Virus record (IMG/VR): IMGVR_UViG_3300035698_000064 | Span: 1-42,708 of that record | DNA from: a virus | Reading direction: 5' to 3' (one strand) | Length of the DNA stretch: 42,708 nucleotides | Shown here: piece by piece, positions 1 to 42,708 of the stretch | Position numbering within the stretch: position 1 is the first letter of the stretch | Layout of the letters: every line of letters begins with the position of its first letter | The notes under the pieces: model-generated | The model's input: only the letters and a program-made list of their open reading frames with translations | The model's database searches: none | Told to the model about the DNA's origin: nothing | Translations under genes and position numbers: made by a program

Positions 1-3000
1 ATGGCATTCAAAAGAGAAGATCAATACGCAGCTAGCGGTAGCACAAAGCTCTGGAACGCATGGACTCCATACGTTAGTAAGTTCGATACATCCTCCTTCT
101 ACAACTGGGAGCAGGACAACCTACCTCTGTACGACCTAGAGGAAAGAACTTATGAAGCATGGGAGCAGCTTGGATTCCCAACTTCCTCTGTTCCAGGCAT
201 GGCCCTTACCGTATCTGCTGATGCTGGTAACACCGTGGAAGGACAGGCCCAACTCCTAGCTGAGAGCACGCTCTTTACTGATGTTAGTTCAGCCATCGCT
301 GCTATCCCTAAGGTAGTACGCTTTCCTGTTTTAGTTGAGGTAGGAAGCTTCGGTGATCTAGGTAACATGGAACTCCACAACTTCCGTATTGAGGAAGGTG
401 GCTCCATTGAGATTATCAACAGAAACGCAAGTAAGTTCTACTCTGCCTCTTCTACAGTCAACAATGTTGCCGCTGGATCCGTCTATAACTCCAGCCACGA
501 TCTTATCAAGAGGGTAGACTCTCTGGATCTAAGCAATACTTTCACAAACGCTTCCTGTGTTCACTTAGGACTATCCCTTCTGAGCGGAACTGATGATTCT
601 AGATTCGGAACAGGCTATGCTTTTGCACACCCACAACACACCCTAAGAAGGGGTACAGTTGCCTTCGGATATAGTGTTGGTACTCTAGATGGGAACATCT
701 TTGATTGGAGTCTATACGAGAACACCGCAGGAGGGGCCACATATAATGATGATACCTTACCCAGCTATGACACTTCTACTTACGATGCACTCAATAATGA
801 CTACCCTACTAGGGGCCAAGTAGATAGTTCCGATAGCGTCAAGGGAGTTGTCTATAACAATGTAGCTAGAAAAATTAGCATCAAGAACTGTGACGGTCCC
901 ATCTACATTAGGGGGTTCGTTGTCGATGGAAACATTACCTCTGTAGATGATGGCATCTCAGTTATCAACTCTGATGTTGTCTTGGAAAACTGTGCTGCGA
1001 TGCGCTGTAACGAAGCTGGATTCAAGTTCCATAACTCTAAGGTTACGCTTTCTAGAACAGCCTGTTCCTACAGAAACTACAAGTTAACTGATAGTGCTAC
1101 TAGAGCAGAGGAGACAGGGGTAGGATTCCACGCTGTCAACAGTGAGGTTACTGTTAGTGCTCTACTACAGCCAATTCTTTCTCTTGATGGCCCCGCTGAT
1201 TTCGGTGCATCTGGTGTAGACGTAGCTGTAATGGCTTCCCGTAACTACCTAGGCTTCCTACTGGAGAACTCCAAGCTAGTAGGTGGATACCGTAGAGACT
1301 CAGCCATCAATGAGACAACAGGGGGACTACTCCTATCAGAACTGAACTATGGCGCAGGACTAGAAGCCATCAATTCTCAGATCAATCTCAAAGGACAAAT
1401 AGATTTCTATGGTAACGCTAGAGGGCTAGACCTACTTGGTACTACTGTTAGAACAGAGAACCTCTGCGTAGACTTCACTAACACTGAGGCCCTTAGAGCA
1501 GCTAACTCCCGTGTTGAATTCGATTCAGTAGTTAGCCCAGCCCAAGCTGGTCAAGCCTCTAGAGCACAGTTTGAGTTTAGTAAGAACGGACAACATATCC
1601 TCCTTAGGAACCAGAGTGAAGTTACCTTCCGTAGGAAGAACCACCTTCCTGCTATATATGGAAACAGCTTCTTCCTAAGTTCTTTCGGAACTATTACTTG
1701 GGATGGAGCTAACAGGAATAACCTTCCCGGCGTTTCCGTTGAGGATCAGTCCACCATTGAGCTAATCCACCCTAAGATGGTTGCTCACGATTCTGTTGTT
1801 AGGAATTCTGCTGACTACGGGCAAATACTAAGAGCAGTAAACGGATCCAAAGCTAGCCTATTCGGTACTGCCGCTGGTTGTAACTTTGTTTGGGGACCAA
1901 GAACCTATAACAGGCAACAGTTCGCCGCTGGTCTATATGCTGGTAGAGGTTCGGAACTAAACCTTCACGGTCCTACAGTTATCGCTCAGTATGGTATCGA
2001 TGCTCTAGTTGAAGACAACTCAGTAATTAATATCGAGCCACACAGAAGTAGGTCAGGATACGGTCTAGAAGTAAGTGCCTTTGATCTCAGTGCCCAAGCT
2101 AACCACACTAGCGTAGAGCTTCACTCAACCAGAGCGTGCCTTGTAGCTAACCGTAACTCAGTTATCAACCTACAGGATCTAGGTTCCTACACTCTTCACT
2201 GGCCTCGTACAGGAAGAGGAGGTAACCTCCTGGCTGCTGGGGCAGACTACAACCTGGGTTCAACAGGATTTGCCTCTAGTGGACTTACCGCTTATGGCTC
2301 CCTACAGTTCTTCCCCAACCCATCTGATTCAAAAATCGTTACTCAGAATGATCTAGATGATCTCATCTCTGGTGGAGTAGCTGCTAGCGTCCCAGACTTT
2401 CCTGTCTTTACTGCTGCTACCGACATGAACACCTTCCTAGTAACTGACGATCCCATTGGTGGATCAACAGACACAGCTACTAGAGGACTTGCTTCGTTGG
2501 GTGGAGTTTGTCTAAGAGCCGCAGGAGATAGTGTTGTAAACGTAAACAATGTACACTTCCCCACTGGCAACAACGGTGGATTCATGGACGGTCTCTTCTA
2601 CGATGCTAGTGGAGATAACTGTCACCAGCTAATGATTTGGAACCTAGCGGACACCTCAAAGCTGAACGCCTCCTTCCTATCTGTTAGTGGAATGTACCCA
2701 GGCAACTCAACCTATCACGGACCAAGTGCTATGTACGTTTCCTCCAACACCCTTGGATCAAACGATACGGAATACGTTGCTGCCTCTGGAGCCCCCTCCT
2801 CTACACCTGATACTGGAACCCTATCTGTCCTAGACCCTTTCGGTGCTGGTTCTGCTGTGGGTATCTGGAACCTTCCTGTAGGAGCAACGATCAACTCTCC
2901 CTTCAAGAGATATCATCCAATAACAGAAGCCTTCAACGAAGCTACCCCTAGTGCTCTAGCTGGAGCAGGAGTTATCGTTAGTGCTAACGCTGCTATGCCC

Positions 3001-3585
3001 TTTGGATTTGATGGAAGTGGTTCCAACACTGGTCCCTTCAGAATCTACTGGTCACCAAAGCCATCCTCTAAATTCCTCGCTGTTGACCTCAGTGGTTATC
3101 AGTACGGTGCATGGAAAGGGGAGTACGCAGGAGGAGATGATTTCTCAGGATATACAGGTCCAGCGTATCAAATCTTTTCACAGGGCTATAATATGTCGGC
3201 ACCCGTCTCTGCCCTGCTGTTCGATGATGGCAACTCAGTAAGCTCTGTCTACCCAGACCTAGTTAAACTAAGCATTGACTCAGACGGTGATGGCTCTTAC
3301 GATAAGCTTTGGACCTCAGGCTTCTATTACTGTTCTGAGTTCCTAGACGACGACCCCCTTCAATGTATGCTAGATGAATCAGCATCAGACGCATTCCAGA
3401 ACGCTAAGAATGCTTCTACTGGAACCTCTGGCAAGCCTAAAAGGGTAACTATATACAGATCAAGAGAAGACGATAGTGGTGACGCTAGCCCCTCTAACAG
3501 AGGATCAGAAGCTTACCAAGGGGACAGAGATCATACGGTTGGATTCAAGTCCGCAAACATTTTCGATCTTCGGAGAGATAACTAA
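1..3585 (+). CDS. Large virion protein, beta-helix-like (probable tail/baseplate or fibre protein)
   Basis: This is a 1194-residue protein whose ATG is the first base of the window, so a start further upstream cannot be excluded. The N-terminus (residues 33-48) carries the signature FYNWEQDNLPLYDLEE, which recurs in related form in the next gene and probably docks the protein to the virion. From about residue 290 to 800 the sequence is a long series of short strands rich in N, S, V and G, with ladder-like repeats of the form NSxV and LExxxA, as expected for a parallel beta-helix like those of phage fibres and tailspikes. No catalytic motif is visible. The stop overlaps the next start (TAATG), so the first three genes form one translationally coupled unit. 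The structural role is inferred from size, fold pattern and context; the exact virion position is not known. Confidence 0.7.
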   Translation: MAFKREDQYAASGSTKLWNAWTPYVSKFDTSSFYNWEQDNLPLYDLEERTYEAWEQLGFPTSSVPGMALTVSADAGNTVEGQAQLLAESTLFTDVSSAIAAIPKVVRFPVLVEVGSFGDLGNMELHNFRIEEGGSIEIINRNASKFYSASSTVNNVAAGSVYNSSHDLIKRVDSLDLSNTFTNASCVHLGLSLLSGTDDSRFGTGYAFAHPQHTLRRGTVAFGYSVGTLDGNIFDWSLYENTAGGATYNDDTLPSYDTSTYDALNNDYPTRGQVDSSDSVKGVVYNNVARKISIKNCDGPIYIRGFVVDGNITSVDDGISVINSDVVLENCAAMRCNEAGFKFHNSKVTLSRTACSYRNYKLTDSATRAEETGVGFHAVNSEVTVSALLQPILSLDGPADFGASGVDVAVMASRNYLGFLLENSKLVGGYRRDSAINETTGGLLLSELNYGAGLEAINSQINLKGQIDFYGNARGLDLLGTTVRTENLCVDFTNTEALRAANSRVEFDSVVSPAQAGQASRAQFEFSKNGQHILLRNQSEVTFRRKNHLPAIYGNSFFLSSFGTITWDGANRNNLPGVSVEDQSTIELIHPKMVAHDSVVRNSADYGQILRAVNGSKASLFGTAAGCNFVWGPRTYNRQQFAAGLYAGRGSELNLHGPTVIAQYGIDALVEDNSVINIEPHRSRSGYGLEVSAFDLSAQANHTSVELHSTRACLVANRNSVINLQDLGSYTLHWPRTGRGGNLLAAGADYNLGSTGFASSGLTAYGSLQFFPNPSDSKIVTQNDLDDLISGGVAASVPDFPVFTAATDMNTFLVTDDPIGGSTDTATRGLASLGGVCLRAAGDSVVNVNNVHFPTGNNGGFMDGLFYDASGDNCHQLMIWNLADTSKLNASFLSVSGMYPGNSTYHGPSAMYVSSNTLGSNDTEYVAASGAPSSTPDTGTLSVLDPFGAGSAVGIWNLPVGATINSPFKRYHPITEAFNEATPSALAGAGVIVSANAAMPFGFDGSGSNTGPFRIYWSPKPSSKFLAVDLSGYQYGAWKGEYAGGDDFSGYTGPAYQIFSQGYNMSAPVSALLFDDGNSVSSVYPDLVKLSIDSDGDGSYDKLWTSGFYYCSEFLDDDPLQCMLDESASDAFQNAKNASTGTSGKPKRVTIYRSREDDSGDASPSNRGSEAYQGDRDHTVGFKSANIFDLRRDN

Positions 3586-6128
3586 TGGCTGAACAACAAT
3601 TTGAAGATAGCTCGTATAGGTTCTCTGACCCTATTAGATTCTTTAAGGCTAACGATCCTTACTACTTTGAGGTAGACAACATTCCTCTTAAGCAGCTACA
3701 GGAGAACTGCCAATGGCTTAAGGATCAGGTCAGAAAGACCGCTATAAAATTCACAGGAGTAAAGCGTGGGGACATTGATGAACTCAAGCCCTATGCTACA
3801 GGAGGAGATAGAAAGGTTAGAGTAAAGCCTGGTCGTTACTCTGCTCGTATCAATGATGCAGCTACCAAAGATCCTCTTGGCTATCTTCAGAAGGTAATGG
3901 GCGAAGCTCTAGGTGATGTAGATGCTTGGGCTGCTGCCACCGCCAATACCGGAACCTTTCCTGCGGGAACCGTTCCCTCCTATAACACCCTACTGTCAGA
4001 GTCTCTAGATAGATTCAAAAGCTCTCTCTCTCAGGATGCTCTAGGTATGACGGGTCTTGTAGGCAGAGCCTTCACTTGGCCTATCGTTAATGTAGACACT
4101 CCAGTAGACTCGGATGGTGTTAACCTGGATAGTACTGTAGGCTACGTCAAGTATAGCTCTAGTAACAACCCAGGTAACGGAGTAAGTAATGTACCCGCAG
4201 TAATTTCTCAAGCTATTACTTGGGCTAAGAGTGTTGGTAATAGTGCTCAGAGCTATGCTCTCCCTTCCTTTGAAACTACAAATCCTAACAATGGTTGGGC
4301 TAAGTTTCCTCTAACGGAGGCTTACTTCATTAACAAGTGGAGAGGCGTCTCTCGTCTAGCCATCGTTGATGTACCTGATGAGATTTCAATTGAGGTTCCT
4401 GCTTTCGATGCAGCAGACTTCAACTACATTGATGAGTTCGGAGACGAGCAGACTGTCGATGGCGTAGAGCAGCGCATTGATCTAGTCTTCATTTACTCCA
4501 AGCCTATTGACGCTTCCTCTACTACTATCCTCAAGCCCTCCGGTAAGGCTGTTATCACTAGCCCACAACTGGGTATTGTACGAGGAGCAGGCATTAAAGT
4601 AAACCTCTCAGATAAGCAGGACTTCCAATACGGACACCAAACTGAGGTATCCGATGAGCACAAGATCCTAGCCTCCCCTGGAGACCAAGAGAATGCAGAC
4701 ATGGGCTTCCTTGCTACTTCAGCTAACGATATCGCTAACGATGTCAGAGGCAGTTTCCCATCCCCCGATGATATCCTCAACCTCGCTCCACTCATTTCAG
4801 AGAAGCTTGAGGATGAGGCTATTGAACTAGTCGGCCAGTCCATTCTACCTGTGGCCTACGTTTGGGTAAAGAGTACTGGTAGTGAACTAACAAGTGGTGC
4901 TATCCCTATCCTTAGCACAGACGTAGTTGATATTCGTCCCTTCTTTAGAACAGCGGAGCTAGCATACAACGAGAGGGCTGGTATCGGTGGTGCAATGCCA
5001 CAGCTATCCCTAGCTAATCCTGCTGTCGGAAAGTCTCAGCTAGACTACGAAAGCAAGAGGCTATATGATTACTTCAACAACAAGATTAATGCGGTAGCAG
5101 ATCAGACTGGTCCTGAGGACGAGATGACAACCTTGGCTGCTGGCTATGTCTTTGGTGGTTGGAACTTTGGGCCTGAGGGGACACTGTTCGACTACTACCA
5201 AACTCAGTTCGGCGCTGACGATGCTGACGTAAATAACCCTGATGGTATCCTAGGAGCCGATGTACAGGCTATTAGGCAGTACGTTCTAGGTAAGTATGGT
5301 ATTGGAAGTAATGGAGCACAGGTTACCATTCCCTCCTACCCAGACTGGGACTTAGCTCAGTGGTGTATCCAGCAGGACGTTGGCGATAAGGGTCTCTACC
5401 CTAATGATTACATTAACACATTCTTCTCTGCTAAGAATGGCACAGGTCAAGATCCTTCTATCGTAGCAGGTAGCTACAGTCAGATGGTATTCGAAAACGG
5501 TACTACTGAAGGTGGTGGTTCCCCTGGAAGACTACAGAACTTCGACAACAACGAACTTAACGCTGGGGCTAATGTCTCAAGAGTAAACTTCCACTACGTT
5601 GCCAAGCGCATTAAGTTTAATCGTCAGGCAGTACCGTGGCTAGGAGATTATAAGGTTGATGTCAACTTCGTTAACTGCCTACCTCAAGTTCAGAGTCAGC
5701 AACAAGCTGCTTCCTATCATGGTTGGTGGGTAGAAAAAGGTTTCGATGAGTTCACTATCTATATTGCTTTCTCGGCTAACGACAACAACGCTGCTGGTAG
5801 TTCACAAACTCCTAGGTTCCCTGCTCCCCACTCCCTCTCCTTCACCACATCAGGAAAGAAGAAGAAGACAACCTCTGTCCTCAACGTATCAGACAGAGCG
5901 GGTGAAAGATTCAGTTCGTTTGTTGTCCCGGTATCTGATATCCTAAATGCTAACACAGATCCAATCGGTGAAGGTGCTGGAGCAGGCTATGTTGGAAACC
6001 CACGAATAGGAAAGTGTACTTACCCCTCTATTATGTGGAGTATTACAGGTATTCCTGTTAACACCGCTACCTACTTCTACGGAAACCTTAATAGTACCAA
6101 CCCCACTATTTCACTGAAGAGTAGCTAA
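3585..6128 (+). CDS. Large virion structural protein with shared N-terminal docking motif
   Basis: This is an 847-residue protein coupled to both neighbours by TAATG junctions. Residues 26-40 (YYFEVDNIPLKQLQE) match the N-terminal motif of the preceding protein, and the first 50 residues resemble the N-termini of large structural proteins in T4-like marine phages, as far as I recall the family. The middle is rich in N, G, D and Y without low-complexity repeats, which suggests several beta-rich domains. No transmembrane segment, coiled coil or enzymatic motif is apparent. Position between two other giant virion proteins and upstream of the head genes argues for a baseplate or fibre-attachment component. 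It could equally be an adhesin carrier. The call as a structural protein is fairly secure; the specific function is not. Confidence 0.65.
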   Translation: MAEQQFEDSSYRFSDPIRFFKANDPYYFEVDNIPLKQLQENCQWLKDQVRKTAIKFTGVKRGDIDELKPYATGGDRKVRVKPGRYSARINDAATKDPLGYLQKVMGEALGDVDAWAAATANTGTFPAGTVPSYNTLLSESLDRFKSSLSQDALGMTGLVGRAFTWPIVNVDTPVDSDGVNLDSTVGYVKYSSSNNPGNGVSNVPAVISQAITWAKSVGNSAQSYALPSFETTNPNNGWAKFPLTEAYFINKWRGVSRLAIVDVPDEISIEVPAFDAADFNYIDEFGDEQTVDGVEQRIDLVFIYSKPIDASSTTILKPSGKAVITSPQLGIVRGAGIKVNLSDKQDFQYGHQTEVSDEHKILASPGDQENADMGFLATSANDIANDVRGSFPSPDDILNLAPLISEKLEDEAIELVGQSILPVAYVWVKSTGSELTSGAIPILSTDVVDIRPFFRTAELAYNERAGIGGAMPQLSLANPAVGKSQLDYESKRLYDYFNNKINAVADQTGPEDEMTTLAAGYVFGGWNFGPEGTLFDYYQTQFGADDADVNNPDGILGADVQAIRQYVLGKYGIGSNGAQVTIPSYPDWDLAQWCIQQDVGDKGLYPNDYINTFFSAKNGTGQDPSIVAGSYSQMVFENGTTEGGGSPGRLQNFDNNELNAGANVSRVNFHYVAKRIKFNRQAVPWLGDYKVDVNFVNCLPQVQSQQQAASYHGWWVEKGFDEFTIYIAFSANDNNAAGSSQTPRFPAPHSLSFTTSGKKKKTTSVLNVSDRAGERFSSFVVPVSDILNANTDPIGEGAGAGYVGNPRIGKCTYPSIMWSITGIPVNTATYFYGNLNSTNPTISLKSS

Positions 6129-9100
6129 TGCCTGATGGGATTACGTTTGATTGCGGAGACTTCTTACCAGGATTAGGGCCAAATAATTTCCCCGATTATG
6201 ACCCTAATGGTGATGATGTATTAGTACCCGACGATGATGTCGATGTTCCTACTTGGACTGCTAGGCCAGTAGACGATGGTGGTGGTCCCCCAATTCAACC
6301 TGGCCCTGATCCTGTACCCAAGCCTAGTGACCCTCCACCACCACCAGGCCCAGGAGTGCCTGGCCCACAAACAGGTATTCCCTCAGGGCCAGCACCTCCT
6401 CCCCCAGGTCCAGGACCAATCTCCCCAGGACCACAAGGCCCAGCAGTACCAGGCTCAACTGACAAGTGTATCTGTAGGGTCCAAAATCCTCCAACCGTAG
6501 AAGTAAACTCTTCAACAGGTGGGGATGCTAATGGACTGGGTAAGTACTATAAAGTATGTTGGGAACAGAAGTGTGAGTCTTTCCCTGCTAATGAAGATGT
6601 ACCTCCTGATACCTCAGTAGATGATTACGCTACCGCTGTAGGTTCTCAGGGAGCTAGGAACATTACGGTAGAAGGAACTCAGGGTGGGAATTGTAAAAAG
6701 AACGGAGCTTGCGGTGGTGATTGCCCCGAAATTTGTCTTAGATACTTTGTCCCTAGAGATATAGAAGACATTCCCCCAGGACCAATTGACACAGAACCTC
6801 CTGGTCCGGGACCGGATCAGCCCGGTGGACCCCAAACAGGTATCCCAGGAGGCCCTCTACCCCCACCACATGTTCCTCCCCCCGGAGTTGTACCTGGCCC
6901 ACAAACAGGTATTCCCCCTGGCCCCGCTGGTGGAGGTGGTGGAGGACCGGGAGGTCAGCCTGGTCCACAAGGAGAGATTGACCCTGGAGTTCTAATCATC
7001 CCTGATCCTGGCCCCACTATCTCTCGCCCAGGCAATCAAGGCGGTATCGGTGGTGGATTAGTACCTGATCCCCCTCCTGGTGGAGGTGGTATTAACCCTG
7101 GAGGAAATCAAGGCGGTATCGGTGGTGGATTAGTACCTGATCCCCCTCCTGGTGGAGGAGGAACTAGCCCTGGAGGAAATCAAGGTGGGATTAGTGGTGG
7201 ACTAGTACCCGATCCTAAGCCTGGTGGAGGTGGTATTAACCCTGGTGGTCTTCAGACTGGCTTTGGAGGTATCATTGTAACTGATGATGGACCCCTAATT
7301 TCAGGAGGTATCGGTGAGGGTATTCCTGGAACCCCTGGAGGTGGGGGCTCTGGTGATAACGGCATTACTCCAGGAGGTAACCAAGGAGGTGCAGGAGGCA
7401 TTCTTGTAACTGATGATGGTCCTCTTACCTCTGGAGGATTAGGAGAAACCGGAACCATTGGCACACCAGGGGGTAATACTGGTGGAGGCATAACCTTTGG
7501 TGGAAACCAAGGTGGTATTGTAGGAGGGAGCACCGAAGGAGGTTCCACAGGTGGGAATAACCCTCCTATCAGAGACACTGAGGGTGGTGGTTACCAGGAA
7601 GGCTTGGGGGCTTTCGGTGCTGGGTACGACTCCTCTCAGAACGAGTTAAACCTCAACGACCCTAGAGTACAAGAGTACTTTGCTAGGAAGAGACCTAGCG
7701 GTATTTACGATCAAGACATCGCTATCCAGGGAGGTAGCTTCAGTAATAAGTTTGTCCGTAATGACGTAGGGCACTCTGGTATCCTAGGAGACTACATCCA
7801 TGAAAGCATCCAATACATTCTGAAGAACAATAAGTTCTGGAAGGATTGGGATAGTCGTCCTGTATTTGATATTACAACCGACAACATTCTTCACAGTCTA
7901 GACCCCCAATTCTATGCTACCTGTAAAGACATCAGGAGAGTAGGAGGAGATCGCCTAACCGATTACGATATCGCTAGGATGGTGGGGAGTAGGATTGTAG
8001 ACGGCACCCTCGGTAGCATACGCAACGAGTACCTTGTCAAGCTATCTGATAAGGGTAGGAAACGACAGCCGCTCGTTATCCGCTCAAGTAGTAATACTAC
8101 AGTCAATGAGATGGCCGCTCTCTCATTAATCGAGAGGTCTTACCTCCCCCTAGACCCAAGCAAAGCTAAGGGGTTCGCTAGCAATGTACTTCCTAATTGG
8201 AAGATCCTTTCTACCGATATCGCAAAACACATTCCTATTGAAGTGAGTGGAGTCATCGTAAAATACTATGTAGGTGACACTGATTTCTTCCTAGCAAGAA
8301 AGACCCTCCGTATTGAGGATGGAGACTTCATTACTTGTGTGGTTAATGGTAGTCCTGTACAACTGTATACTAATTCAGAGAAGGATCATGCATTCCTAAT
8401 GGACTCAGCAACCAGGCAACGTGCTCTGAAGCTACTAGGGTCTGATGGTAAGAGTACCCTAAGCGTAAGCTCTATGTCCTCCGATGAGCTAGAGTTCAAC
8501 TACTCTCTGAGTTCACCCAGGCAAGATTATTATGTTCTAAGCTGTGTACTTAGCTCCCTACAAACAGTACCAAGTTTAGGTGCCAATAACGTATCTAATT
8601 TGGTAAAAACTACTACTGCTAGATACGAACTGATGGATAGTACTACCTCTGCTGGCCTAAGCTCTATCAATGATTACATTAAGTACAAGGCGAATAGTAA
8701 GACACTCATCCTGGATGATGACGATAGGATCCTAGATTATATTGAAAGCACTAGTGCTATGGAGTACACACAGGATGATATCCTTTTCGATGCAGCTAAG
8801 ACTAATAAGAAAGTCCCCCTGCTCACTAGACAAATCCCTTGGTACATTGTGGTTTATCCAACCAACAGGTTCGAGTACAACATCCACAACTCTAAGTCTA
8901 AGGTTACAGTCTATGAACCCTCTGGGATCACGCAGAGAGAGCTAAGAATGTCCCCCTCTATTGATAACGTCTTCTCTAAGGGCAAGAGTAGAAACTTTGT
9001 TCGCCTAGAAAATGGTTACCCTAACTCAACCAATGTATACGGCAAGTGGGATACCCAGGCTAAGATCTCTAGGATTGAAGATAACATGACTGCCTTCAAG

Positions 9101-9559
9101 CAAGGATACAGGGTAGCAGGAGTAGTAGGTTCGGCTAGTGTGCTCAAACCTAAGCGTAAGAGAACAGGCTTTCGTCTACTGAAAGAAATTATCTCAGAAA
9201 TCAACAGGAACTATCTCCTAGATGATGAGGGACTAGAGGTAGGTCTCAATACCTATGACGTATTCTCTCGCATGAATATGAGAGAGTACAATAGCTTCCT
9301 GTCCCTAGAGAATGCCTCCTATCTACTCAGACAGATTAAGAATGGAGCCATCGAAGGCATTAAGCTATATAACCCCATCAGGAACGCTGGTAAGAACGCT
9401 ATCAAGAAGACTCGTATTGTCCAGAAGAAGAGTACAGCAGGGGAGGATACCTTCCTTCCCATCAAGAGTATTCAAGGTGGGACCATCGTACAGCCTCCTG
9501 GAACTACATTCAATTCCAGCCAAATTGTGCCAAGCACAACGAGACCTCCTATACGCTAA
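6128..9559 (+). CDS. Large virion protein with Cys-rich insert and Gly/Pro repeat linker
   Basis: This 1143-residue protein has three visible parts. Residues 1-110 are acidic and then proline-rich. Residues 114-203 form a small Cys-rich domain with eight cysteines (C114, C116, C144, C149, C189, C195, C199, C203). Residues 215-490 are Gly/Pro-rich, with PQTGIP motifs and three 24-residue tandem repeats. From about residue 500 to the end the composition becomes normal, consistent with a folded C-terminal half that may be the virion-attached or catalytic part. The Gly/Pro stretch probably acts as a flexible or extended spacer; it is not a strict collagen G-x-y repeat. It is coupled by TAATG to the preceding structural gene. 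I do not recognise the C-terminal domain. Confidence 0.65.
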   Translation: MPDGITFDCGDFLPGLGPNNFPDYDPNGDDVLVPDDDVDVPTWTARPVDDGGGPPIQPGPDPVPKPSDPPPPPGPGVPGPQTGIPSGPAPPPPGPGPISPGPQGPAVPGSTDKCICRVQNPPTVEVNSSTGGDANGLGKYYKVCWEQKCESFPANEDVPPDTSVDDYATAVGSQGARNITVEGTQGGNCKKNGACGGDCPEICLRYFVPRDIEDIPPGPIDTEPPGPGPDQPGGPQTGIPGGPLPPPHVPPPGVVPGPQTGIPPGPAGGGGGGPGGQPGPQGEIDPGVLIIPDPGPTISRPGNQGGIGGGLVPDPPPGGGGINPGGNQGGIGGGLVPDPPPGGGGTSPGGNQGGISGGLVPDPKPGGGGINPGGLQTGFGGIIVTDDGPLISGGIGEGIPGTPGGGGSGDNGITPGGNQGGAGGILVTDDGPLTSGGLGETGTIGTPGGNTGGGITFGGNQGGIVGGSTEGGSTGGNNPPIRDTEGGGYQEGLGAFGAGYDSSQNELNLNDPRVQEYFARKRPSGIYDQDIAIQGGSFSNKFVRNDVGHSGILGDYIHESIQYILKNNKFWKDWDSRPVFDITTDNILHSLDPQFYATCKDIRRVGGDRLTDYDIARMVGSRIVDGTLGSIRNEYLVKLSDKGRKRQPLVIRSSSNTTVNEMAALSLIERSYLPLDPSKAKGFASNVLPNWKILSTDIAKHIPIEVSGVIVKYYVGDTDFFLARKTLRIEDGDFITCVVNGSPVQLYTNSEKDHAFLMDSATRQRALKLLGSDGKSTLSVSSMSSDELEFNYSLSSPRQDYYVLSCVLSSLQTVPSLGANNVSNLVKTTTARYELMDSTTSAGLSSINDYIKYKANSKTLILDDDDRILDYIESTSAMEYTQDDILFDAAKTNKKVPLLTRQIPWYIVVYPTNRFEYNIHNSKSKVTVYEPSGITQRELRMSPSIDNVFSKGKSRNFVRLENGYPNSTNVYGKWDTQAKISRIEDNMTAFKQGYRVAGVVGSASVLKPKRKRTGFRLLKEIISEINRNYLLDDEGLEVGLNTYDVFSRMNMREYNSFLSLENASYLLRQIKNGAIEGIKLYNPIRNAGKNAIKKTRIVQKKSTAGEDTFLPIKSIQGGTIVQPPGTTFNSSQIVPSTTRPPIR
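7031..7246 (+). repeat. Three tandem 72-bp repeats (24-residue Gly/Pro unit)
   Basis: Three in-frame copies of a 72-bp unit encode 24-residue blocks that begin GNQGG, pass through GLVPDP and end near GGGG-INPG. The first two copies are almost identical at the DNA level and the third has diverged by several codons. Two longer, related units of about 42-43 residues follow (7247-7502), each beginning G-x-Q-x-G and containing VTDDGPL. Near-identity of the first two copies suggests recent duplication or homogenisation. Confidence 0.85.
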
Positions 9560-9643
9560 CAATTTCAAAAATAATGGGGCTACTTCTTAAACAATAGCTA
9601 GATAAGATAGAGACGAAAATATTACGTCTTAAGGAAAAACAAA

Positions 9644-10027
9644 ATGGATCACATGAAACTAACTGACGAGCTACGTCAACACCTTATGGAATCAGCCGCA
9701 TGGGGAAAGGCTGGTATTACTCCTCTAGTTGAAACCAAAGAGGAAAAGCCCGCAGAAGTAGTTGCAGAAGCTACAACTAAAGTCGTTGAAGAGGAAGAAG
9801 AGGACAGTGCTGCTGCTGAAGCGCACGTTTGTCCCCTCTGTGTCTCTCAACTTGACGAAGCTATTGATGAGGAGCGCGTTCTAGAGCATCTCAATGTAGT
9901 TCTCGGTCTTGTAGACAAACTCTCTAGTATCAACGAAGGTGACGAAGATCTCGACACACTCATTGATGAAGCTGTAGCAGAAATCCTACTACAGAATGTA
10001 ACTGAAGACGAAGAAGAGACTGAGTAA
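9644..10027 (+). CDS. Small acidic probable head core protein
   Basis: This is a 127-residue, very acidic protein with a run of glutamates near residue 50 and a CPLC motif at about residues 63-66. The start at 9644 is preceded by AAGGAAAA, a usable ribosome-binding site. Its stop overlaps the next start (TAATG). It opens the gene block that leads to the prohead protease, scaffold and major capsid protein. In T4 the acidic core protein gp67 and the basic gp68 lie at the comparable place, so a prohead-core role is likely by position. I cannot show sequence homology to gp67. The CPLC pair might bind metal, but only two cysteines are present. Confidence 0.6.
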   Translation: MDHMKLTDELRQHLMESAAWGKAGITPLVETKEEKPAEVVAEATTKVVEEEEEDSAAAEAHVCPLCVSQLDEAIDEERVLEHLNVVLGLVDKLSSINEGDEDLDTLIDEAVAEILLQNVTEDEEETE

Positions 10028-10491
10028 TGGAAAGCATCGGTGGATTCGCAGAAGACCTTATCTTAAAGGAGATGACTGACATCAAGGCTGGGAAGGTATC
10101 ACCTCCTAGTACTAATGCCAGTTTCCCTCAAGCCGCCCCAGCGGGAAGAGATATCTCTAATGTTGAAGTACCAGATGATTTCATGCAGACTCTTCTAGGT
10201 GAGAGCTATAAAGCTCCCGCTGTCAAAGTGAAGGTAGAGCCAGAGCCAGAGGCCCCTCAAGAAACCATTGAGGAAGAGGTAGAGGCTCCTAGTCTCCTAA
10301 CTGAGCAATCAGCACAAGAACTAATCTCTCTCCTGACTGAGGTTAAAGGTATGCTGTCAGAGATGACAACTTGCGGGATGATGGGTACTAACCTAGCTGG
10401 TCCTGCTGCTACAAACCCTAAGTCCAAGGATAAGAAGAAGGACAAAAAATCTATCTTCAAAGATGCACTGAAAAAGAGAGCAGGAAAGTAA
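10027..10491 (+). CDS. Conserved phage head-region protein (hypothetical)
   Basis: This is a 154-residue protein coupled to both neighbours by TAATG overlaps. The N-terminal half is Pro/Ala/Glu-rich and probably disordered. Residues 91-118 contain a predicted helix (QELISLLTEVKGMLSEM) followed by TTCGMMGTNLAG, a motif that I associate with head-region proteins of T4-like marine phages. The C-terminus is strongly basic (KSKDKKKDKKS), giving an acidic-then-basic charge layout like that of internal capsid or core proteins. The biochemical function is unknown; participation in head assembly is inferred from its place directly before the protease, scaffold and capsid genes. Confidence 0.6.
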   Translation: MESIGGFAEDLILKEMTDIKAGKVSPPSTNASFPQAAPAGRDISNVEVPDDFMQTLLGESYKAPAVKVKVEPEPEAPQETIEEEVEAPSLLTEQSAQELISLLTEVKGMLSEMTTCGMMGTNLAGPAATNPKSKDKKKDKKSIFKDALKKRAGK

Positions 10492-10874
10492 TGAACATTG
10501 ACGAAATCCTAGACGAGATCAACGAGGAAGAGAAGGATACTGCCAAGCCTGAAGGTAAGAAAAAGTCTTTCAAAGGTCGTGTCAAAACCTACAACACCAT
10601 CAAGGATGCGCTCTCAGGAGGAGGCTTTGGACAAATTTTTACTACTAAGGGAGCTGATAGAATGTATGTCATTTCTAAAGGCAAGTGGGGAGCAAAGAGT
10701 GGACGAGGTAAGATCGCTAAAGGCTTTACCCCAGGAAGTTCTACTCCTGGTTCTTCGTTCTCCAGCGTCAAGAAGCACGCAGCCAGGACGACCCTTCGAT
10801 ATGGTAAGGGTTCTGATAAGCTAGCTTCTAGGTATGGATCACGTTCCATCAAGAAAGACAGAGGAGTAAAATAA
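10491..10874 (+). CDS. Small basic probable prohead core/internal protein
   Basis: This is a 127-residue protein with a short acidic N-terminus (residues 1-18) followed by a basic, Gly/Ser/Lys/Arg-rich body that ends in SIKKDRGVK. Start and stop are both part of TAATG overlaps, so it is translated as part of the head-gene chain and lies directly before the prohead protease. The charge and position resemble T4 gp68, the basic prohead-core protein, but I can show no sequence match. A DNA-contacting internal protein is the main alternative. Confidence 0.55.
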   Translation: MNIDEILDEINEEEKDTAKPEGKKKSFKGRVKTYNTIKDALSGGGFGQIFTTKGADRMYVISKGKWGAKSGRGKIAKGFTPGSSTPGSSFSSVKKHAARTTLRYGKGSDKLASRYGSRSIKKDRGVK

Positions 10875-11650
10875 TGCAACTAATTCAAGACATATTTATC
10901 ATTGAGAATCTACAGGTTATCTCCGAAGCAAAGAGTAAAGGCCCCACTAAAATTCGTGGAGTCTTTGGTCGCTGTAACGAGAAGAATAACAACGGTAGAA
11001 TCTATCCAACACAAGTTCTCGCAGAACAGCTTAAGAAGGTTAGTCCTCTTATCCAAGAGAGACGCCTTTGTGGTGAGCTAGATCACCCACAGAACGATAC
11101 GGTTAGACTCTCTAACGCATCCCACCTTATCACTAAGCTGGAGATGAAGGGTAACGACCTTATCGGTGAGGCTGAGATCCTCAACACTCCTGCTGGTCTA
11201 ACAGCTAAAGCTCTCATCGAGGGTGGGGTTGCTATTGGCATCTCTTCCCGTGGAATGGGAACCATATCAGAGGATGCAGCAGGCAACAAGGTAGTCAACG
11301 ATGATTTCCGCCTAGTAACCTTTGACCTAGTAGCTGACCCCTCCACAAGAGGAGCCTTCCCAGCCCTTGCTGAGTCTACCCAGTCTCAGTTCGCACAGGA
11401 GAAGAACACAAAGCTAGTTAAGGAGCAGAACTTCCTAACCATGCTCAAGTCTAAGATGAGAGAGTCCTATGCTCCTATCCAAGAGGCTAGTAAAAAAAAG
11501 AAGATGGCTAAGGCCAAGAAAAAGGAAACCTGTTGCCCCACTGAGGAGAGAGGGGAAAAAGATGAGATGTACGGTGAGTCCATTGCTAAACTCACTGGCT
11601 ATAATACCATAGCTGAGTATATCCTTAACGCTCTAAGAGACGACAAGTAA
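10874..11650 (+). CDS. 21: Prohead core protease, T4 gp21-like
   Basis: This 258-residue protein is a serine-type prohead maturation protease of the T4 gp21 family. The family's catalytic elements are visible in order: H71 in GELDHPQND, the serine motif GISSRGMG (S124/S125), and D155 in FDLVADPST. In T4-like phages the enzyme sits inside the prohead, activates itself, and cleaves the scaffold, core proteins and the N-terminus of the capsid protein. The C-terminal 80 residues include a Lys-rich run (KKKKMAKAKKK) and may be a self-cleaved tail. It follows the upstream gene by a TAATG overlap and is followed by scaffold and capsid genes, the canonical T4 order 21-22-23. Confidence 0.9.
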   Translation: MQLIQDIFIIENLQVISEAKSKGPTKIRGVFGRCNEKNNNGRIYPTQVLAEQLKKVSPLIQERRLCGELDHPQNDTVRLSNASHLITKLEMKGNDLIGEAEILNTPAGLTAKALIEGGVAIGISSRGMGTISEDAAGNKVVNDDFRLVTFDLVADPSTRGAFPALAESTQSQFAQEKNTKLVKEQNFLTMLKSKMRESYAPIQEASKKKKMAKAKKKETCCPTEERGEKDEMYGESIAKLTGYNTIAEYILNALRDDK

Positions 11651-11729
11651 GGAACTCTGCATTTTTGAAAAAAAACTGTACTTACCTATAGTGTAGTCAT
11701 AGATATTCACAGACCCAAGGAACAGATAC
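11651..11729 (+). promoter_or_regulatory. Leader before scaffold gene with weak late-promoter-like box
   Basis: This 79-base gap separates the protease and scaffold genes, the only sizeable break in the head block. It contains an A-tract near 11670 and the AT-rich stretch CTATAGTGTAG near 11685, which partly resembles the TATAATA boxes elsewhere in the window. An AAGGA ribosome-binding site precedes the next ATG. A separate promoter for scaffold and capsid would make sense for high expression, but the match is imperfect and no -35 element is seen. Confidence 0.3.
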
Positions 11730-12374
11730 ATGAAAAACCTAAAGGACATTGCCTCTATCCTCCCCGAAGGACTTGATGAGTCTACTGTCGAAGCCATCTT
11801 CGAACTGGTAGATTCTGTCATTAATGAACAAGTCGGTGAGCATATCGGCCTCTTGGAAGCCAAAGTAACTGCCTTCCTAAGAACTAAGATCGATTCGATC
11901 AAAGATCAAGCTCTTACAGAACTCTCGGAGGAAAGCGAAGTATTCCACAACGCTAGACTCTTCGAGTCAGTAAGAACTCTCATGTCTCTAGAGCTTAATG
12001 CTGAGGATGAAGAGGGTGCTATCTCTGAAGTAGCTTCACAAAATGAAGAACTTCAAGAGGAGTACAACCTTCTATCTTCCCAACTCAAGAACATCATCGA
12101 AGAAAACCAAAAGCTGAGAAACTCAGTCAAGGTCTTCTCTTCGAAGGATACCATTCAAGAGAACAGCATTTCCAGGCTAGAGGCAGACAACGCACAGCTT
12201 CTTGAGGAAGTTGAGAATCTGAAGGCTTCTGAGGATGAGAACTTTGTCTCGTCTGAAAGAGCTATCGTTATGTCTCATGCAGATGAGCCAATTAACGAAG
12301 AGAGAACTCTAAAAACAAACAATGAGTTCTTAACTGATGAGGTCATGAAGTTCATGCCCTTCTCCCAAAAATAG
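11730..12374 (+). CDS. 22: Prohead scaffold (core) protein, T4 gp22-like
   Basis: This is a 214-residue acidic, alpha-helical protein. Residues 95-165 have the heptad pattern of a long coiled coil rich in E, L, N and K. It is placed between the prohead protease and the major capsid protein, exactly as gene 22 in T4. gp22 forms the inner scaffold on which the shell assembles and is degraded to peptides by gp21 during maturation. Direct sequence identity is low in this family, so the call rests on helix content, charge, size and order. The end lies 12 bases before the capsid start. Confidence 0.8.
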   Translation: MKNLKDIASILPEGLDESTVEAIFELVDSVINEQVGEHIGLLEAKVTAFLRTKIDSIKDQALTELSEESEVFHNARLFESVRTLMSLELNAEDEEGAISEVASQNEELQEEYNLLSSQLKNIIEENQKLRNSVKVFSSKDTIQENSISRLEADNAQLLEEVENLKASEDENFVSSERAIVMSHADEPINEERTLKTNNEFLTDEVMKFMPFSQK

Positions 12375-12386
12375 GATTATACACTA

Positions 12387-14015
12387 ATGTTAGATGTAAT
12401 GCATCAAACGGACCAAACGCTAGTCCAGAAGTGGGAGCCCGTACTTGAGGGTATTGATAATGAATATACCCGTCGTGTCACCGCTCAACTTCTAGAGAAC
12501 CAAGCCAAGGCCATTGTAGAGGATCGTATGAACGAGAGTATTTCCGCTGGTGCAACCACCACTGGTCAACTCGGTACATTCCAAAAGTTCGCGTTCCCAC
12601 TTGTCCGAAGAGTTTACCCCAAGCTCCTTGCAAACAGTCTTGTCGGCGTTCAGCCCATGCAAGGCCCTGTTTCCCAGGTATTCTACCTAGGTAACAGCCG
12701 CACCAATGATGGTGGTGCAACCAACCAAACCGTCTACAGTAAGCTTAACCTCACCTACAGAGGGCTAACAGCACAGCCAATTGGCTCAACCGAGTTTAAC
12801 CTAGCAGGTGCCAATGGTACTTTCCAAGGTGGTACTGCTGCTGGTCTTGATGGCGATGTTGCCCAGAACGGCTTTGACGTTTCAAACGTTCTTGCTGGTT
12901 CCGGTACTGAGATCACTGGCTACGGTGCTGGTTCTGGTACGTTCGGTGGACAGATTGCTGCCTTCCCAAACGCTAGTTCGGTAATGGGCTTCCAGCTTTC
13001 GGCTGGTGAGCGTCTAACTGGTACTGGTATCCCAGAGATGACCTTCCACATCGAGCAGGAAGCAGTCGTCGCAAACACCCGTAAGATGCGTGCTCTCTGG
13101 ACCCTTGAGGCTTCTCAAGACCTTAAAGCATATCACAACCTCGACCTTGAGCGTGAACTTACTGACCTTCTTTCCAAGGAACTCCAACTAGAGATCGACC
13201 GTGAACTCATTGAAGACCTTAGAATGATTGCCTATGGTATCGTTGGCCGTAACCTCGGTGGCATTAACCAGAACCTAATGGATAACTCCTACATCAACAT
13301 GGGTGGTGGAAGTGAGTTCCCAGGTATCGTAGACAAGGACAAGGCCGGAATTTTCGTTCCTGCTCAGTTCACCTACGACTTCAACGGTGCTCAAGGCACT
13401 GGCACCTCAACAGAACTAGGCTCTGCTACTGAAAGCTCCAACGTCTTCGTTGTTGATTTTAGCCAGAGTTCACTAGCACTCTACCCCCGTCACGTTGGCG
13501 AGGTCTACGCAAACCTTCTTGCCGTAATCAACCTTGCTTCACAAGACATCTATCGCACCACAATGCGAGGACCAGGCAACTGGCTCCTAACTTCTCCCCT
13601 CGTCGCTTCTCTCCTAGAGTCCGCTTCGAAGCTTGAAGGTGGAATAGCTCCCTCAGACGGTCCTTCCAACCTGGGGCAAAACTCGATTGAGTTCAAAGGT
13701 AAGTTCATGGGTCGCTACGATCTATACATCGACCCCATGTTCCCAACTGATGAGATCCTTATGGGATACAAAGGAAGTAACGCTATGGATTCTGGATACG
13801 TCTATGCTCCATACATCCCACTCCAGCAACTCCCAACGATTGTTGACCCAGAGACCTTCCAGCCAAGAAAAGGTCTCCTAACTCGCTACGGTAAGGTCAT
13901 GATTCAACCAAACAACAGGTTCTATCGCGTCATCCGTATCATCGGTCCAACAGCCAACTATCTCTTCACACCATTCGCTAGAAACACTGCTGCCCTAGGT
14001 GGTGCTGTAAGCTAG
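12387..14015 (+). CDS. 23: Major capsid protein, T4 gp23-like
   Basis: This 542-residue protein is the HK97-fold major capsid protein of the T4 group. Diagnostic segments are FPLVRRVYPKLLANSLVGVQ at residues 70-89, followed by PMQGPVSQVFYL, corresponding to the LVRRxxPxLIAxDxxGVQPM region of T4 gp23. The N-terminal about 50-65 residues form the charged delta-type segment expected to be removed by the gp21 protease; the exact cleavage site is not certain. The C-terminus (LTRYGKVMIQPNNRFYRVIR) is also typical. An AGGA site lies 10 bases before the ATG. A strong intrinsic terminator follows 28 bases after the stop, which fits a highly expressed terminal gene of the head unit. Confidence 0.95.
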   Translation: MLDVMHQTDQTLVQKWEPVLEGIDNEYTRRVTAQLLENQAKAIVEDRMNESISAGATTTGQLGTFQKFAFPLVRRVYPKLLANSLVGVQPMQGPVSQVFYLGNSRTNDGGATNQTVYSKLNLTYRGLTAQPIGSTEFNLAGANGTFQGGTAAGLDGDVAQNGFDVSNVLAGSGTEITGYGAGSGTFGGQIAAFPNASSVMGFQLSAGERLTGTGIPEMTFHIEQEAVVANTRKMRALWTLEASQDLKAYHNLDLERELTDLLSKELQLEIDRELIEDLRMIAYGIVGRNLGGINQNLMDNSYINMGGGSEFPGIVDKDKAGIFVPAQFTYDFNGAQGTGTSTELGSATESSNVFVVDFSQSSLALYPRHVGEVYANLLAVINLASQDIYRTTMRGPGNWLLTSPLVASLLESASKLEGGIAPSDGPSNLGQNSIEFKGKFMGRYDLYIDPMFPTDEILMGYKGSNAMDSGYVYAPYIPLQQLPTIVDPETFQPRKGLLTRYGKVMIQPNNRFYRVIRIIGPTANYLFTPFARNTAALGGAVS

Positions 14016-14043
14016 ACTAGGTAAAGAGAACCCAACATCTTGA

Positions 14044-14077
14044 AGAGGGCAATAATTCGTTATTGCTCTCTTTTTTT
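14044..14077 (+). terminator. Rho-independent terminator after the capsid gene
   Basis: A 12-bp stem (arms 14044-14055 and 14060-14071, one G-T wobble) closes on a UUCG tetraloop and is followed by seven T residues at 14071-14077. This is a textbook intrinsic terminator. It isolates the head block from the neck and tail block. Confidence 0.92.
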
Positions 14078-14102
14078 ATTGTCGTTCTTCCCTAAGAGTC
14101 TA

Positions 14103-14109
14103 TATAATA
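14103..14109 (+). promoter_or_regulatory. TATAATA box, probable late promoter for neck/tail genes
   Basis: The sequence CTATATAATATTAG holds a TATAATA box just downstream of the capsid terminator. No TTGACA-like -35 element is visible at the usual distance, as expected for a gp55-type late promoter. It lies 26 bases before the next ATG, leaving room for the AAGGGGG ribosome-binding site at about 14124-14131. Confidence 0.5.
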
Positions 14110-14135
14110 TTAGAGCTATCTACTAAGGGGGTTTA

Positions 14136-14327
14136 ATGTACAAATACAGAAGCAAGTGCCGATGGAATATGCTCCTACAGATAGACAGTAGGGTCATTGA
14201 AATTAGACCAGGGGAGTTCTTTCAATCTAAAGAAGAGATAGTCTCTAGATTCTTAGACCCAATCCTCCCTAAAAAACGTAAGAAGAAAGAATTAGATGGC
14301 AGCAGCAGCCCCAAGAGTAGACCCTAA
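14136..14327 (+). CDS. Small basic protein upstream of the neck gene (hypothetical)
   Basis: This 63-residue protein begins 6-7 bases after a strong AAGGGGG ribosome-binding site, which supports it as a real gene. The N-terminal half contains the pattern IEIRPGEFFQSKEEIVSRFL; the C-terminal half is basic (KKRKKKEL). It overlaps the gp13-like gene by 32 bases in another frame. The PGE-centred pattern is loosely like that of the 58-residue gene before the tail sheath, so both may belong to a family of small virion or assembly proteins. No function can be assigned. Confidence 0.55.
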   Translation: MYKYRSKCRWNMLLQIDSRVIEIRPGEFFQSKEEIVSRFLDPILPKKRKKKELDGSSSPKSRP

Positions 14328-15174
14328 GCTATTAGGATTCGGAGATACCTTTGGAACCTACGGTGGTAGGCTCCTTGGGGATACTGACATCTATGATACA
14401 GCTATTGATGGATCAAAGCTAGGTAGAAATACCTTCGACAATCCTATTGAGCTTAATAGATTCGAACAGGAGATTAGGGACTTCATCCTAGCTAGATTAG
14501 GACACCCTGTAGTTCGTGTTGAACTCACAGACTTCCAAGTAAAGATTGCGATGGATGAGGCTATTAGTAAGCTTGATTATCACGCACCTTTCTGGGCAAC
14601 GCAGATAGCCTCATTCGCCACTTCTGCTGGTGTTGGGGCTTACATTTTACCCACACACATTGCTAACAACCTATCCTACGTTGTCTACAAGAAGAGTCTG
14701 CTCTCCATCCAGAACCAATCGGATACACTAGAGTTTGATTTCTTCATCAAGTACTTCCAAGACAACTTCCTATTCAGCAACTTCTCTGTGTCAGACTTCT
14801 ACCTCCTACAGTCTCACCTAGAGATGACGAGGAAGCTACTCTCTCAGGAAGGCTCTTGGGACATCATCAATGGTAACATTCTAAACCTGGCTCCTACTCC
14901 TGTAGTGAGACAAGACGTTATCCTTATCTACAGGGGCCTCGACTCCTGTACTATGCATCCCTATTACCGCAACTGGATTCAGAGATCAGCTCTAGCCATT
15001 GCTAAAGGTATCCTTGGTGAGATCAGAGGCAAATACAAAACACTCCCTTCCCCTGGAGGTGGAGCACAACTCAACGGATCAGAACTAACAGCACAAAGTA
15101 TTGCTGAACAAGAGAAGCTTCAGATTGAGTTACTAGAAGAGATTGAGGAACCCCCTGCCTTCTCAACATACTAA
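14296..15174 (+). CDS. 13: Neck protein, T4 gp13-like
   Basis: This 292-residue protein resembles the T4-group neck (head completion) protein gp13, which with gp14 seals the DNA-filled head and forms the collar that accepts the tail. The C-terminal part is the most telling: WIQRSALAIAKGILGEIRGK followed by a Pro/Gly segment and LNGSEL, matching the family's pattern of a helix, LGxxRxK, PGG and LNG. The length is close to that of T4 gp13 (about 309 residues). The gp14-like gene lies one gene downstream. The start chosen is inside the end of the small preceding gene; an AGAAAGAA purine stretch precedes it. Confidence 0.75.
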   Translation: MAAAAPRVDPKLLGFGDTFGTYGGRLLGDTDIYDTAIDGSKLGRNTFDNPIELNRFEQEIRDFILARLGHPVVRVELTDFQVKIAMDEAISKLDYHAPFWATQIASFATSAGVGAYILPTHIANNLSYVVYKKSLLSIQNQSDTLEFDFFIKYFQDNFLFSNFSVSDFYLLQSHLEMTRKLLSQEGSWDIINGNILNLAPTPVVRQDVILIYRGLDSCTMHPYYRNWIQRSALAIAKGILGEIRGKYKTLPSPGGGAQLNGSELTAQSIAEQEKLQIELLEEIEEPPAFSTY

Positions 15175-15175
15175 T

Positions 15176-15991
15176 ATGAAGAAAAACATTAACGAAAAAA
15201 GAGATGCTGCCAAAGTCTACGGTGGTGAAAACGGAGGAGCCAGAATGGTTGGTGGTGGAAAGACCGGTAATCCTACTTGGACTCCAGGTAAAAAGAAAGA
15301 GCCTAAAACTCCTAGGCAAAAAGAAGTAAACAGAAAACGCTCTAAGGAAAGACTTGCTCAGAGTAAAAAGGTCAGACCTAACCTCCCCGAAAGCTATATT
15401 GCTATGGGTAGAATCCTAGCTGAGATGATGGGACCATCAGACTCGGATGTAAAGAAGACAGCCAAGCAAGACACTAAGGAGAACAAGAGGAAGACCTCCC
15501 CAGAGGACCAAGAGTTCGCTGGTAAGGTAAAGAAGGCTATGGGTAAGAAGAAGGTAGGCCACGGTATTGATAACCTCAAGAGAGACATCAAAGCTGCTGG
15601 TCAGAAAGGTGTTGCTGCTGGTAACAAGCGTATGCAGGAAGAGGGTAAGACTGACATGGACCGAGCAAAGCGAGCCAACAAAGTTAAGGCTACCTTCAGG
15701 GCTGCACTAAACAAGCATAAGGGTGATAGTCAGGCAGCTAAGAAGGAAATTTACGCTGGTCAAGCTAAGGAGAAGGCAGATAAGGCAAAGAGCGCAAAGA
15801 ACGAATCTTATGGCCCAGGCCATGATGCAGGTATGAAGGCTTCCAAAGGAGCTAAGAACAATAGGGAGCAGATCTCTTCCTATCTTAAGGCTAGGAAGGC
15901 TAAAGAAGGTAGAGCTAAAGGCTCCCTTGCTGATGTTAAGACCGGAACAGTAGGAACTACAAGAGCTAGCAAAGGTAACCCCAAGAGCTAA
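15176..15991 (+). CDS. Lys/Ala-rich basic protein between neck genes (possible internal DNA-binding protein)
   Basis: I choose the ATG at 15176, just after the gp13-like stop, giving 271 residues; an in-frame ATG at 15143 would add eleven residues but overlaps the neck gene. The protein is extremely rich in Lys, Ala, Gly and Arg from end to end, with histone H1-like segments such as KKAMGKKKVGHG and RAKRANKVKATF and few hydrophobic residues apart from a short helix near residues 70-80. Such composition suits a nucleic-acid-binding or internal capsid protein, possibly injected with the DNA. There is no recognisable domain. The position between gp13-like and gp14-like genes is unlike T4, where those genes are adjacent. 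Confidence 0.6.
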   Translation: MKKNINEKRDAAKVYGGENGGARMVGGGKTGNPTWTPGKKKEPKTPRQKEVNRKRSKERLAQSKKVRPNLPESYIAMGRILAEMMGPSDSDVKKTAKQDTKENKRKTSPEDQEFAGKVKKAMGKKKVGHGIDNLKRDIKAAGQKGVAAGNKRMQEEGKTDMDRAKRANKVKATFRAALNKHKGDSQAAKKEIYAGQAKEKADKAKSAKNESYGPGHDAGMKASKGAKNNREQISSYLKARKAKEGRAKGSLADVKTGTVGTTRASKGNPKS

Positions 15992-15994
15992 TAG

Positions 15995-16579
15995 ATGGCA
16001 AAGAAGAATTGGAAAGTAACAACTCAGCTACCTGAACTTCCTGACATTAATCAGGAGGAAAGCTTGCTTAATATGTTCGATCAGCAGAACGCTGATACCA
16101 ATTTGTTCAACCTAGTAGACGAAGAAAACATTAGACTCTCAGGATCTAAGATGTACCTATACAAGTACTATCAGTCTGACGACTTTGATCCTGTGTACAT
16201 GGAGTCCAGGGATAAGCCTATCTCTAAAGTACCCGTCATTGTTACAGGTCACTATGATCCTGTCTCACTGAGCGAGGAGCTTACCCAGTTCGGTATTGAA
16301 ATTAAGAACGATCAACTCTTCACCTTCAACAAGAGTAGCATCGAACGAGCACTAGGCAGAGTAGTTATTCCAGGAGACTTGCTCAAGCCTGTGTTCCAAG
16401 ACCAAGTGTACGAGATCTTCGAGGTCGTTGAAGATAGCTTTGAATCCTACGGTGTATATCACTTAGTTTGTTCAGCTAAACTCCTCAGAGATACACCCAC
16501 CATTCAAGATACTCCTATTACTGATACCAGTGAAGAGGTTGGTGGTTATGCTGGGGGAGATGACCTTAACGTCTACTAA
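15995..16579 (+). CDS. 14: Neck protein, T4 gp14-like
   Basis: This 194-residue protein looks like the head-completion/neck protein gp14. The supporting segment is KMYLYKYYQSDDFDPVYMES at residues 53-72, like the YK-x-DDYDPxYGE segment of the family, followed by a beta-rich region containing DQVYEIFEVVED. T4 gp14 is about 256 residues, so this version is shorter. It would act with the gp13-like protein at the portal vertex after packaging. The stop overlaps the start of the PAAR gene (TAATG). Confidence 0.65.
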   Translation: MAKKNWKVTTQLPELPDINQEESLLNMFDQQNADTNLFNLVDEENIRLSGSKMYLYKYYQSDDFDPVYMESRDKPISKVPVIVTGHYDPVSLSEELTQFGIEIKNDQLFTFNKSSIERALGRVVIPGDLLKPVFQDQVYEIFEVVEDSFESYGVYHLVCSAKLLRDTPTIQDTPITDTSEEVGGYAGGDDLNVY

Positions 16580-16845
16580 TGCCAGGCGTAATCATACAAG
16601 GCTCCCCAGTAACTTGTGGGCACATCACTACAGGTAGTCCTACAGTCTTAGTTAATGGTGTAGGAGTAACGAGGGTAGGGATAGACACGGCAGGAGGTCT
16701 CATTGTAGGCCCAGGTGCCCCTACTGTATTGGTAGAGGGTTTTCCTGTTTCCCTCCCTAACGATAGCATTGTAGGACATGGGGATTCCCCCCACAATTCC
16801 CCTAAGACTATTGTAGGAAGCTTTAACGTAATAGTCGGTCCCTAA
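16579..16845 (+). CDS. PAAR-domain tail-tip spike protein (T4 gp5.4-like)
   Basis: This 88-residue protein is a single PAAR domain, the small conical protein that sharpens the central spike of contractile tails and type VI secretion systems. Repeated Gly-rich strands (SPTVLVNGVGVTRVG, APTVLVEGFPVSL) give the expected beta-prism pattern. C13, H15, H67 and H72 match the one-Cys, three-His metal-site composition of the family. Length is typical for the T4 gp5.4 class. It is translationally coupled to the gp14-like gene and precedes the tail sheath and tube genes, which fits a tail role. Confidence 0.88.
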   Translation: MPGVIIQGSPVTCGHITTGSPTVLVNGVGVTRVGIDTAGGLIVGPGAPTVLVEGFPVSLPNDSIVGHGDSPHNSPKTIVGSFNVIVGP

Positions 16846-16902
16846 AAAAAGTTTCCCAAAAGCCCCTTAGCAAATCGTATATACTTACGGAGAAAGACCC
16901 CC
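16846..16902 (+). promoter_or_regulatory. Short leader with AT-rich box before small tail-region gene
   Basis: This 57-base gap contains TATATAC near 16878 followed by ACGGAGAAAG, a plausible ribosome-binding site for the gene at 16903. The box is only a partial match to the TATAATA motif, so a promoter is possible but weakly supported. The poly-A at the 5' edge is not followed by a terminator-like hairpin. Confidence 0.25.
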
Positions 16903-17079
16903 ATGAAACTAATCAAAAATGATAGCCTCCAAGCCTTTAGTGTCTACTTCATGACTGAAGAAGGTGCTAAGGAGAAGAGACTAAAGCCAGGTCAGAGTAT
17001 CGTTGTCCCTGAGAACTACATCACAGAGCAACTAAGAACACTTCAGAGAAGAAGACTTTTCAAAATCACAAACGCATAG
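16903..17079 (+). CDS. Small basic protein upstream of tail sheath (hypothetical, 58 aa)
   Basis: An ATG at 16903, preceded by GGAGAAAG, opens a 58-residue frame ending with TAG at 17077-17079, eleven bases before the tail sheath start. The protein starts MKLIKNDSLQ and has a strand-like half ending KPGQSIVVPE, then a basic helix TEQLRTLQRRRLFKI. The PGQ/PGE-centred layout recalls the small gene at 14136. It fills the only space between the PAAR and sheath genes, and codon choice resembles its neighbours. No function is known; a small assembly or virion protein is possible. Confidence 0.6.
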   Translation: MKLIKNDSLQAFSVYFMTEEGAKEKRLKPGQSIVVPENYITEQLRTLQRRRLFKITNA

Positions 17080-17089
17080 GAAATAACTG

Positions 17090-19270
17090 ATGCCAAATTA
17101 TTCAAGCCCAGGTGTATACACCGTTGAGAAGGACATCTCTGATTACACGCCTTCAATTAATACCTCTATTGTAGCTGTAGTAGGCTTTGCTGGCAAAGGT
17201 CCAACAAACGTCCCTACTCTCATTACAAGCCAGGCCAATCTAGTAAGAACCTTCGGGCAACCCACAGAGGATCTTGATGGTCAAGCTATTGAGGGTGCTC
17301 TAGAAATTCTAGAACAAACCAACCAACTCTACTTTGTTAGAGCCGCAGCTTCAACTGCTGTAGATGCTTCAGGCACAGTTTCCCTAGGTACCTGCCCTGC
17401 TCTGCTTGTATCCGGTTCCTCTAACTTCCGTAGGGGCTTTGGTATTCTCCATCCTCTCACTCTAAGAGTACAGAGCTTTGATAATGATGGCAATGCCCAG
17501 TATGCTGATAACAACGGTGCTGGAAAGGACTTCATTATCCCTGTTGGTACTCAGACGGAATCACAAGGGCGAGCTATTCACTCCATCGTTGGTGGTGATC
17601 TAGACGCTGATAAGGTTGGCTTTGAGTATGGTGCATATCCCAACGCTGGTCTCGGTCTATCCGGTATCCTCTTCGCACCTTACGCTGGTTCAGGAGCTTA
17701 CCTAGAAGTATCAGCTTGTAGTTCAACAAGCTTTGATGCAGCCTTTGGAACCTCTGCTCTTAGACCAATGAACCCACTAAGCTCTACCAACGACACCTAT
17801 GGCGTCTCAGGTACATTCACTTCAGCCTGTAGAGTATATGGTTCAACCTATCTTGCTACTGGTACGGACTCAGCTTCCTACCACCTTGAATCTCTTTACC
17901 CAGGTGAAGGATATAATGGGGGAACTAAGACTGATGGTAGTGTAAGTGGTAATGCTGTTAGGATCACTCCTCTAGGCAACCAAAACTTCAGTGTTGTTAT
18001 TAATGAGAACGGCGCTGCCCAAGAGACCTTCAAGGCTAGTCTTATTGCCTCTGGCTCTTTCCTAGAAGATATCATCAACACTGGCCTAACCAACCTTACC
18101 TCTGAGATCATCAAAGGTAACTTGCTTAAAGATGGTGTTGACGCTACTGTTACTGCTGGTCCTACCTTCCTTGCCAGCCTAGCTGCTATTATGGGAGACA
18201 CTAGTTTCCAATCTAGTACACAGTGGCTTGATCCTCAATCCAACCCAAATGGACAGGGCACCGCTGCTGCCCAGACAGGCACTACCGATTCTGGTGGTAT
18301 CCTAAACAAGCTTGTTGAGCAGAATGCTACTAGCCTAGCTGGTGGTACTAATGGTACTGGAACAGAAGACGATAATGCTACAGCCCTTATTGGAGACTCT
18401 ACTGTAGATCCTAAGACTGGTATGCAGTCCCTAGACGATCCAGTTCTCAACATTGGAATTGCTCTCGTCCCTGGAGTTCAAACTCAGTCAGTCCAGAACG
18501 CTCTGATTACTCTAGCTGAAACCACTCAAAACTTCCTAGCTCTTGTCTCTCCTCCATATGCAGTAGGTAACCCCCAAGCTGCAATCAACTGGACGAACGG
18601 TAAGGATGCTGCTAGAACCACAGCCATCAACAGTTCATACGCTGCTGTTCACTGGCCCTGGGTAAAGGTATTCAGTACCTTCGATAGCAAAGACCGTTGG
18701 TACGATCCATCCATCTTCGCTGCAAGACAGATGGCTTTCACTGACTCCATCGCAGATAGCTGGTTCGCTCCTGCTGGTTTCCAGAGAGGTCGCCTAACCA
18801 AGCCTTCTGAGGTTGAAGTAAAGCTTAACCAAGGAGACAGAGACTCCCTGTACAGTGGTGGTAACGTTGTTAACCCAATCGTTGCTTTCCCACAACAAGG
18901 TATCACTATCTTCGGTCAACGAACTACTCAGAGAGAGCCTACTGCTCTTGATAGAATTAACGTCAGACGCCTAATGATCTACATTAGAAAGATCATCCTA
19001 CTATCCACTCAACGCTTCGTCTTCGAACCAAACGATGAGTTTACTTGGGCACAGATCGAAGGAGTTATGAACCCCTTCCTAGATGACATCCGTAGACGCA
19101 GAGGAATTTCCGAGTTCCGTGTTGTCTGTGATGAGACAACCAACACTCCTGTAAGGGTTGATAGAAACGAGCTATGGACTAAGGTAATTGTTAAGCCAAC
19201 AAAGACTGCCGAGATCCTTGTATTCGAGATCAACCTAACTAATCAATCCGCTGACCTAGGAACCCTCTAG
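17090..19270 (+). CDS. 18: Contractile tail sheath protein, T4 gp18-like
   Basis: This 726-residue protein is the tail sheath subunit. The N-terminus contains SSPGVYTVEKD and ANLVRTFGQPTED, matching the SPGIE and LVNTFGxP segments of T4 gp18. The C-terminal third has the conserved family core with RRLMIYIRKIILLSTQRFVF, then FRVVCDETTNTP and a final strand IVKPTKTAEILVFEI. Sheath subunits stack around the tail tube and contract to drive injection. Length is close to T4 gp18 (659) with an extra variable middle. The tail tube gene follows after 10 bases. Confidence 0.95.
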   Translation: MPNYSSPGVYTVEKDISDYTPSINTSIVAVVGFAGKGPTNVPTLITSQANLVRTFGQPTEDLDGQAIEGALEILEQTNQLYFVRAAASTAVDASGTVSLGTCPALLVSGSSNFRRGFGILHPLTLRVQSFDNDGNAQYADNNGAGKDFIIPVGTQTESQGRAIHSIVGGDLDADKVGFEYGAYPNAGLGLSGILFAPYAGSGAYLEVSACSSTSFDAAFGTSALRPMNPLSSTNDTYGVSGTFTSACRVYGSTYLATGTDSASYHLESLYPGEGYNGGTKTDGSVSGNAVRITPLGNQNFSVVINENGAAQETFKASLIASGSFLEDIINTGLTNLTSEIIKGNLLKDGVDATVTAGPTFLASLAAIMGDTSFQSSTQWLDPQSNPNGQGTAAAQTGTTDSGGILNKLVEQNATSLAGGTNGTGTEDDNATALIGDSTVDPKTGMQSLDDPVLNIGIALVPGVQTQSVQNALITLAETTQNFLALVSPPYAVGNPQAAINWTNGKDAARTTAINSSYAAVHWPWVKVFSTFDSKDRWYDPSIFAARQMAFTDSIADSWFAPAGFQRGRLTKPSEVEVKLNQGDRDSLYSGGNVVNPIVAFPQQGITIFGQRTTQREPTALDRINVRRLMIYIRKIILLSTQRFVFEPNDEFTWAQIEGVMNPFLDDIRRRRGISEFRVVCDETTNTPVRVDRNELWTKVIVKPTKTAEILVFEINLTNQSADLGTL

Positions 19271-19280
19271 GGAATAAACA

Positions 19281-19874
19281 ATGACAAATTCATACTACAA
19301 GAATAAGTACGGAAGAAACTTTACTCCGGGCCAAGGTCTGCCTGTAATTTCTACGGATCTAGATTCTGTAAGAGCTTATCAGTTTGAGATTCACTTCTTC
19401 GGTCTCCCCGAGGACATTACAAACTCAACTGACCTTACTCTAGCTGCTAAGAAAGTTACTGGTATCGAGATGGCGTCCGAAGCTATCAAGGTTCACAGAG
19501 TAAACGACACCGTGCATTACCCAGGCAGAGTTACCCCTGGTGATCTAAACGTCACCTTTGATAACCTCTACCTAAGAGAGACTGCTTCTGATCTATGGAG
19601 ATACTTCAAGCATACTTACGATCCAATTACAGGTGAGATGACCAAGAGTTCTCAGCCTGGTGGTGGTGCTGGTTCTACATTCAAAGCCGACAAGGTAGAG
19701 ATTGTACTCCTAGACAACACCCTCACCCCTCACTCAACAATTGAACTCTACGGTGTGTATCCCCACAAGTGGGCTGCTTCTGAGTTGAACTACTCAACTA
19801 ATGATTTCCATACTCTCGAAGTTGGCTTCAAGTACGATTTCATGCAGCAGTACAACTACTCGAACCCCGAGTAG
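19281..19874 (+). CDS. 19: Tail tube protein, T4 gp19-like
   Basis: This 197-residue protein is the tail tube subunit. Features of the family include DLDSVRAYQFEIHFFGLPED at residues 26-45, the HYPGRVTPGDLNVTFDN segment that forms the inner tube wall, and a C-terminal FHTLEVGFKYDFMQ strand. Length is nearly that of T4 gp19 (163) with a slightly longer N-terminus. It directly follows the sheath gene, the conserved 18-19 order. A terminator lies 30 bases downstream, so this is the last gene of the neck/tail unit. Confidence 0.94.
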   Translation: MTNSYYKNKYGRNFTPGQGLPVISTDLDSVRAYQFEIHFFGLPEDITNSTDLTLAAKKVTGIEMASEAIKVHRVNDTVHYPGRVTPGDLNVTFDNLYLRETASDLWRYFKHTYDPITGEMTKSSQPGGGAGSTFKADKVEIVLLDNTLTPHSTIELYGVYPHKWAASELNYSTNDFHTLEVGFKYDFMQQYNYSNPE

Positions 19875-19904
19875 TAAGCTCTCTTAGAGTATCAATACCT
19901 TACT

Positions 19905-19938
19905 AGAGGGTAGGTATACATATGCCTGCCCTCTTTTT
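19905..19938 (+). terminator. Rho-independent terminator after the tail tube gene
   Basis: A 10-bp stem (arms 19905-19914 and 19925-19934, one T-G wobble) with a 10-base loop is followed by TTTTT and a further pyrimidine tract. It is a clear intrinsic terminator that ends the neck/tail unit, and its pyrimidine tract runs to within 12 bases of the next promoter box. Confidence 0.9.
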
Positions 19939-19949
19939 CTTTCTTCGCC

Positions 19950-19956
19950 TATAATA
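19950..19956 (+). promoter_or_regulatory. TATAATA late-promoter-like box abutting a start codon
   Basis: The motif CTATAATAGAACATGG places TATAATA only four bases before the ATG at 19961. The same 16-base context with one base changed occurs at 34919. There is no -35-like element, because the upstream region is the terminator. If transcription starts 5-7 bases after the box, the mRNA would begin at or next to the AUG, that is, be leaderless. No Shine-Dalgarno sequence could fit. Confidence 0.5.
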
Positions 19957-19960
19957 GAAC

Positions 19961-22582
19961 ATGGACTACTTCACCGAATTACTTGAGAGCTACAGAAAGA
20001 TTAAGAAGCGCACCTTCAAGATTGAGTATCTCTCCGAGGAAGAGGCCAAGAAAGCCAAGAGCACAGCAGAGGAGAAGCCTGAACCCAAGACTTCTAAGAA
20101 CTCTGCTAGTATTAAAGCCGCTGCTGAACAGTTAGCTAATGCTGCTTTGGCTAGTGCTCCACCGCTCCCATCCTCTGAGGCTATGAGCCAAGCTCTAGTC
20201 CTCCAGAACGTAAACGGAGAGGATAGTGGTGTCAAGATCTACAAGAACGCCTCTGGTGGTAAATCAGATGGTAACATTAGCGTCTTTGGGCTGGATGGCA
20301 AGCGAGGGTGGGCCCTCCTCAAGGCAGCAGACGGTTCTCTTAACGCTGAGGTTTTTGCCCTGCTCGTTCAAGCTCTTGGACAGGAGGCAGAGGGCGACCC
20401 CACCGAGACAGCCGCTAATCAAATCCTATCAGCAGAACAGGCTGCCATTGATGAGTTCAATGATAGGATAGAAAATACGATTGGTGGTGCATCCAAAGTA
20501 ATCCTCAAAGCTAAGTACCTGAAAGAGGGGTACTTAGAAAGCCAAGCTCAACAGCTAGCAGAGCAAGAGTACAACGAAGACCCTGAAGCCTGGGTAGGTA
20601 AGGCTGAGAGAGGTTCCTATGGTAGACAGGTTCGTCTACTCCAGAAGTACATTGACGAGCAGATCAATACCTCAAACGATCCTGAACTCAAGAAGAGTTG
20701 GGAGAACATTGCAGCTAACCCTATCTCCTACCTTGCTGGTGGAGCTATCCAAAGCCTTGAGAGCAAGCTAGTTAATGGTAAGGGTATTTGCATCTCAGAC
20801 ACAGGAGATAAGAAAACCTGTGACCTAAGCAGAGGTGCTGCTCAAGATGCAGTAATATCTAATGAGTTCCTACTCTCCTTCCTACAGCCACCTGAGCCTG
20901 ACCAGGATAGATGCTCTGATATCCAGAAGACTCTAGGTGTAGACGGCTTTGGTAGTAAGAAGAAGCTAGTCCTCTTTGGATCTAACCTCAATGATAGTGG
21001 CACCCCAACAGAGGGTGTTGTCATTACTCCCAACGCTCTACAGAAGTTTGCTCTGAGTAAGGTAGTGGAGGAGTGCCCCGAGAAGGGAGGCCAACTTGCT
21101 AACAACTCTCAGGATTCCTTTAATCTCAATCAGAAGAACGCTATTAAGGGTACGATCTATGAGGACGTACCTAACATTGCTTTCCTAATGAACAGTCTTA
21201 GAGAGTCTGATGACAAGGCACCTATCCGTGCTGCTCTCAAGAGCTTCCTTAATAAGATTCTAGTAGAGGATAAGATCCCCCTCCTAGAGTCTATCGCTCA
21301 GGACTCAGACTCCTTCTCCCTAGAATCCTATGCTGAACACAGAGAAGCTCTAGACCAGTTGGGTATTATTCAGAGCAAGCAGAGACTAGCAGCGTGGGTA
21401 ATTCAGGAGTCCACAAACTTCAACAAGTTTCTAAAGCTACTTCCTAGCCAACCAGAAGGAGTAGTACACCTTGGTCTTAGCCCTAAGACAGGAGGCAGAG
21501 CAGACAATGGCCTTATCTATTCCGATGAAGCTAGTGCTAACGCTGCTGCTGAAGCAGTCGGAGCATCTGTAACTAAGACAAGCAAGGCAGAGCTACTAGC
21601 CAATGCTGGCTCTAAGCAGAAGGGTTCTCTAGAAACAAAGCTCAAGCTTGCTAAGGTAGGCTCCGGTGATATCTTCCTTATCCCATTCGGTCAGAAGAGG
21701 ATGAACACCACAGGAAACACTAAGGCTGGAGAGATCAACAACTCAGAAGTCCTACAATCCTACTTCGAATCAAAGGATACAGGTAGTGTGGAGACTGGCT
21801 TCCTAGACAAGCTGGATGAGGCTGTCCCTGTCTCCCCAGAGGTCTCAAAGTATAACAAGGATATCGAGAAGTCCCTTAGACAATCCACCGATCATTTCAC
21901 CGAGGTTAAGACCTACAGTTCAGTAACAGGGGAGACTAAGATTAAGGATCCTGCTCAAGTAAATAAGCTGTATGCTGATAAGCTTAAGGGTAGACTAGGG
22001 TTTGATGTCCTACAGGGATCTAACCTAGGTGCTCTGTTCTTTGACAAGGGTAAGCCAAGAGACTACGAAGACAAGATGGTGCAGCAGAGAATCAAAGAGG
22101 GTATCGCAAGGACATCTAGATTCAGCATCTATCGTAAGCACCTCACTGGGGATGAAGGAGCAGAGAAGAAGTCTATGGCTCAGACAGTCCTCATTAGAAA
22201 CCTTCTCACCTGTGGGTACAACGTTCGTGACATGGCTCAAGTAAAGGCTACCAACGATGGTACGGTACAAGCCTGGTCACATAACTCTCCTATGGATAAG
22301 ATCCTAAAGGCTCGTAAGTCTGGGACACTAGAGATTGCAATTGCCCCTGGTAGTAACACCGCTTACTTCAACATCGGAGGAAGAACAGTTATGTCTTTCT
22401 CCCAAGAGGGAACATGGTCTGGGTCAGCAGAGAATAAGGCTCGTAGGACTAGATCAGTTGCTTCCTTTATTGGTAGCTCAACCGAGAAGGAAAACCTCAT
22501 TAAGGAATCAACAGAGCCTAAGAATGATTTCCAAGTCTTCCTACGAGGACAGCTTGAGTTGATTCAAACTCTCCTTAACTAA
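19961..22582 (+). CDS. Large unrecognised protein downstream of the tail tube (873 aa)
   Basis: I do not recognise this 873-residue protein. In T4 the portal gene 20 follows gene 19, but nothing here looks like a portal protein. Residues 1-75 are charged and Ala-rich, probably helical and disordered. Residues 75-250 contain alternating strand and helix segments, and the rest is a mixed alpha/beta chain without coiled coils, transmembrane segments or obvious catalytic motifs. Four cysteines fall near residues 276-315. The gene has its own terminator-insulated promoter and ends tail-to-tail with a resolvase gene, overlapping by 8 bases. Possible roles include a virion-internal or ejected protein or a head/tail accessory enzyme, all of which are inference. 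Confidence 0.5.
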   Translation: MDYFTELLESYRKIKKRTFKIEYLSEEEAKKAKSTAEEKPEPKTSKNSASIKAAAEQLANAALASAPPLPSSEAMSQALVLQNVNGEDSGVKIYKNASGGKSDGNISVFGLDGKRGWALLKAADGSLNAEVFALLVQALGQEAEGDPTETAANQILSAEQAAIDEFNDRIENTIGGASKVILKAKYLKEGYLESQAQQLAEQEYNEDPEAWVGKAERGSYGRQVRLLQKYIDEQINTSNDPELKKSWENIAANPISYLAGGAIQSLESKLVNGKGICISDTGDKKTCDLSRGAAQDAVISNEFLLSFLQPPEPDQDRCSDIQKTLGVDGFGSKKKLVLFGSNLNDSGTPTEGVVITPNALQKFALSKVVEECPEKGGQLANNSQDSFNLNQKNAIKGTIYEDVPNIAFLMNSLRESDDKAPIRAALKSFLNKILVEDKIPLLESIAQDSDSFSLESYAEHREALDQLGIIQSKQRLAAWVIQESTNFNKFLKLLPSQPEGVVHLGLSPKTGGRADNGLIYSDEASANAAAEAVGASVTKTSKAELLANAGSKQKGSLETKLKLAKVGSGDIFLIPFGQKRMNTTGNTKAGEINNSEVLQSYFESKDTGSVETGFLDKLDEAVPVSPEVSKYNKDIEKSLRQSTDHFTEVKTYSSVTGETKIKDPAQVNKLYADKLKGRLGFDVLQGSNLGALFFDKGKPRDYEDKMVQQRIKEGIARTSRFSIYRKHLTGDEGAEKKSMAQTVLIRNLLTCGYNVRDMAQVKATNDGTVQAWSHNSPMDKILKARKSGTLEIAIAPGSNTAYFNIGGRTVMSFSQEGTWSGSAENKARRTRSVASFIGSSTEKENLIKESTEPKNDFQVFLRGQLELIQTLLN

Positions 22583-23090
22583 GGAAGAAGCTGTCAGGTT
22601 CCTTTAGTAGTTCATCGAACATACAGATGACGTAATCACCTTCTGGGGAACGAATCTCTAGAGTACCCTGGGCAACGGATAGGTAGATGCCAGAGGGTAT
22701 GATAGCGAGGATGGGTCGATAGTCCTGCTTAAAGATCAACAAAGGTAGGAGTCCGCATTTGTCCGCATCTTTTCGACATTGTTTGATGAATCCCCAGAAT
22801 TTACTACTATCATTATAGAGGCTATATAAGTTTTCCTCATTGTATCCTTTCTTACATTCAATACAAAACTTAAAGTCTTGAGGTATAATCAAGTCTCCAT
22901 GTATCTTTAAGTGAGCGGGTAGGGTGTGGGTAGTAGCGAAAGCTCCTGAGCCTGGTGTCCTGGCGAACTCCTTAGTTCCCAGCCTTTCATTGAAGACCTT
23001 AGCCACATCATTTTCAAAGGTGCTCCCCTTCTTCTTACCGTTCTTCTTCTTTTTCTTTGTGAGCTTAGAAATATCGTAGTTGTCTTGCAT
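22575..23090 (-). CDS. PD-(D/E)XK nuclease, Holliday-junction resolvase-like
   Basis: This 171-residue minus-strand protein has the signature of the PD-(D/E)XK nuclease fold: a Lys-rich N-terminus, KGSTFENDVAK with E26, an ARTPGSGA loop, HGDLIIP with D66 and IECKK with E78 and K80. That set (E, D, ExK) matches small Hjc/RecU-type resolvases and some MutH-like phage nucleases, which cut branched or mismatched DNA before packaging. T4 uses the unrelated endonuclease VII (gp49) for this, so it may be a functional replacement. The 3' end overlaps the upstream plus-strand gene by 8 bases with no terminator. The remaining C-terminal part (residues 105-170) is beta-rich and of unknown function. Confidence 0.75.
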   Translation of the reverse strand: MQDNYDISKLTKKKKKNGKKKGSTFENDVAKVFNERLGTKEFARTPGSGAFATTHTLPAHLKIHGDLIIPQDFKFCIECKKGYNEENLYSLYNDSSKFWGFIKQCRKDADKCGLLPLLIFKQDYRPILAIIPSGIYLSVAQGTLEIRSPEGDYVICMFDELLKEPDSFFLS

Positions 23091-23108
23091 AATTCTGATG
23101 GGTCATGC

Positions 23109-23115
23109 TATTATA
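23109..23115 (-). promoter_or_regulatory. TATAATA box on the minus strand before the resolvase gene
   Basis: Read on the minus strand, the sequence is CCTATAATAGCATG, with TATAATA 18 bases before the resolvase ATG at 23090. It therefore probably starts a short-leader transcript for the resolvase. On the plus strand the same site reads GCTATTATAGG and sits 13 bases before the ATG at 23129, so it could serve both directions. Confidence 0.45.
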
Positions 23116-23128
23116 GGCTACGAACGAC

Positions 23129-23518
23129 ATGAACACACCTATCCCAATCGATAATCCACCGTTTGAAGCAGATTCTATCAAGATCAATGTTCAGTCATGG
23201 AAGATCAAAATTAACGAACGCCGTAACAGCCGCATGAGACTACAAATTAACCTATCCAAAGACGAAGGACTTGCCTACAAGAACTTCGCTAGCATTTGCA
23301 AGCCCGATAATATCACTGATTCAGACTTCCTCAAGACAGTATTCGTTACTGGTATTGAAGCTCTGAACAACCAGCTATCAGAGATGGTACGCCAGTACGC
23401 TCTCGATAACCAAGAGGAGCTTGCGGCTTCTGGTATTACAGTTTCCCAAGGGAGAGATGGGGGCGTCACTCTAGGGGAAGTCTCCGGTGTCCCAGAGTCT
23501 ACTCTAACCGAGGAGTAA
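23129..23518 (+). CDS. Conserved hypothetical protein (possible nucleic-acid-associated)
   Basis: This 129-residue protein has a compact N-terminal half with a strand pair rich in K and R (IKINVQSWKIKINERRNSRMRLQI is its core, residues 18-41) followed by helices containing NLSKDEGLAYKNFA and DSDFLKTVFVTGIEAL. The C-terminal 35 residues are acidic and probably flexible. I recall similar proteins in T4-like marine phages but no assigned function. The basic strand followed by a helix would suit a DNA- or RNA-polymerase-associated regulator, which remains speculation. It is divergent from the resolvase gene across a 38-base gap and is followed 5 bases later by a thioredoxin-like gene. Confidence 0.55.
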   Translation: MNTPIPIDNPPFEADSIKINVQSWKIKINERRNSRMRLQINLSKDEGLAYKNFASICKPDNITDSDFLKTVFVTGIEALNNQLSEMVRQYALDNQEELAASGITVSQGRDGGVTLGEVSGVPESTLTEE

Positions 23519-23523
23519 TCCTT

Positions 23524-23841
23524 ATGTTTGTACCTCAGTACATTCAGAAAGAGAACGATCTAAATAAGATCCTTCGCAAACAAAAGCGAACCAAGGAACC
23601 CATCAACATTATCTTCGTCTCCCTTTGGGATGACATGAGCACTAAGCTAGAAGAGAGTATCAAAGAGACTTACGGTGAAACCTCAGAAGGTGAGCCTCTT
23701 TACATTGTGAACAGCTTTGACGTACCTCACAGTTTTGTGATCTACAATACTACAAAGCTTCCACACCTTGTACGTTTAAAGCGTGACAAGGTTGTGTCCG
23801 AAGACTACTACTCTAAGATTCAAGAGAATCTAGGACTATAA
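23524..23841 (+). CDS. Small thioredoxin-fold-like protein lacking the CxxC pair
   Basis: This 105-residue protein has the strand-helix-strand layout of thioredoxins: a central strand INIIFVSLW at residues 27-35, a helix after DDMSTKLEESI, then a PLYIVNSFDVPHSFVIYN segment where VP would be the family's cis-proline turn, and a C-terminal helix. Where an active thioredoxin has WCxxC, this protein has WDDM, and it contains no cysteine at all. It is therefore unlikely to be a redox enzyme and may be a structural or adaptor member of the fold. The fold assignment is inference from pattern. An ATG preceded by GAGTAATCCTT gives only a weak ribosome-binding site. Confidence 0.5.
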   Translation: MFVPQYIQKENDLNKILRKQKRTKEPINIIFVSLWDDMSTKLEESIKETYGETSEGEPLYIVNSFDVPHSFVIYNTTKLPHLVRLKRDKVVSEDYYSKIQENLGL

Positions 23842-23872
23842 TCATGGTATCCGATTCAAGGGATATGCCCGC

Positions 23873-23956
23873 GTGAAAGAACTAGAGAAGGATAACCGTA
23901 GTCTCCAAGGTAAGCTTAATTTAATTCTAGCTGTTGTGGATCAGGGCTGTAAGTAA
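23873..23956 (+). CDS. Possible 27-residue coiled-coil ORF or gene remnant
   Basis: A GTG at 23873, preceded nine bases earlier by AAGGGA, opens 27 codons reading VKELEKDNRSLQGKLNLILA and on to TAA at 23954-23956. The frame is open back to about 23832 and has plausible coding character, but no ATG lies in it. An ATG at 23844 just after TATAAT is in another frame and stops at 23876. This may be a tiny gene, a programmed frameshift product or a gene broken by an indel. Its end overlaps the sigma-factor gene's 3' end on the other strand. Confidence 0.25.
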   Translation: MKELEKDNRSLQGKLNLILAVVDQGCK

Positions 23957-24288
23957 TCACGTTTCATCTTAGCTGAATAACCTTCGATCTTCTCATTGTA
24001 CTTCTTATCTTTGGTATACATTAGCTTGAGATTATTTACGATGATAGTGGTGAAGTAGTTGAAAGCTGTTCCCTTCTTAGCTTTGAAGTTTTTTACGACC
24101 TTCAGTACCAAAGCGAAGCACTCTTGTTTTGCATCATCAGACGGTACTTTGAATCTAAATGAATCAACGATGTTTGTGATTAGGAGATCGATCAGCCCGA
24201 CGAACTCATCTTCGTGAGTTTTTGGATCCTCTTGGTATGATAGGATGATCCGTTCGAACTCCTTGTTGTCAATGTAGTGCTTACCCAT
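23941..24288 (-). CDS. 55: Late-transcription sigma factor, T4 gp55-like
   Basis: This 115-residue minus-strand protein looks like the sigma factor for late genes. The key segment is DDAKQECFALVLKVVKNFKA followed by KKGTAFNYFTTIIVNNLKLM (residues 51-90), which matches region 2 of sigma factors (helix, then GxAFxYF-TxIIxN) as found in the gp55 family. It is shorter than T4 gp55 (185 residues) and I see no separate region 4, consistent with recognition of a TATA-type box without a -35 element. It is divergently placed 13 bases from the polymerase start. Its partners gp33 and the sliding clamp gp45 are not in the window. Confidence 0.8.
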   Translation of the reverse strand: MGKHYIDNKEFERIILSYQEDPKTHEDEFVGLIDLLITNIVDSFRFKVPSDDAKQECFALVLKVVKNFKAKKGTAFNYFTTIIVNNLKLMYTKDKKYNEKIEGYSAKMKRDYLQP

Positions 24289-24292
24289 ACAA

Positions 24293-24299
24293 TATAATA
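24293..24299 (+). promoter_or_regulatory. TATAATA box in a 13-bp divergent intergenic region
   Basis: The whole gap between the sigma-factor start (minus strand, 24288) and the polymerase start (24302) is 13 bases, of which TATAATA takes seven. On the plus strand the box ends two bases before ATG; on the minus strand the same AT-rich core lies four bases before that gene's ATG. A bidirectional promoter making leaderless or nearly leaderless mRNAs both ways is the simplest reading. Confidence 0.45.
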
Positions 24300-24301
24300 G
24301 T

Positions 24302-25336
24302 ATGTTGAACCTAGATAAACTCTACTCTAGCCATGATTTAGGTGGAGATGATGGTAAATGTTCCGGCTGCTCAATTCTGAAGCAGTCTAAACCTCGTCAC
24401 TCTATCACAGATTACGATACCCTCCCAGAGAAAGAGATCCTGTTCGTATCTGATTCCTTTACGTGGACCGCTGGGAATGCTAATGCCTTTGGAGCTATTG
24501 AGCAGACAACTCTGAAGCAATTCATTCCCTTCCCTGAGGAGGAGTATACGTTTACTGCTTCTGTGAAATGTCCTAGTGTGAAAGAGGGGGATATGTCTCC
24601 TGAGAACATGAAGATTTGCAGGGGTCATTTGGATGAGACCATCCTTAAGGTAAAGCCTAAGCTGGTATTCCCCTGTGGCAACCTAGCTATGAAGATGCTC
24701 ATTAAGAAGAGTGGTATTCAGAACAAAAGAGGGAAGTCTTTCCCCTTCACTACAGCTAATGGAGAGCATACCTGTACGGTAGTTCCCCTGTACCATCCTT
24801 GGTCTATCAGCCAAGAGCCTCGTCTCCACAAGATGTTCAAGGCTGACCTGATTAACAGCTATGAAAAGTTCATCCTCAACAAGACTAACTACGGCCCTCT
24901 CGAATACAGAGTAATCTACACGGAAGAGAAGCTAGAATACCTGGCTAAGTTCCTTGAGAATTACACTGATAAGATGGCAGTAGACCTTGAGACTACAGGA
25001 CTGGACTTCCTTCAGGACTCCATCCAGACTATCTCCTTTACCCTTAGGGAAGGGACGTTCGTAGTACCTTGGAACCACAAGGACTCCCCCTTCAGAGAAG
25101 GAGAGGGCTCCCACGAAAAGCTCATCGATTGTATGACACGCATCCTGAGCAATCCTTTTAGTCGCAAGATGTATCACAACGTCAAGTTCGACTACAAGTT
25201 CCTCTACCATGCTGGTATCAAGACCGTAAAGATCTGGGACACCAAGCTAATGCACCACACTTACGATGAGGATATGCCCAACAGTCTAATGGACCTCGTT
25301 AAATTCTACTTCCCTAAAGAACTAGAGGAATTCTAG
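24302..25336 (+). CDS. polA: DNA polymerase A part 1: UDG-like Fe-S domain plus 3'-5' exonuclease N-part
   Basis: This 344-residue protein is the first of three pieces of a family A DNA polymerase. Residues 1-190 resemble family 4/5 uracil-DNA glycosylases, with cysteines C20, C23, C90 and C106 in the Fe-S spacing (C-x2-C, then C-x15-C) and a YHP motif at 164-166. The glycosylase GEAPG motif is replaced by VSDSFT, so enzymatic activity is doubtful. Residues 223-344 hold the proofreading exonuclease start: Exo I DLETTGLDF (D228, E230) and Exo II YHNVKFDY (N293, D297). The frame ends in TAG at 25334-25336, immediately followed in the same frame by the ATG of part 2, so the Exo III motif is missing here and lies in part 2. 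Confidence 0.85.
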   Translation: MLNLDKLYSSHDLGGDDGKCSGCSILKQSKPRHSITDYDTLPEKEILFVSDSFTWTAGNANAFGAIEQTTLKQFIPFPEEEYTFTASVKCPSVKEGDMSPENMKICRGHLDETILKVKPKLVFPCGNLAMKMLIKKSGIQNKRGKSFPFTTANGEHTCTVVPLYHPWSISQEPRLHKMFKADLINSYEKFILNKTNYGPLEYRVIYTEEKLEYLAKFLENYTDKMAVDLETTGLDFLQDSIQTISFTLREGTFVVPWNHKDSPFREGEGSHEKLIDCMTRILSNPFSRKMYHNVKFDYKFLYHAGIKTVKIWDTKLMHHTYDEDMPNSLMDLVKFYFPKELEEF

Positions 25337-25819
25337 ATGCTAACTATTCAGAACCCTAAGACATTCGACTGGGCAAATATGTCCCTAGCTGATTGTTGTG
25401 AGGGTAACGCAATGGATACTCACTTCACCTTCAAGCTCTACGAGTTGATGGAAGAGAAGATGATCGACTCCCCCGTATGGAAGTTCCTAGAAAATGTTGC
25501 CATGCCTTCTCTTGAGATTTTCGGAGAGATGGAGTATCATGGTGTTCACGTTAGTACAGAGAGGCTAGAGTCTGTAGGCAAGTTCCTCAACGATAGGAAC
25601 AAAGACCTTGAGGATGCACTTCGTAAGTTCGATTTCATCTCTGAAGAAGACAACCTCTCCTCCAACGAAGCACTGAAGCAAATCTTCTATCTAAGGGAGG
25701 GAGCAATGGAGTTCTACCCACCTGATCGTACCAAAAAAGGAGAGCCTTCCTGCGCTGCTGCTACCTTCACACTTCTACTAACACAAATCAACGAAGAACT
25801 AGAACGTAGGGCATCATGA
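25337..25819 (+). CDS. polA: DNA polymerase A part 2: end of exonuclease plus thumb start
   Basis: This 160-residue protein continues part 1 in the same frame directly after its TAG. Residues 16-40 (LADCCEGNAMDTHFTFKLYE) correspond to the Exo III motif with D27 as the catalytic aspartate; the usual Tyr four residues earlier is Gly (G23). Residues 60-160 correspond to the region between exonuclease and palm in PolA, including DRTKKGEPSCAAATF, like the TKKGxxS segment of A-family polymerases. The ATG directly abuts the previous stop (TAGATG), ideal for termination-reinitiation but with no ribosome-binding site of its own. It ends in an ATGA overlap with part 3. On its own it would have no activity; it should assemble with parts 1 and 3. 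Confidence 0.8.
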   Translation: MLTIQNPKTFDWANMSLADCCEGNAMDTHFTFKLYELMEEKMIDSPVWKFLENVAMPSLEIFGEMEYHGVHVSTERLESVGKFLNDRNKDLEDALRKFDFISEEDNLSSNEALKQIFYLREGAMEFYPPDRTKKGEPSCAAATFTLLLTQINEELERRAS

Positions 25820-26907
25820 GTAAGTGGAAAGAAAGGCAACAGTCTAAGAAGATTAGTGCTGCTGTCATTACGGACAAGTCTACCAAGGAACTCAAGGTAG
25901 CTGCTAGCTTTATCAAAGAGCTTCTAGATCTGAAGAAGTCTCTGAAGCTACAAAAGACCTACATCGTAGGTACACGCGCTGCAATTGAGTACAATGGATA
26001 CAACAAGATCTTCCTGGACTTCCGCTTTGAGGGTACTGCTACGGGTAGACTGTCCTGTGCATCGTACAATGCTAAGAAGCGCAAGGGAGTTTCCTTCCAC
26101 ACTCTACCCAGACCTGATGAGGATGACGACGAGGGTAGTAACCTAGCTTCAAACATTCGCAGCCTATTCATTCCACCTCCTACCTGGGATTTCATTACGG
26201 CTGACTATGCTACGATGGAACTGCGTATCCTGGCTCATATTGCTGGGGAAGAGAATATGCTCAAGGCTTTCCGTAGTGGGGAAGACCTTCACTCGTACAC
26301 AGCTAGACTAGTATTCGGTAAGGAGAAGATCTCCAAGTTCGAACGACAGCTTGCCAAGGCTGTATCGTTCCTAATTGTATATGGTGGTGGCCCATTCAAC
26401 CTAAGTGAGACTATGGGTATTCCTATGCGTCGAGCCGAGGAGATCATTGGAGCGTATCAGACTGTCTACCCTAAGGTCTTCTCTTACATGGACAAGGTAA
26501 ACGACTCCACTAAGATGAGAGGATATGCTGAGTCCATCTTTGGTCGTAGGAGACACCTACCCAACGTAAACAGTAAAGACCTTAAGCTAGTCAACAGAGC
26601 CCTCCGACAAGGACTAAACTTCACTGTCCAGAGCCCTGCCTCGGACGTTCTACTCTGTGCTGTCATTGGTATCACTCAAGAGTTTAAGGAACGAGAGATG
26701 GAAGCTAGGGTAGTAGCAACAGTCCATGACTCCATCGAAGTTGTCTCCCCTTCCTGGGAAACCAGAGAGGCTGCACTCATTGTCAAGAATGAAATGGAAC
26801 AATACCCTGTGCTAAGAGAACGTATGGGCATGGAATTTAGCGTGCCCCTAGTTGCTGACATTGAGGTAGGGGATTCATTCGGAACAGGAAAGAAACTAGA
26901 ACTATGA
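25816..26907 (+). CDS. polA: DNA polymerase A part 3: palm and fingers (catalytic core)
   Basis: This 363-residue protein carries the polymerase active site. Motif A is DYATMELR with catalytic D130 and E135. Motif B is RQLAKAVSFLIVYG with R177, K181, F185 and Y189; Phe at 185 predicts E. coli Pol I-like rather than T7-like discrimination against ddNTPs. Motif C is VHDS with H304 and D305, with Ser where Pol I has Glu. TGRLS at residues 76-80 is the usual template-contact segment. The frame is -1 relative to part 2, and a TAG at 25807-25809 upstream in this frame limits any frameshift to the overlap. It is the replicative polymerase by context (helicase, SSB nearby). The stop overlaps thyX (ATGA). 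Confidence 0.92.
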   Translation: MSKWKERQQSKKISAAVITDKSTKELKVAASFIKELLDLKKSLKLQKTYIVGTRAAIEYNGYNKIFLDFRFEGTATGRLSCASYNAKKRKGVSFHTLPRPDEDDDEGSNLASNIRSLFIPPPTWDFITADYATMELRILAHIAGEENMLKAFRSGEDLHSYTARLVFGKEKISKFERQLAKAVSFLIVYGGGPFNLSETMGIPMRRAEEIIGAYQTVYPKVFSYMDKVNDSTKMRGYAESIFGRRRHLPNVNSKDLKLVNRALRQGLNFTVQSPASDVLLCAVIGITQEFKEREMEARVVATVHDSIEVVSPSWETREAALIVKNEMEQYPVLRERMGMEFSVPLVADIEVGDSFGTGKKLEL

Positions 26908-27542
26908 TTGACCTAATCGAACACACCCCTAATGGAGACGCGCTTGTTGTTAACGCAGCAAGAGCATCCTTTAACAAGCAGATCCCTGAAGTAGACGAAA
27001 AGGATATTAAGCTCCTAAACTATCTCGCAAAACATAAGCACGTTCTTCCTTTCCGACACCCTCATGTTACCTTCAGGGTAACCATGCCCATCTTTGTTGC
27101 TCGTCAACTAGGTAAGCATCAGGTGGGTATGAGTATGTCTGAAATGTCTAGACGATACGTTACCACTGAACCGGAGTTCTTTATTCCCGAAACGTTTAGG
27201 AAGGCTGCTGAGAATGTGAAGCAGGGAAGTTCTTCCGATAGTGTTGATTCCCCTTGTATGGTTACGGAGGAGGTGGATGAAGTGAACCGCCATGCTTTAG
27301 AGACCTACAAGTTTCTACTTGATAAGGGTGTGTGTCCTGAACAGGCTAGAATGGTTCTTCCTCAGTCCATGCTTACCACTGTCGTCTGGACAGGTTCCCT
27401 CCTCTCTTGGTTCCATATGTACAAGCTTAGGACAGATTCCCACACTCAATTAGAGACACAGGAGTATGCAAATACAATTGGAGAATACCTGGCCGACCTT
27501 TATCCTCATAGCTGGGCTGCATTATGCAAACACCTACTATAA
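26904..27542 (+). CDS. thyX: Flavin-dependent thymidylate synthase ThyX
   Basis: This 212-residue protein converts dUMP to dTMP using methylene-tetrahydrofolate, FAD and NADPH. The ThyX signature RHRxxSxNExSxRY appears in altered form as KHQVGMSMSEMSRRY at residues 71-85, with K, Q and S replacing the canonical R, R and N. Downstream, ARMVLPQSMLTT and the WFHMYKLRTDSHTQLETQEY segment match the family's ARxxLP and RxxxxxQxEI region. Length is at the short end of the usual 210-250 residues. It overlaps polymerase part 3 by four bases (ATGA), so dTTP supply is coupled to replication genes. Confidence 0.88.
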   Translation: MIDLIEHTPNGDALVVNAARASFNKQIPEVDEKDIKLLNYLAKHKHVLPFRHPHVTFRVTMPIFVARQLGKHQVGMSMSEMSRRYVTTEPEFFIPETFRKAAENVKQGSSSDSVDSPCMVTEEVDEVNRHALETYKFLLDKGVCPEQARMVLPQSMLTTVVWTGSLLSWFHMYKLRTDSHTQLETQEYANTIGEYLADLYPHSWAALCKHLL

Positions 27543-27751
27543 TAACTAAAGCGAAGACTTTCTCTATCTCCATTTGGAGATGGGCTAAGTCTGGATTTCT
27601 TACTTCACAAGAACTACATTGTGACCGCATGAAAACCTGTGTCCTCTGCCCTAAGTACTCTGAAGGAGTTTGCTTAGAGTGCGGTTGTCTACTAACGCTT
27701 AAGACTAGAATGCGTACCGAGGATTGCCCCCTAAATAAATGGAAAGACTAA
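27524..27751 (+). CDS. Small Cys-rich phage protein (probable zinc-binding)
   Basis: This 75-residue protein has seven cysteines: C33, C39, C42, C50, C53, C55 and C68, with two CxxC pairs (C39/C42 and C50/C53) followed by the ending CPLNKWKD. The pattern CxxCP...CxxCGC...K...CPxxKW is one I recall from short conserved proteins of T4-like phages, so it is a real gene although it overlaps thyX by 19 bases and gp47 by 13. The N-terminus forms an amphipathic helix (residues 13-26). A zinc-ribbon or zinc-knuckle fold is likely; function is unknown. Confidence 0.72.
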   Translation: MQTPTIITKAKTFSISIWRWAKSGFLTSQELHCDRMKTCVLCPKYSEGVCLECGCLLTLKTRMRTEDCPLNKWKD

Positions 27752-28782
27752 TCATCGGAGACACTCACCTGGAAGACAAGTATGAAGGTCTTCTAGTAGC
27801 TCAATGTGAGGCTCTCATTAAAATCTATGACGAAGCTCTCAAGGCCCACCCAGAACTGGAAGAGGTGGTCTTTATGGGAGACCTTACGATGCATAGACGC
27901 CCTTCTCCTAAGGTTCTCCTTTGGCTGAAGCAGGTTATCGATCATATGTCCCGTCATAGTCGTGTTGTCATGCTTAGAGGCAACCATGATAGTCAGACTA
28001 AAGCTGACGATGGGGTCACCGCTCTAAGTCTATTTGATAGTGAGATGGTTAAGACCTACACTCACACTGAACAACACGATGAAACAAAATCCTACTACAT
28101 CCCTCACTATGAAGACGAAGAAGCTATTAAAACTGATCTTGCTGCCTGCCCTAAGGACTATGCAATCTTTGGTCACTTTGGGTATTTCGGTGCTCTTAAT
28201 TCTGCTGGCGATAACGACTTCAGTATTGCTGTTGACGATTTCCCTTCCAATAGTGTTGTGGGACACATTCACACTTACGGTCAAACAGATACTAAACGAG
28301 GACACAAACTCATCCGTTTAGGTACTCCCTATCCTACCTCTTTCTCGGAGGGAAGGAAGGACAGCTTCTATGGAATCCTCTCTCAGACAGAAGAGGATCC
28401 CTACAGCATGAGTATATACCCCGTATCTTTCGGGCCAAGATTCCTCACCGTTGCCTATGATACAGTGGGGGATAACCTAGAGTTTATCAACGACCCCCAC
28501 TATTTTACTATCCTAAGGATTGTGTTTGATACACTGGAAGAAGTCCCACCTCTGTCAGAGATCCTAGAGGGAGTGAACGTCCATTACGTTGAGACTAAGT
28601 TCAAACCTCTAGTAGATACAAAGGAAGAGTTCGTGACTACAAGTACTGAGGATCCTATTACGGAACTCACTGACGAGATCATCGATTCGTATATCAATTG
28701 CAGCAATACGTCAATTTCGAAACAGACATTGCTGGACTCACTACAAATCATCTATGAGAATCAACAAGGTAGAGATCAATAA
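27739..28782 (+). CDS. 47: Recombination endonuclease subunit, T4 gp47 / SbcD (Mre11)-like
   Basis: This 347-residue protein is a metallophosphoesterase nuclease. The five-motif set is visible: GDTHL (D8, H10), VFMGDLTMH, LRGNHDS, a GHFGYFG segment and GHIHTYG. With gp46 it forms the Mre11/Rad50-type complex that resects DNA ends for recombination-dependent replication and, in T4, for host DNA breakdown. The length matches T4 gp47 (339). The start overlaps the Cys-rich gene by 13 bases, and the 3' end overlaps the gp46 gene by 29, so the two subunits are translationally coupled, as in T4 (47-46 order). Confidence 0.93.
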   Translation: MERLIIGDTHLEDKYEGLLVAQCEALIKIYDEALKAHPELEEVVFMGDLTMHRRPSPKVLLWLKQVIDHMSRHSRVVMLRGNHDSQTKADDGVTALSLFDSEMVKTYTHTEQHDETKSYYIPHYEDEEAIKTDLAACPKDYAIFGHFGYFGALNSAGDNDFSIAVDDFPSNSVVGHIHTYGQTDTKRGHKLIRLGTPYPTSFSEGRKDSFYGILSQTEEDPYSMSIYPVSFGPRFLTVAYDTVGDNLEFINDPHYFTILRIVFDTLEEVPPLSEILEGVNVHYVETKFKPLVDTKEEFVTTSTEDPITELTDEIIDSYINCSNTSISKQTLLDSLQIIYENQQGRDQ

Positions 28783-30310
28783 TTTCTACTCCTTCCAAAA
28801 AGCATCTGTAAACTTCGACAAGTACGAGGGCCTTGTATTAATCGAGGGTGAGAACAGAGACTCCAACTGTAGTGTTGGGTCCGGTAAGAGTGCTATCTTT
28901 GAAGCAGTAACTTACGGTCTCTTCGGAAACACTATCCGTAAATCTAACGAACCTTCCCTGGTCAATGCACAGAAGGGAAAGAAACTAATGGTTCGTCTAA
29001 CGGTTAACGATAACTTTGTAATTGAGAGAGGTAGAAGACCCACTACCCTGTCTGTTTATCTCAACGGAAAGAACTGCACCAAGGAGAATGCTAGGGCAAC
29101 TCAGAAGTTCATTGAGGAGCGCCTGAATACAAACTACAAGGTGTTCCTAGCCTCTACGGTATTCGGACAGCAGAATAGTATGGACTTCCTCTCGGCTTCC
29201 CCAGACGATAAGAGGTTGATGCTCAGGAACTTCCTCAACCTAGATGCCCTCTTTGATCTAAGGGAATCTGTCAAGTATCTCAAGTCTCAGTACTCACAGA
29301 AGATCAAGGCTATCAATGCTCTAATTGATGAGGCCAACAAACAGAAGAAGGAACACGGCCAGAAGATCGAGGAGGCCCGCCTGTTAAAGACTAATATTTC
29401 AGACGAGCTTAGTGAGGATGCCCTAAACTATACCTTGGATAGTATCCTTGAAGCTGAGGAATTCAATAGACAGAACGATAAAGCTATTGCTCAATTTACT
29501 TTAGAGGTTCAACGAAAGAACAAGGAGTGCTTGTCTCTTGCTAGAAGAGAGGAGACCTGTAGCAAGTGTGGTAGTCCTGTCGAGTACGATGAGGCTGTAG
29601 TGACGGGTCAAATTAAAAAACTCAAGCAGGAAAGCTCAAAGCTAGAGAAAAAGATCTCACAGATTCAGGAAGATACAATGGAAGTTCCTGTCTCCTCTAG
29701 GGACTACAACAAGCTTGCTAAGTACAATGAGCTTACTAGTAACCAAGAACTCTATGCGAAGCTACTCCAAGAGTGCAAAGACAAGATCGATGCTTGGGAC
29801 AAAGAGACTCAGGAACTCAACACTCAATACGAGATCATGCGGTTCTGGGAAAAAGCATTCTCTGAATCAGGACTCGTCAAGTACATTATTCGTAACGTTC
29901 TAGACTTCCTCAACACCAAAGTAAATTACTACCTGTCGTACCTATCACAGGGAAGATTTGTTTTGAAGTTCGATGAAGAAATGAAGGAGACGATCTATAA
30001 TAACCATGTCGAGACCAGTTATATCTCCCTCTCAGGAGGCGAGAAGAAGAAAGTAAATCTATCAGTCATGCTAGGTCTACAGCATATCTTATCTCTTTCT
30101 AGGAACAGTGAAACGAACCTAGTATTTCTTGATGAGATTGCTGAATCTTTAGACACCGATGGAATGGAAGGCCTATATACACTACTACTGGAACTGAAGA
30201 AAGACAAGACTTTGTTCCTAATTACGCACAATACTTACCTTAAATCCTTAATGGAATCAGCAAAAGTGATTAGGGTAATCAAAAAGAAAGGCATATCAAC
30301 AATAGCATGA
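28754..30310 (+). CDS. 46: Recombination ATPase subunit, T4 gp46 / SbcC (Rad50)-like
   Basis: This 518-residue SMC-type ATPase has a Walker A GSGKS at residues 42-46, a zinc-hook CSKC (C269, C272) between two coiled-coil arms (about 180-268 and 285-340), the ABC signature LSGGEKKK, and Walker B LVFLDEIAES near the C-terminus. It clamps DNA and controls the gp47 nuclease. The arms are short, as in T4 gp46 (560 residues). It overlaps gp47 upstream by 29 bases and nrdJ downstream by four (ATGA). Confidence 0.94.
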   Translation: MRINKVEINNFYSFQKASVNFDKYEGLVLIEGENRDSNCSVGSGKSAIFEAVTYGLFGNTIRKSNEPSLVNAQKGKKLMVRLTVNDNFVIERGRRPTTLSVYLNGKNCTKENARATQKFIEERLNTNYKVFLASTVFGQQNSMDFLSASPDDKRLMLRNFLNLDALFDLRESVKYLKSQYSQKIKAINALIDEANKQKKEHGQKIEEARLLKTNISDELSEDALNYTLDSILEAEEFNRQNDKAIAQFTLEVQRKNKECLSLARREETCSKCGSPVEYDEAVVTGQIKKLKQESSKLEKKISQIQEDTMEVPVSSRDYNKLAKYNELTSNQELYAKLLQECKDKIDAWDKETQELNTQYEIMRFWEKAFSESGLVKYIIRNVLDFLNTKVNYYLSYLSQGRFVLKFDEEMKETIYNNHVETSYISLSGGEKKKVNLSVMLGLQHILSLSRNSETNLVFLDEIAESLDTDGMEGLYTLLLELKKDKTLFLITHNTYLKSLMESAKVIRVIKKKGISTIA

Positions 30311-32208
30311 GCATTAAGACACTGGATCCAATAGGACAAGAGATTTTCGAGCAGCGTTACGCATACCCAGGGGAAACTAAGTGGGGAGAGAGAGCCAAAG
30401 TAATTGCTCGAACAGTAGCAACAGCAGAGACAGATGAGAACAAAGAGAAAGTAGAGAAGCTGTTCTACAATGTCATTAGCTCAGGTGATCTAATTCCTGG
30501 GGGAAGGATCATCTACGGTGCTGGTAGGAACCAGGGCAAGCACAACCTACTTAACTGTTACGTCATTGTTCCTGAGGACACAGTTGATTCCATTGGCAAG
30601 ACAGTCCAAGATATGTATAAGATTTCCTGCGCTGGTGGAGGCGTAGGTTTCAACGTCTCTAAGATTCGTCCTAGAGGTGACGACATTGGTAGCGTATCTA
30701 ATTCTGCTCCGGGCTCTGTCTCTGTCCTCAAGATGATAAACGAGGTAGGAGAGCACGTTAGAGCAGGCGGGGACAGACGCACCGCTCTCATGGGTATCCT
30801 AAACATTACCCACCCAGACCTACTAGACTTCCTTCGTGTCAAACTAGAAGAGGGCCATCTAAACAACTTTAACATCTCTGTAGCAATTACAGATCGATTC
30901 CTAGAGGCTGTTGAGTATGGAGAAGACTGGTACTTCACCTTCAACAACAAGGAGTACCATCGTTATTCTCTTACTGCTGTCAATGCGAAGAAGGAAACTA
31001 GAGAGCTATATGTTATCGGTCTTGATGAGCAAGATGTAATTAAGAGAGCAGAAGCATTCCACAAGGAGAGTTGGGAGGAACATTTCAGTAACGTTTCCCT
31101 TGCTCCTATCAAGGCCAAAGACCTGTGGGATATCATCTGGCAAAACTCAGTAGAGTCTGGAGACCCCGGCATCTACAACATTGATCTAGCTAACAAGTAC
31201 ACTAACTGCTCCTACTTTGAGGATCTAGACAGCACCAATCCCTGTGGTGAAATCTCTCTCCCTTCCTATGGTAACTGCTGCTTGGCAAATGTTAACCTAG
31301 ACAACATGGTTCTTGAGGATGGAACAGATATTGATTGGAAACGTCTAGCTAAATCAGTAAGAGCAGGAATTCGATTCCTAGACAACGTACTAACCATCAA
31401 CACCTTCCCAACTCCTGAGTGCAAGACTGTTGGAGAAAGATCAAGACGCATTGGCCTGGGTGTTACTGGATTCCACTACGCTCTGATTCGTCTGGGCCTC
31501 ACCTATGGAAGTGAGAAGTGCCTTGAGTTCTCGGAGAGACTCTTCTCTACCATTCGTGATGAGGCATACAAAATGTCCATCTACCTAGCAAGAGACAAGA
31601 AGCCTTTCCCTGAGTTTGATTACAAGAAGTACCTGAATGAGGAGTTTGCTAAGGCCCTTCCTGCTAGGATCCGAATGCTTATCAAGCGTCACGGTATTAG
31701 GAATGCAGTCATGCTTACTATCCCACCTTGCGGGACTATCAGTATGCTCCACGGAGTATCCAGCGGAATCGAACCTATCTTTTCTGCGATGTATAACAGA
31801 CGCTACCGTCAAGGTACTGTTTGGAAGTCCTTACTGGTGGTAGATCCTCTCTTCAAGAAATTCTACAATGAAAAAAGACCCCTTGATAACTTCGTTGGAG
31901 CCTACGACATCACCCCTGAAGACCATATCAGAGTCCAGGCGACTATTCAAAAGTACATCGACTCCTGTATCTCTAAGACAATCAATCTACCTGCAACTGC
32001 TGAGGCTAATGAGTTCTCTAAAGCAGCGTTGGACTATGCTCCTTACCTTAAAGGACTAACAGTGTACAGAGCAGGCAGCAAAGGGAACGAACCCCTTGAA
32101 GCAATCCCACTAACCCAAGAGAACATTACCCTATACATGGACAGCCCGGAACTAATAGCTACTGTTCAATCAGGCGATGCTTGTTCCCTAGAAGGAGGTG
32201 AGTGCTAA
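30307..32208 (+). CDS. nrdJ: Class II (adenosylcobalamin-dependent) ribonucleotide reductase
   Basis: This 633-residue enzyme reduces ribonucleotides to deoxyribonucleotides. Class II is indicated by GTISMLHGVSSGIEPIF and the KTINLPATAEA and LKGLTVYRAGS segments typical of NrdJ, and by the absence of an NrdB gene alongside. Catalytic residues are readable: C84 in LLNCYV (redox partner), N311-P312-C313-G314-E315 (thiyl radical C313, with N311 and E315), and C324/C325 (second redox Cys). The C-terminus ends in a CSLEGGEC pair that probably re-reduces the active site. It needs B12 from the host. It is coupled by ATGA to gp46 and by TAATG to a tiny gene. Confidence 0.93.
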   Translation: MSIKTLDPIGQEIFEQRYAYPGETKWGERAKVIARTVATAETDENKEKVEKLFYNVISSGDLIPGGRIIYGAGRNQGKHNLLNCYVIVPEDTVDSIGKTVQDMYKISCAGGGVGFNVSKIRPRGDDIGSVSNSAPGSVSVLKMINEVGEHVRAGGDRRTALMGILNITHPDLLDFLRVKLEEGHLNNFNISVAITDRFLEAVEYGEDWYFTFNNKEYHRYSLTAVNAKKETRELYVIGLDEQDVIKRAEAFHKESWEEHFSNVSLAPIKAKDLWDIIWQNSVESGDPGIYNIDLANKYTNCSYFEDLDSTNPCGEISLPSYGNCCLANVNLDNMVLEDGTDIDWKRLAKSVRAGIRFLDNVLTINTFPTPECKTVGERSRRIGLGVTGFHYALIRLGLTYGSEKCLEFSERLFSTIRDEAYKMSIYLARDKKPFPEFDYKKYLNEEFAKALPARIRMLIKRHGIRNAVMLTIPPCGTISMLHGVSSGIEPIFSAMYNRRYRQGTVWKSLLVVDPLFKKFYNEKRPLDNFVGAYDITPEDHIRVQATIQKYIDSCISKTINLPATAEANEFSKAALDYAPYLKGLTVYRAGSKGNEPLEAIPLTQENITLYMDSPELIATVQSGDACSLEGGEC

Positions 32209-32363
32209 TGAGTAAAGAAGAAAAGAAAGAAGAGATTAAGCAGAGGATCGAGATTGCTGAGGATATTATTGACCATTTCAATACTGAAGTAAGCGGTCTT
32301 CGTGTTGAACTTAGGGAGATTGAAAAACTACCTGATGCAGACTGTCCCTACTGGGAGGAATAA
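32208..32363 (+). CDS. 51-residue coiled-coil protein between nrdJ and a zinc-ribbon gene
   Basis: A 51-codon frame begins at the ATG of the TAATG overlap with nrdJ and ends in a TAATG overlap with the next gene, so both junctions are coupled. GGAGGTGA upstream of the ATG is a strong ribosome-binding site within the end of nrdJ. The protein is a charged helix (MSKEEKKEEIKQRIEIAED, then LRVELREIEK) ending in DADCPYWEE. No function is known. Confidence 0.65.
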   Translation: MSKEEKKEEIKQRIEIAEDIIDHFNTEVSGLRVELREIEKLPDADCPYWEE

Positions 32364-32872
32364 TGGCAACATATCAATGGCAATGTAGAGTTTGTGATGT
32401 AGGCTGGGATAAAGATTACGACCTAGGGAAAGCCCCTGGCAAGACACGCTGCCCAGAGTGCAACAAACTAAGTGAACGATACTACGGTGAACTAAACTTC
32501 TCCTTTAAGGATGACGGTCAGGGGAACGGTGGTAAAGGAGCAAGTGATTTCTATTCAGTTAGACAACGCTATAAGAAGCACGCTGCTAAGGGATTTGATA
32601 AGGACTCCGCTAACAGATTCCTAAACGGTAGCATTGAGAATACCAAGGACCGTATGAATAACGAAGGCTTCCGTTACAAGAGCGCCAATTTCAATTGGAA
32701 GAAGATGGAAGAGGACGGTAAGGTAAAGAAGCTATCTCCTAAGGATTCTGCGGATAAGCTAGACCGTGCTAAAAAACTGACTGAAGATGCCTATAATGTT
32801 GCAAACAGGATGGGCTACAAGGACATCGGCAAAGATAAACTAGACATAACTAAACCTCTAAAACAACAGTAA
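32363..32872 (+). CDS. FmdB-like zinc-ribbon protein
   Basis: This 169-residue protein starts with a zinc ribbon: YQWQCRVC (C8, C11) and RCPEC (C30, C33), with the spacing seen in the FmdB/CxxC regulatory-type ribbon. The C-terminal 120 residues are basic and helical (KKHAAKGFDKDSA, DKLDRAKKLTEDA) with no recognised domain. The ribbon may contact DNA, RNA or another protein; no enzymatic motif is visible. It follows the 51-residue gene by a one-base overlap and precedes the helicase gene by two bases. Confidence 0.65.
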   Translation: MATYQWQCRVCDVGWDKDYDLGKAPGKTRCPECNKLSERYYGELNFSFKDDGQGNGGKGASDFYSVRQRYKKHAAKGFDKDSANRFLNGSIENTKDRMNNEGFRYKSANFNWKKMEEDGKVKKLSPKDSADKLDRAKKLTEDAYNVANRMGYKDIGKDKLDITKPLKQQ

Positions 32873-32874
32873 GA

Positions 32875-34188
32875 ATGACATACCAATTTAGTGAGAACCT
32901 ACAGCGAGGAATCCTGTATCTTCTCAAATCTGACAGGGACTTTTACCTACAGATTGTAAGTCTAATCCAACCAGATTACTTTGAGTTCCCTGCTCACACA
33001 GAAATCTTCAACACCGTTAACGAATACTACTCCGAGTATACTAAACTCCCTAACGATGAGTTCATCCTAGAGAACGTTAAGTCTAAGCTCAGTCCCAAGG
33101 AAAGGATCTCAGATTACGAAGACGAGCTTCACCTCATCAACAAGATTGATAAGAGTACGATCAGCAACCCTGAGTACTTCATGGATATCGTTGAACGCTT
33201 TGCTAAGAAAGAGGCCATGAAGCAAGCCATTGCTGACAGCATCGGACTCATCAAAGAGGATAGGGTTGAAGAAGTAGAGGACCTTGTGCGTAAGGCTCTC
33301 CTCATCAACAGGGACATTGATTTTGGTCTGACGTATTTCGATACCCTACTAGACAGGTGGGATCGGACCTTCAATGCGGTGAAAAGGAAGGTATACCCAG
33401 CAGCATTTAAGGGGATTAACAATGGACTAGAGACAGGAGGGCTCGCAGCCAAGGAGCTAGCTATGGTCATTGCTCCCCCAGGCGTGGGCAAATCAGTATT
33501 CCTGGTGAATCAGGGCGTGCGCTCTATGATGGATGGGGAGTCCGTGCTCTATGTCTCCTGCGAGATGAGCGAGGATAAGATTGCACAGAGATTCGATTCT
33601 GTCATGACCCTTATTCCACAGAAGAAACTGAAGGAACCAGCCAACCACATATCAGTTAAAGAGCGTCTGGATATGTTCAAGACTGAGTTCCCAGGTAGTG
33701 ACCTAGTAATTAAGGAGTTCCCTACAGGTACAGCAACAGTGAACACTATTCGTGCTCTGCTAGTACAACTCAAGAACTATTCAGACTTCGTGCCCACAGT
33801 AATCATCATCGATTACCTTGAACTATTACGTTCCGTAAGGGACATTCAGCAAGAGCACCTTGCACAACAGAGAATCGCAGAAGAGATCCGAGCTATTGCA
33901 GTCGAGTTTAATCTTCTCGTATGGACTGCTACACAAACCAACCGACTAGGAAAACAAGTAAGAGTAATTACTGACTCAGAATTAGGTGACTCGTATGGCA
34001 AGATTAGAACTTGCGACTACGCATTCTCCCTCAACCAAACCGAGGAAGAGTTCGATACAAACATCATGCGGGGCTACGTTGTAAAAAACAGAAATGGAAA
34101 AACTAGATACACATTCCCTATTGGAATCGATTACAGCACGCTTAGAATGCAAGACAACTATGAAGAATCACTTGATCGAGAAGCTTAA
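32875..34188 (+). CDS. 41: Replicative DNA helicase, DnaB/T4 gp41-like
   Basis: This 437-residue protein is the replication-fork helicase. The RecA-type core begins near residue 180 (GINNGLETGGL, like the family's GLDxxTGGL). Walker A is APPGVGKS (200-207), Walker B is VIIIDYLELL with D313, and a helicase motif TATQTNRLG follows at about 351-359. Residues 1-150 form the DnaB-type N-terminal collar and linker. Length is close to T4 gp41 (475). It overlaps the metallopeptidase gene by 29 bases, and no primase gene (gp61-like) is visible in the window. Confidence 0.92.
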   Translation: MTYQFSENLQRGILYLLKSDRDFYLQIVSLIQPDYFEFPAHTEIFNTVNEYYSEYTKLPNDEFILENVKSKLSPKERISDYEDELHLINKIDKSTISNPEYFMDIVERFAKKEAMKQAIADSIGLIKEDRVEEVEDLVRKALLINRDIDFGLTYFDTLLDRWDRTFNAVKRKVYPAAFKGINNGLETGGLAAKELAMVIAPPGVGKSVFLVNQGVRSMMDGESVLYVSCEMSEDKIAQRFDSVMTLIPQKKLKEPANHISVKERLDMFKTEFPGSDLVIKEFPTGTATVNTIRALLVQLKNYSDFVPTVIIIDYLELLRSVRDIQQEHLAQQRIAEEIRAIAVEFNLLVWTATQTNRLGKQVRVITDSELGDSYGKIRTCDYAFSLNQTEEEFDTNIMRGYVVKNRNGKTRYTFPIGIDYSTLRMQDNYEESLDREA

Positions 34189-34528
34189 GACACAGAAGAT
34201 CAGCACTGTGAATGCAGGGTATAGAAACTATTCTCTGAAGATGTCCCCCCATATCTTGCATCACAATGATGAGTGTCTCGGTCTAACAGATTTCGAATCT
34301 GGAGAAATTACACTAAATAGTAAGATGGCACCTGAGGTCTTCCGAGAAACCTTGATCCATGAATTGACCCACCTTGTTCTAGAGATGGGAGGTCTGGGTG
34401 GAGACGAGAAGACAGACAAGGTGCTGCCCATGACAAACGAATCGATGACAGTTCAGATTAGCAGAGGCTTGATGCTCCTGATTAGATTGAACCCCGAACT
34501 GTTTGAGATCATCCTGAGTAACGAATGA
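34160..34528 (+). CDS. HExxH metallopeptidase-like protein
   Basis: I start this 122-residue protein at the ATG at 34160; a start at 34094 would place 22 more residues inside the helicase frame and looks non-native. The motif LIHELTHLVLEMG (H67, E68, H71) is the zinc-peptidase HExxH, and E94 in NESM could be a third ligand. The length and simple architecture resemble small phage or ImmA/SprT-like metallopeptidases, but I see no SprT zinc ribbon. It is embedded in the replication gene chain, with a 29-base overlap upstream and a 4-base ATGA overlap downstream, so its target may be a replication or host protein. Substrate unknown. Confidence 0.7.
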   Translation: MKNHLIEKLKTQKISTVNAGYRNYSLKMSPHILHHNDECLGLTDFESGEITLNSKMAPEVFRETLIHELTHLVLEMGGLGGDEKTDKVLPMTNESMTVQISRGLMLLIRLNPELFEIILSNE

Positions 34529-34917
34529 AAGACCTACAACTAAAAGATATCTTCCCAAAGAAAACCAACAAGATTACGAGAGTAAGTATCAAGTACTTCG
34601 GTCGCTGGACCTTTGCTACCCCCACCCAGACCCTTCTGGTACGTCAGACTGAAGGACAGAACTACTTTAGAATGACATCTGAGTTTGGTGTACTAAGAGA
34701 GGGAGCCAATGATCCTAGTCGAACTACTGATAGAGGCTTGGCTGGAGACTATCTAGTCCAGAGTAATGATGGCACCTTCTTTGTGCTATTGAAGCAGTCT
34801 TATGACACAAACTTCCCTAAGCCTATCACTACCCCTAAAATCCAGAATCCTACGTCTTCTAAGGCATTAAAAAACAAGAACTTCTACACGAATATTGTGA
34901 AGGATTCCCCTAACTAA
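34525..34917 (+). CDS. Hypothetical protein of the replication operon (130 aa)
   Basis: I do not recognise this 130-residue basic protein. It has an N-terminal helix, a strand-rich middle (KYFGRWTFATPTQTLLVRQ, then FFVLLKQSY) and a Lys/Asn-rich flexible C-terminus. The middle could be a small beta-barrel of the OB or SH3 sort, but no motif supports a function. It overlaps the metallopeptidase gene by four bases (ATGA) and is followed by a TATAATA box, so it ends this transcription unit's gene chain. Confidence 0.5.
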   Translation: MKDLQLKDIFPKKTNKITRVSIKYFGRWTFATPTQTLLVRQTEGQNYFRMTSEFGVLREGANDPSRTTDRGLAGDYLVQSNDGTFFVLLKQSYDTNFPKPITTPKIQNPTSSKALKNKNFYTNIVKDSPN

Positions 34918-34919
34918 GC

Positions 34920-34926
34920 TATAATA
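34920..34926 (+). promoter_or_regulatory. TATAATA box abutting a start codon
   Basis: CTATAATAGTACATGG at 34919-34934 is the same as the 19949-19964 sequence except for one base. The box ends four bases before the ATG at 34931, and there is no Shine-Dalgarno sequence or -35 element. It probably drives the coiled-coil gene and the ssDNA-binding protein downstream as a leaderless mRNA. Confidence 0.5.
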
Positions 34927-34930
34927 GTAC

Positions 34931-35377
34931 ATGGAAACCACTCCCCTAGTTGAAGTTGATATCCTAGATGGACTTACCTGGCTGGACTTTGCAGAAATTG
35001 TAAACAAGCTAGTGCAGTTCGAAGAGGGCAACATCGAAAACGAAATGAGACAGCAGGGCTCAATCTATTCCTACTACTATGGTCTAATGAGTGTAGCAAA
35101 GAGCCAAGCTGACGCGGCTGAACGAACACGGGATCGTTTAGCAGCTACAGTCCGCACAAAGGCACGCGAAGAGAACAGGTTCAAGAAGCTAACAGCTAAA
35201 GACCTAGACGATCTTGTCCTCATAAACGATGATGTCTCTGATCTGGAAAATGAACTCACACAAGCAACTCTTAAGTACGATATGCTTAAGGGGCTAGTCA
35301 GAGCACTAGAACACAAGAAGGATTGCATGGTGCAGATCTCTTCAAACAAACGAGCAGAAACTAAACTCTACCAATAA
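34931..35377 (+). CDS. Coiled-coil hypothetical protein upstream of the SSB gene
   Basis: This 148-residue protein has an N-terminal helix-turn region (TWLDFAEIVNKLVQFEEG) and two long charged helices at residues 50-85 and 95-148, together suggesting an antiparallel coiled coil or helical hairpin. It contains a single cysteine and no enzyme motif. Its promoter-proximal place, 20 bases before the gp32-like gene, suggests a replication accessory role, perhaps with SSB or helicase loading (compare T4 gp59 by position only; no sequence support). Confidence 0.5.
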   Translation: METTPLVEVDILDGLTWLDFAEIVNKLVQFEEGNIENEMRQQGSIYSYYYGLMSVAKSQADAAERTRDRLAATVRTKAREENRFKKLTAKDLDDLVLINDDVSDLENELTQATLKYDMLKGLVRALEHKKDCMVQISSNKRAETKLYQ

Positions 35378-35397
35378 CCACCAACAAAAAACATAAC

Positions 35398-36132
35398 ATG
35401 GCTATCGATCTCGACGCACTCCGTAAGAAGCACGAACAACTCAGCAACTCCGGTAAGAAATCCGACGACTTCATTAACAATTTTGTGAAGTTGGAAGATG
35501 GAGATAATCTCCTTCGCATCCTTCCTCCTAAGGAAGACGACCAAGAGTTTTATGCGGAGACTAAGATCCACCGCGTACCCACGGGAGAAGAGGATAATGT
35601 CCGCAACTTCCACTGTCGTAGAGTTCAGGATGAGGCGTGTCCTCTCTGCGATCTTTACTTTGCTCTCTGGAAGACAGGCCGCAAGGAAGACGAGGCTCTT
35701 GCCCGTACAATTAAGCCTCGCTCACGTTACTACATGAACGTCATCGACCGTGCCTCTGGTGAGGTTAAGATTCTTTCTGTAGGCGTCATCCTATTCAAGA
35801 AGATCACAGGTGCTATCCTTGATCCTGATTACGGAGATATCACTGACCTTAAGACTGGTCACGATTTCAAAATCCATAAGGAGATGGAAGGAGGCTGGCC
35901 CAAGTACGATCAGTCTGCTCCCCGTCCTAAGAGTACCCCTACTGGCAAGCCAAAAGAGGTTGCCGAAGCACTGGATACCCTTCACGATATTTATGCTCTC
36001 GTCAAGCACGAAGAGTACGATACAATTAAAGAGGCTGCTTCTGGTCTCATGGGACTAGATATCGAACCCAAGGAAGACACCGAGGAAGAAGAGACTACCT
36101 CGGAAGACTATCTAGACAAACTAAAAAGCTAG
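35398..36132 (+). CDS. 32: Single-stranded DNA-binding protein, T4 gp32-like
   Basis: This 244-residue protein resembles gp32, which coats ssDNA and recruits replication and recombination proteins. The core has NLLRILPPKED and the zinc site residues H58, C73, C81 and C84 (H-x14-C-x7-C-x2-C), close to the gp32 zinc arrangement (H64, C77, C87, C90). KPRSRYYMNVIDR fits the aromatic DNA-binding strand. The C-terminus (EPKEDTEEEETTSEDYLDKL) is strongly acidic, as in SSB proteins where it binds partners. T4 gp32 is 301 residues. The start lies 20 bases after the coiled-coil gene, without a clear ribosome-binding site. Confidence 0.85.
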   Translation: MAIDLDALRKKHEQLSNSGKKSDDFINNFVKLEDGDNLLRILPPKEDDQEFYAETKIHRVPTGEEDNVRNFHCRRVQDEACPLCDLYFALWKTGRKEDEALARTIKPRSRYYMNVIDRASGEVKILSVGVILFKKITGAILDPDYGDITDLKTGHDFKIHKEMEGGWPKYDQSAPRPKSTPTGKPKEVAEALDTLHDIYALVKHEEYDTIKEAASGLMGLDIEPKEDTEEEETTSEDYLDKLKS

Positions 36133-36133
36133 T

Positions 36134-36736
36134 ATGAACAACAAGACAGTTATTACATTCGCACTGTGTATTTTCTTAGGACTGGTTGGAGCGTGTAGTA
36201 CGCTTGCTTCAATCTTCGGAGAAGACACAGTGGTTACGACGGTAGATCAAGTAGAGGAGGGTGGCGAGTATGCTGTCATTCCTGTCGAGCAACTACCCGA
36301 AAGTCTACGAGCAGGTATCCCAGAAGGATCAGTCGTAGTTGTTACCGGAAAGGAAGACCTAAAGCCTAACGCTACCTACGTTCCAACCTCTGAGGTTCCA
36401 GACGATCTAGGTAGAGAGGGTATCGTTAAGACCCTGTTCGGAATTGGCTCTACGTTTATCCCAGGGCTTGCAGCTTGGGAGGGTGTAGGACTGCTTTTGA
36501 GTAAGCGTAAACGGAAACACTACGCTAAGGCAATCAAGTCTGCTGTTCCTATGGATAAGAAAGTAGATTTGGGTCAGGCTGTGGTCTCCCTTGCTGCTGC
36601 TCTAGGTTTCCTGCACTCAAGTAAGGAAACAGAAGACGTTTTTGAAGGCGAGGCCCATGTTGAAGATAACACCGGCTATACAACAGGGTTCTCCCATAAA
36701 GAAACTGCTGGATCTCCTCACATCTTAGAGGAATAA
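36134..36736 (+). CDS. Phage lipoprotein with a hydrophobic central segment
   Basis: This 200-residue protein begins with a lipoprotein signal peptide: charged MNNK, hydrophobic VITFALCIFLGL and the lipobox V-G-A-C with C21 as the modified cysteine. Residues 40-90 are beta-rich; a hydrophobic stretch at about 98-120 (KTLFGIGSTFIPGLAAWEGV) ends in a KRKRK stop-transfer-like cluster, and a second Ala-rich hydrophobic segment lies near 145-160. Lipid anchoring to a membrane is likely. Possible roles are superinfection exclusion, spanin-like lysis or envelope remodelling, none supported by a motif. It starts one base after the SSB stop. Confidence 0.6.
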   Translation: MNNKTVITFALCIFLGLVGACSTLASIFGEDTVVTTVDQVEEGGEYAVIPVEQLPESLRAGIPEGSVVVVTGKEDLKPNATYVPTSEVPDDLGREGIVKTLFGIGSTFIPGLAAWEGVGLLLSKRKRKHYAKAIKSAVPMDKKVDLGQAVVSLAAALGFLHSSKETEDVFEGEAHVEDNTGYTTGFSHKETAGSPHILEE

Positions 36737-36753
36737 CTCTTCCTCTTTTAAAT

Positions 36754-36791
36754 GAAGCCACCTTTCTCCACTATAAGAGAAAGGTGGCTTC
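36754..36791. terminator. Perfect 15-bp hairpin after the lipoprotein gene
   Basis: The arms at 36754-36768 (GAAGCCACCTTTCTC) and 36777-36791 are exact inverse complements around an 8-base loop. On the plus strand there is no T-run after it (TATTATAA follows), so it is not a textbook intrinsic terminator. It sits between two transcription units and three bases before a TATAATA box, so termination, mRNA 3'-end protection or a regulatory role are all possible. Confidence 0.55.
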
Positions 36792-36794
36792 TAT

Positions 36795-36801
36795 TATAAT
36801 A
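36795..36801 (+). promoter_or_regulatory. TATAATA box before the glycan operon
   Basis: The box lies three bases after a perfect hairpin and five bases before the ATG at 36807 (TATAATACAACTATGG). It is the only apparent promoter for the eight overlapping glycan genes. No ribosome-binding site is present, which again suggests a leaderless mRNA. Confidence 0.5.
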
Positions 36802-36806
36802 CAACT

Positions 36807-38030
36807 ATGGATGTTATAAACAGAGACACTAATTGGGAGACGCAACAAGGATGGCCTGGTCTTGGAAGAAAGCTAAGGATTCTATGCGTACCTGCTAACG
36901 AAGGGGGTTGTGCTTATTACAGGATCATTGATCCATATAAGAAGCTCCTACAGCTATACCCCGATGTTGTAGATGTCAGGTTCAACATGAATCCTCTCGG
37001 CATTGAAGATAACACAGGTAACTGGAAGCCTGATTGGCAATTCGATGACATGAAGTGGGCTGATGTAGTCTTCACCCAGAACCTCTCAAACTATGGAGGT
37101 AACTACACGGCTCGTATCATCGGTAAGGCCAAGGAGTTTGGTAAGTTCGCTCTCTATGATACTGATGATCTCCTAACAAACATCTACGAAGGCCACCGTC
37201 TTTACGGTGTCTATAAAGAGAAGGGTCTAGAAGAGATCACCAAGTTCATCTATAGTCACTCTGATCTAGTCACAGTAACGCAGAGCAAATTTGCTGAGAG
37301 AGTTAAGCCATACTGCACCAAGGCTTTAGCAGTCGTCAAGAACGCTGTTGATTATAACCTTCCCTGTTGGAATATGCAGAGGATTGGTAAGCCTAAGAAG
37401 AAGTTCACTAGGTTCGGATGGGCTGGAGGAATCCACCATGAGCAAGACCTACGACACTTCGCAGGAGTACCACAGTTCGTTAATCAGAGAGCCGGTAAGG
37501 AGAATGTCCGATGGGACTTCTACGGACACCCTCCAAAGGGAATGGCTAAGGATGATTGGCAAGTTGATGTCTGGAGGAAGTATGTCAAGATTCTAATGCA
37601 GGGCTTTAAGGGACAGCCAAACTGGAGTGTCCACCATGCTCTGCCCCCTGATCGTTACGGTGTCTTCTATAGTAACATGGACATTGCTCTTGCCCCACTA
37701 GAGGACAACGAGTTCAACGATTCCAAGTCTGAGATCAAGGTAGCTGAATGTGGGCGCTATGGGGTTCCCCTAATTGCATCCAACGTAGGTTGCTATGACG
37801 AGTGGATCAAAGATGGAGAGACAGGATTCCTAATTGACCCCAAGAAAGGATCTAAGGATTGGGTAAGAGTTCTCACCAAGGTAGCTAATGATCCTGACCT
37901 AGTAGCAAGAATGGGGGCTAACCTCCATGAGATCACCAACAAGAACTTCGATCTAAACAAAGTAGTAAGCCACAGACTCGATCTGCTTCTAACTGTAATG
38001 CAAAATGAAAAAAAAGATCAACCTAGTTAG
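36807..38030 (+). CDS. Glycosyltransferase, GT-B fold (family 4-like)
   Basis: This 407-residue protein looks like a retaining GT-B glycosyltransferase. The N-terminal domain starts with RKLRILCVPANEGGCAYYRI, the first strand and loop of a Rossmann-like acceptor domain. The C-terminal domain has the donor-binding pattern with SKSEIKVAECGRYGVPLIAS and ETGFLIDPKKGS, like the ExxxxG-PxIA-GxxxE region of family 4. It heads the glycan operon and overlaps the next transferase by 26 bases. The sugar and acceptor cannot be told from sequence. Confidence 0.82.
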   Translation: MDVINRDTNWETQQGWPGLGRKLRILCVPANEGGCAYYRIIDPYKKLLQLYPDVVDVRFNMNPLGIEDNTGNWKPDWQFDDMKWADVVFTQNLSNYGGNYTARIIGKAKEFGKFALYDTDDLLTNIYEGHRLYGVYKEKGLEEITKFIYSHSDLVTVTQSKFAERVKPYCTKALAVVKNAVDYNLPCWNMQRIGKPKKKFTRFGWAGGIHHEQDLRHFAGVPQFVNQRAGKENVRWDFYGHPPKGMAKDDWQVDVWRKYVKILMQGFKGQPNWSVHHALPPDRYGVFYSNMDIALAPLEDNEFNDSKSEIKVAECGRYGVPLIASNVGCYDEWIKDGETGFLIDPKKGSKDWVRVLTKVANDPDLVARMGANLHEITNKNFDLNKVVSHRLDLLLTVMQNEKKDQPS

Positions 38031-38808
38031 TGGATGGTCTGCTCCTGGCGGCAGTACCCAGCACCACATTAACCTAACTAATTTACTAAATGATGAAGGG
38101 TATGATTGCACCTTCTACGGTCCTCAAAAGTATCACCTAGATAAGTGCAAGGCTGATTCCCTAGAAAGGTACAGGAACGATAGTGATGTAGTCATCGGGC
38201 ACTTCCTCAACCTACCCAGCCAATTTGTTAATGACAAGAAGTTTATCCTTAGCTGCCATGAGTCTGATCTGTTCTCCTTTAAGAGCATCGATACCGCTCA
38301 CGTTGATACCATTCAATTCGTAAGTTTCTTCCAAGCGGGCTGGTACTCTAAAGAGCTAGCAGAATTGGGATTGGATAACTGGAGGATCATTCCTCCCGTT
38401 GTTGAGGGCTTCTCTTACGTTAGACCAGACAACAATATCGCTGGTGTTGTTGGTAGTATTGATAGCCACAAGAGACCCCATCAAAGTATCGATAGAGCAA
38501 TCGCTGAGGGTATGAAGAAGGTAATGCTATTCGGAGACGTTACTGATCTCAACTACTTCACTACTCATATCCAACCCCTAATTGATAAGGGTACTGTTGG
38601 TTTAGCAGGACACATTGACTCGAAAGAAGAGATGTACAATTCTGTTGATAAAGTGTATCACGATTCCAAAAGGGAAACTTATGGTCTTGTCGCTGCTGAG
38701 TGCATTGCCAACGGTGTTCCCTTCTCAGGGGGGGAATCCTTTATAGTCCCTGTAGTAGAAAGCAAAGATCAAATATTAGATAAATGGATTTCACTTTTAG
38801 AATCATAA
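38005..38808 (+). CDS. Glycosyltransferase, GT-B-like
   Basis: This 267-residue protein starts KKKINLVSGWSAPGGSTQHH, a Gly-rich first loop typical of GT-B acceptor domains. Later segments AGVVGSIDSHKRPHQSIDRA, GLAGHIDSKEEMYNSVD and ETYGLVAAECIANGVPF form the donor-domain pattern (strand, KRP loop, then the E-x-x-G-V-P motif). It is shorter than most GT-B enzymes (350-400), so one domain may be reduced. It overlaps both neighbours by about 25 bases. Confidence 0.75.
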   Translation: MKKKINLVSGWSAPGGSTQHHINLTNLLNDEGYDCTFYGPQKYHLDKCKADSLERYRNDSDVVIGHFLNLPSQFVNDKKFILSCHESDLFSFKSIDTAHVDTIQFVSFFQAGWYSKELAELGLDNWRIIPPVVEGFSYVRPDNNIAGVVGSIDSHKRPHQSIDRAIAEGMKKVMLFGDVTDLNYFTTHIQPLIDKGTVGLAGHIDSKEEMYNSVDKVYHDSKRETYGLVAAECIANGVPFSGGESFIVPVVESKDQILDKWISLLES

Positions 38809-39518
38809 CCCCCGTCTATAACGCAGAACAGTGGATTGGCAAGTGCATCCGATCAGTTCTGGAACAGAAGGACGAGAACTTCACGCAAATCATTATTGAC
38901 GATGGCTCAACTGACGATACCCTAGAGATGGCATACGATATTGCCCAAGGAGATCCTAGAATCATCATCATCCCAGGCCATGAGAATAGGGGCGTAATGC
39001 ACAGTCACCTACTAGGCCACAACTTCTTTCAGAATGAGAGTCCTGAAGATGTCTTCGTTCACCTAGACGGAGACGACTGGCTGATTGATAGAAACGTCCT
39101 AGCCTTTGTTAGAGGGGTGTATACCGAACACAATGTCTGGACAACTTACGGGAACTACGAAGCAACTGATGGTAGCCCTAGCATTGTTCGTCCTTGGGCT
39201 GGCCATATTAGGCCCGATGCTATTATGAACGGATGGCCGTTTTCCCATCTCCGCACCTTTAAAAAGTTTCTATGGGATCAGCTTGAGGTCGAGGACTTCC
39301 TAGACTGTAATGGGGTAGCGTACACGGCAGCCTGCGATACTGCTATCATGTGCCCAATTTTGGAGCTAGCGGAAGGCCATGTAGGTCAGATTAATGTTCC
39401 ACTCTATGTCTACAATAGAGGAAATCCTCTAAATGAGGATAAATCGGCTCTGAGTGAACAAGTCCGCTGTGCTCTTGACGTAGCTGCCAAAAAGTCAAAG
39501 GAAAAATATAACAAATGA
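38784..39518 (+). CDS. Glycosyltransferase family 2 (GT-A)
   Basis: This 244-residue protein is a GT2 enzyme. FRIITPVYNAEQWIGKCIRS and QIIIDDGSTDDTLEMA are the nucleotide-binding signature, and VHLDGDDWL near residue 92 is the metal-binding DxD region. The rest forms a short acceptor domain. It likely uses a UDP- or GDP-sugar, inverting. It overlaps the previous gene by 25 bases and the next by four (ATGA). Confidence 0.9.
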   Translation: MDFTFRIITPVYNAEQWIGKCIRSVLEQKDENFTQIIIDDGSTDDTLEMAYDIAQGDPRIIIIPGHENRGVMHSHLLGHNFFQNESPEDVFVHLDGDDWLIDRNVLAFVRGVYTEHNVWTTYGNYEATDGSPSIVRPWAGHIRPDAIMNGWPFSHLRTFKKFLWDQLEVEDFLDCNGVAYTAACDTAIMCPILELAEGHVGQINVPLYVYNRGNPLNEDKSALSEQVRCALDVAAKKSKEKYNK

Positions 39519-40318
39519 ACTGTCTACACATCATTTTCTCTAAAGACCGTGCCCTCCAACTCAAGGCTCAACTCGACTCAATCAGAATGTTCGTCAGGGG
39601 GAGCATTAAGCACGTTGTACTTTGGACTTCCTCCCCGGAGCACTCTGAGTCATATTCCAAAGTAATTTCCGAATATCCTGATTTCCTGTTTATCAAGGAA
39701 AAGGACTTCAAACTGAATGTTCAGTCTTTGCTTTATTGTGCTTCAGAACCATATGTCTTTTTTACGCCCGATGATGGTCTATTCATCAGAAAAGTAGATA
39801 TCGATGATTTGGCTACCCCGGCCATTATTAGAGATTTCATCGTAAGCCTTCGACTAGGAGACCACCTGACTAAATCCCACCCAGTAGGCAACAAAGACCA
39901 AGCCCTACCTCTATTCTCCCATAGGGAAATCTTTGATGATGGTAACCTAACCTTTGATTGGAACGAAGGCGTCTTTGATTGGGGTTATCCTCTAGCCCTG
40001 GATGGTCATATCTTCGATAGACGACAAATGCTAGGTTGGTTGTGTTTGCTACAGTTTAGGTCTCCAACCTCTCTTGAGATCCAACTACAGCAATTCAAGG
40101 CCCTACACTTCAAGAAGGGCCTATGCAAAACTAGCTCCTCCTTTGTTAGCCTTCCCTGGAATGCTGTAACAGATGAGATCGCTAACCTAAATGGGGGCAC
40201 TGGAACTGATGTATTCCTTTCCGCCTTTGAAGACGGCAAGAAAATTGCCACAGATCATATTTACGGAAGCCTACCAGTTTCCTGCCATCAAGAGTATCCT
40301 CTGGAATTCGTTAAATGA
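39515..40318 (+). CDS. Probable glycosyltransferase, GT-A-like
   Basis: This 267-residue protein starts with MNCLHIIFSKDRALQLKAQL, a segment seen at the N-terminus of uncharacterised transferases, and has VFFTPDDGLFI near residues 86-96, where DDG could stand for the metal-binding DxD of GT-A enzymes. FDWGYPLALDGHIFDRRQ later resembles the acceptor region. There is no hydrophobic segment. The call depends partly on its place within the glycan operon. It overlaps both neighbours by four bases. Confidence 0.6.
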   Translation: MNCLHIIFSKDRALQLKAQLDSIRMFVRGSIKHVVLWTSSPEHSESYSKVISEYPDFLFIKEKDFKLNVQSLLYCASEPYVFFTPDDGLFIRKVDIDDLATPAIIRDFIVSLRLGDHLTKSHPVGNKDQALPLFSHREIFDDGNLTFDWNEGVFDWGYPLALDGHIFDRRQMLGWLCLLQFRSPTSLEIQLQQFKALHFKKGLCKTSSSFVSLPWNAVTDEIANLNGGTGTDVFLSAFEDGKKIATDHIYGSLPVSCHQEYPLEFVK

Positions 40319-41139
40319 AACTATTAGTATTGGGAAGTGAGGGACAGATTGGAGGACACCTTTGTAGTTTCCTTGAGAAGAAAGGGCACGAAGTAGATCG
40401 CCTGGATATCGTTCTAACACCTAACGATGATCTTAGATACCGTGTAAACTCCGATGCCATCTACGAGAGAATGTATGAAGCAGATTACGTCTTCTTCCTG
40501 GCCTTCGATGTTGGGGGTAGTTCCTACCTTAAGAAGTATGAGGGGTCTCCTTCCTTTATACTGAGTAACCTGGCTCTAATGCATGAGACCTTCCAGTCGC
40601 TCCAAGATTCCAAGACCCCTTTCATGTTTGCCTCTAGTCAGATGGCTGATATGCCCTACTCTTCTTATGGTACTCTCAAGCGTGCAGGGGAGTTCCTCAC
40701 TAAAGCTCTAGACCAGACTACTGTTCGCTTCTGGAACGTATACGGTATTGAGAAGGATATAGAGAAGGCTCACGTTATTACGGACTTCATCAACGAAGCT
40801 ATCTCTACCAAGAAGATCGAGTGTAAGACTTCCGGCTATGAGGAACGCCAATTCCTTTACGCTGATGATGCCTGTGAGGCAATGTACACTCTGATGGAGA
40901 AGAAGCTCAAGGGCAGCTTTGATATCTCCTCTTTCAAGTGGACTAGGATCATCGATATTGCTATGCTCATCGGAGATAAGATGGAAGTAATGGTACTGGC
41001 TAACCCTGATGTTGGAGACGAAGTACAGAAAGACGCTAAAGTAGATCCAAAAGAGGATATCCTGGAACACTGGGTTCCTAAGGTCAAGCTGGAGGTAGGC
41101 ATTAACCGTATCATCAAGGAGTACAAGTCGTGGATCTAG
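40315..41139 (+). CDS. NAD(P)-dependent sugar epimerase/dehydratase (extended SDR)
   Basis: This 274-residue protein has the Rossmann signature GSEGQIGG (G7, G10, G13), the SDR catalytic serine in FASSQM (S107/S108) and YGTLK with Y118 and K122. The pattern of an extended SDR acting on nucleotide sugars is clear, though which reaction (4-epimerase, 4,6-dehydratase or reductase) cannot be told. It would supply an activated sugar to the neighbouring transferases. Length is shorter than GalE (about 340), mainly in the C-terminal domain. Confidence 0.85.
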   Translation: MKLLVLGSEGQIGGHLCSFLEKKGHEVDRLDIVLTPNDDLRYRVNSDAIYERMYEADYVFFLAFDVGGSSYLKKYEGSPSFILSNLALMHETFQSLQDSKTPFMFASSQMADMPYSSYGTLKRAGEFLTKALDQTTVRFWNVYGIEKDIEKAHVITDFINEAISTKKIECKTSGYEERQFLYADDACEAMYTLMEKKLKGSFDISSFKWTRIIDIAMLIGDKMEVMVLANPDVGDEVQKDAKVDPKEDILEHWVPKVKLEVGINRIIKEYKSWI

Positions 41140-41954
41140 AAGTAAACCTAATCGGCAACACGTTCGCCCACCACACAGAGCCCTTCTCCAGCACCCACGG
41201 AAAAGGCTCTAAGTTCATTACCTGGAAGAAGGACAATAGTGCAGGCATCAGCCTTCACGTTGACGATGGGCTATTTCAAGAAGGCCCCCTTCATGTTAAG
41301 CCTGAGAATCGATATGGCTGGCTCTTGGAGGCTGAGAGTATTACCCCACAATTCTACTCCAACGCCCCTCGCGTATTAGACAGGTATAACAAAATCTTCA
41401 CATCCAACGAGTCTCTGCTACGACTAGACTCTAGGTTCGTTGGACCAATCCCTCTTGGCATGATCTGGATTAAAGAGCCTAAGATCCACGTTAAGACCAA
41501 GAGAATTTCCATGATCTCGTCTAACAAGGCTATGGTCCCTGGACATCTCTATCGCCTATACTGGGCAGAGAAGCTGAAAAATCAGGTTGATATGTTCGGA
41601 AGAGGCTTCAATGAGATTGATAGTAAGGAAGAAGGACTCAATGAGTATATGTTCTCTGTAGCTATTGAGAACTGTGGCTTCGGTATGACATCTAAGAACT
41701 ACTTCACTGAGAAGATTCTAGACTGCTTTGCAACAGGTACTATTCCTGTTTATTTCGGCTGTAGCAACATCCCCGACTACTTTAATCCTGATGGAGTTAT
41801 TGAGCTAAACGATTCTCTTGATCTAGCCAAGCTCGATAGAGCAGAGTACGAAAAGCGATTTGAGGCTGTCAAAGATAACTTTGATCTCTGCCTAGAGTAC
41901 GAAGTAATGGAAGACTACATTTTCACCCACCACCTAAAGGATACTTACCAATGA
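41130..41954 (+). CDS. Glycosyltransferase family 10 (fucosyltransferase)-like
   Basis: This 274-residue protein matches the C-terminal donor-binding domain of alpha-1,3-fucosyltransferases and related GT10/exostosin-like enzymes: SVAIENCGF, then YFTEKILDCFATGTIPVYFG and IPDYFNPDGVIEL at about residues 172-224. The N-terminal half is divergent. Use of GDP-fucose is possible but not certain, as many phage and bacterial relatives are unassigned. It overlaps the epimerase by 10 bases and the methyltransferase by four. Confidence 0.75.
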   Translation: MDLEVNLIGNTFAHHTEPFSSTHGKGSKFITWKKDNSAGISLHVDDGLFQEGPLHVKPENRYGWLLEAESITPQFYSNAPRVLDRYNKIFTSNESLLRLDSRFVGPIPLGMIWIKEPKIHVKTKRISMISSNKAMVPGHLYRLYWAEKLKNQVDMFGRGFNEIDSKEEGLNEYMFSVAIENCGFGMTSKNYFTEKILDCFATGTIPVYFGCSNIPDYFNPDGVIELNDSLDLAKLDRAEYEKRFEAVKDNFDLCLEYEVMEDYIFTHHLKDTYQ

Positions 41955-42634
41955 GTATGCTAGGACACTACGCTTCCTTCGATAAAGGAGAGAAGTACAC
42001 TAATCAGTATGGAGAGGAGCTTATCAACACTGAGACCATTATCGGTCTGTTTGAGAGACATGACCTCAAGCCTACTGGTGCCCTTCACGTTGGAGCACAT
42101 GAATGCCCCGAAAGAGCTTGCTACACTAAGCTCTTTAATACCAACGTTATCTGGGTGGAGGCTAATCCCGAAACCTACGAGAATCTTACCCTGCCTGTAG
42201 CTGAAGCAGATGGGCAACAAGCTTTCAATTTTGCTGCTCACCTTGAGGACTTTAAAGAGGTAGTTCTATTCTGTCCTACTGCTAGAGCAGACATGAGTTC
42301 TCTAAAAGAGATGGAAGGAGTTGATTTGAAAGTTCAGACTACAAAGACTCAACGCCTCGATACTTTCTTGACCCGCTTGAATGGCCTTGGGAGCCCTGAG
42401 GCTCTAGAGAATATTGATTTCCTCAACATTGATGTAGAGGGCCTAGAGCTAGAGGTTATCGAAGGACTAGGAGATTGGATTGACCACTTTGATTCCATCT
42501 TCATTGAAGTTACCGTAGACTCTATTCAGAAGATCGTTGAGCACATCGTTCCTAGAGGATTTGCACTAGCAGAACTATCCAAAAGCATCGAGCACCTTGG
42601 ATGGGGAGACGCCTTCTTTATTCGTAGACCATGA
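41951..42634 (+). CDS. FkbM-family SAM-dependent methyltransferase
   Basis: This 227-residue protein has the family pattern GALHVGAHECPE (SAM-binding loop), VIWVEANPETYENL (acidic residue for the ribose), and FLNIDVEGLELEVIEGL, the characteristic FkbM motif. Members typically O-methylate sugars or polyketides, so it may cap or modify the glycan made by the operon. Start and stop are both ATGA overlaps. Confidence 0.88.
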   Translation: MSMLGHYASFDKGEKYTNQYGEELINTETIIGLFERHDLKPTGALHVGAHECPERACYTKLFNTNVIWVEANPETYENLTLPVAEADGQQAFNFAAHLEDFKEVVLFCPTARADMSSLKEMEGVDLKVQTTKTQRLDTFLTRLNGLGSPEALENIDFLNIDVEGLELEVIEGLGDWIDHFDSIFIEVTVDSIQKIVEHIVPRGFALAELSKSIEHLGWGDAFFIRRP

Positions 42635-42708
42635 AAAAAATAGTACTAGGACAGCCTGGAGCCTTTGGAGATCTTCTCATCTGCGCTCCTATTGCTGAGA
42701 TCTTATCG
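42631..42708 (+). CDS. Partial glycosyltransferase family 9-like gene, cut by window end
   Basis: Only 26 codons are visible, beginning MKKIVLGQPGAFGDLLICAP. The G-x-x-GD-LL-x-x-P pattern is that of the N-terminus of GT9 (heptosyltransferase-like) enzymes. It is joined to the methyltransferase by an ATGA overlap and so belongs to the same operon. The short length makes the family call tentative. Confidence 0.5.
   Translation, partial: MKKIVLGQPGAFGDLLICAPIAEILS

Follow-up and report, generated by a model that had tools for sequence, protein, structure and literature searches.

The family A DNA polymerase PolA is the textbook single-chain polymerase. The E. coli Klenow fragment and Bst Pol I each carry exonuclease, thumb, palm and fingers, with motifs A, B and C, in one chain that has no UDG-like domain, and Klenow keeps the tyrosine of Exo III; the phage PolAs of MW202455 (804 aa) and Lysinibacillus phage LysYB1 (891 aa) are also uninterrupted chains and present the same UDG-exonuclease-polymerase order as the locus described here. 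Split phage polymerases have been described as well. The T4-like Aeromonas phages 25 and 44RR have a family B polymerase in two parts, gp43A and gp43B, and in phage 25 the 43A and 43B proteins co-purify with polymerase activity (PMC2988022); their split is associated with either a seg homing endonuclease or untranslated sequence between the two cistrons. The MEP401-type OM43 phages (Zobellviridae) have a two-part PolA, present in most group I genomes of their lineage (PMC10580990). In our alignment its single break immediately precedes motif A, and a small ORF separates the parts; MEP401 gp14 was considered as a third polymerase piece and rejected, as it does not align with polymerase. Another candidate split, the two overlapping ORFs annotated as DNA polymerase I in Rhizobium phage L338C (L003, 3872-6699), was also discarded: its relative P11VFA has one intact ORF, and the two-ORF annotation is probably a sequencing frameshift. 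Splits go unmentioned in a survey of virioplankton PolA genes (PMC6302109), and a three-part PolA was not found in the open-access literature, most subscription papers and all preprints being outside the scope of the search. The original prediction, that split B-family polymerases were known and a three-part PolA was not, agrees with these records; within the literature searched, a PolA in three parts is new, the previously known split phage polymerases being two-part.

The window studied here is a single IMG/VR record of an uncultured virus, IMGVR_UViG_3300035698_000064, at its full length of 42,708 bp. Its capsid and tail-sheath genes are T4-like, and its first part (1-9559) contains three very long ORFs (1194, 847 and 1143 aa) without PHROGs or Pfam match. 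Positions 24302-26907 hold three consecutive ORFs (products p1, p2 and p3) that correspond to a PolA with UDG-like, 3'-5' exonuclease and polymerase parts:

24293-24300, plus strand: TATAATAG element lying shortly before the ATG of ORF1, common to the divergent ORF at 23941-24288
24302-25336, plus strand: ORF1 (p1), 344 aa; cysteines and acids invariant in 82 distinct relatives
24530-24832, plus strand: UDG-superfamily-like domain of p1 (Pfam PF03167, E 1.8e-8; PDB family 4 UDG 4zbx, E 4e-11)
24905-25315, plus strand: N-terminal part of the 3'-5' exonuclease, in p1 (Pfam PF01612, DNA_pol_A_exo1, E 1.1e-15)
24983-24991, plus strand: Exo I, in p1
25190-25192, plus strand: Exo II aspartate, in p1
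25324-25329, plus strand: AGAGGA, Shine-Dalgarno-like sequence for ORF2, within the 3' end of ORF1 and 7 nt before the ATG
25334-25336, plus strand: TAG stop of ORF1, with the ORF2 ATG directly next and in frame
25337-25819, plus strand: ORF2 (p2), 160 aa; Exo III helix and first part of the thumb, approximately E. coli Pol I 483-617
25415-25417, plus strand: Exo III aspartate D27 of p2, equivalent to E. coli D501 (HMMER alignment to Klenow chains)
25816-26907, plus strand: ORF3 (p3), 363 aa; last thumb helix, palm and fingers (DNA_pol_A, E 1.9e-75; PDB, E 6e-59)
26203-26220, plus strand: motif A of p3 (D130 to E135)
26344-26382, plus strand: motif B or O-helix of p3, RxxxKxxxFxxxY (R177, K181, F185 of the Phe762 type, Y189)
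26725-26730, plus strand: motif C of p3, His-Asp (H304, D305)

The locus had been described as three adjacent reading frames; the three ORFs are as described but occupy only two frames, since p1 and p2 share one, with only the TAG between them, and p3 lies in the other, joined to p2 by a 4-nt ATGA overlap. Pfam, PHROGs and Klenow alignments agreed with the predicted order, i.e., Exo I and II in the first ORF, Exo III and thumb in the second, and motifs A, B and C in the third. Although p2 had no significant Pfam match, the three ORFs matched successive positions of phrog_17 (523-785, 795-922 with E 1.6e-7, and 931-1235), and p1, p2 and p3 concatenated aligned end to end with intact PolAs. In alignments with Klenow chains, the first break fell between Exo II and Exo III, at approximately residues 475-482 of the E. 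coli enzyme. The second fell at approximately 617-625, in a loop connecting two helices of the thumb, and from the last helix of the thumb onward p3 runs unbroken to its C terminus. Residue mapping to E. coli was taken from PDB alignments and not from the end-to-end alignment. As with gp43A/gp43B, a phage replicative polymerase is carried by separate adjacent ORFs in a split that is conserved and not degenerate, but this one belongs to family A, has three parts and, in the window, lacks a mobile element at either break. As in the MEP401-type phages (L191), a marine phage family A polymerase is divided into ORFs; the window differs in having two breaks, at Exo II/III and inside the thumb, with palm and fingers intact.

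A near-identity DNA search against phages gave no match for the window, and a scan of viral_contigs with the single p3 protein gave no relative. Relatives were reached through a scan with the major capsid protein, which yielded 69 related contigs, and then through a scan of viral_contigs with a p3 alignment. Clean p3 homologues of 51-68% identity, each a separate ORF, were present in 14 of the 69 capsid-found contigs, and a single IMG/VR scan with the p3 alignment confirmed 351 p3 relatives, the best 80 of which were used for reading junctions. A p1 scan gave 110 relatives, many on contigs already found, and again the best 80 were used. The proteins of these IMG/VR relatives were ~40-68% identical to those of the window. 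The p1-p2 break was present at 71/71 readable junctions of the p3-scan set and 75/75 of the p1-scan set, and the p2-p3 break at 78/78 and 71/71, respectively; with duplicates removed, the breaks occurred at 77/77 distinct p1-p2 and 79/79 distinct p2-p3 junctions. No fused p1-p2 or p2-p3 form was seen among them, so that uninterrupted relatives, the observation proposed as refutation, did not appear, and every readable IMG/VR junction presented the same split instead of one chain. The order p1, p2, p3 was kept wherever the three could be read together. A three-ORF layout in every relative with a readable junction is not a matter of chance.

The details of the junctions varied. The passage from p1 to p2 is in frame in the window and in one relative (L105) and frame shifted in relatives of the TAATG type; 36 of the 77 distinct junctions had a 1-nt overlap, and the p1 stop codon of the relatives was TAA, TAG or TGA. 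From p2 to p3 most relatives changed frame by +1 with an 8-nt overlap, the change being -1 in the window and L105. The genome-collection match to this lineage is a 130,604 bp contig, QCKN01000003.1 (L189 or L126), filed under the Prochlorococcus genome AG-409-P03; it has 4 tRNAs and no match to Photo_RC (the psbA/psbD family), and Prochlorococcus as its host is only suggestive. The lineage is one of widespread, uncultured, mostly marine viruses of bacteria.

The first break is often occupied in the relatives. In 39 of the 77 distinct p1-p2 junctions, 184-2403 nt of unrelated sequence lay between the two ORFs, mostly with antisense ORFs. No mobile element or intervening sequence was found between the ORFs of the window; the original statement that there was no spacer or mobile element therefore stands for the window, but not for the many relatives with spacer sequence between p1 and p2. 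The p1-p2 break looks like a gene-insertion hot spot, with opposite-strand ORFs in L094, L096, L098, L100, L101, L103, L150, L163 and L171, and the inserts include a 166-aa lipoprotein-like or spanin-like ORF and paralogues with a beginning like M..YE.IGESIWDTYR; the insert ORFs tested from this hot spot had no Pfam match. No homing endonuclease was seen in the inserts of the relatives, among which not every ORF was searched. One relative (L183) carried a 200-aa DUF6445 gene (4412-4995) between p2 and p3, and its p1-p2 insert may be an oxygenase-like gene according to our reading of the sequence. In a quick tree of 57 lineage members, in which the placing of long branches is uncertain, well-supported branches showed at least 7 changes between having an insert and lacking one, and neither of the two deepest members (the window and L105) has an insert. 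Hence the split most likely preceded the inserts. Saturation of the outgroup branches left the clade without a resolved deep placement among PolAs.

The catalytic residues were conserved across the breaks. In p1, the Exo I aspartate and glutamate and the Exo II aspartate were invariant in the 82 distinct proteins; in p2, the Exo III aspartate and the start methionine were each present in 73/73 distinct proteins; and in p3, the D and E of motif A, the R, K, F and Y of motif B and the H and D of motif C were invariant in all 75. The claim that all active-site residues are kept holds for these positions and fails for the Exo III tyrosine (E. coli Y497), which is replaced by Gly23 of ORF2, with Gly in 73/73 distinct p2 proteins. 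The exonuclease thus falls short of a standard DEDDy site, with its four acids distributed over p1 and p2 and the tyrosine absent, and proofreading could be weak or altered. Some PolAs have no active exonuclease, so the loss of the tyrosine weakens the assignment to the standard DEDDy type but not membership in PolA, for which palm and fingers qualify by the PF00476 match (E 1.9e-75), the eight invariant motif residues and the structure match (see below). The four cysteines of the UDG-like domain of p1 were also invariant, which suggests, without proving it, that p1 retains an iron-sulphur cluster of the kind found in family 4 UDGs. Changes at codon position 3 exceeded the mean of positions 1 and 2 by 5.2-fold in p1, 6.2-fold in p2 and 5.6-fold in p3, a codon pattern that shows purifying selection on the three ORFs. 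Recurrent breaks, changed frames, intervening genes, invariant catalytic residues and purifying selection together bear out the proposal of a functional split rather than decay.

Structure prediction supported the first junction. For the AlphaFold2 model, p1 and p2 were read through the TAG, with unpaired relatives; the joining was a modelling aid and implies no fusion. The model presented a confident exonuclease, with pLDDT ~83-92 in the Exo III helix of p2, and matched whole DEDD exonucleases over ~205 residues with TMt up to 0.78, a span too long for the p1 part of the exonuclease by itself. Over 245 alignment columns, the model of p3 alone superposed at 1.5 A on the palm and fingers of Bst Pol I. 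Both thumb halves (p2 ~70-160 and p3 ~31-117) were modelled with low confidence, and the p2-p3 interface consequently has no support from structure prediction.

We consider it highly probable that the three separate polypeptides together constitute one family A replicative DNA polymerase, with assembly and activity inferred in the absence of data on protein or activity. That the window is one uncultured IMG/VR record admits a sequencing or assembly error, or a recent pseudogenisation confined to this contig, and error-rich relatives do exist: in one (G039 or L108, resembling L097) frames are broken throughout the polymerase region, and contig 3300003690_000011 has an extra frameshift within p2. 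Recurrence of both breaks in dozens of independent contigs refutes error and decay, and with the invariant catalytic residues and the strong codon-position-3 bias it leaves this explanation practically no credence. Recoding into one chain, by amber readthrough from p1 to p2 and programmed frameshifting from p2 to p3, is suggested by the window itself, where a single TAG followed by ATG separates two ORFs in frame. It is very improbable in view of the relatives, whose stop codon varies among TAA, TAG and TGA, whose p1-to-p2 frame differs, which have up to 2.4 kb with opposite-strand genes between p1 and p2, and in which the p2-to-p3 frame is +1 in most and -1 in others; moreover, TAG is the stop of 8/39 genes of the window, its long ORFs have no internal TAG, and neither the window nor the 130.6-kb relative yielded a suppressor tRNA. 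Group I introns have been reported in other phage polymerase genes and an intronic interruption was suggested for MEP401 (PMC10580990), so that an intron or intein at the breaks, with one chain as mature product, had to be weighed. The 1-nt p1/p2 overlap at 36/77 distinct junctions leaves an intron no room, Rfam found nothing in the window or in six relatives with p1-p2 gaps of 304 to 1565 nt, the inserts, mostly antisense genes, differ from each other, with at least 7 gains or losses on well-supported branches, and no intein-like extension was present at the ends of p1, p2 or p3; we regard removal of an intervening sequence as extremely unlikely.

A further possibility keeps separate proteins but not the shared enzyme: p3, perhaps with p2, would polymerise alone, and p1 would be a free-standing UDG-like/exonuclease protein, the polymerase having shed its exonuclease. 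The distance of p1 from p2 in many relatives, the loss of the Exo III tyrosine, and the fact that the p1 exonuclease region has stand-alone DEDD exonucleases among its best sequence matches favour it. The fourth catalytic aspartate, however, is on p2 and invariant, which leaves p1 alone without a complete DEDD site, and the p1, p2, p3 order is kept wherever readable; we therefore hold a free-standing p1 to be unlikely.

The preferred reading, one polymerase made of three chains, is inferred from the shared active sites and from the precedent of split polymerases. Under it, the UDG-like domain would come from p1, together with the core of the exonuclease (Exo I and II); p2 would add the first half of the thumb and also the Exo III helix, without which the exonuclease site, spanning two chains, would be incomplete; and p3, with the last thumb helix, palm and fingers, would hold the entire polymerase active site. 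The chains are proposed to dock without covalent joining, chains 1 and 2 forming the exonuclease site and chains 2 and 3 the thumb. One early operon would carry all three, each with a separate translation start: re-initiation at a Shine-Dalgarno (SD) sequence and ATG of its own beside the p1 stop would yield p2 or, where genes intervene, p2 would be expressed from its own promoter-like element, and the short stop/start overlap would serve p3. Operon transcription, assembly, DNA synthesis activity and stoichiometry are all inferred.

The start regions agreed with this scheme. An SD-like 4-mer preceded p2 in 27/38 distinct contexts where p1 was adjacent and p3 in 59/73 distinct contexts, against a coding background of 0.14; where p2 followed an insert, only 3/35 had one, and a TATATAG-like element within a few bases of the ATG was common. 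No SD-like 4-mer was found upstream of p1 in any of 69 distinct relatives (0/69), and TATAATAG stood a few nt before the p1 ATG in the window and in most of the relatives' examples displayed. This element occurs five times in the window, just upstream of ORF starts (19950-19957, 23108-23115, 24293-24300, 34920-34927 and 36791-36798), as compared with 1.4 expected by shuffling, and five were reached in 1 of 100 shuffles; several of the ORFs so preceded have no SD. The sites are candidate leaderless phage promoters, without transcription-start data, and, as far as base patterns can tell, the signals fit ORFs that are initiated separately and may be leaderless. The 115-aa ORF divergent from p1 (23941-24288, minus strand) had a weak, below-cutoff Pfam match to sigma-70 region 2 (E 0.0017) and is, by inference, a candidate for a late sigma factor of the phage, comparable to gp55 of T4.

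As for the role of the enzyme, each of nine long relatives (40.7-130.6 kb) had exactly one PF00476 match, p3; none of the nine had a family B polymerase, and no DNA_pol3_alpha was found in the five long relatives tested. The neighbouring genes included ThyX, SbcC/D-like, ribonucleotide reductase, DnaB-like helicase and SSB. A single family A match, no second polymerase of a known type in the long relatives tested and replication-gene neighbours point to a replicative role, and the split PolA is very likely the replicative polymerase, with the reservation that none of the nine records is known to be complete. A p2 with its own promoter-like element occurs in about half of the lineage. It is conceivable, if rather doubtful, that the enzyme is an obligate heterotrimeric replicase in which separate transcription of p2 doses the exonuclease/thumb subunit and so sets proofreading and processivity.

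Annotation pipelines would call such polymerases fragmented or miss p2. The breaks are natural split sites for engineered split polymerases. A whole phage lineage appears to replicate with a PolA cut twice, through the exonuclease active site and through the DNA-gripping thumb, which makes it possible to test multi-chain assembly in family A, the uncoupling of proofreading by subunit, and why the breaks have been retained.

Follow-up and report, generated by a model that had tools for sequence, protein, structure and literature searches.

The TAG codon that directly abuts an in-frame ATG in the window, the 42.7-kb virus record analysed here, is, judged from the sequence comparisons, the border between two of three neighbouring polymerase genes, and it belongs to a stable gene split rather than to a readthrough switch, since the arrangement is kept by a whole phage lineage. 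The three consecutive genes, whose products are called parts A, B and C below, very probably encode one family-A replicative polymerase, with chains that would assemble into a single enzyme and a proofreading site that would be bipartite. The most likely form of this enzyme is a heterotrimer whose chains would be started by coupled translation or reinitiation. Ribosomes would terminate at the stop codon of A and restart at B, in the window at the abutting ATG with GAGG 8 nt upstream, and with B and C joined by an ATGA overlap, three chains would be made from A, B and C. The proofreading site would be built jointly, with D, E and D contributed by A and the last D by B. A widespread phage lineage would then keep a central replicative enzyme as three genes, with a catalytic site spanning two chains. 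It can be tested whether the split site works in trans and without the usual tyrosine, and whether proofreading can be parted from synthesis.

Gene structure of the window

The features of the polymerase region, all on the + strand, are as follows.

24302-25336 (+): part A, 344 aa; UDG-like N-terminal domain, ExoI (D228, E230) and ExoII (D297), ending with TAG (PF03167, PF01612)
25325-25328 (+): GAGG, Shine-Dalgarno-like, 8 nt upstream of the start of B (sequence)
25334-25339 (+): abutting TAG-ATG at the A/B boundary; in relatives with A and B adjacent mostly TAATG, shorter by one base (sequence)
25337-25819 (+): part B, 160 aa; ExoIII (Gly23 at the Tyr position, D27) and the beginning of the thumb (phrog_17 DNA polymerase)
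25816-25819 (+): ATGA overlap at the B/C boundary, the second cut in the polymerase (sequence, ORFs)
25816-26907 (+): part C, 363 aa; remaining thumb, palm and fingers (PF00476, E 1.9e-75)

The sequence GAGGAATTCTAGATGCTAACT covers window positions 25325-25345 and contains TAG at 25334-25336 and ATG at 25337-25339 in a common frame, as described in the first-pass annotation, and the alignment with the Klenow fragment agrees with the annotation that this boundary parts ExoI and ExoII (part A) from ExoIII (part B). A readthrough product of the 344-aa part 1 and the 160-aa part 2 would have 505 residues. Only the window has this in-frame form without a gap, but it is unremarkable in a genome with 18 same-strand neighbours spaced by -4 to +5 nt.

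Family-A polymerases are usually single chains, but split ones are known, so that this trait is common rather than strictly defining. The polymerase described here is distributed over three ORFs in the window and in 216 loci. Motifs A, B and C of the family-A polymerase domain are all located in part C, and the motifs DY, R-K-F-YG and HD are invariant in an alignment of 17 sequences. Placed end to end, A and B are collinear with the exonuclease and thumb of Klenow in the alignment. A UDG-like domain in part A was recognised both by PF03167 (UDG superfamily) and by alignment to UDGs. A Pfam search with part B gave no match, and surveys that look for one polA gene would therefore overlook it as a hypothetical protein. 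The window also matches phage major head protein, tail sheath, helicase and SSB. Upstream of the polymerase lie a PDDEXK endonuclease gene (PF24608; 22575-23090, -) and an opposite-strand ORF without family match (23941-24288, -), both of which are also present in most relatives whose contig extends there.

The exonuclease site and the UDG-like domain

In the Klenow alignment, D228 and E230 of part A correspond to ExoI, D297 to ExoII and D27 of part B to the ExoIII aspartate, so that the D-E-D-D set of a DEDDy exonuclease (PF01612) is complete, though its residues reside on two chains. The tyrosine of this class, four residues before the ExoIII aspartate, is absent: the alignment places Gly23 of B there, as first-pass annotation had stated, and the replacement holds throughout the split lineage. 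Glycine was found in 108/108 scoreable split-lineage sequences, including those with B and C joined, whereas 21 of 23 fused relatives read by eye have Tyr and none has Gly (Phe in L265, Arg in L270; the Tyr of L259 belongs to the fused class, as L259 is a fused locus); part of this sequence set consists of near copies of one another, and three further split-lineage sequences that lack the region of the Tyr position were left unscored. This difference between split and fused sequences is what one would expect if the three chains are made but no longer proofread, with the loss of the ExoIII Tyr marking the loss of the exonuclease and the chains being kept for structural reasons. We consider this explanation rather unlikely, because some of the carboxylates should have disappeared from a site no longer in use, whereas D228, E230, D297 and D27 are invariant in alignments of 18 sequences. 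It is a tentative idea, and one with the odds against it, that proofreading is completed in trans, with part A leaving or joining so that fidelity changes by subunit exchange, and that the loss of the Tyr came with the split.

Structure prediction of A and B as a single 505-residue chain with AlphaFold2 (TAG read as Q; 28-row alignment from which two GenBank-phage rows were left out) gave a mean pLDDT of 87.3 and a pTM of 0.64, with pLDDT below 50 for residues 349-351 near the junction. Comparison by VIA-align 2 yielded Z 20.9 and rmsd 6.8 over 273 residues with Klenow (1kln), the rmsd of exonuclease plus thumb to Klenow thus being high, and Z 20.8 and rmsd 2.7 over 192 residues with RNase D (1yt3); the compared rows span residues 198-497, so that the UDG fold lies outside their reach. 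The predicted model shows that the A and B halves suit one Klenow-like exonuclease fold. As both parts were folded as one chain, covalence was imposed and the assembly of separate chains lies outside the reach of this model.

In the UDG-like domain of part A (window 24302-24880), C20, C23, C90 and C106 are invariant in 18 sequences. C90 and C106 align with cysteines of solved UDGs and C20 and C23 fall outside those alignments. Family-4 type uracil-DNA glycosylases have four Fe-S cysteines and a GEAPG-type catalytic motif; the latter is missing from this domain, where SDSFTW aligns opposite GEAPGE. The spacing of the cysteines suits an Fe-S cluster, and the domain may be a structural Fe-S domain of the polymerase.

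Conservation of the split and the start of part B

First-pass annotation had proposed to look for a sense codon at the junction in relatives, and a first scan with part B retrieved 32 related IMG/VR loci, none of which has a sense codon at the A/B junction. Profile scans enlarged the set to 275 sequences, window included. States were assigned by matching profiles of the three parts to ORFs from all six frames, and a contig may recur in the resulting counts: 216 loci with three separate genes (A-B-C), 6 with A separate and B and C joined (A-BC), 25 fused and none with A and B joined (AB-C). Firm A-BC cases are L233, L234/L235, L238 and L246. L226, listed with B and C fused, is not counted as a firm intermediate since its contig stops inside C and those neighbours that share its gap are of the split type.

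The 116 distinct A/B junctions comprise 63 with a 1-nt stop/start overlap of the TAATG type that places B in another frame, one with a 7-nt overlap, 51 with 151-2403 nt between A and B, and the in-frame zero-gap form of the window, which occurs nowhere else. A stop codon is present in 116/116 junctions of the split lineage, indicating that the stop between A and B is not a product of chance. The simplest account of the window form would be the addition of one G to the TAATG of the relatives, giving TAGATG. The gaps, as read, contain small same-strand ORFs, opposite-strand genes or one more same-strand gene. At the B/C boundary, C mostly begins at a GTG that gives an overlap of 8 nt, and ATGA overlaps were found in 20/107 cases; the relative frame differs between relatives (+1 or +2). 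More than 500 bases separate B and C in L189 (near 3412-3998) and L220 (near 5496-6034), so this second break can take inserts too.

Among the cultured phages of the phage collection, part B had no close match, the best reaching 28% identity. A profile scan of genome contigs returned a single match, L275 (QCKN01000003.1) from the Prochlorococcus single-cell genome AG-409-P03. The contig of 130,604 bp is phage-like and carries the same split polymerase; it may derive from a phage infecting this cell or from a passenger in it.

Sequencing or assembly errors or a decaying pseudogene could also produce an interrupted polymerase, and the in-frame stop-start is indeed seen only at the window's own junction, while its part C sits on a long branch (0.94) in the tree. 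We regard this explanation as very improbable, as the split itself is present in more than 100 distinct sequences, and a one-base error would at most have changed TAATG to TAGATG, still leaving two genes. Furthermore, purifying selection acts on all three parts in the one close pair compared, L003 and L008 (dN/dS of 0.083 for A, 0.040 for B and 0.049 for C), and in long relatives no second polymerase was found. The relative contigs G001, G003, G004 and G005 contain one PF00476 match each, and neither they nor the window matched PF00136, PF07733 or PF00929 (family-B, PolIII-alpha, RNase_T); as these contigs are possibly fragments, the absence of a second polymerase is limited to what they hold.

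In T4-like phages, overlaps of the TAATG type are interpreted as a sign of translational coupling (PMC2988022). Consistent with an independent start of B, a Shine-Dalgarno-like motif precedes B in 40/65 adjacent junctions, compared to 15.4 +/- 3.2 expected with synonymous codons redrawn from A-gene usage (1000 draws, maximum 24 junctions); since the junction sequences are related, this count overstates independence and is to be read as support, not as a probability. In the gap class, such a motif was found upstream of B in 9/51 junctions. At loci whose A and B are separated by opposite-strand genes (L016, L023, L027, L033, L109 and others), ATATATAG or a similar sequence is located a few bases before the ATG of B, and B starts of this type have no Shine-Dalgarno-like motif. 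On the opposite strand, ATATATAG may be the promoter of the inserted gene.

Readthrough and frameshifting

First-pass annotation had allowed two outcomes at the TAG, termination followed by a new start, giving two chains, or amber readthrough in a suppressing host, tuning proofreading. The first agrees with our analysis and the second does not. With a suppressor in host or phage, a 505-residue A-B chain would be made beside two short chains and their ratio would set proofreading. TAG and ATG are in frame and 160 codons are open past the TAG, but this frame continuity is confined to the window and is not kept in any other of the 116 junctions. In relatives, B is shifted in frame or set apart from A by other genes, where readthrough cannot yield an A-B chain, and the stop of A varies, with TAA at 77, TAG at 21 and TGA at 7 distinct A ends. 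Within the window, TAG is an ordinary stop codon that ends 8 of 41 genes (TAA 24, TGA 9), including those for the major capsid protein, tail sheath and SSB. Another TAG, at 12372-12374 (window 11730-14015), is followed by an in-frame stretch open to the major capsid gene at 12387, which illustrates that a stop with an open frame beyond is not special here and arises by chance. With ARAGORN, the window gave no tRNA; of two long relatives, G001 (130.6 kb) has four tRNAs, none of them an amber suppressor, and G003 (98.5 kb) gave none at all. We therefore hold amber readthrough to be highly unlikely. Programmed frameshifting that joins the three parts across both boundaries is even harder to credit: the 64 overlapping A/B junctions share a common frame step, but in the window this step is 0, at gap junctions it varies and at B/C it differs between relatives, and several loci have opposite-strand genes between A and B. 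With junction frames as varied as these, neither readthrough nor a fixed frameshift can explain the whole set, and we retain the stable split into three genes as the preferred reading.

Origin of the split

In trees of part C, the fused, A-BC and A-B-C rows require two state changes. In the careful part C tree, which includes the window, fused and split sequences are separated with support of 100/99, the A-BC sequences group with 100/100, and the A-B-C sequences form one side of a branch with 89/49. The distribution of the states, with fused distant relatives, a small A-BC clade and a main A-B-C lineage, suggests stepwise fission, for which the simplest order would be a first cut between ExoII and ExoIII and a second one in the thumb. 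Alternatively, the gene may have been split three ways in a single event, with later re-fusion in the A-BC clade; the branches of the fused sequences are long and leave the root of the part C tree unsure.

Comparison with known systems

With its collinear exonuclease and thumb and the same D-E-D-D carboxylates, the Klenow fragment of E. coli DNA polymerase I resembles the enzyme proposed here, but it is a single chain that has kept the ExoIII Tyr, in contrast to three chains with Gly. Fused phage PolA proteins with a UDG-like N-terminus, such as that of Lysinibacillus phage LysYB1, are distant homologues with the same domain order, and differ by being one chain with the ExoIII Tyr present. RM378 was considered as a precedent and rejected: its p92 polymerase has motifs that, on inspection by eye, look like those of family B, and neither p92 nor p12 was matched significantly by the profiles of the three parts.

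In phage Aeh1, the essential enzyme encoded by nrdA is made from two chains and its function is kept (PMC2988022). The enzyme there is a ribonucleotide reductase, and a homing endonuclease lies where its gene is broken, whereas no homing endonuclease was recognised among the ORFs at the A/B break in the eight loci read by eye. The replicative polymerase of the T4-related Aeromonas phages 25 and 44RR is encoded by the split genes 43A and 43B, and the two chains of phage 25 co-purify and have polymerase activity (PMC2988022). These are family-B enzymes in two pieces, in contrast to the three pieces of a family-A enzyme in the window. Likewise in a marine phage lineage, the OM43 phages MEP401 and MEP402 have a family-A polymerase in two ORFs (PMC10580990). 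It is cut inside PF00476 with the exonuclease left whole, whereas here there are three pieces and one cut lies inside the exonuclease. In the open-access literature we found no family-A polymerase in three pieces and none cut inside the exonuclease, as here between ExoII and ExoIII. Divided polymerases have precedents among phages, and what appears to be new, as far as sequence comparison can tell, is the three-piece family-A form with a cut through its exonuclease.
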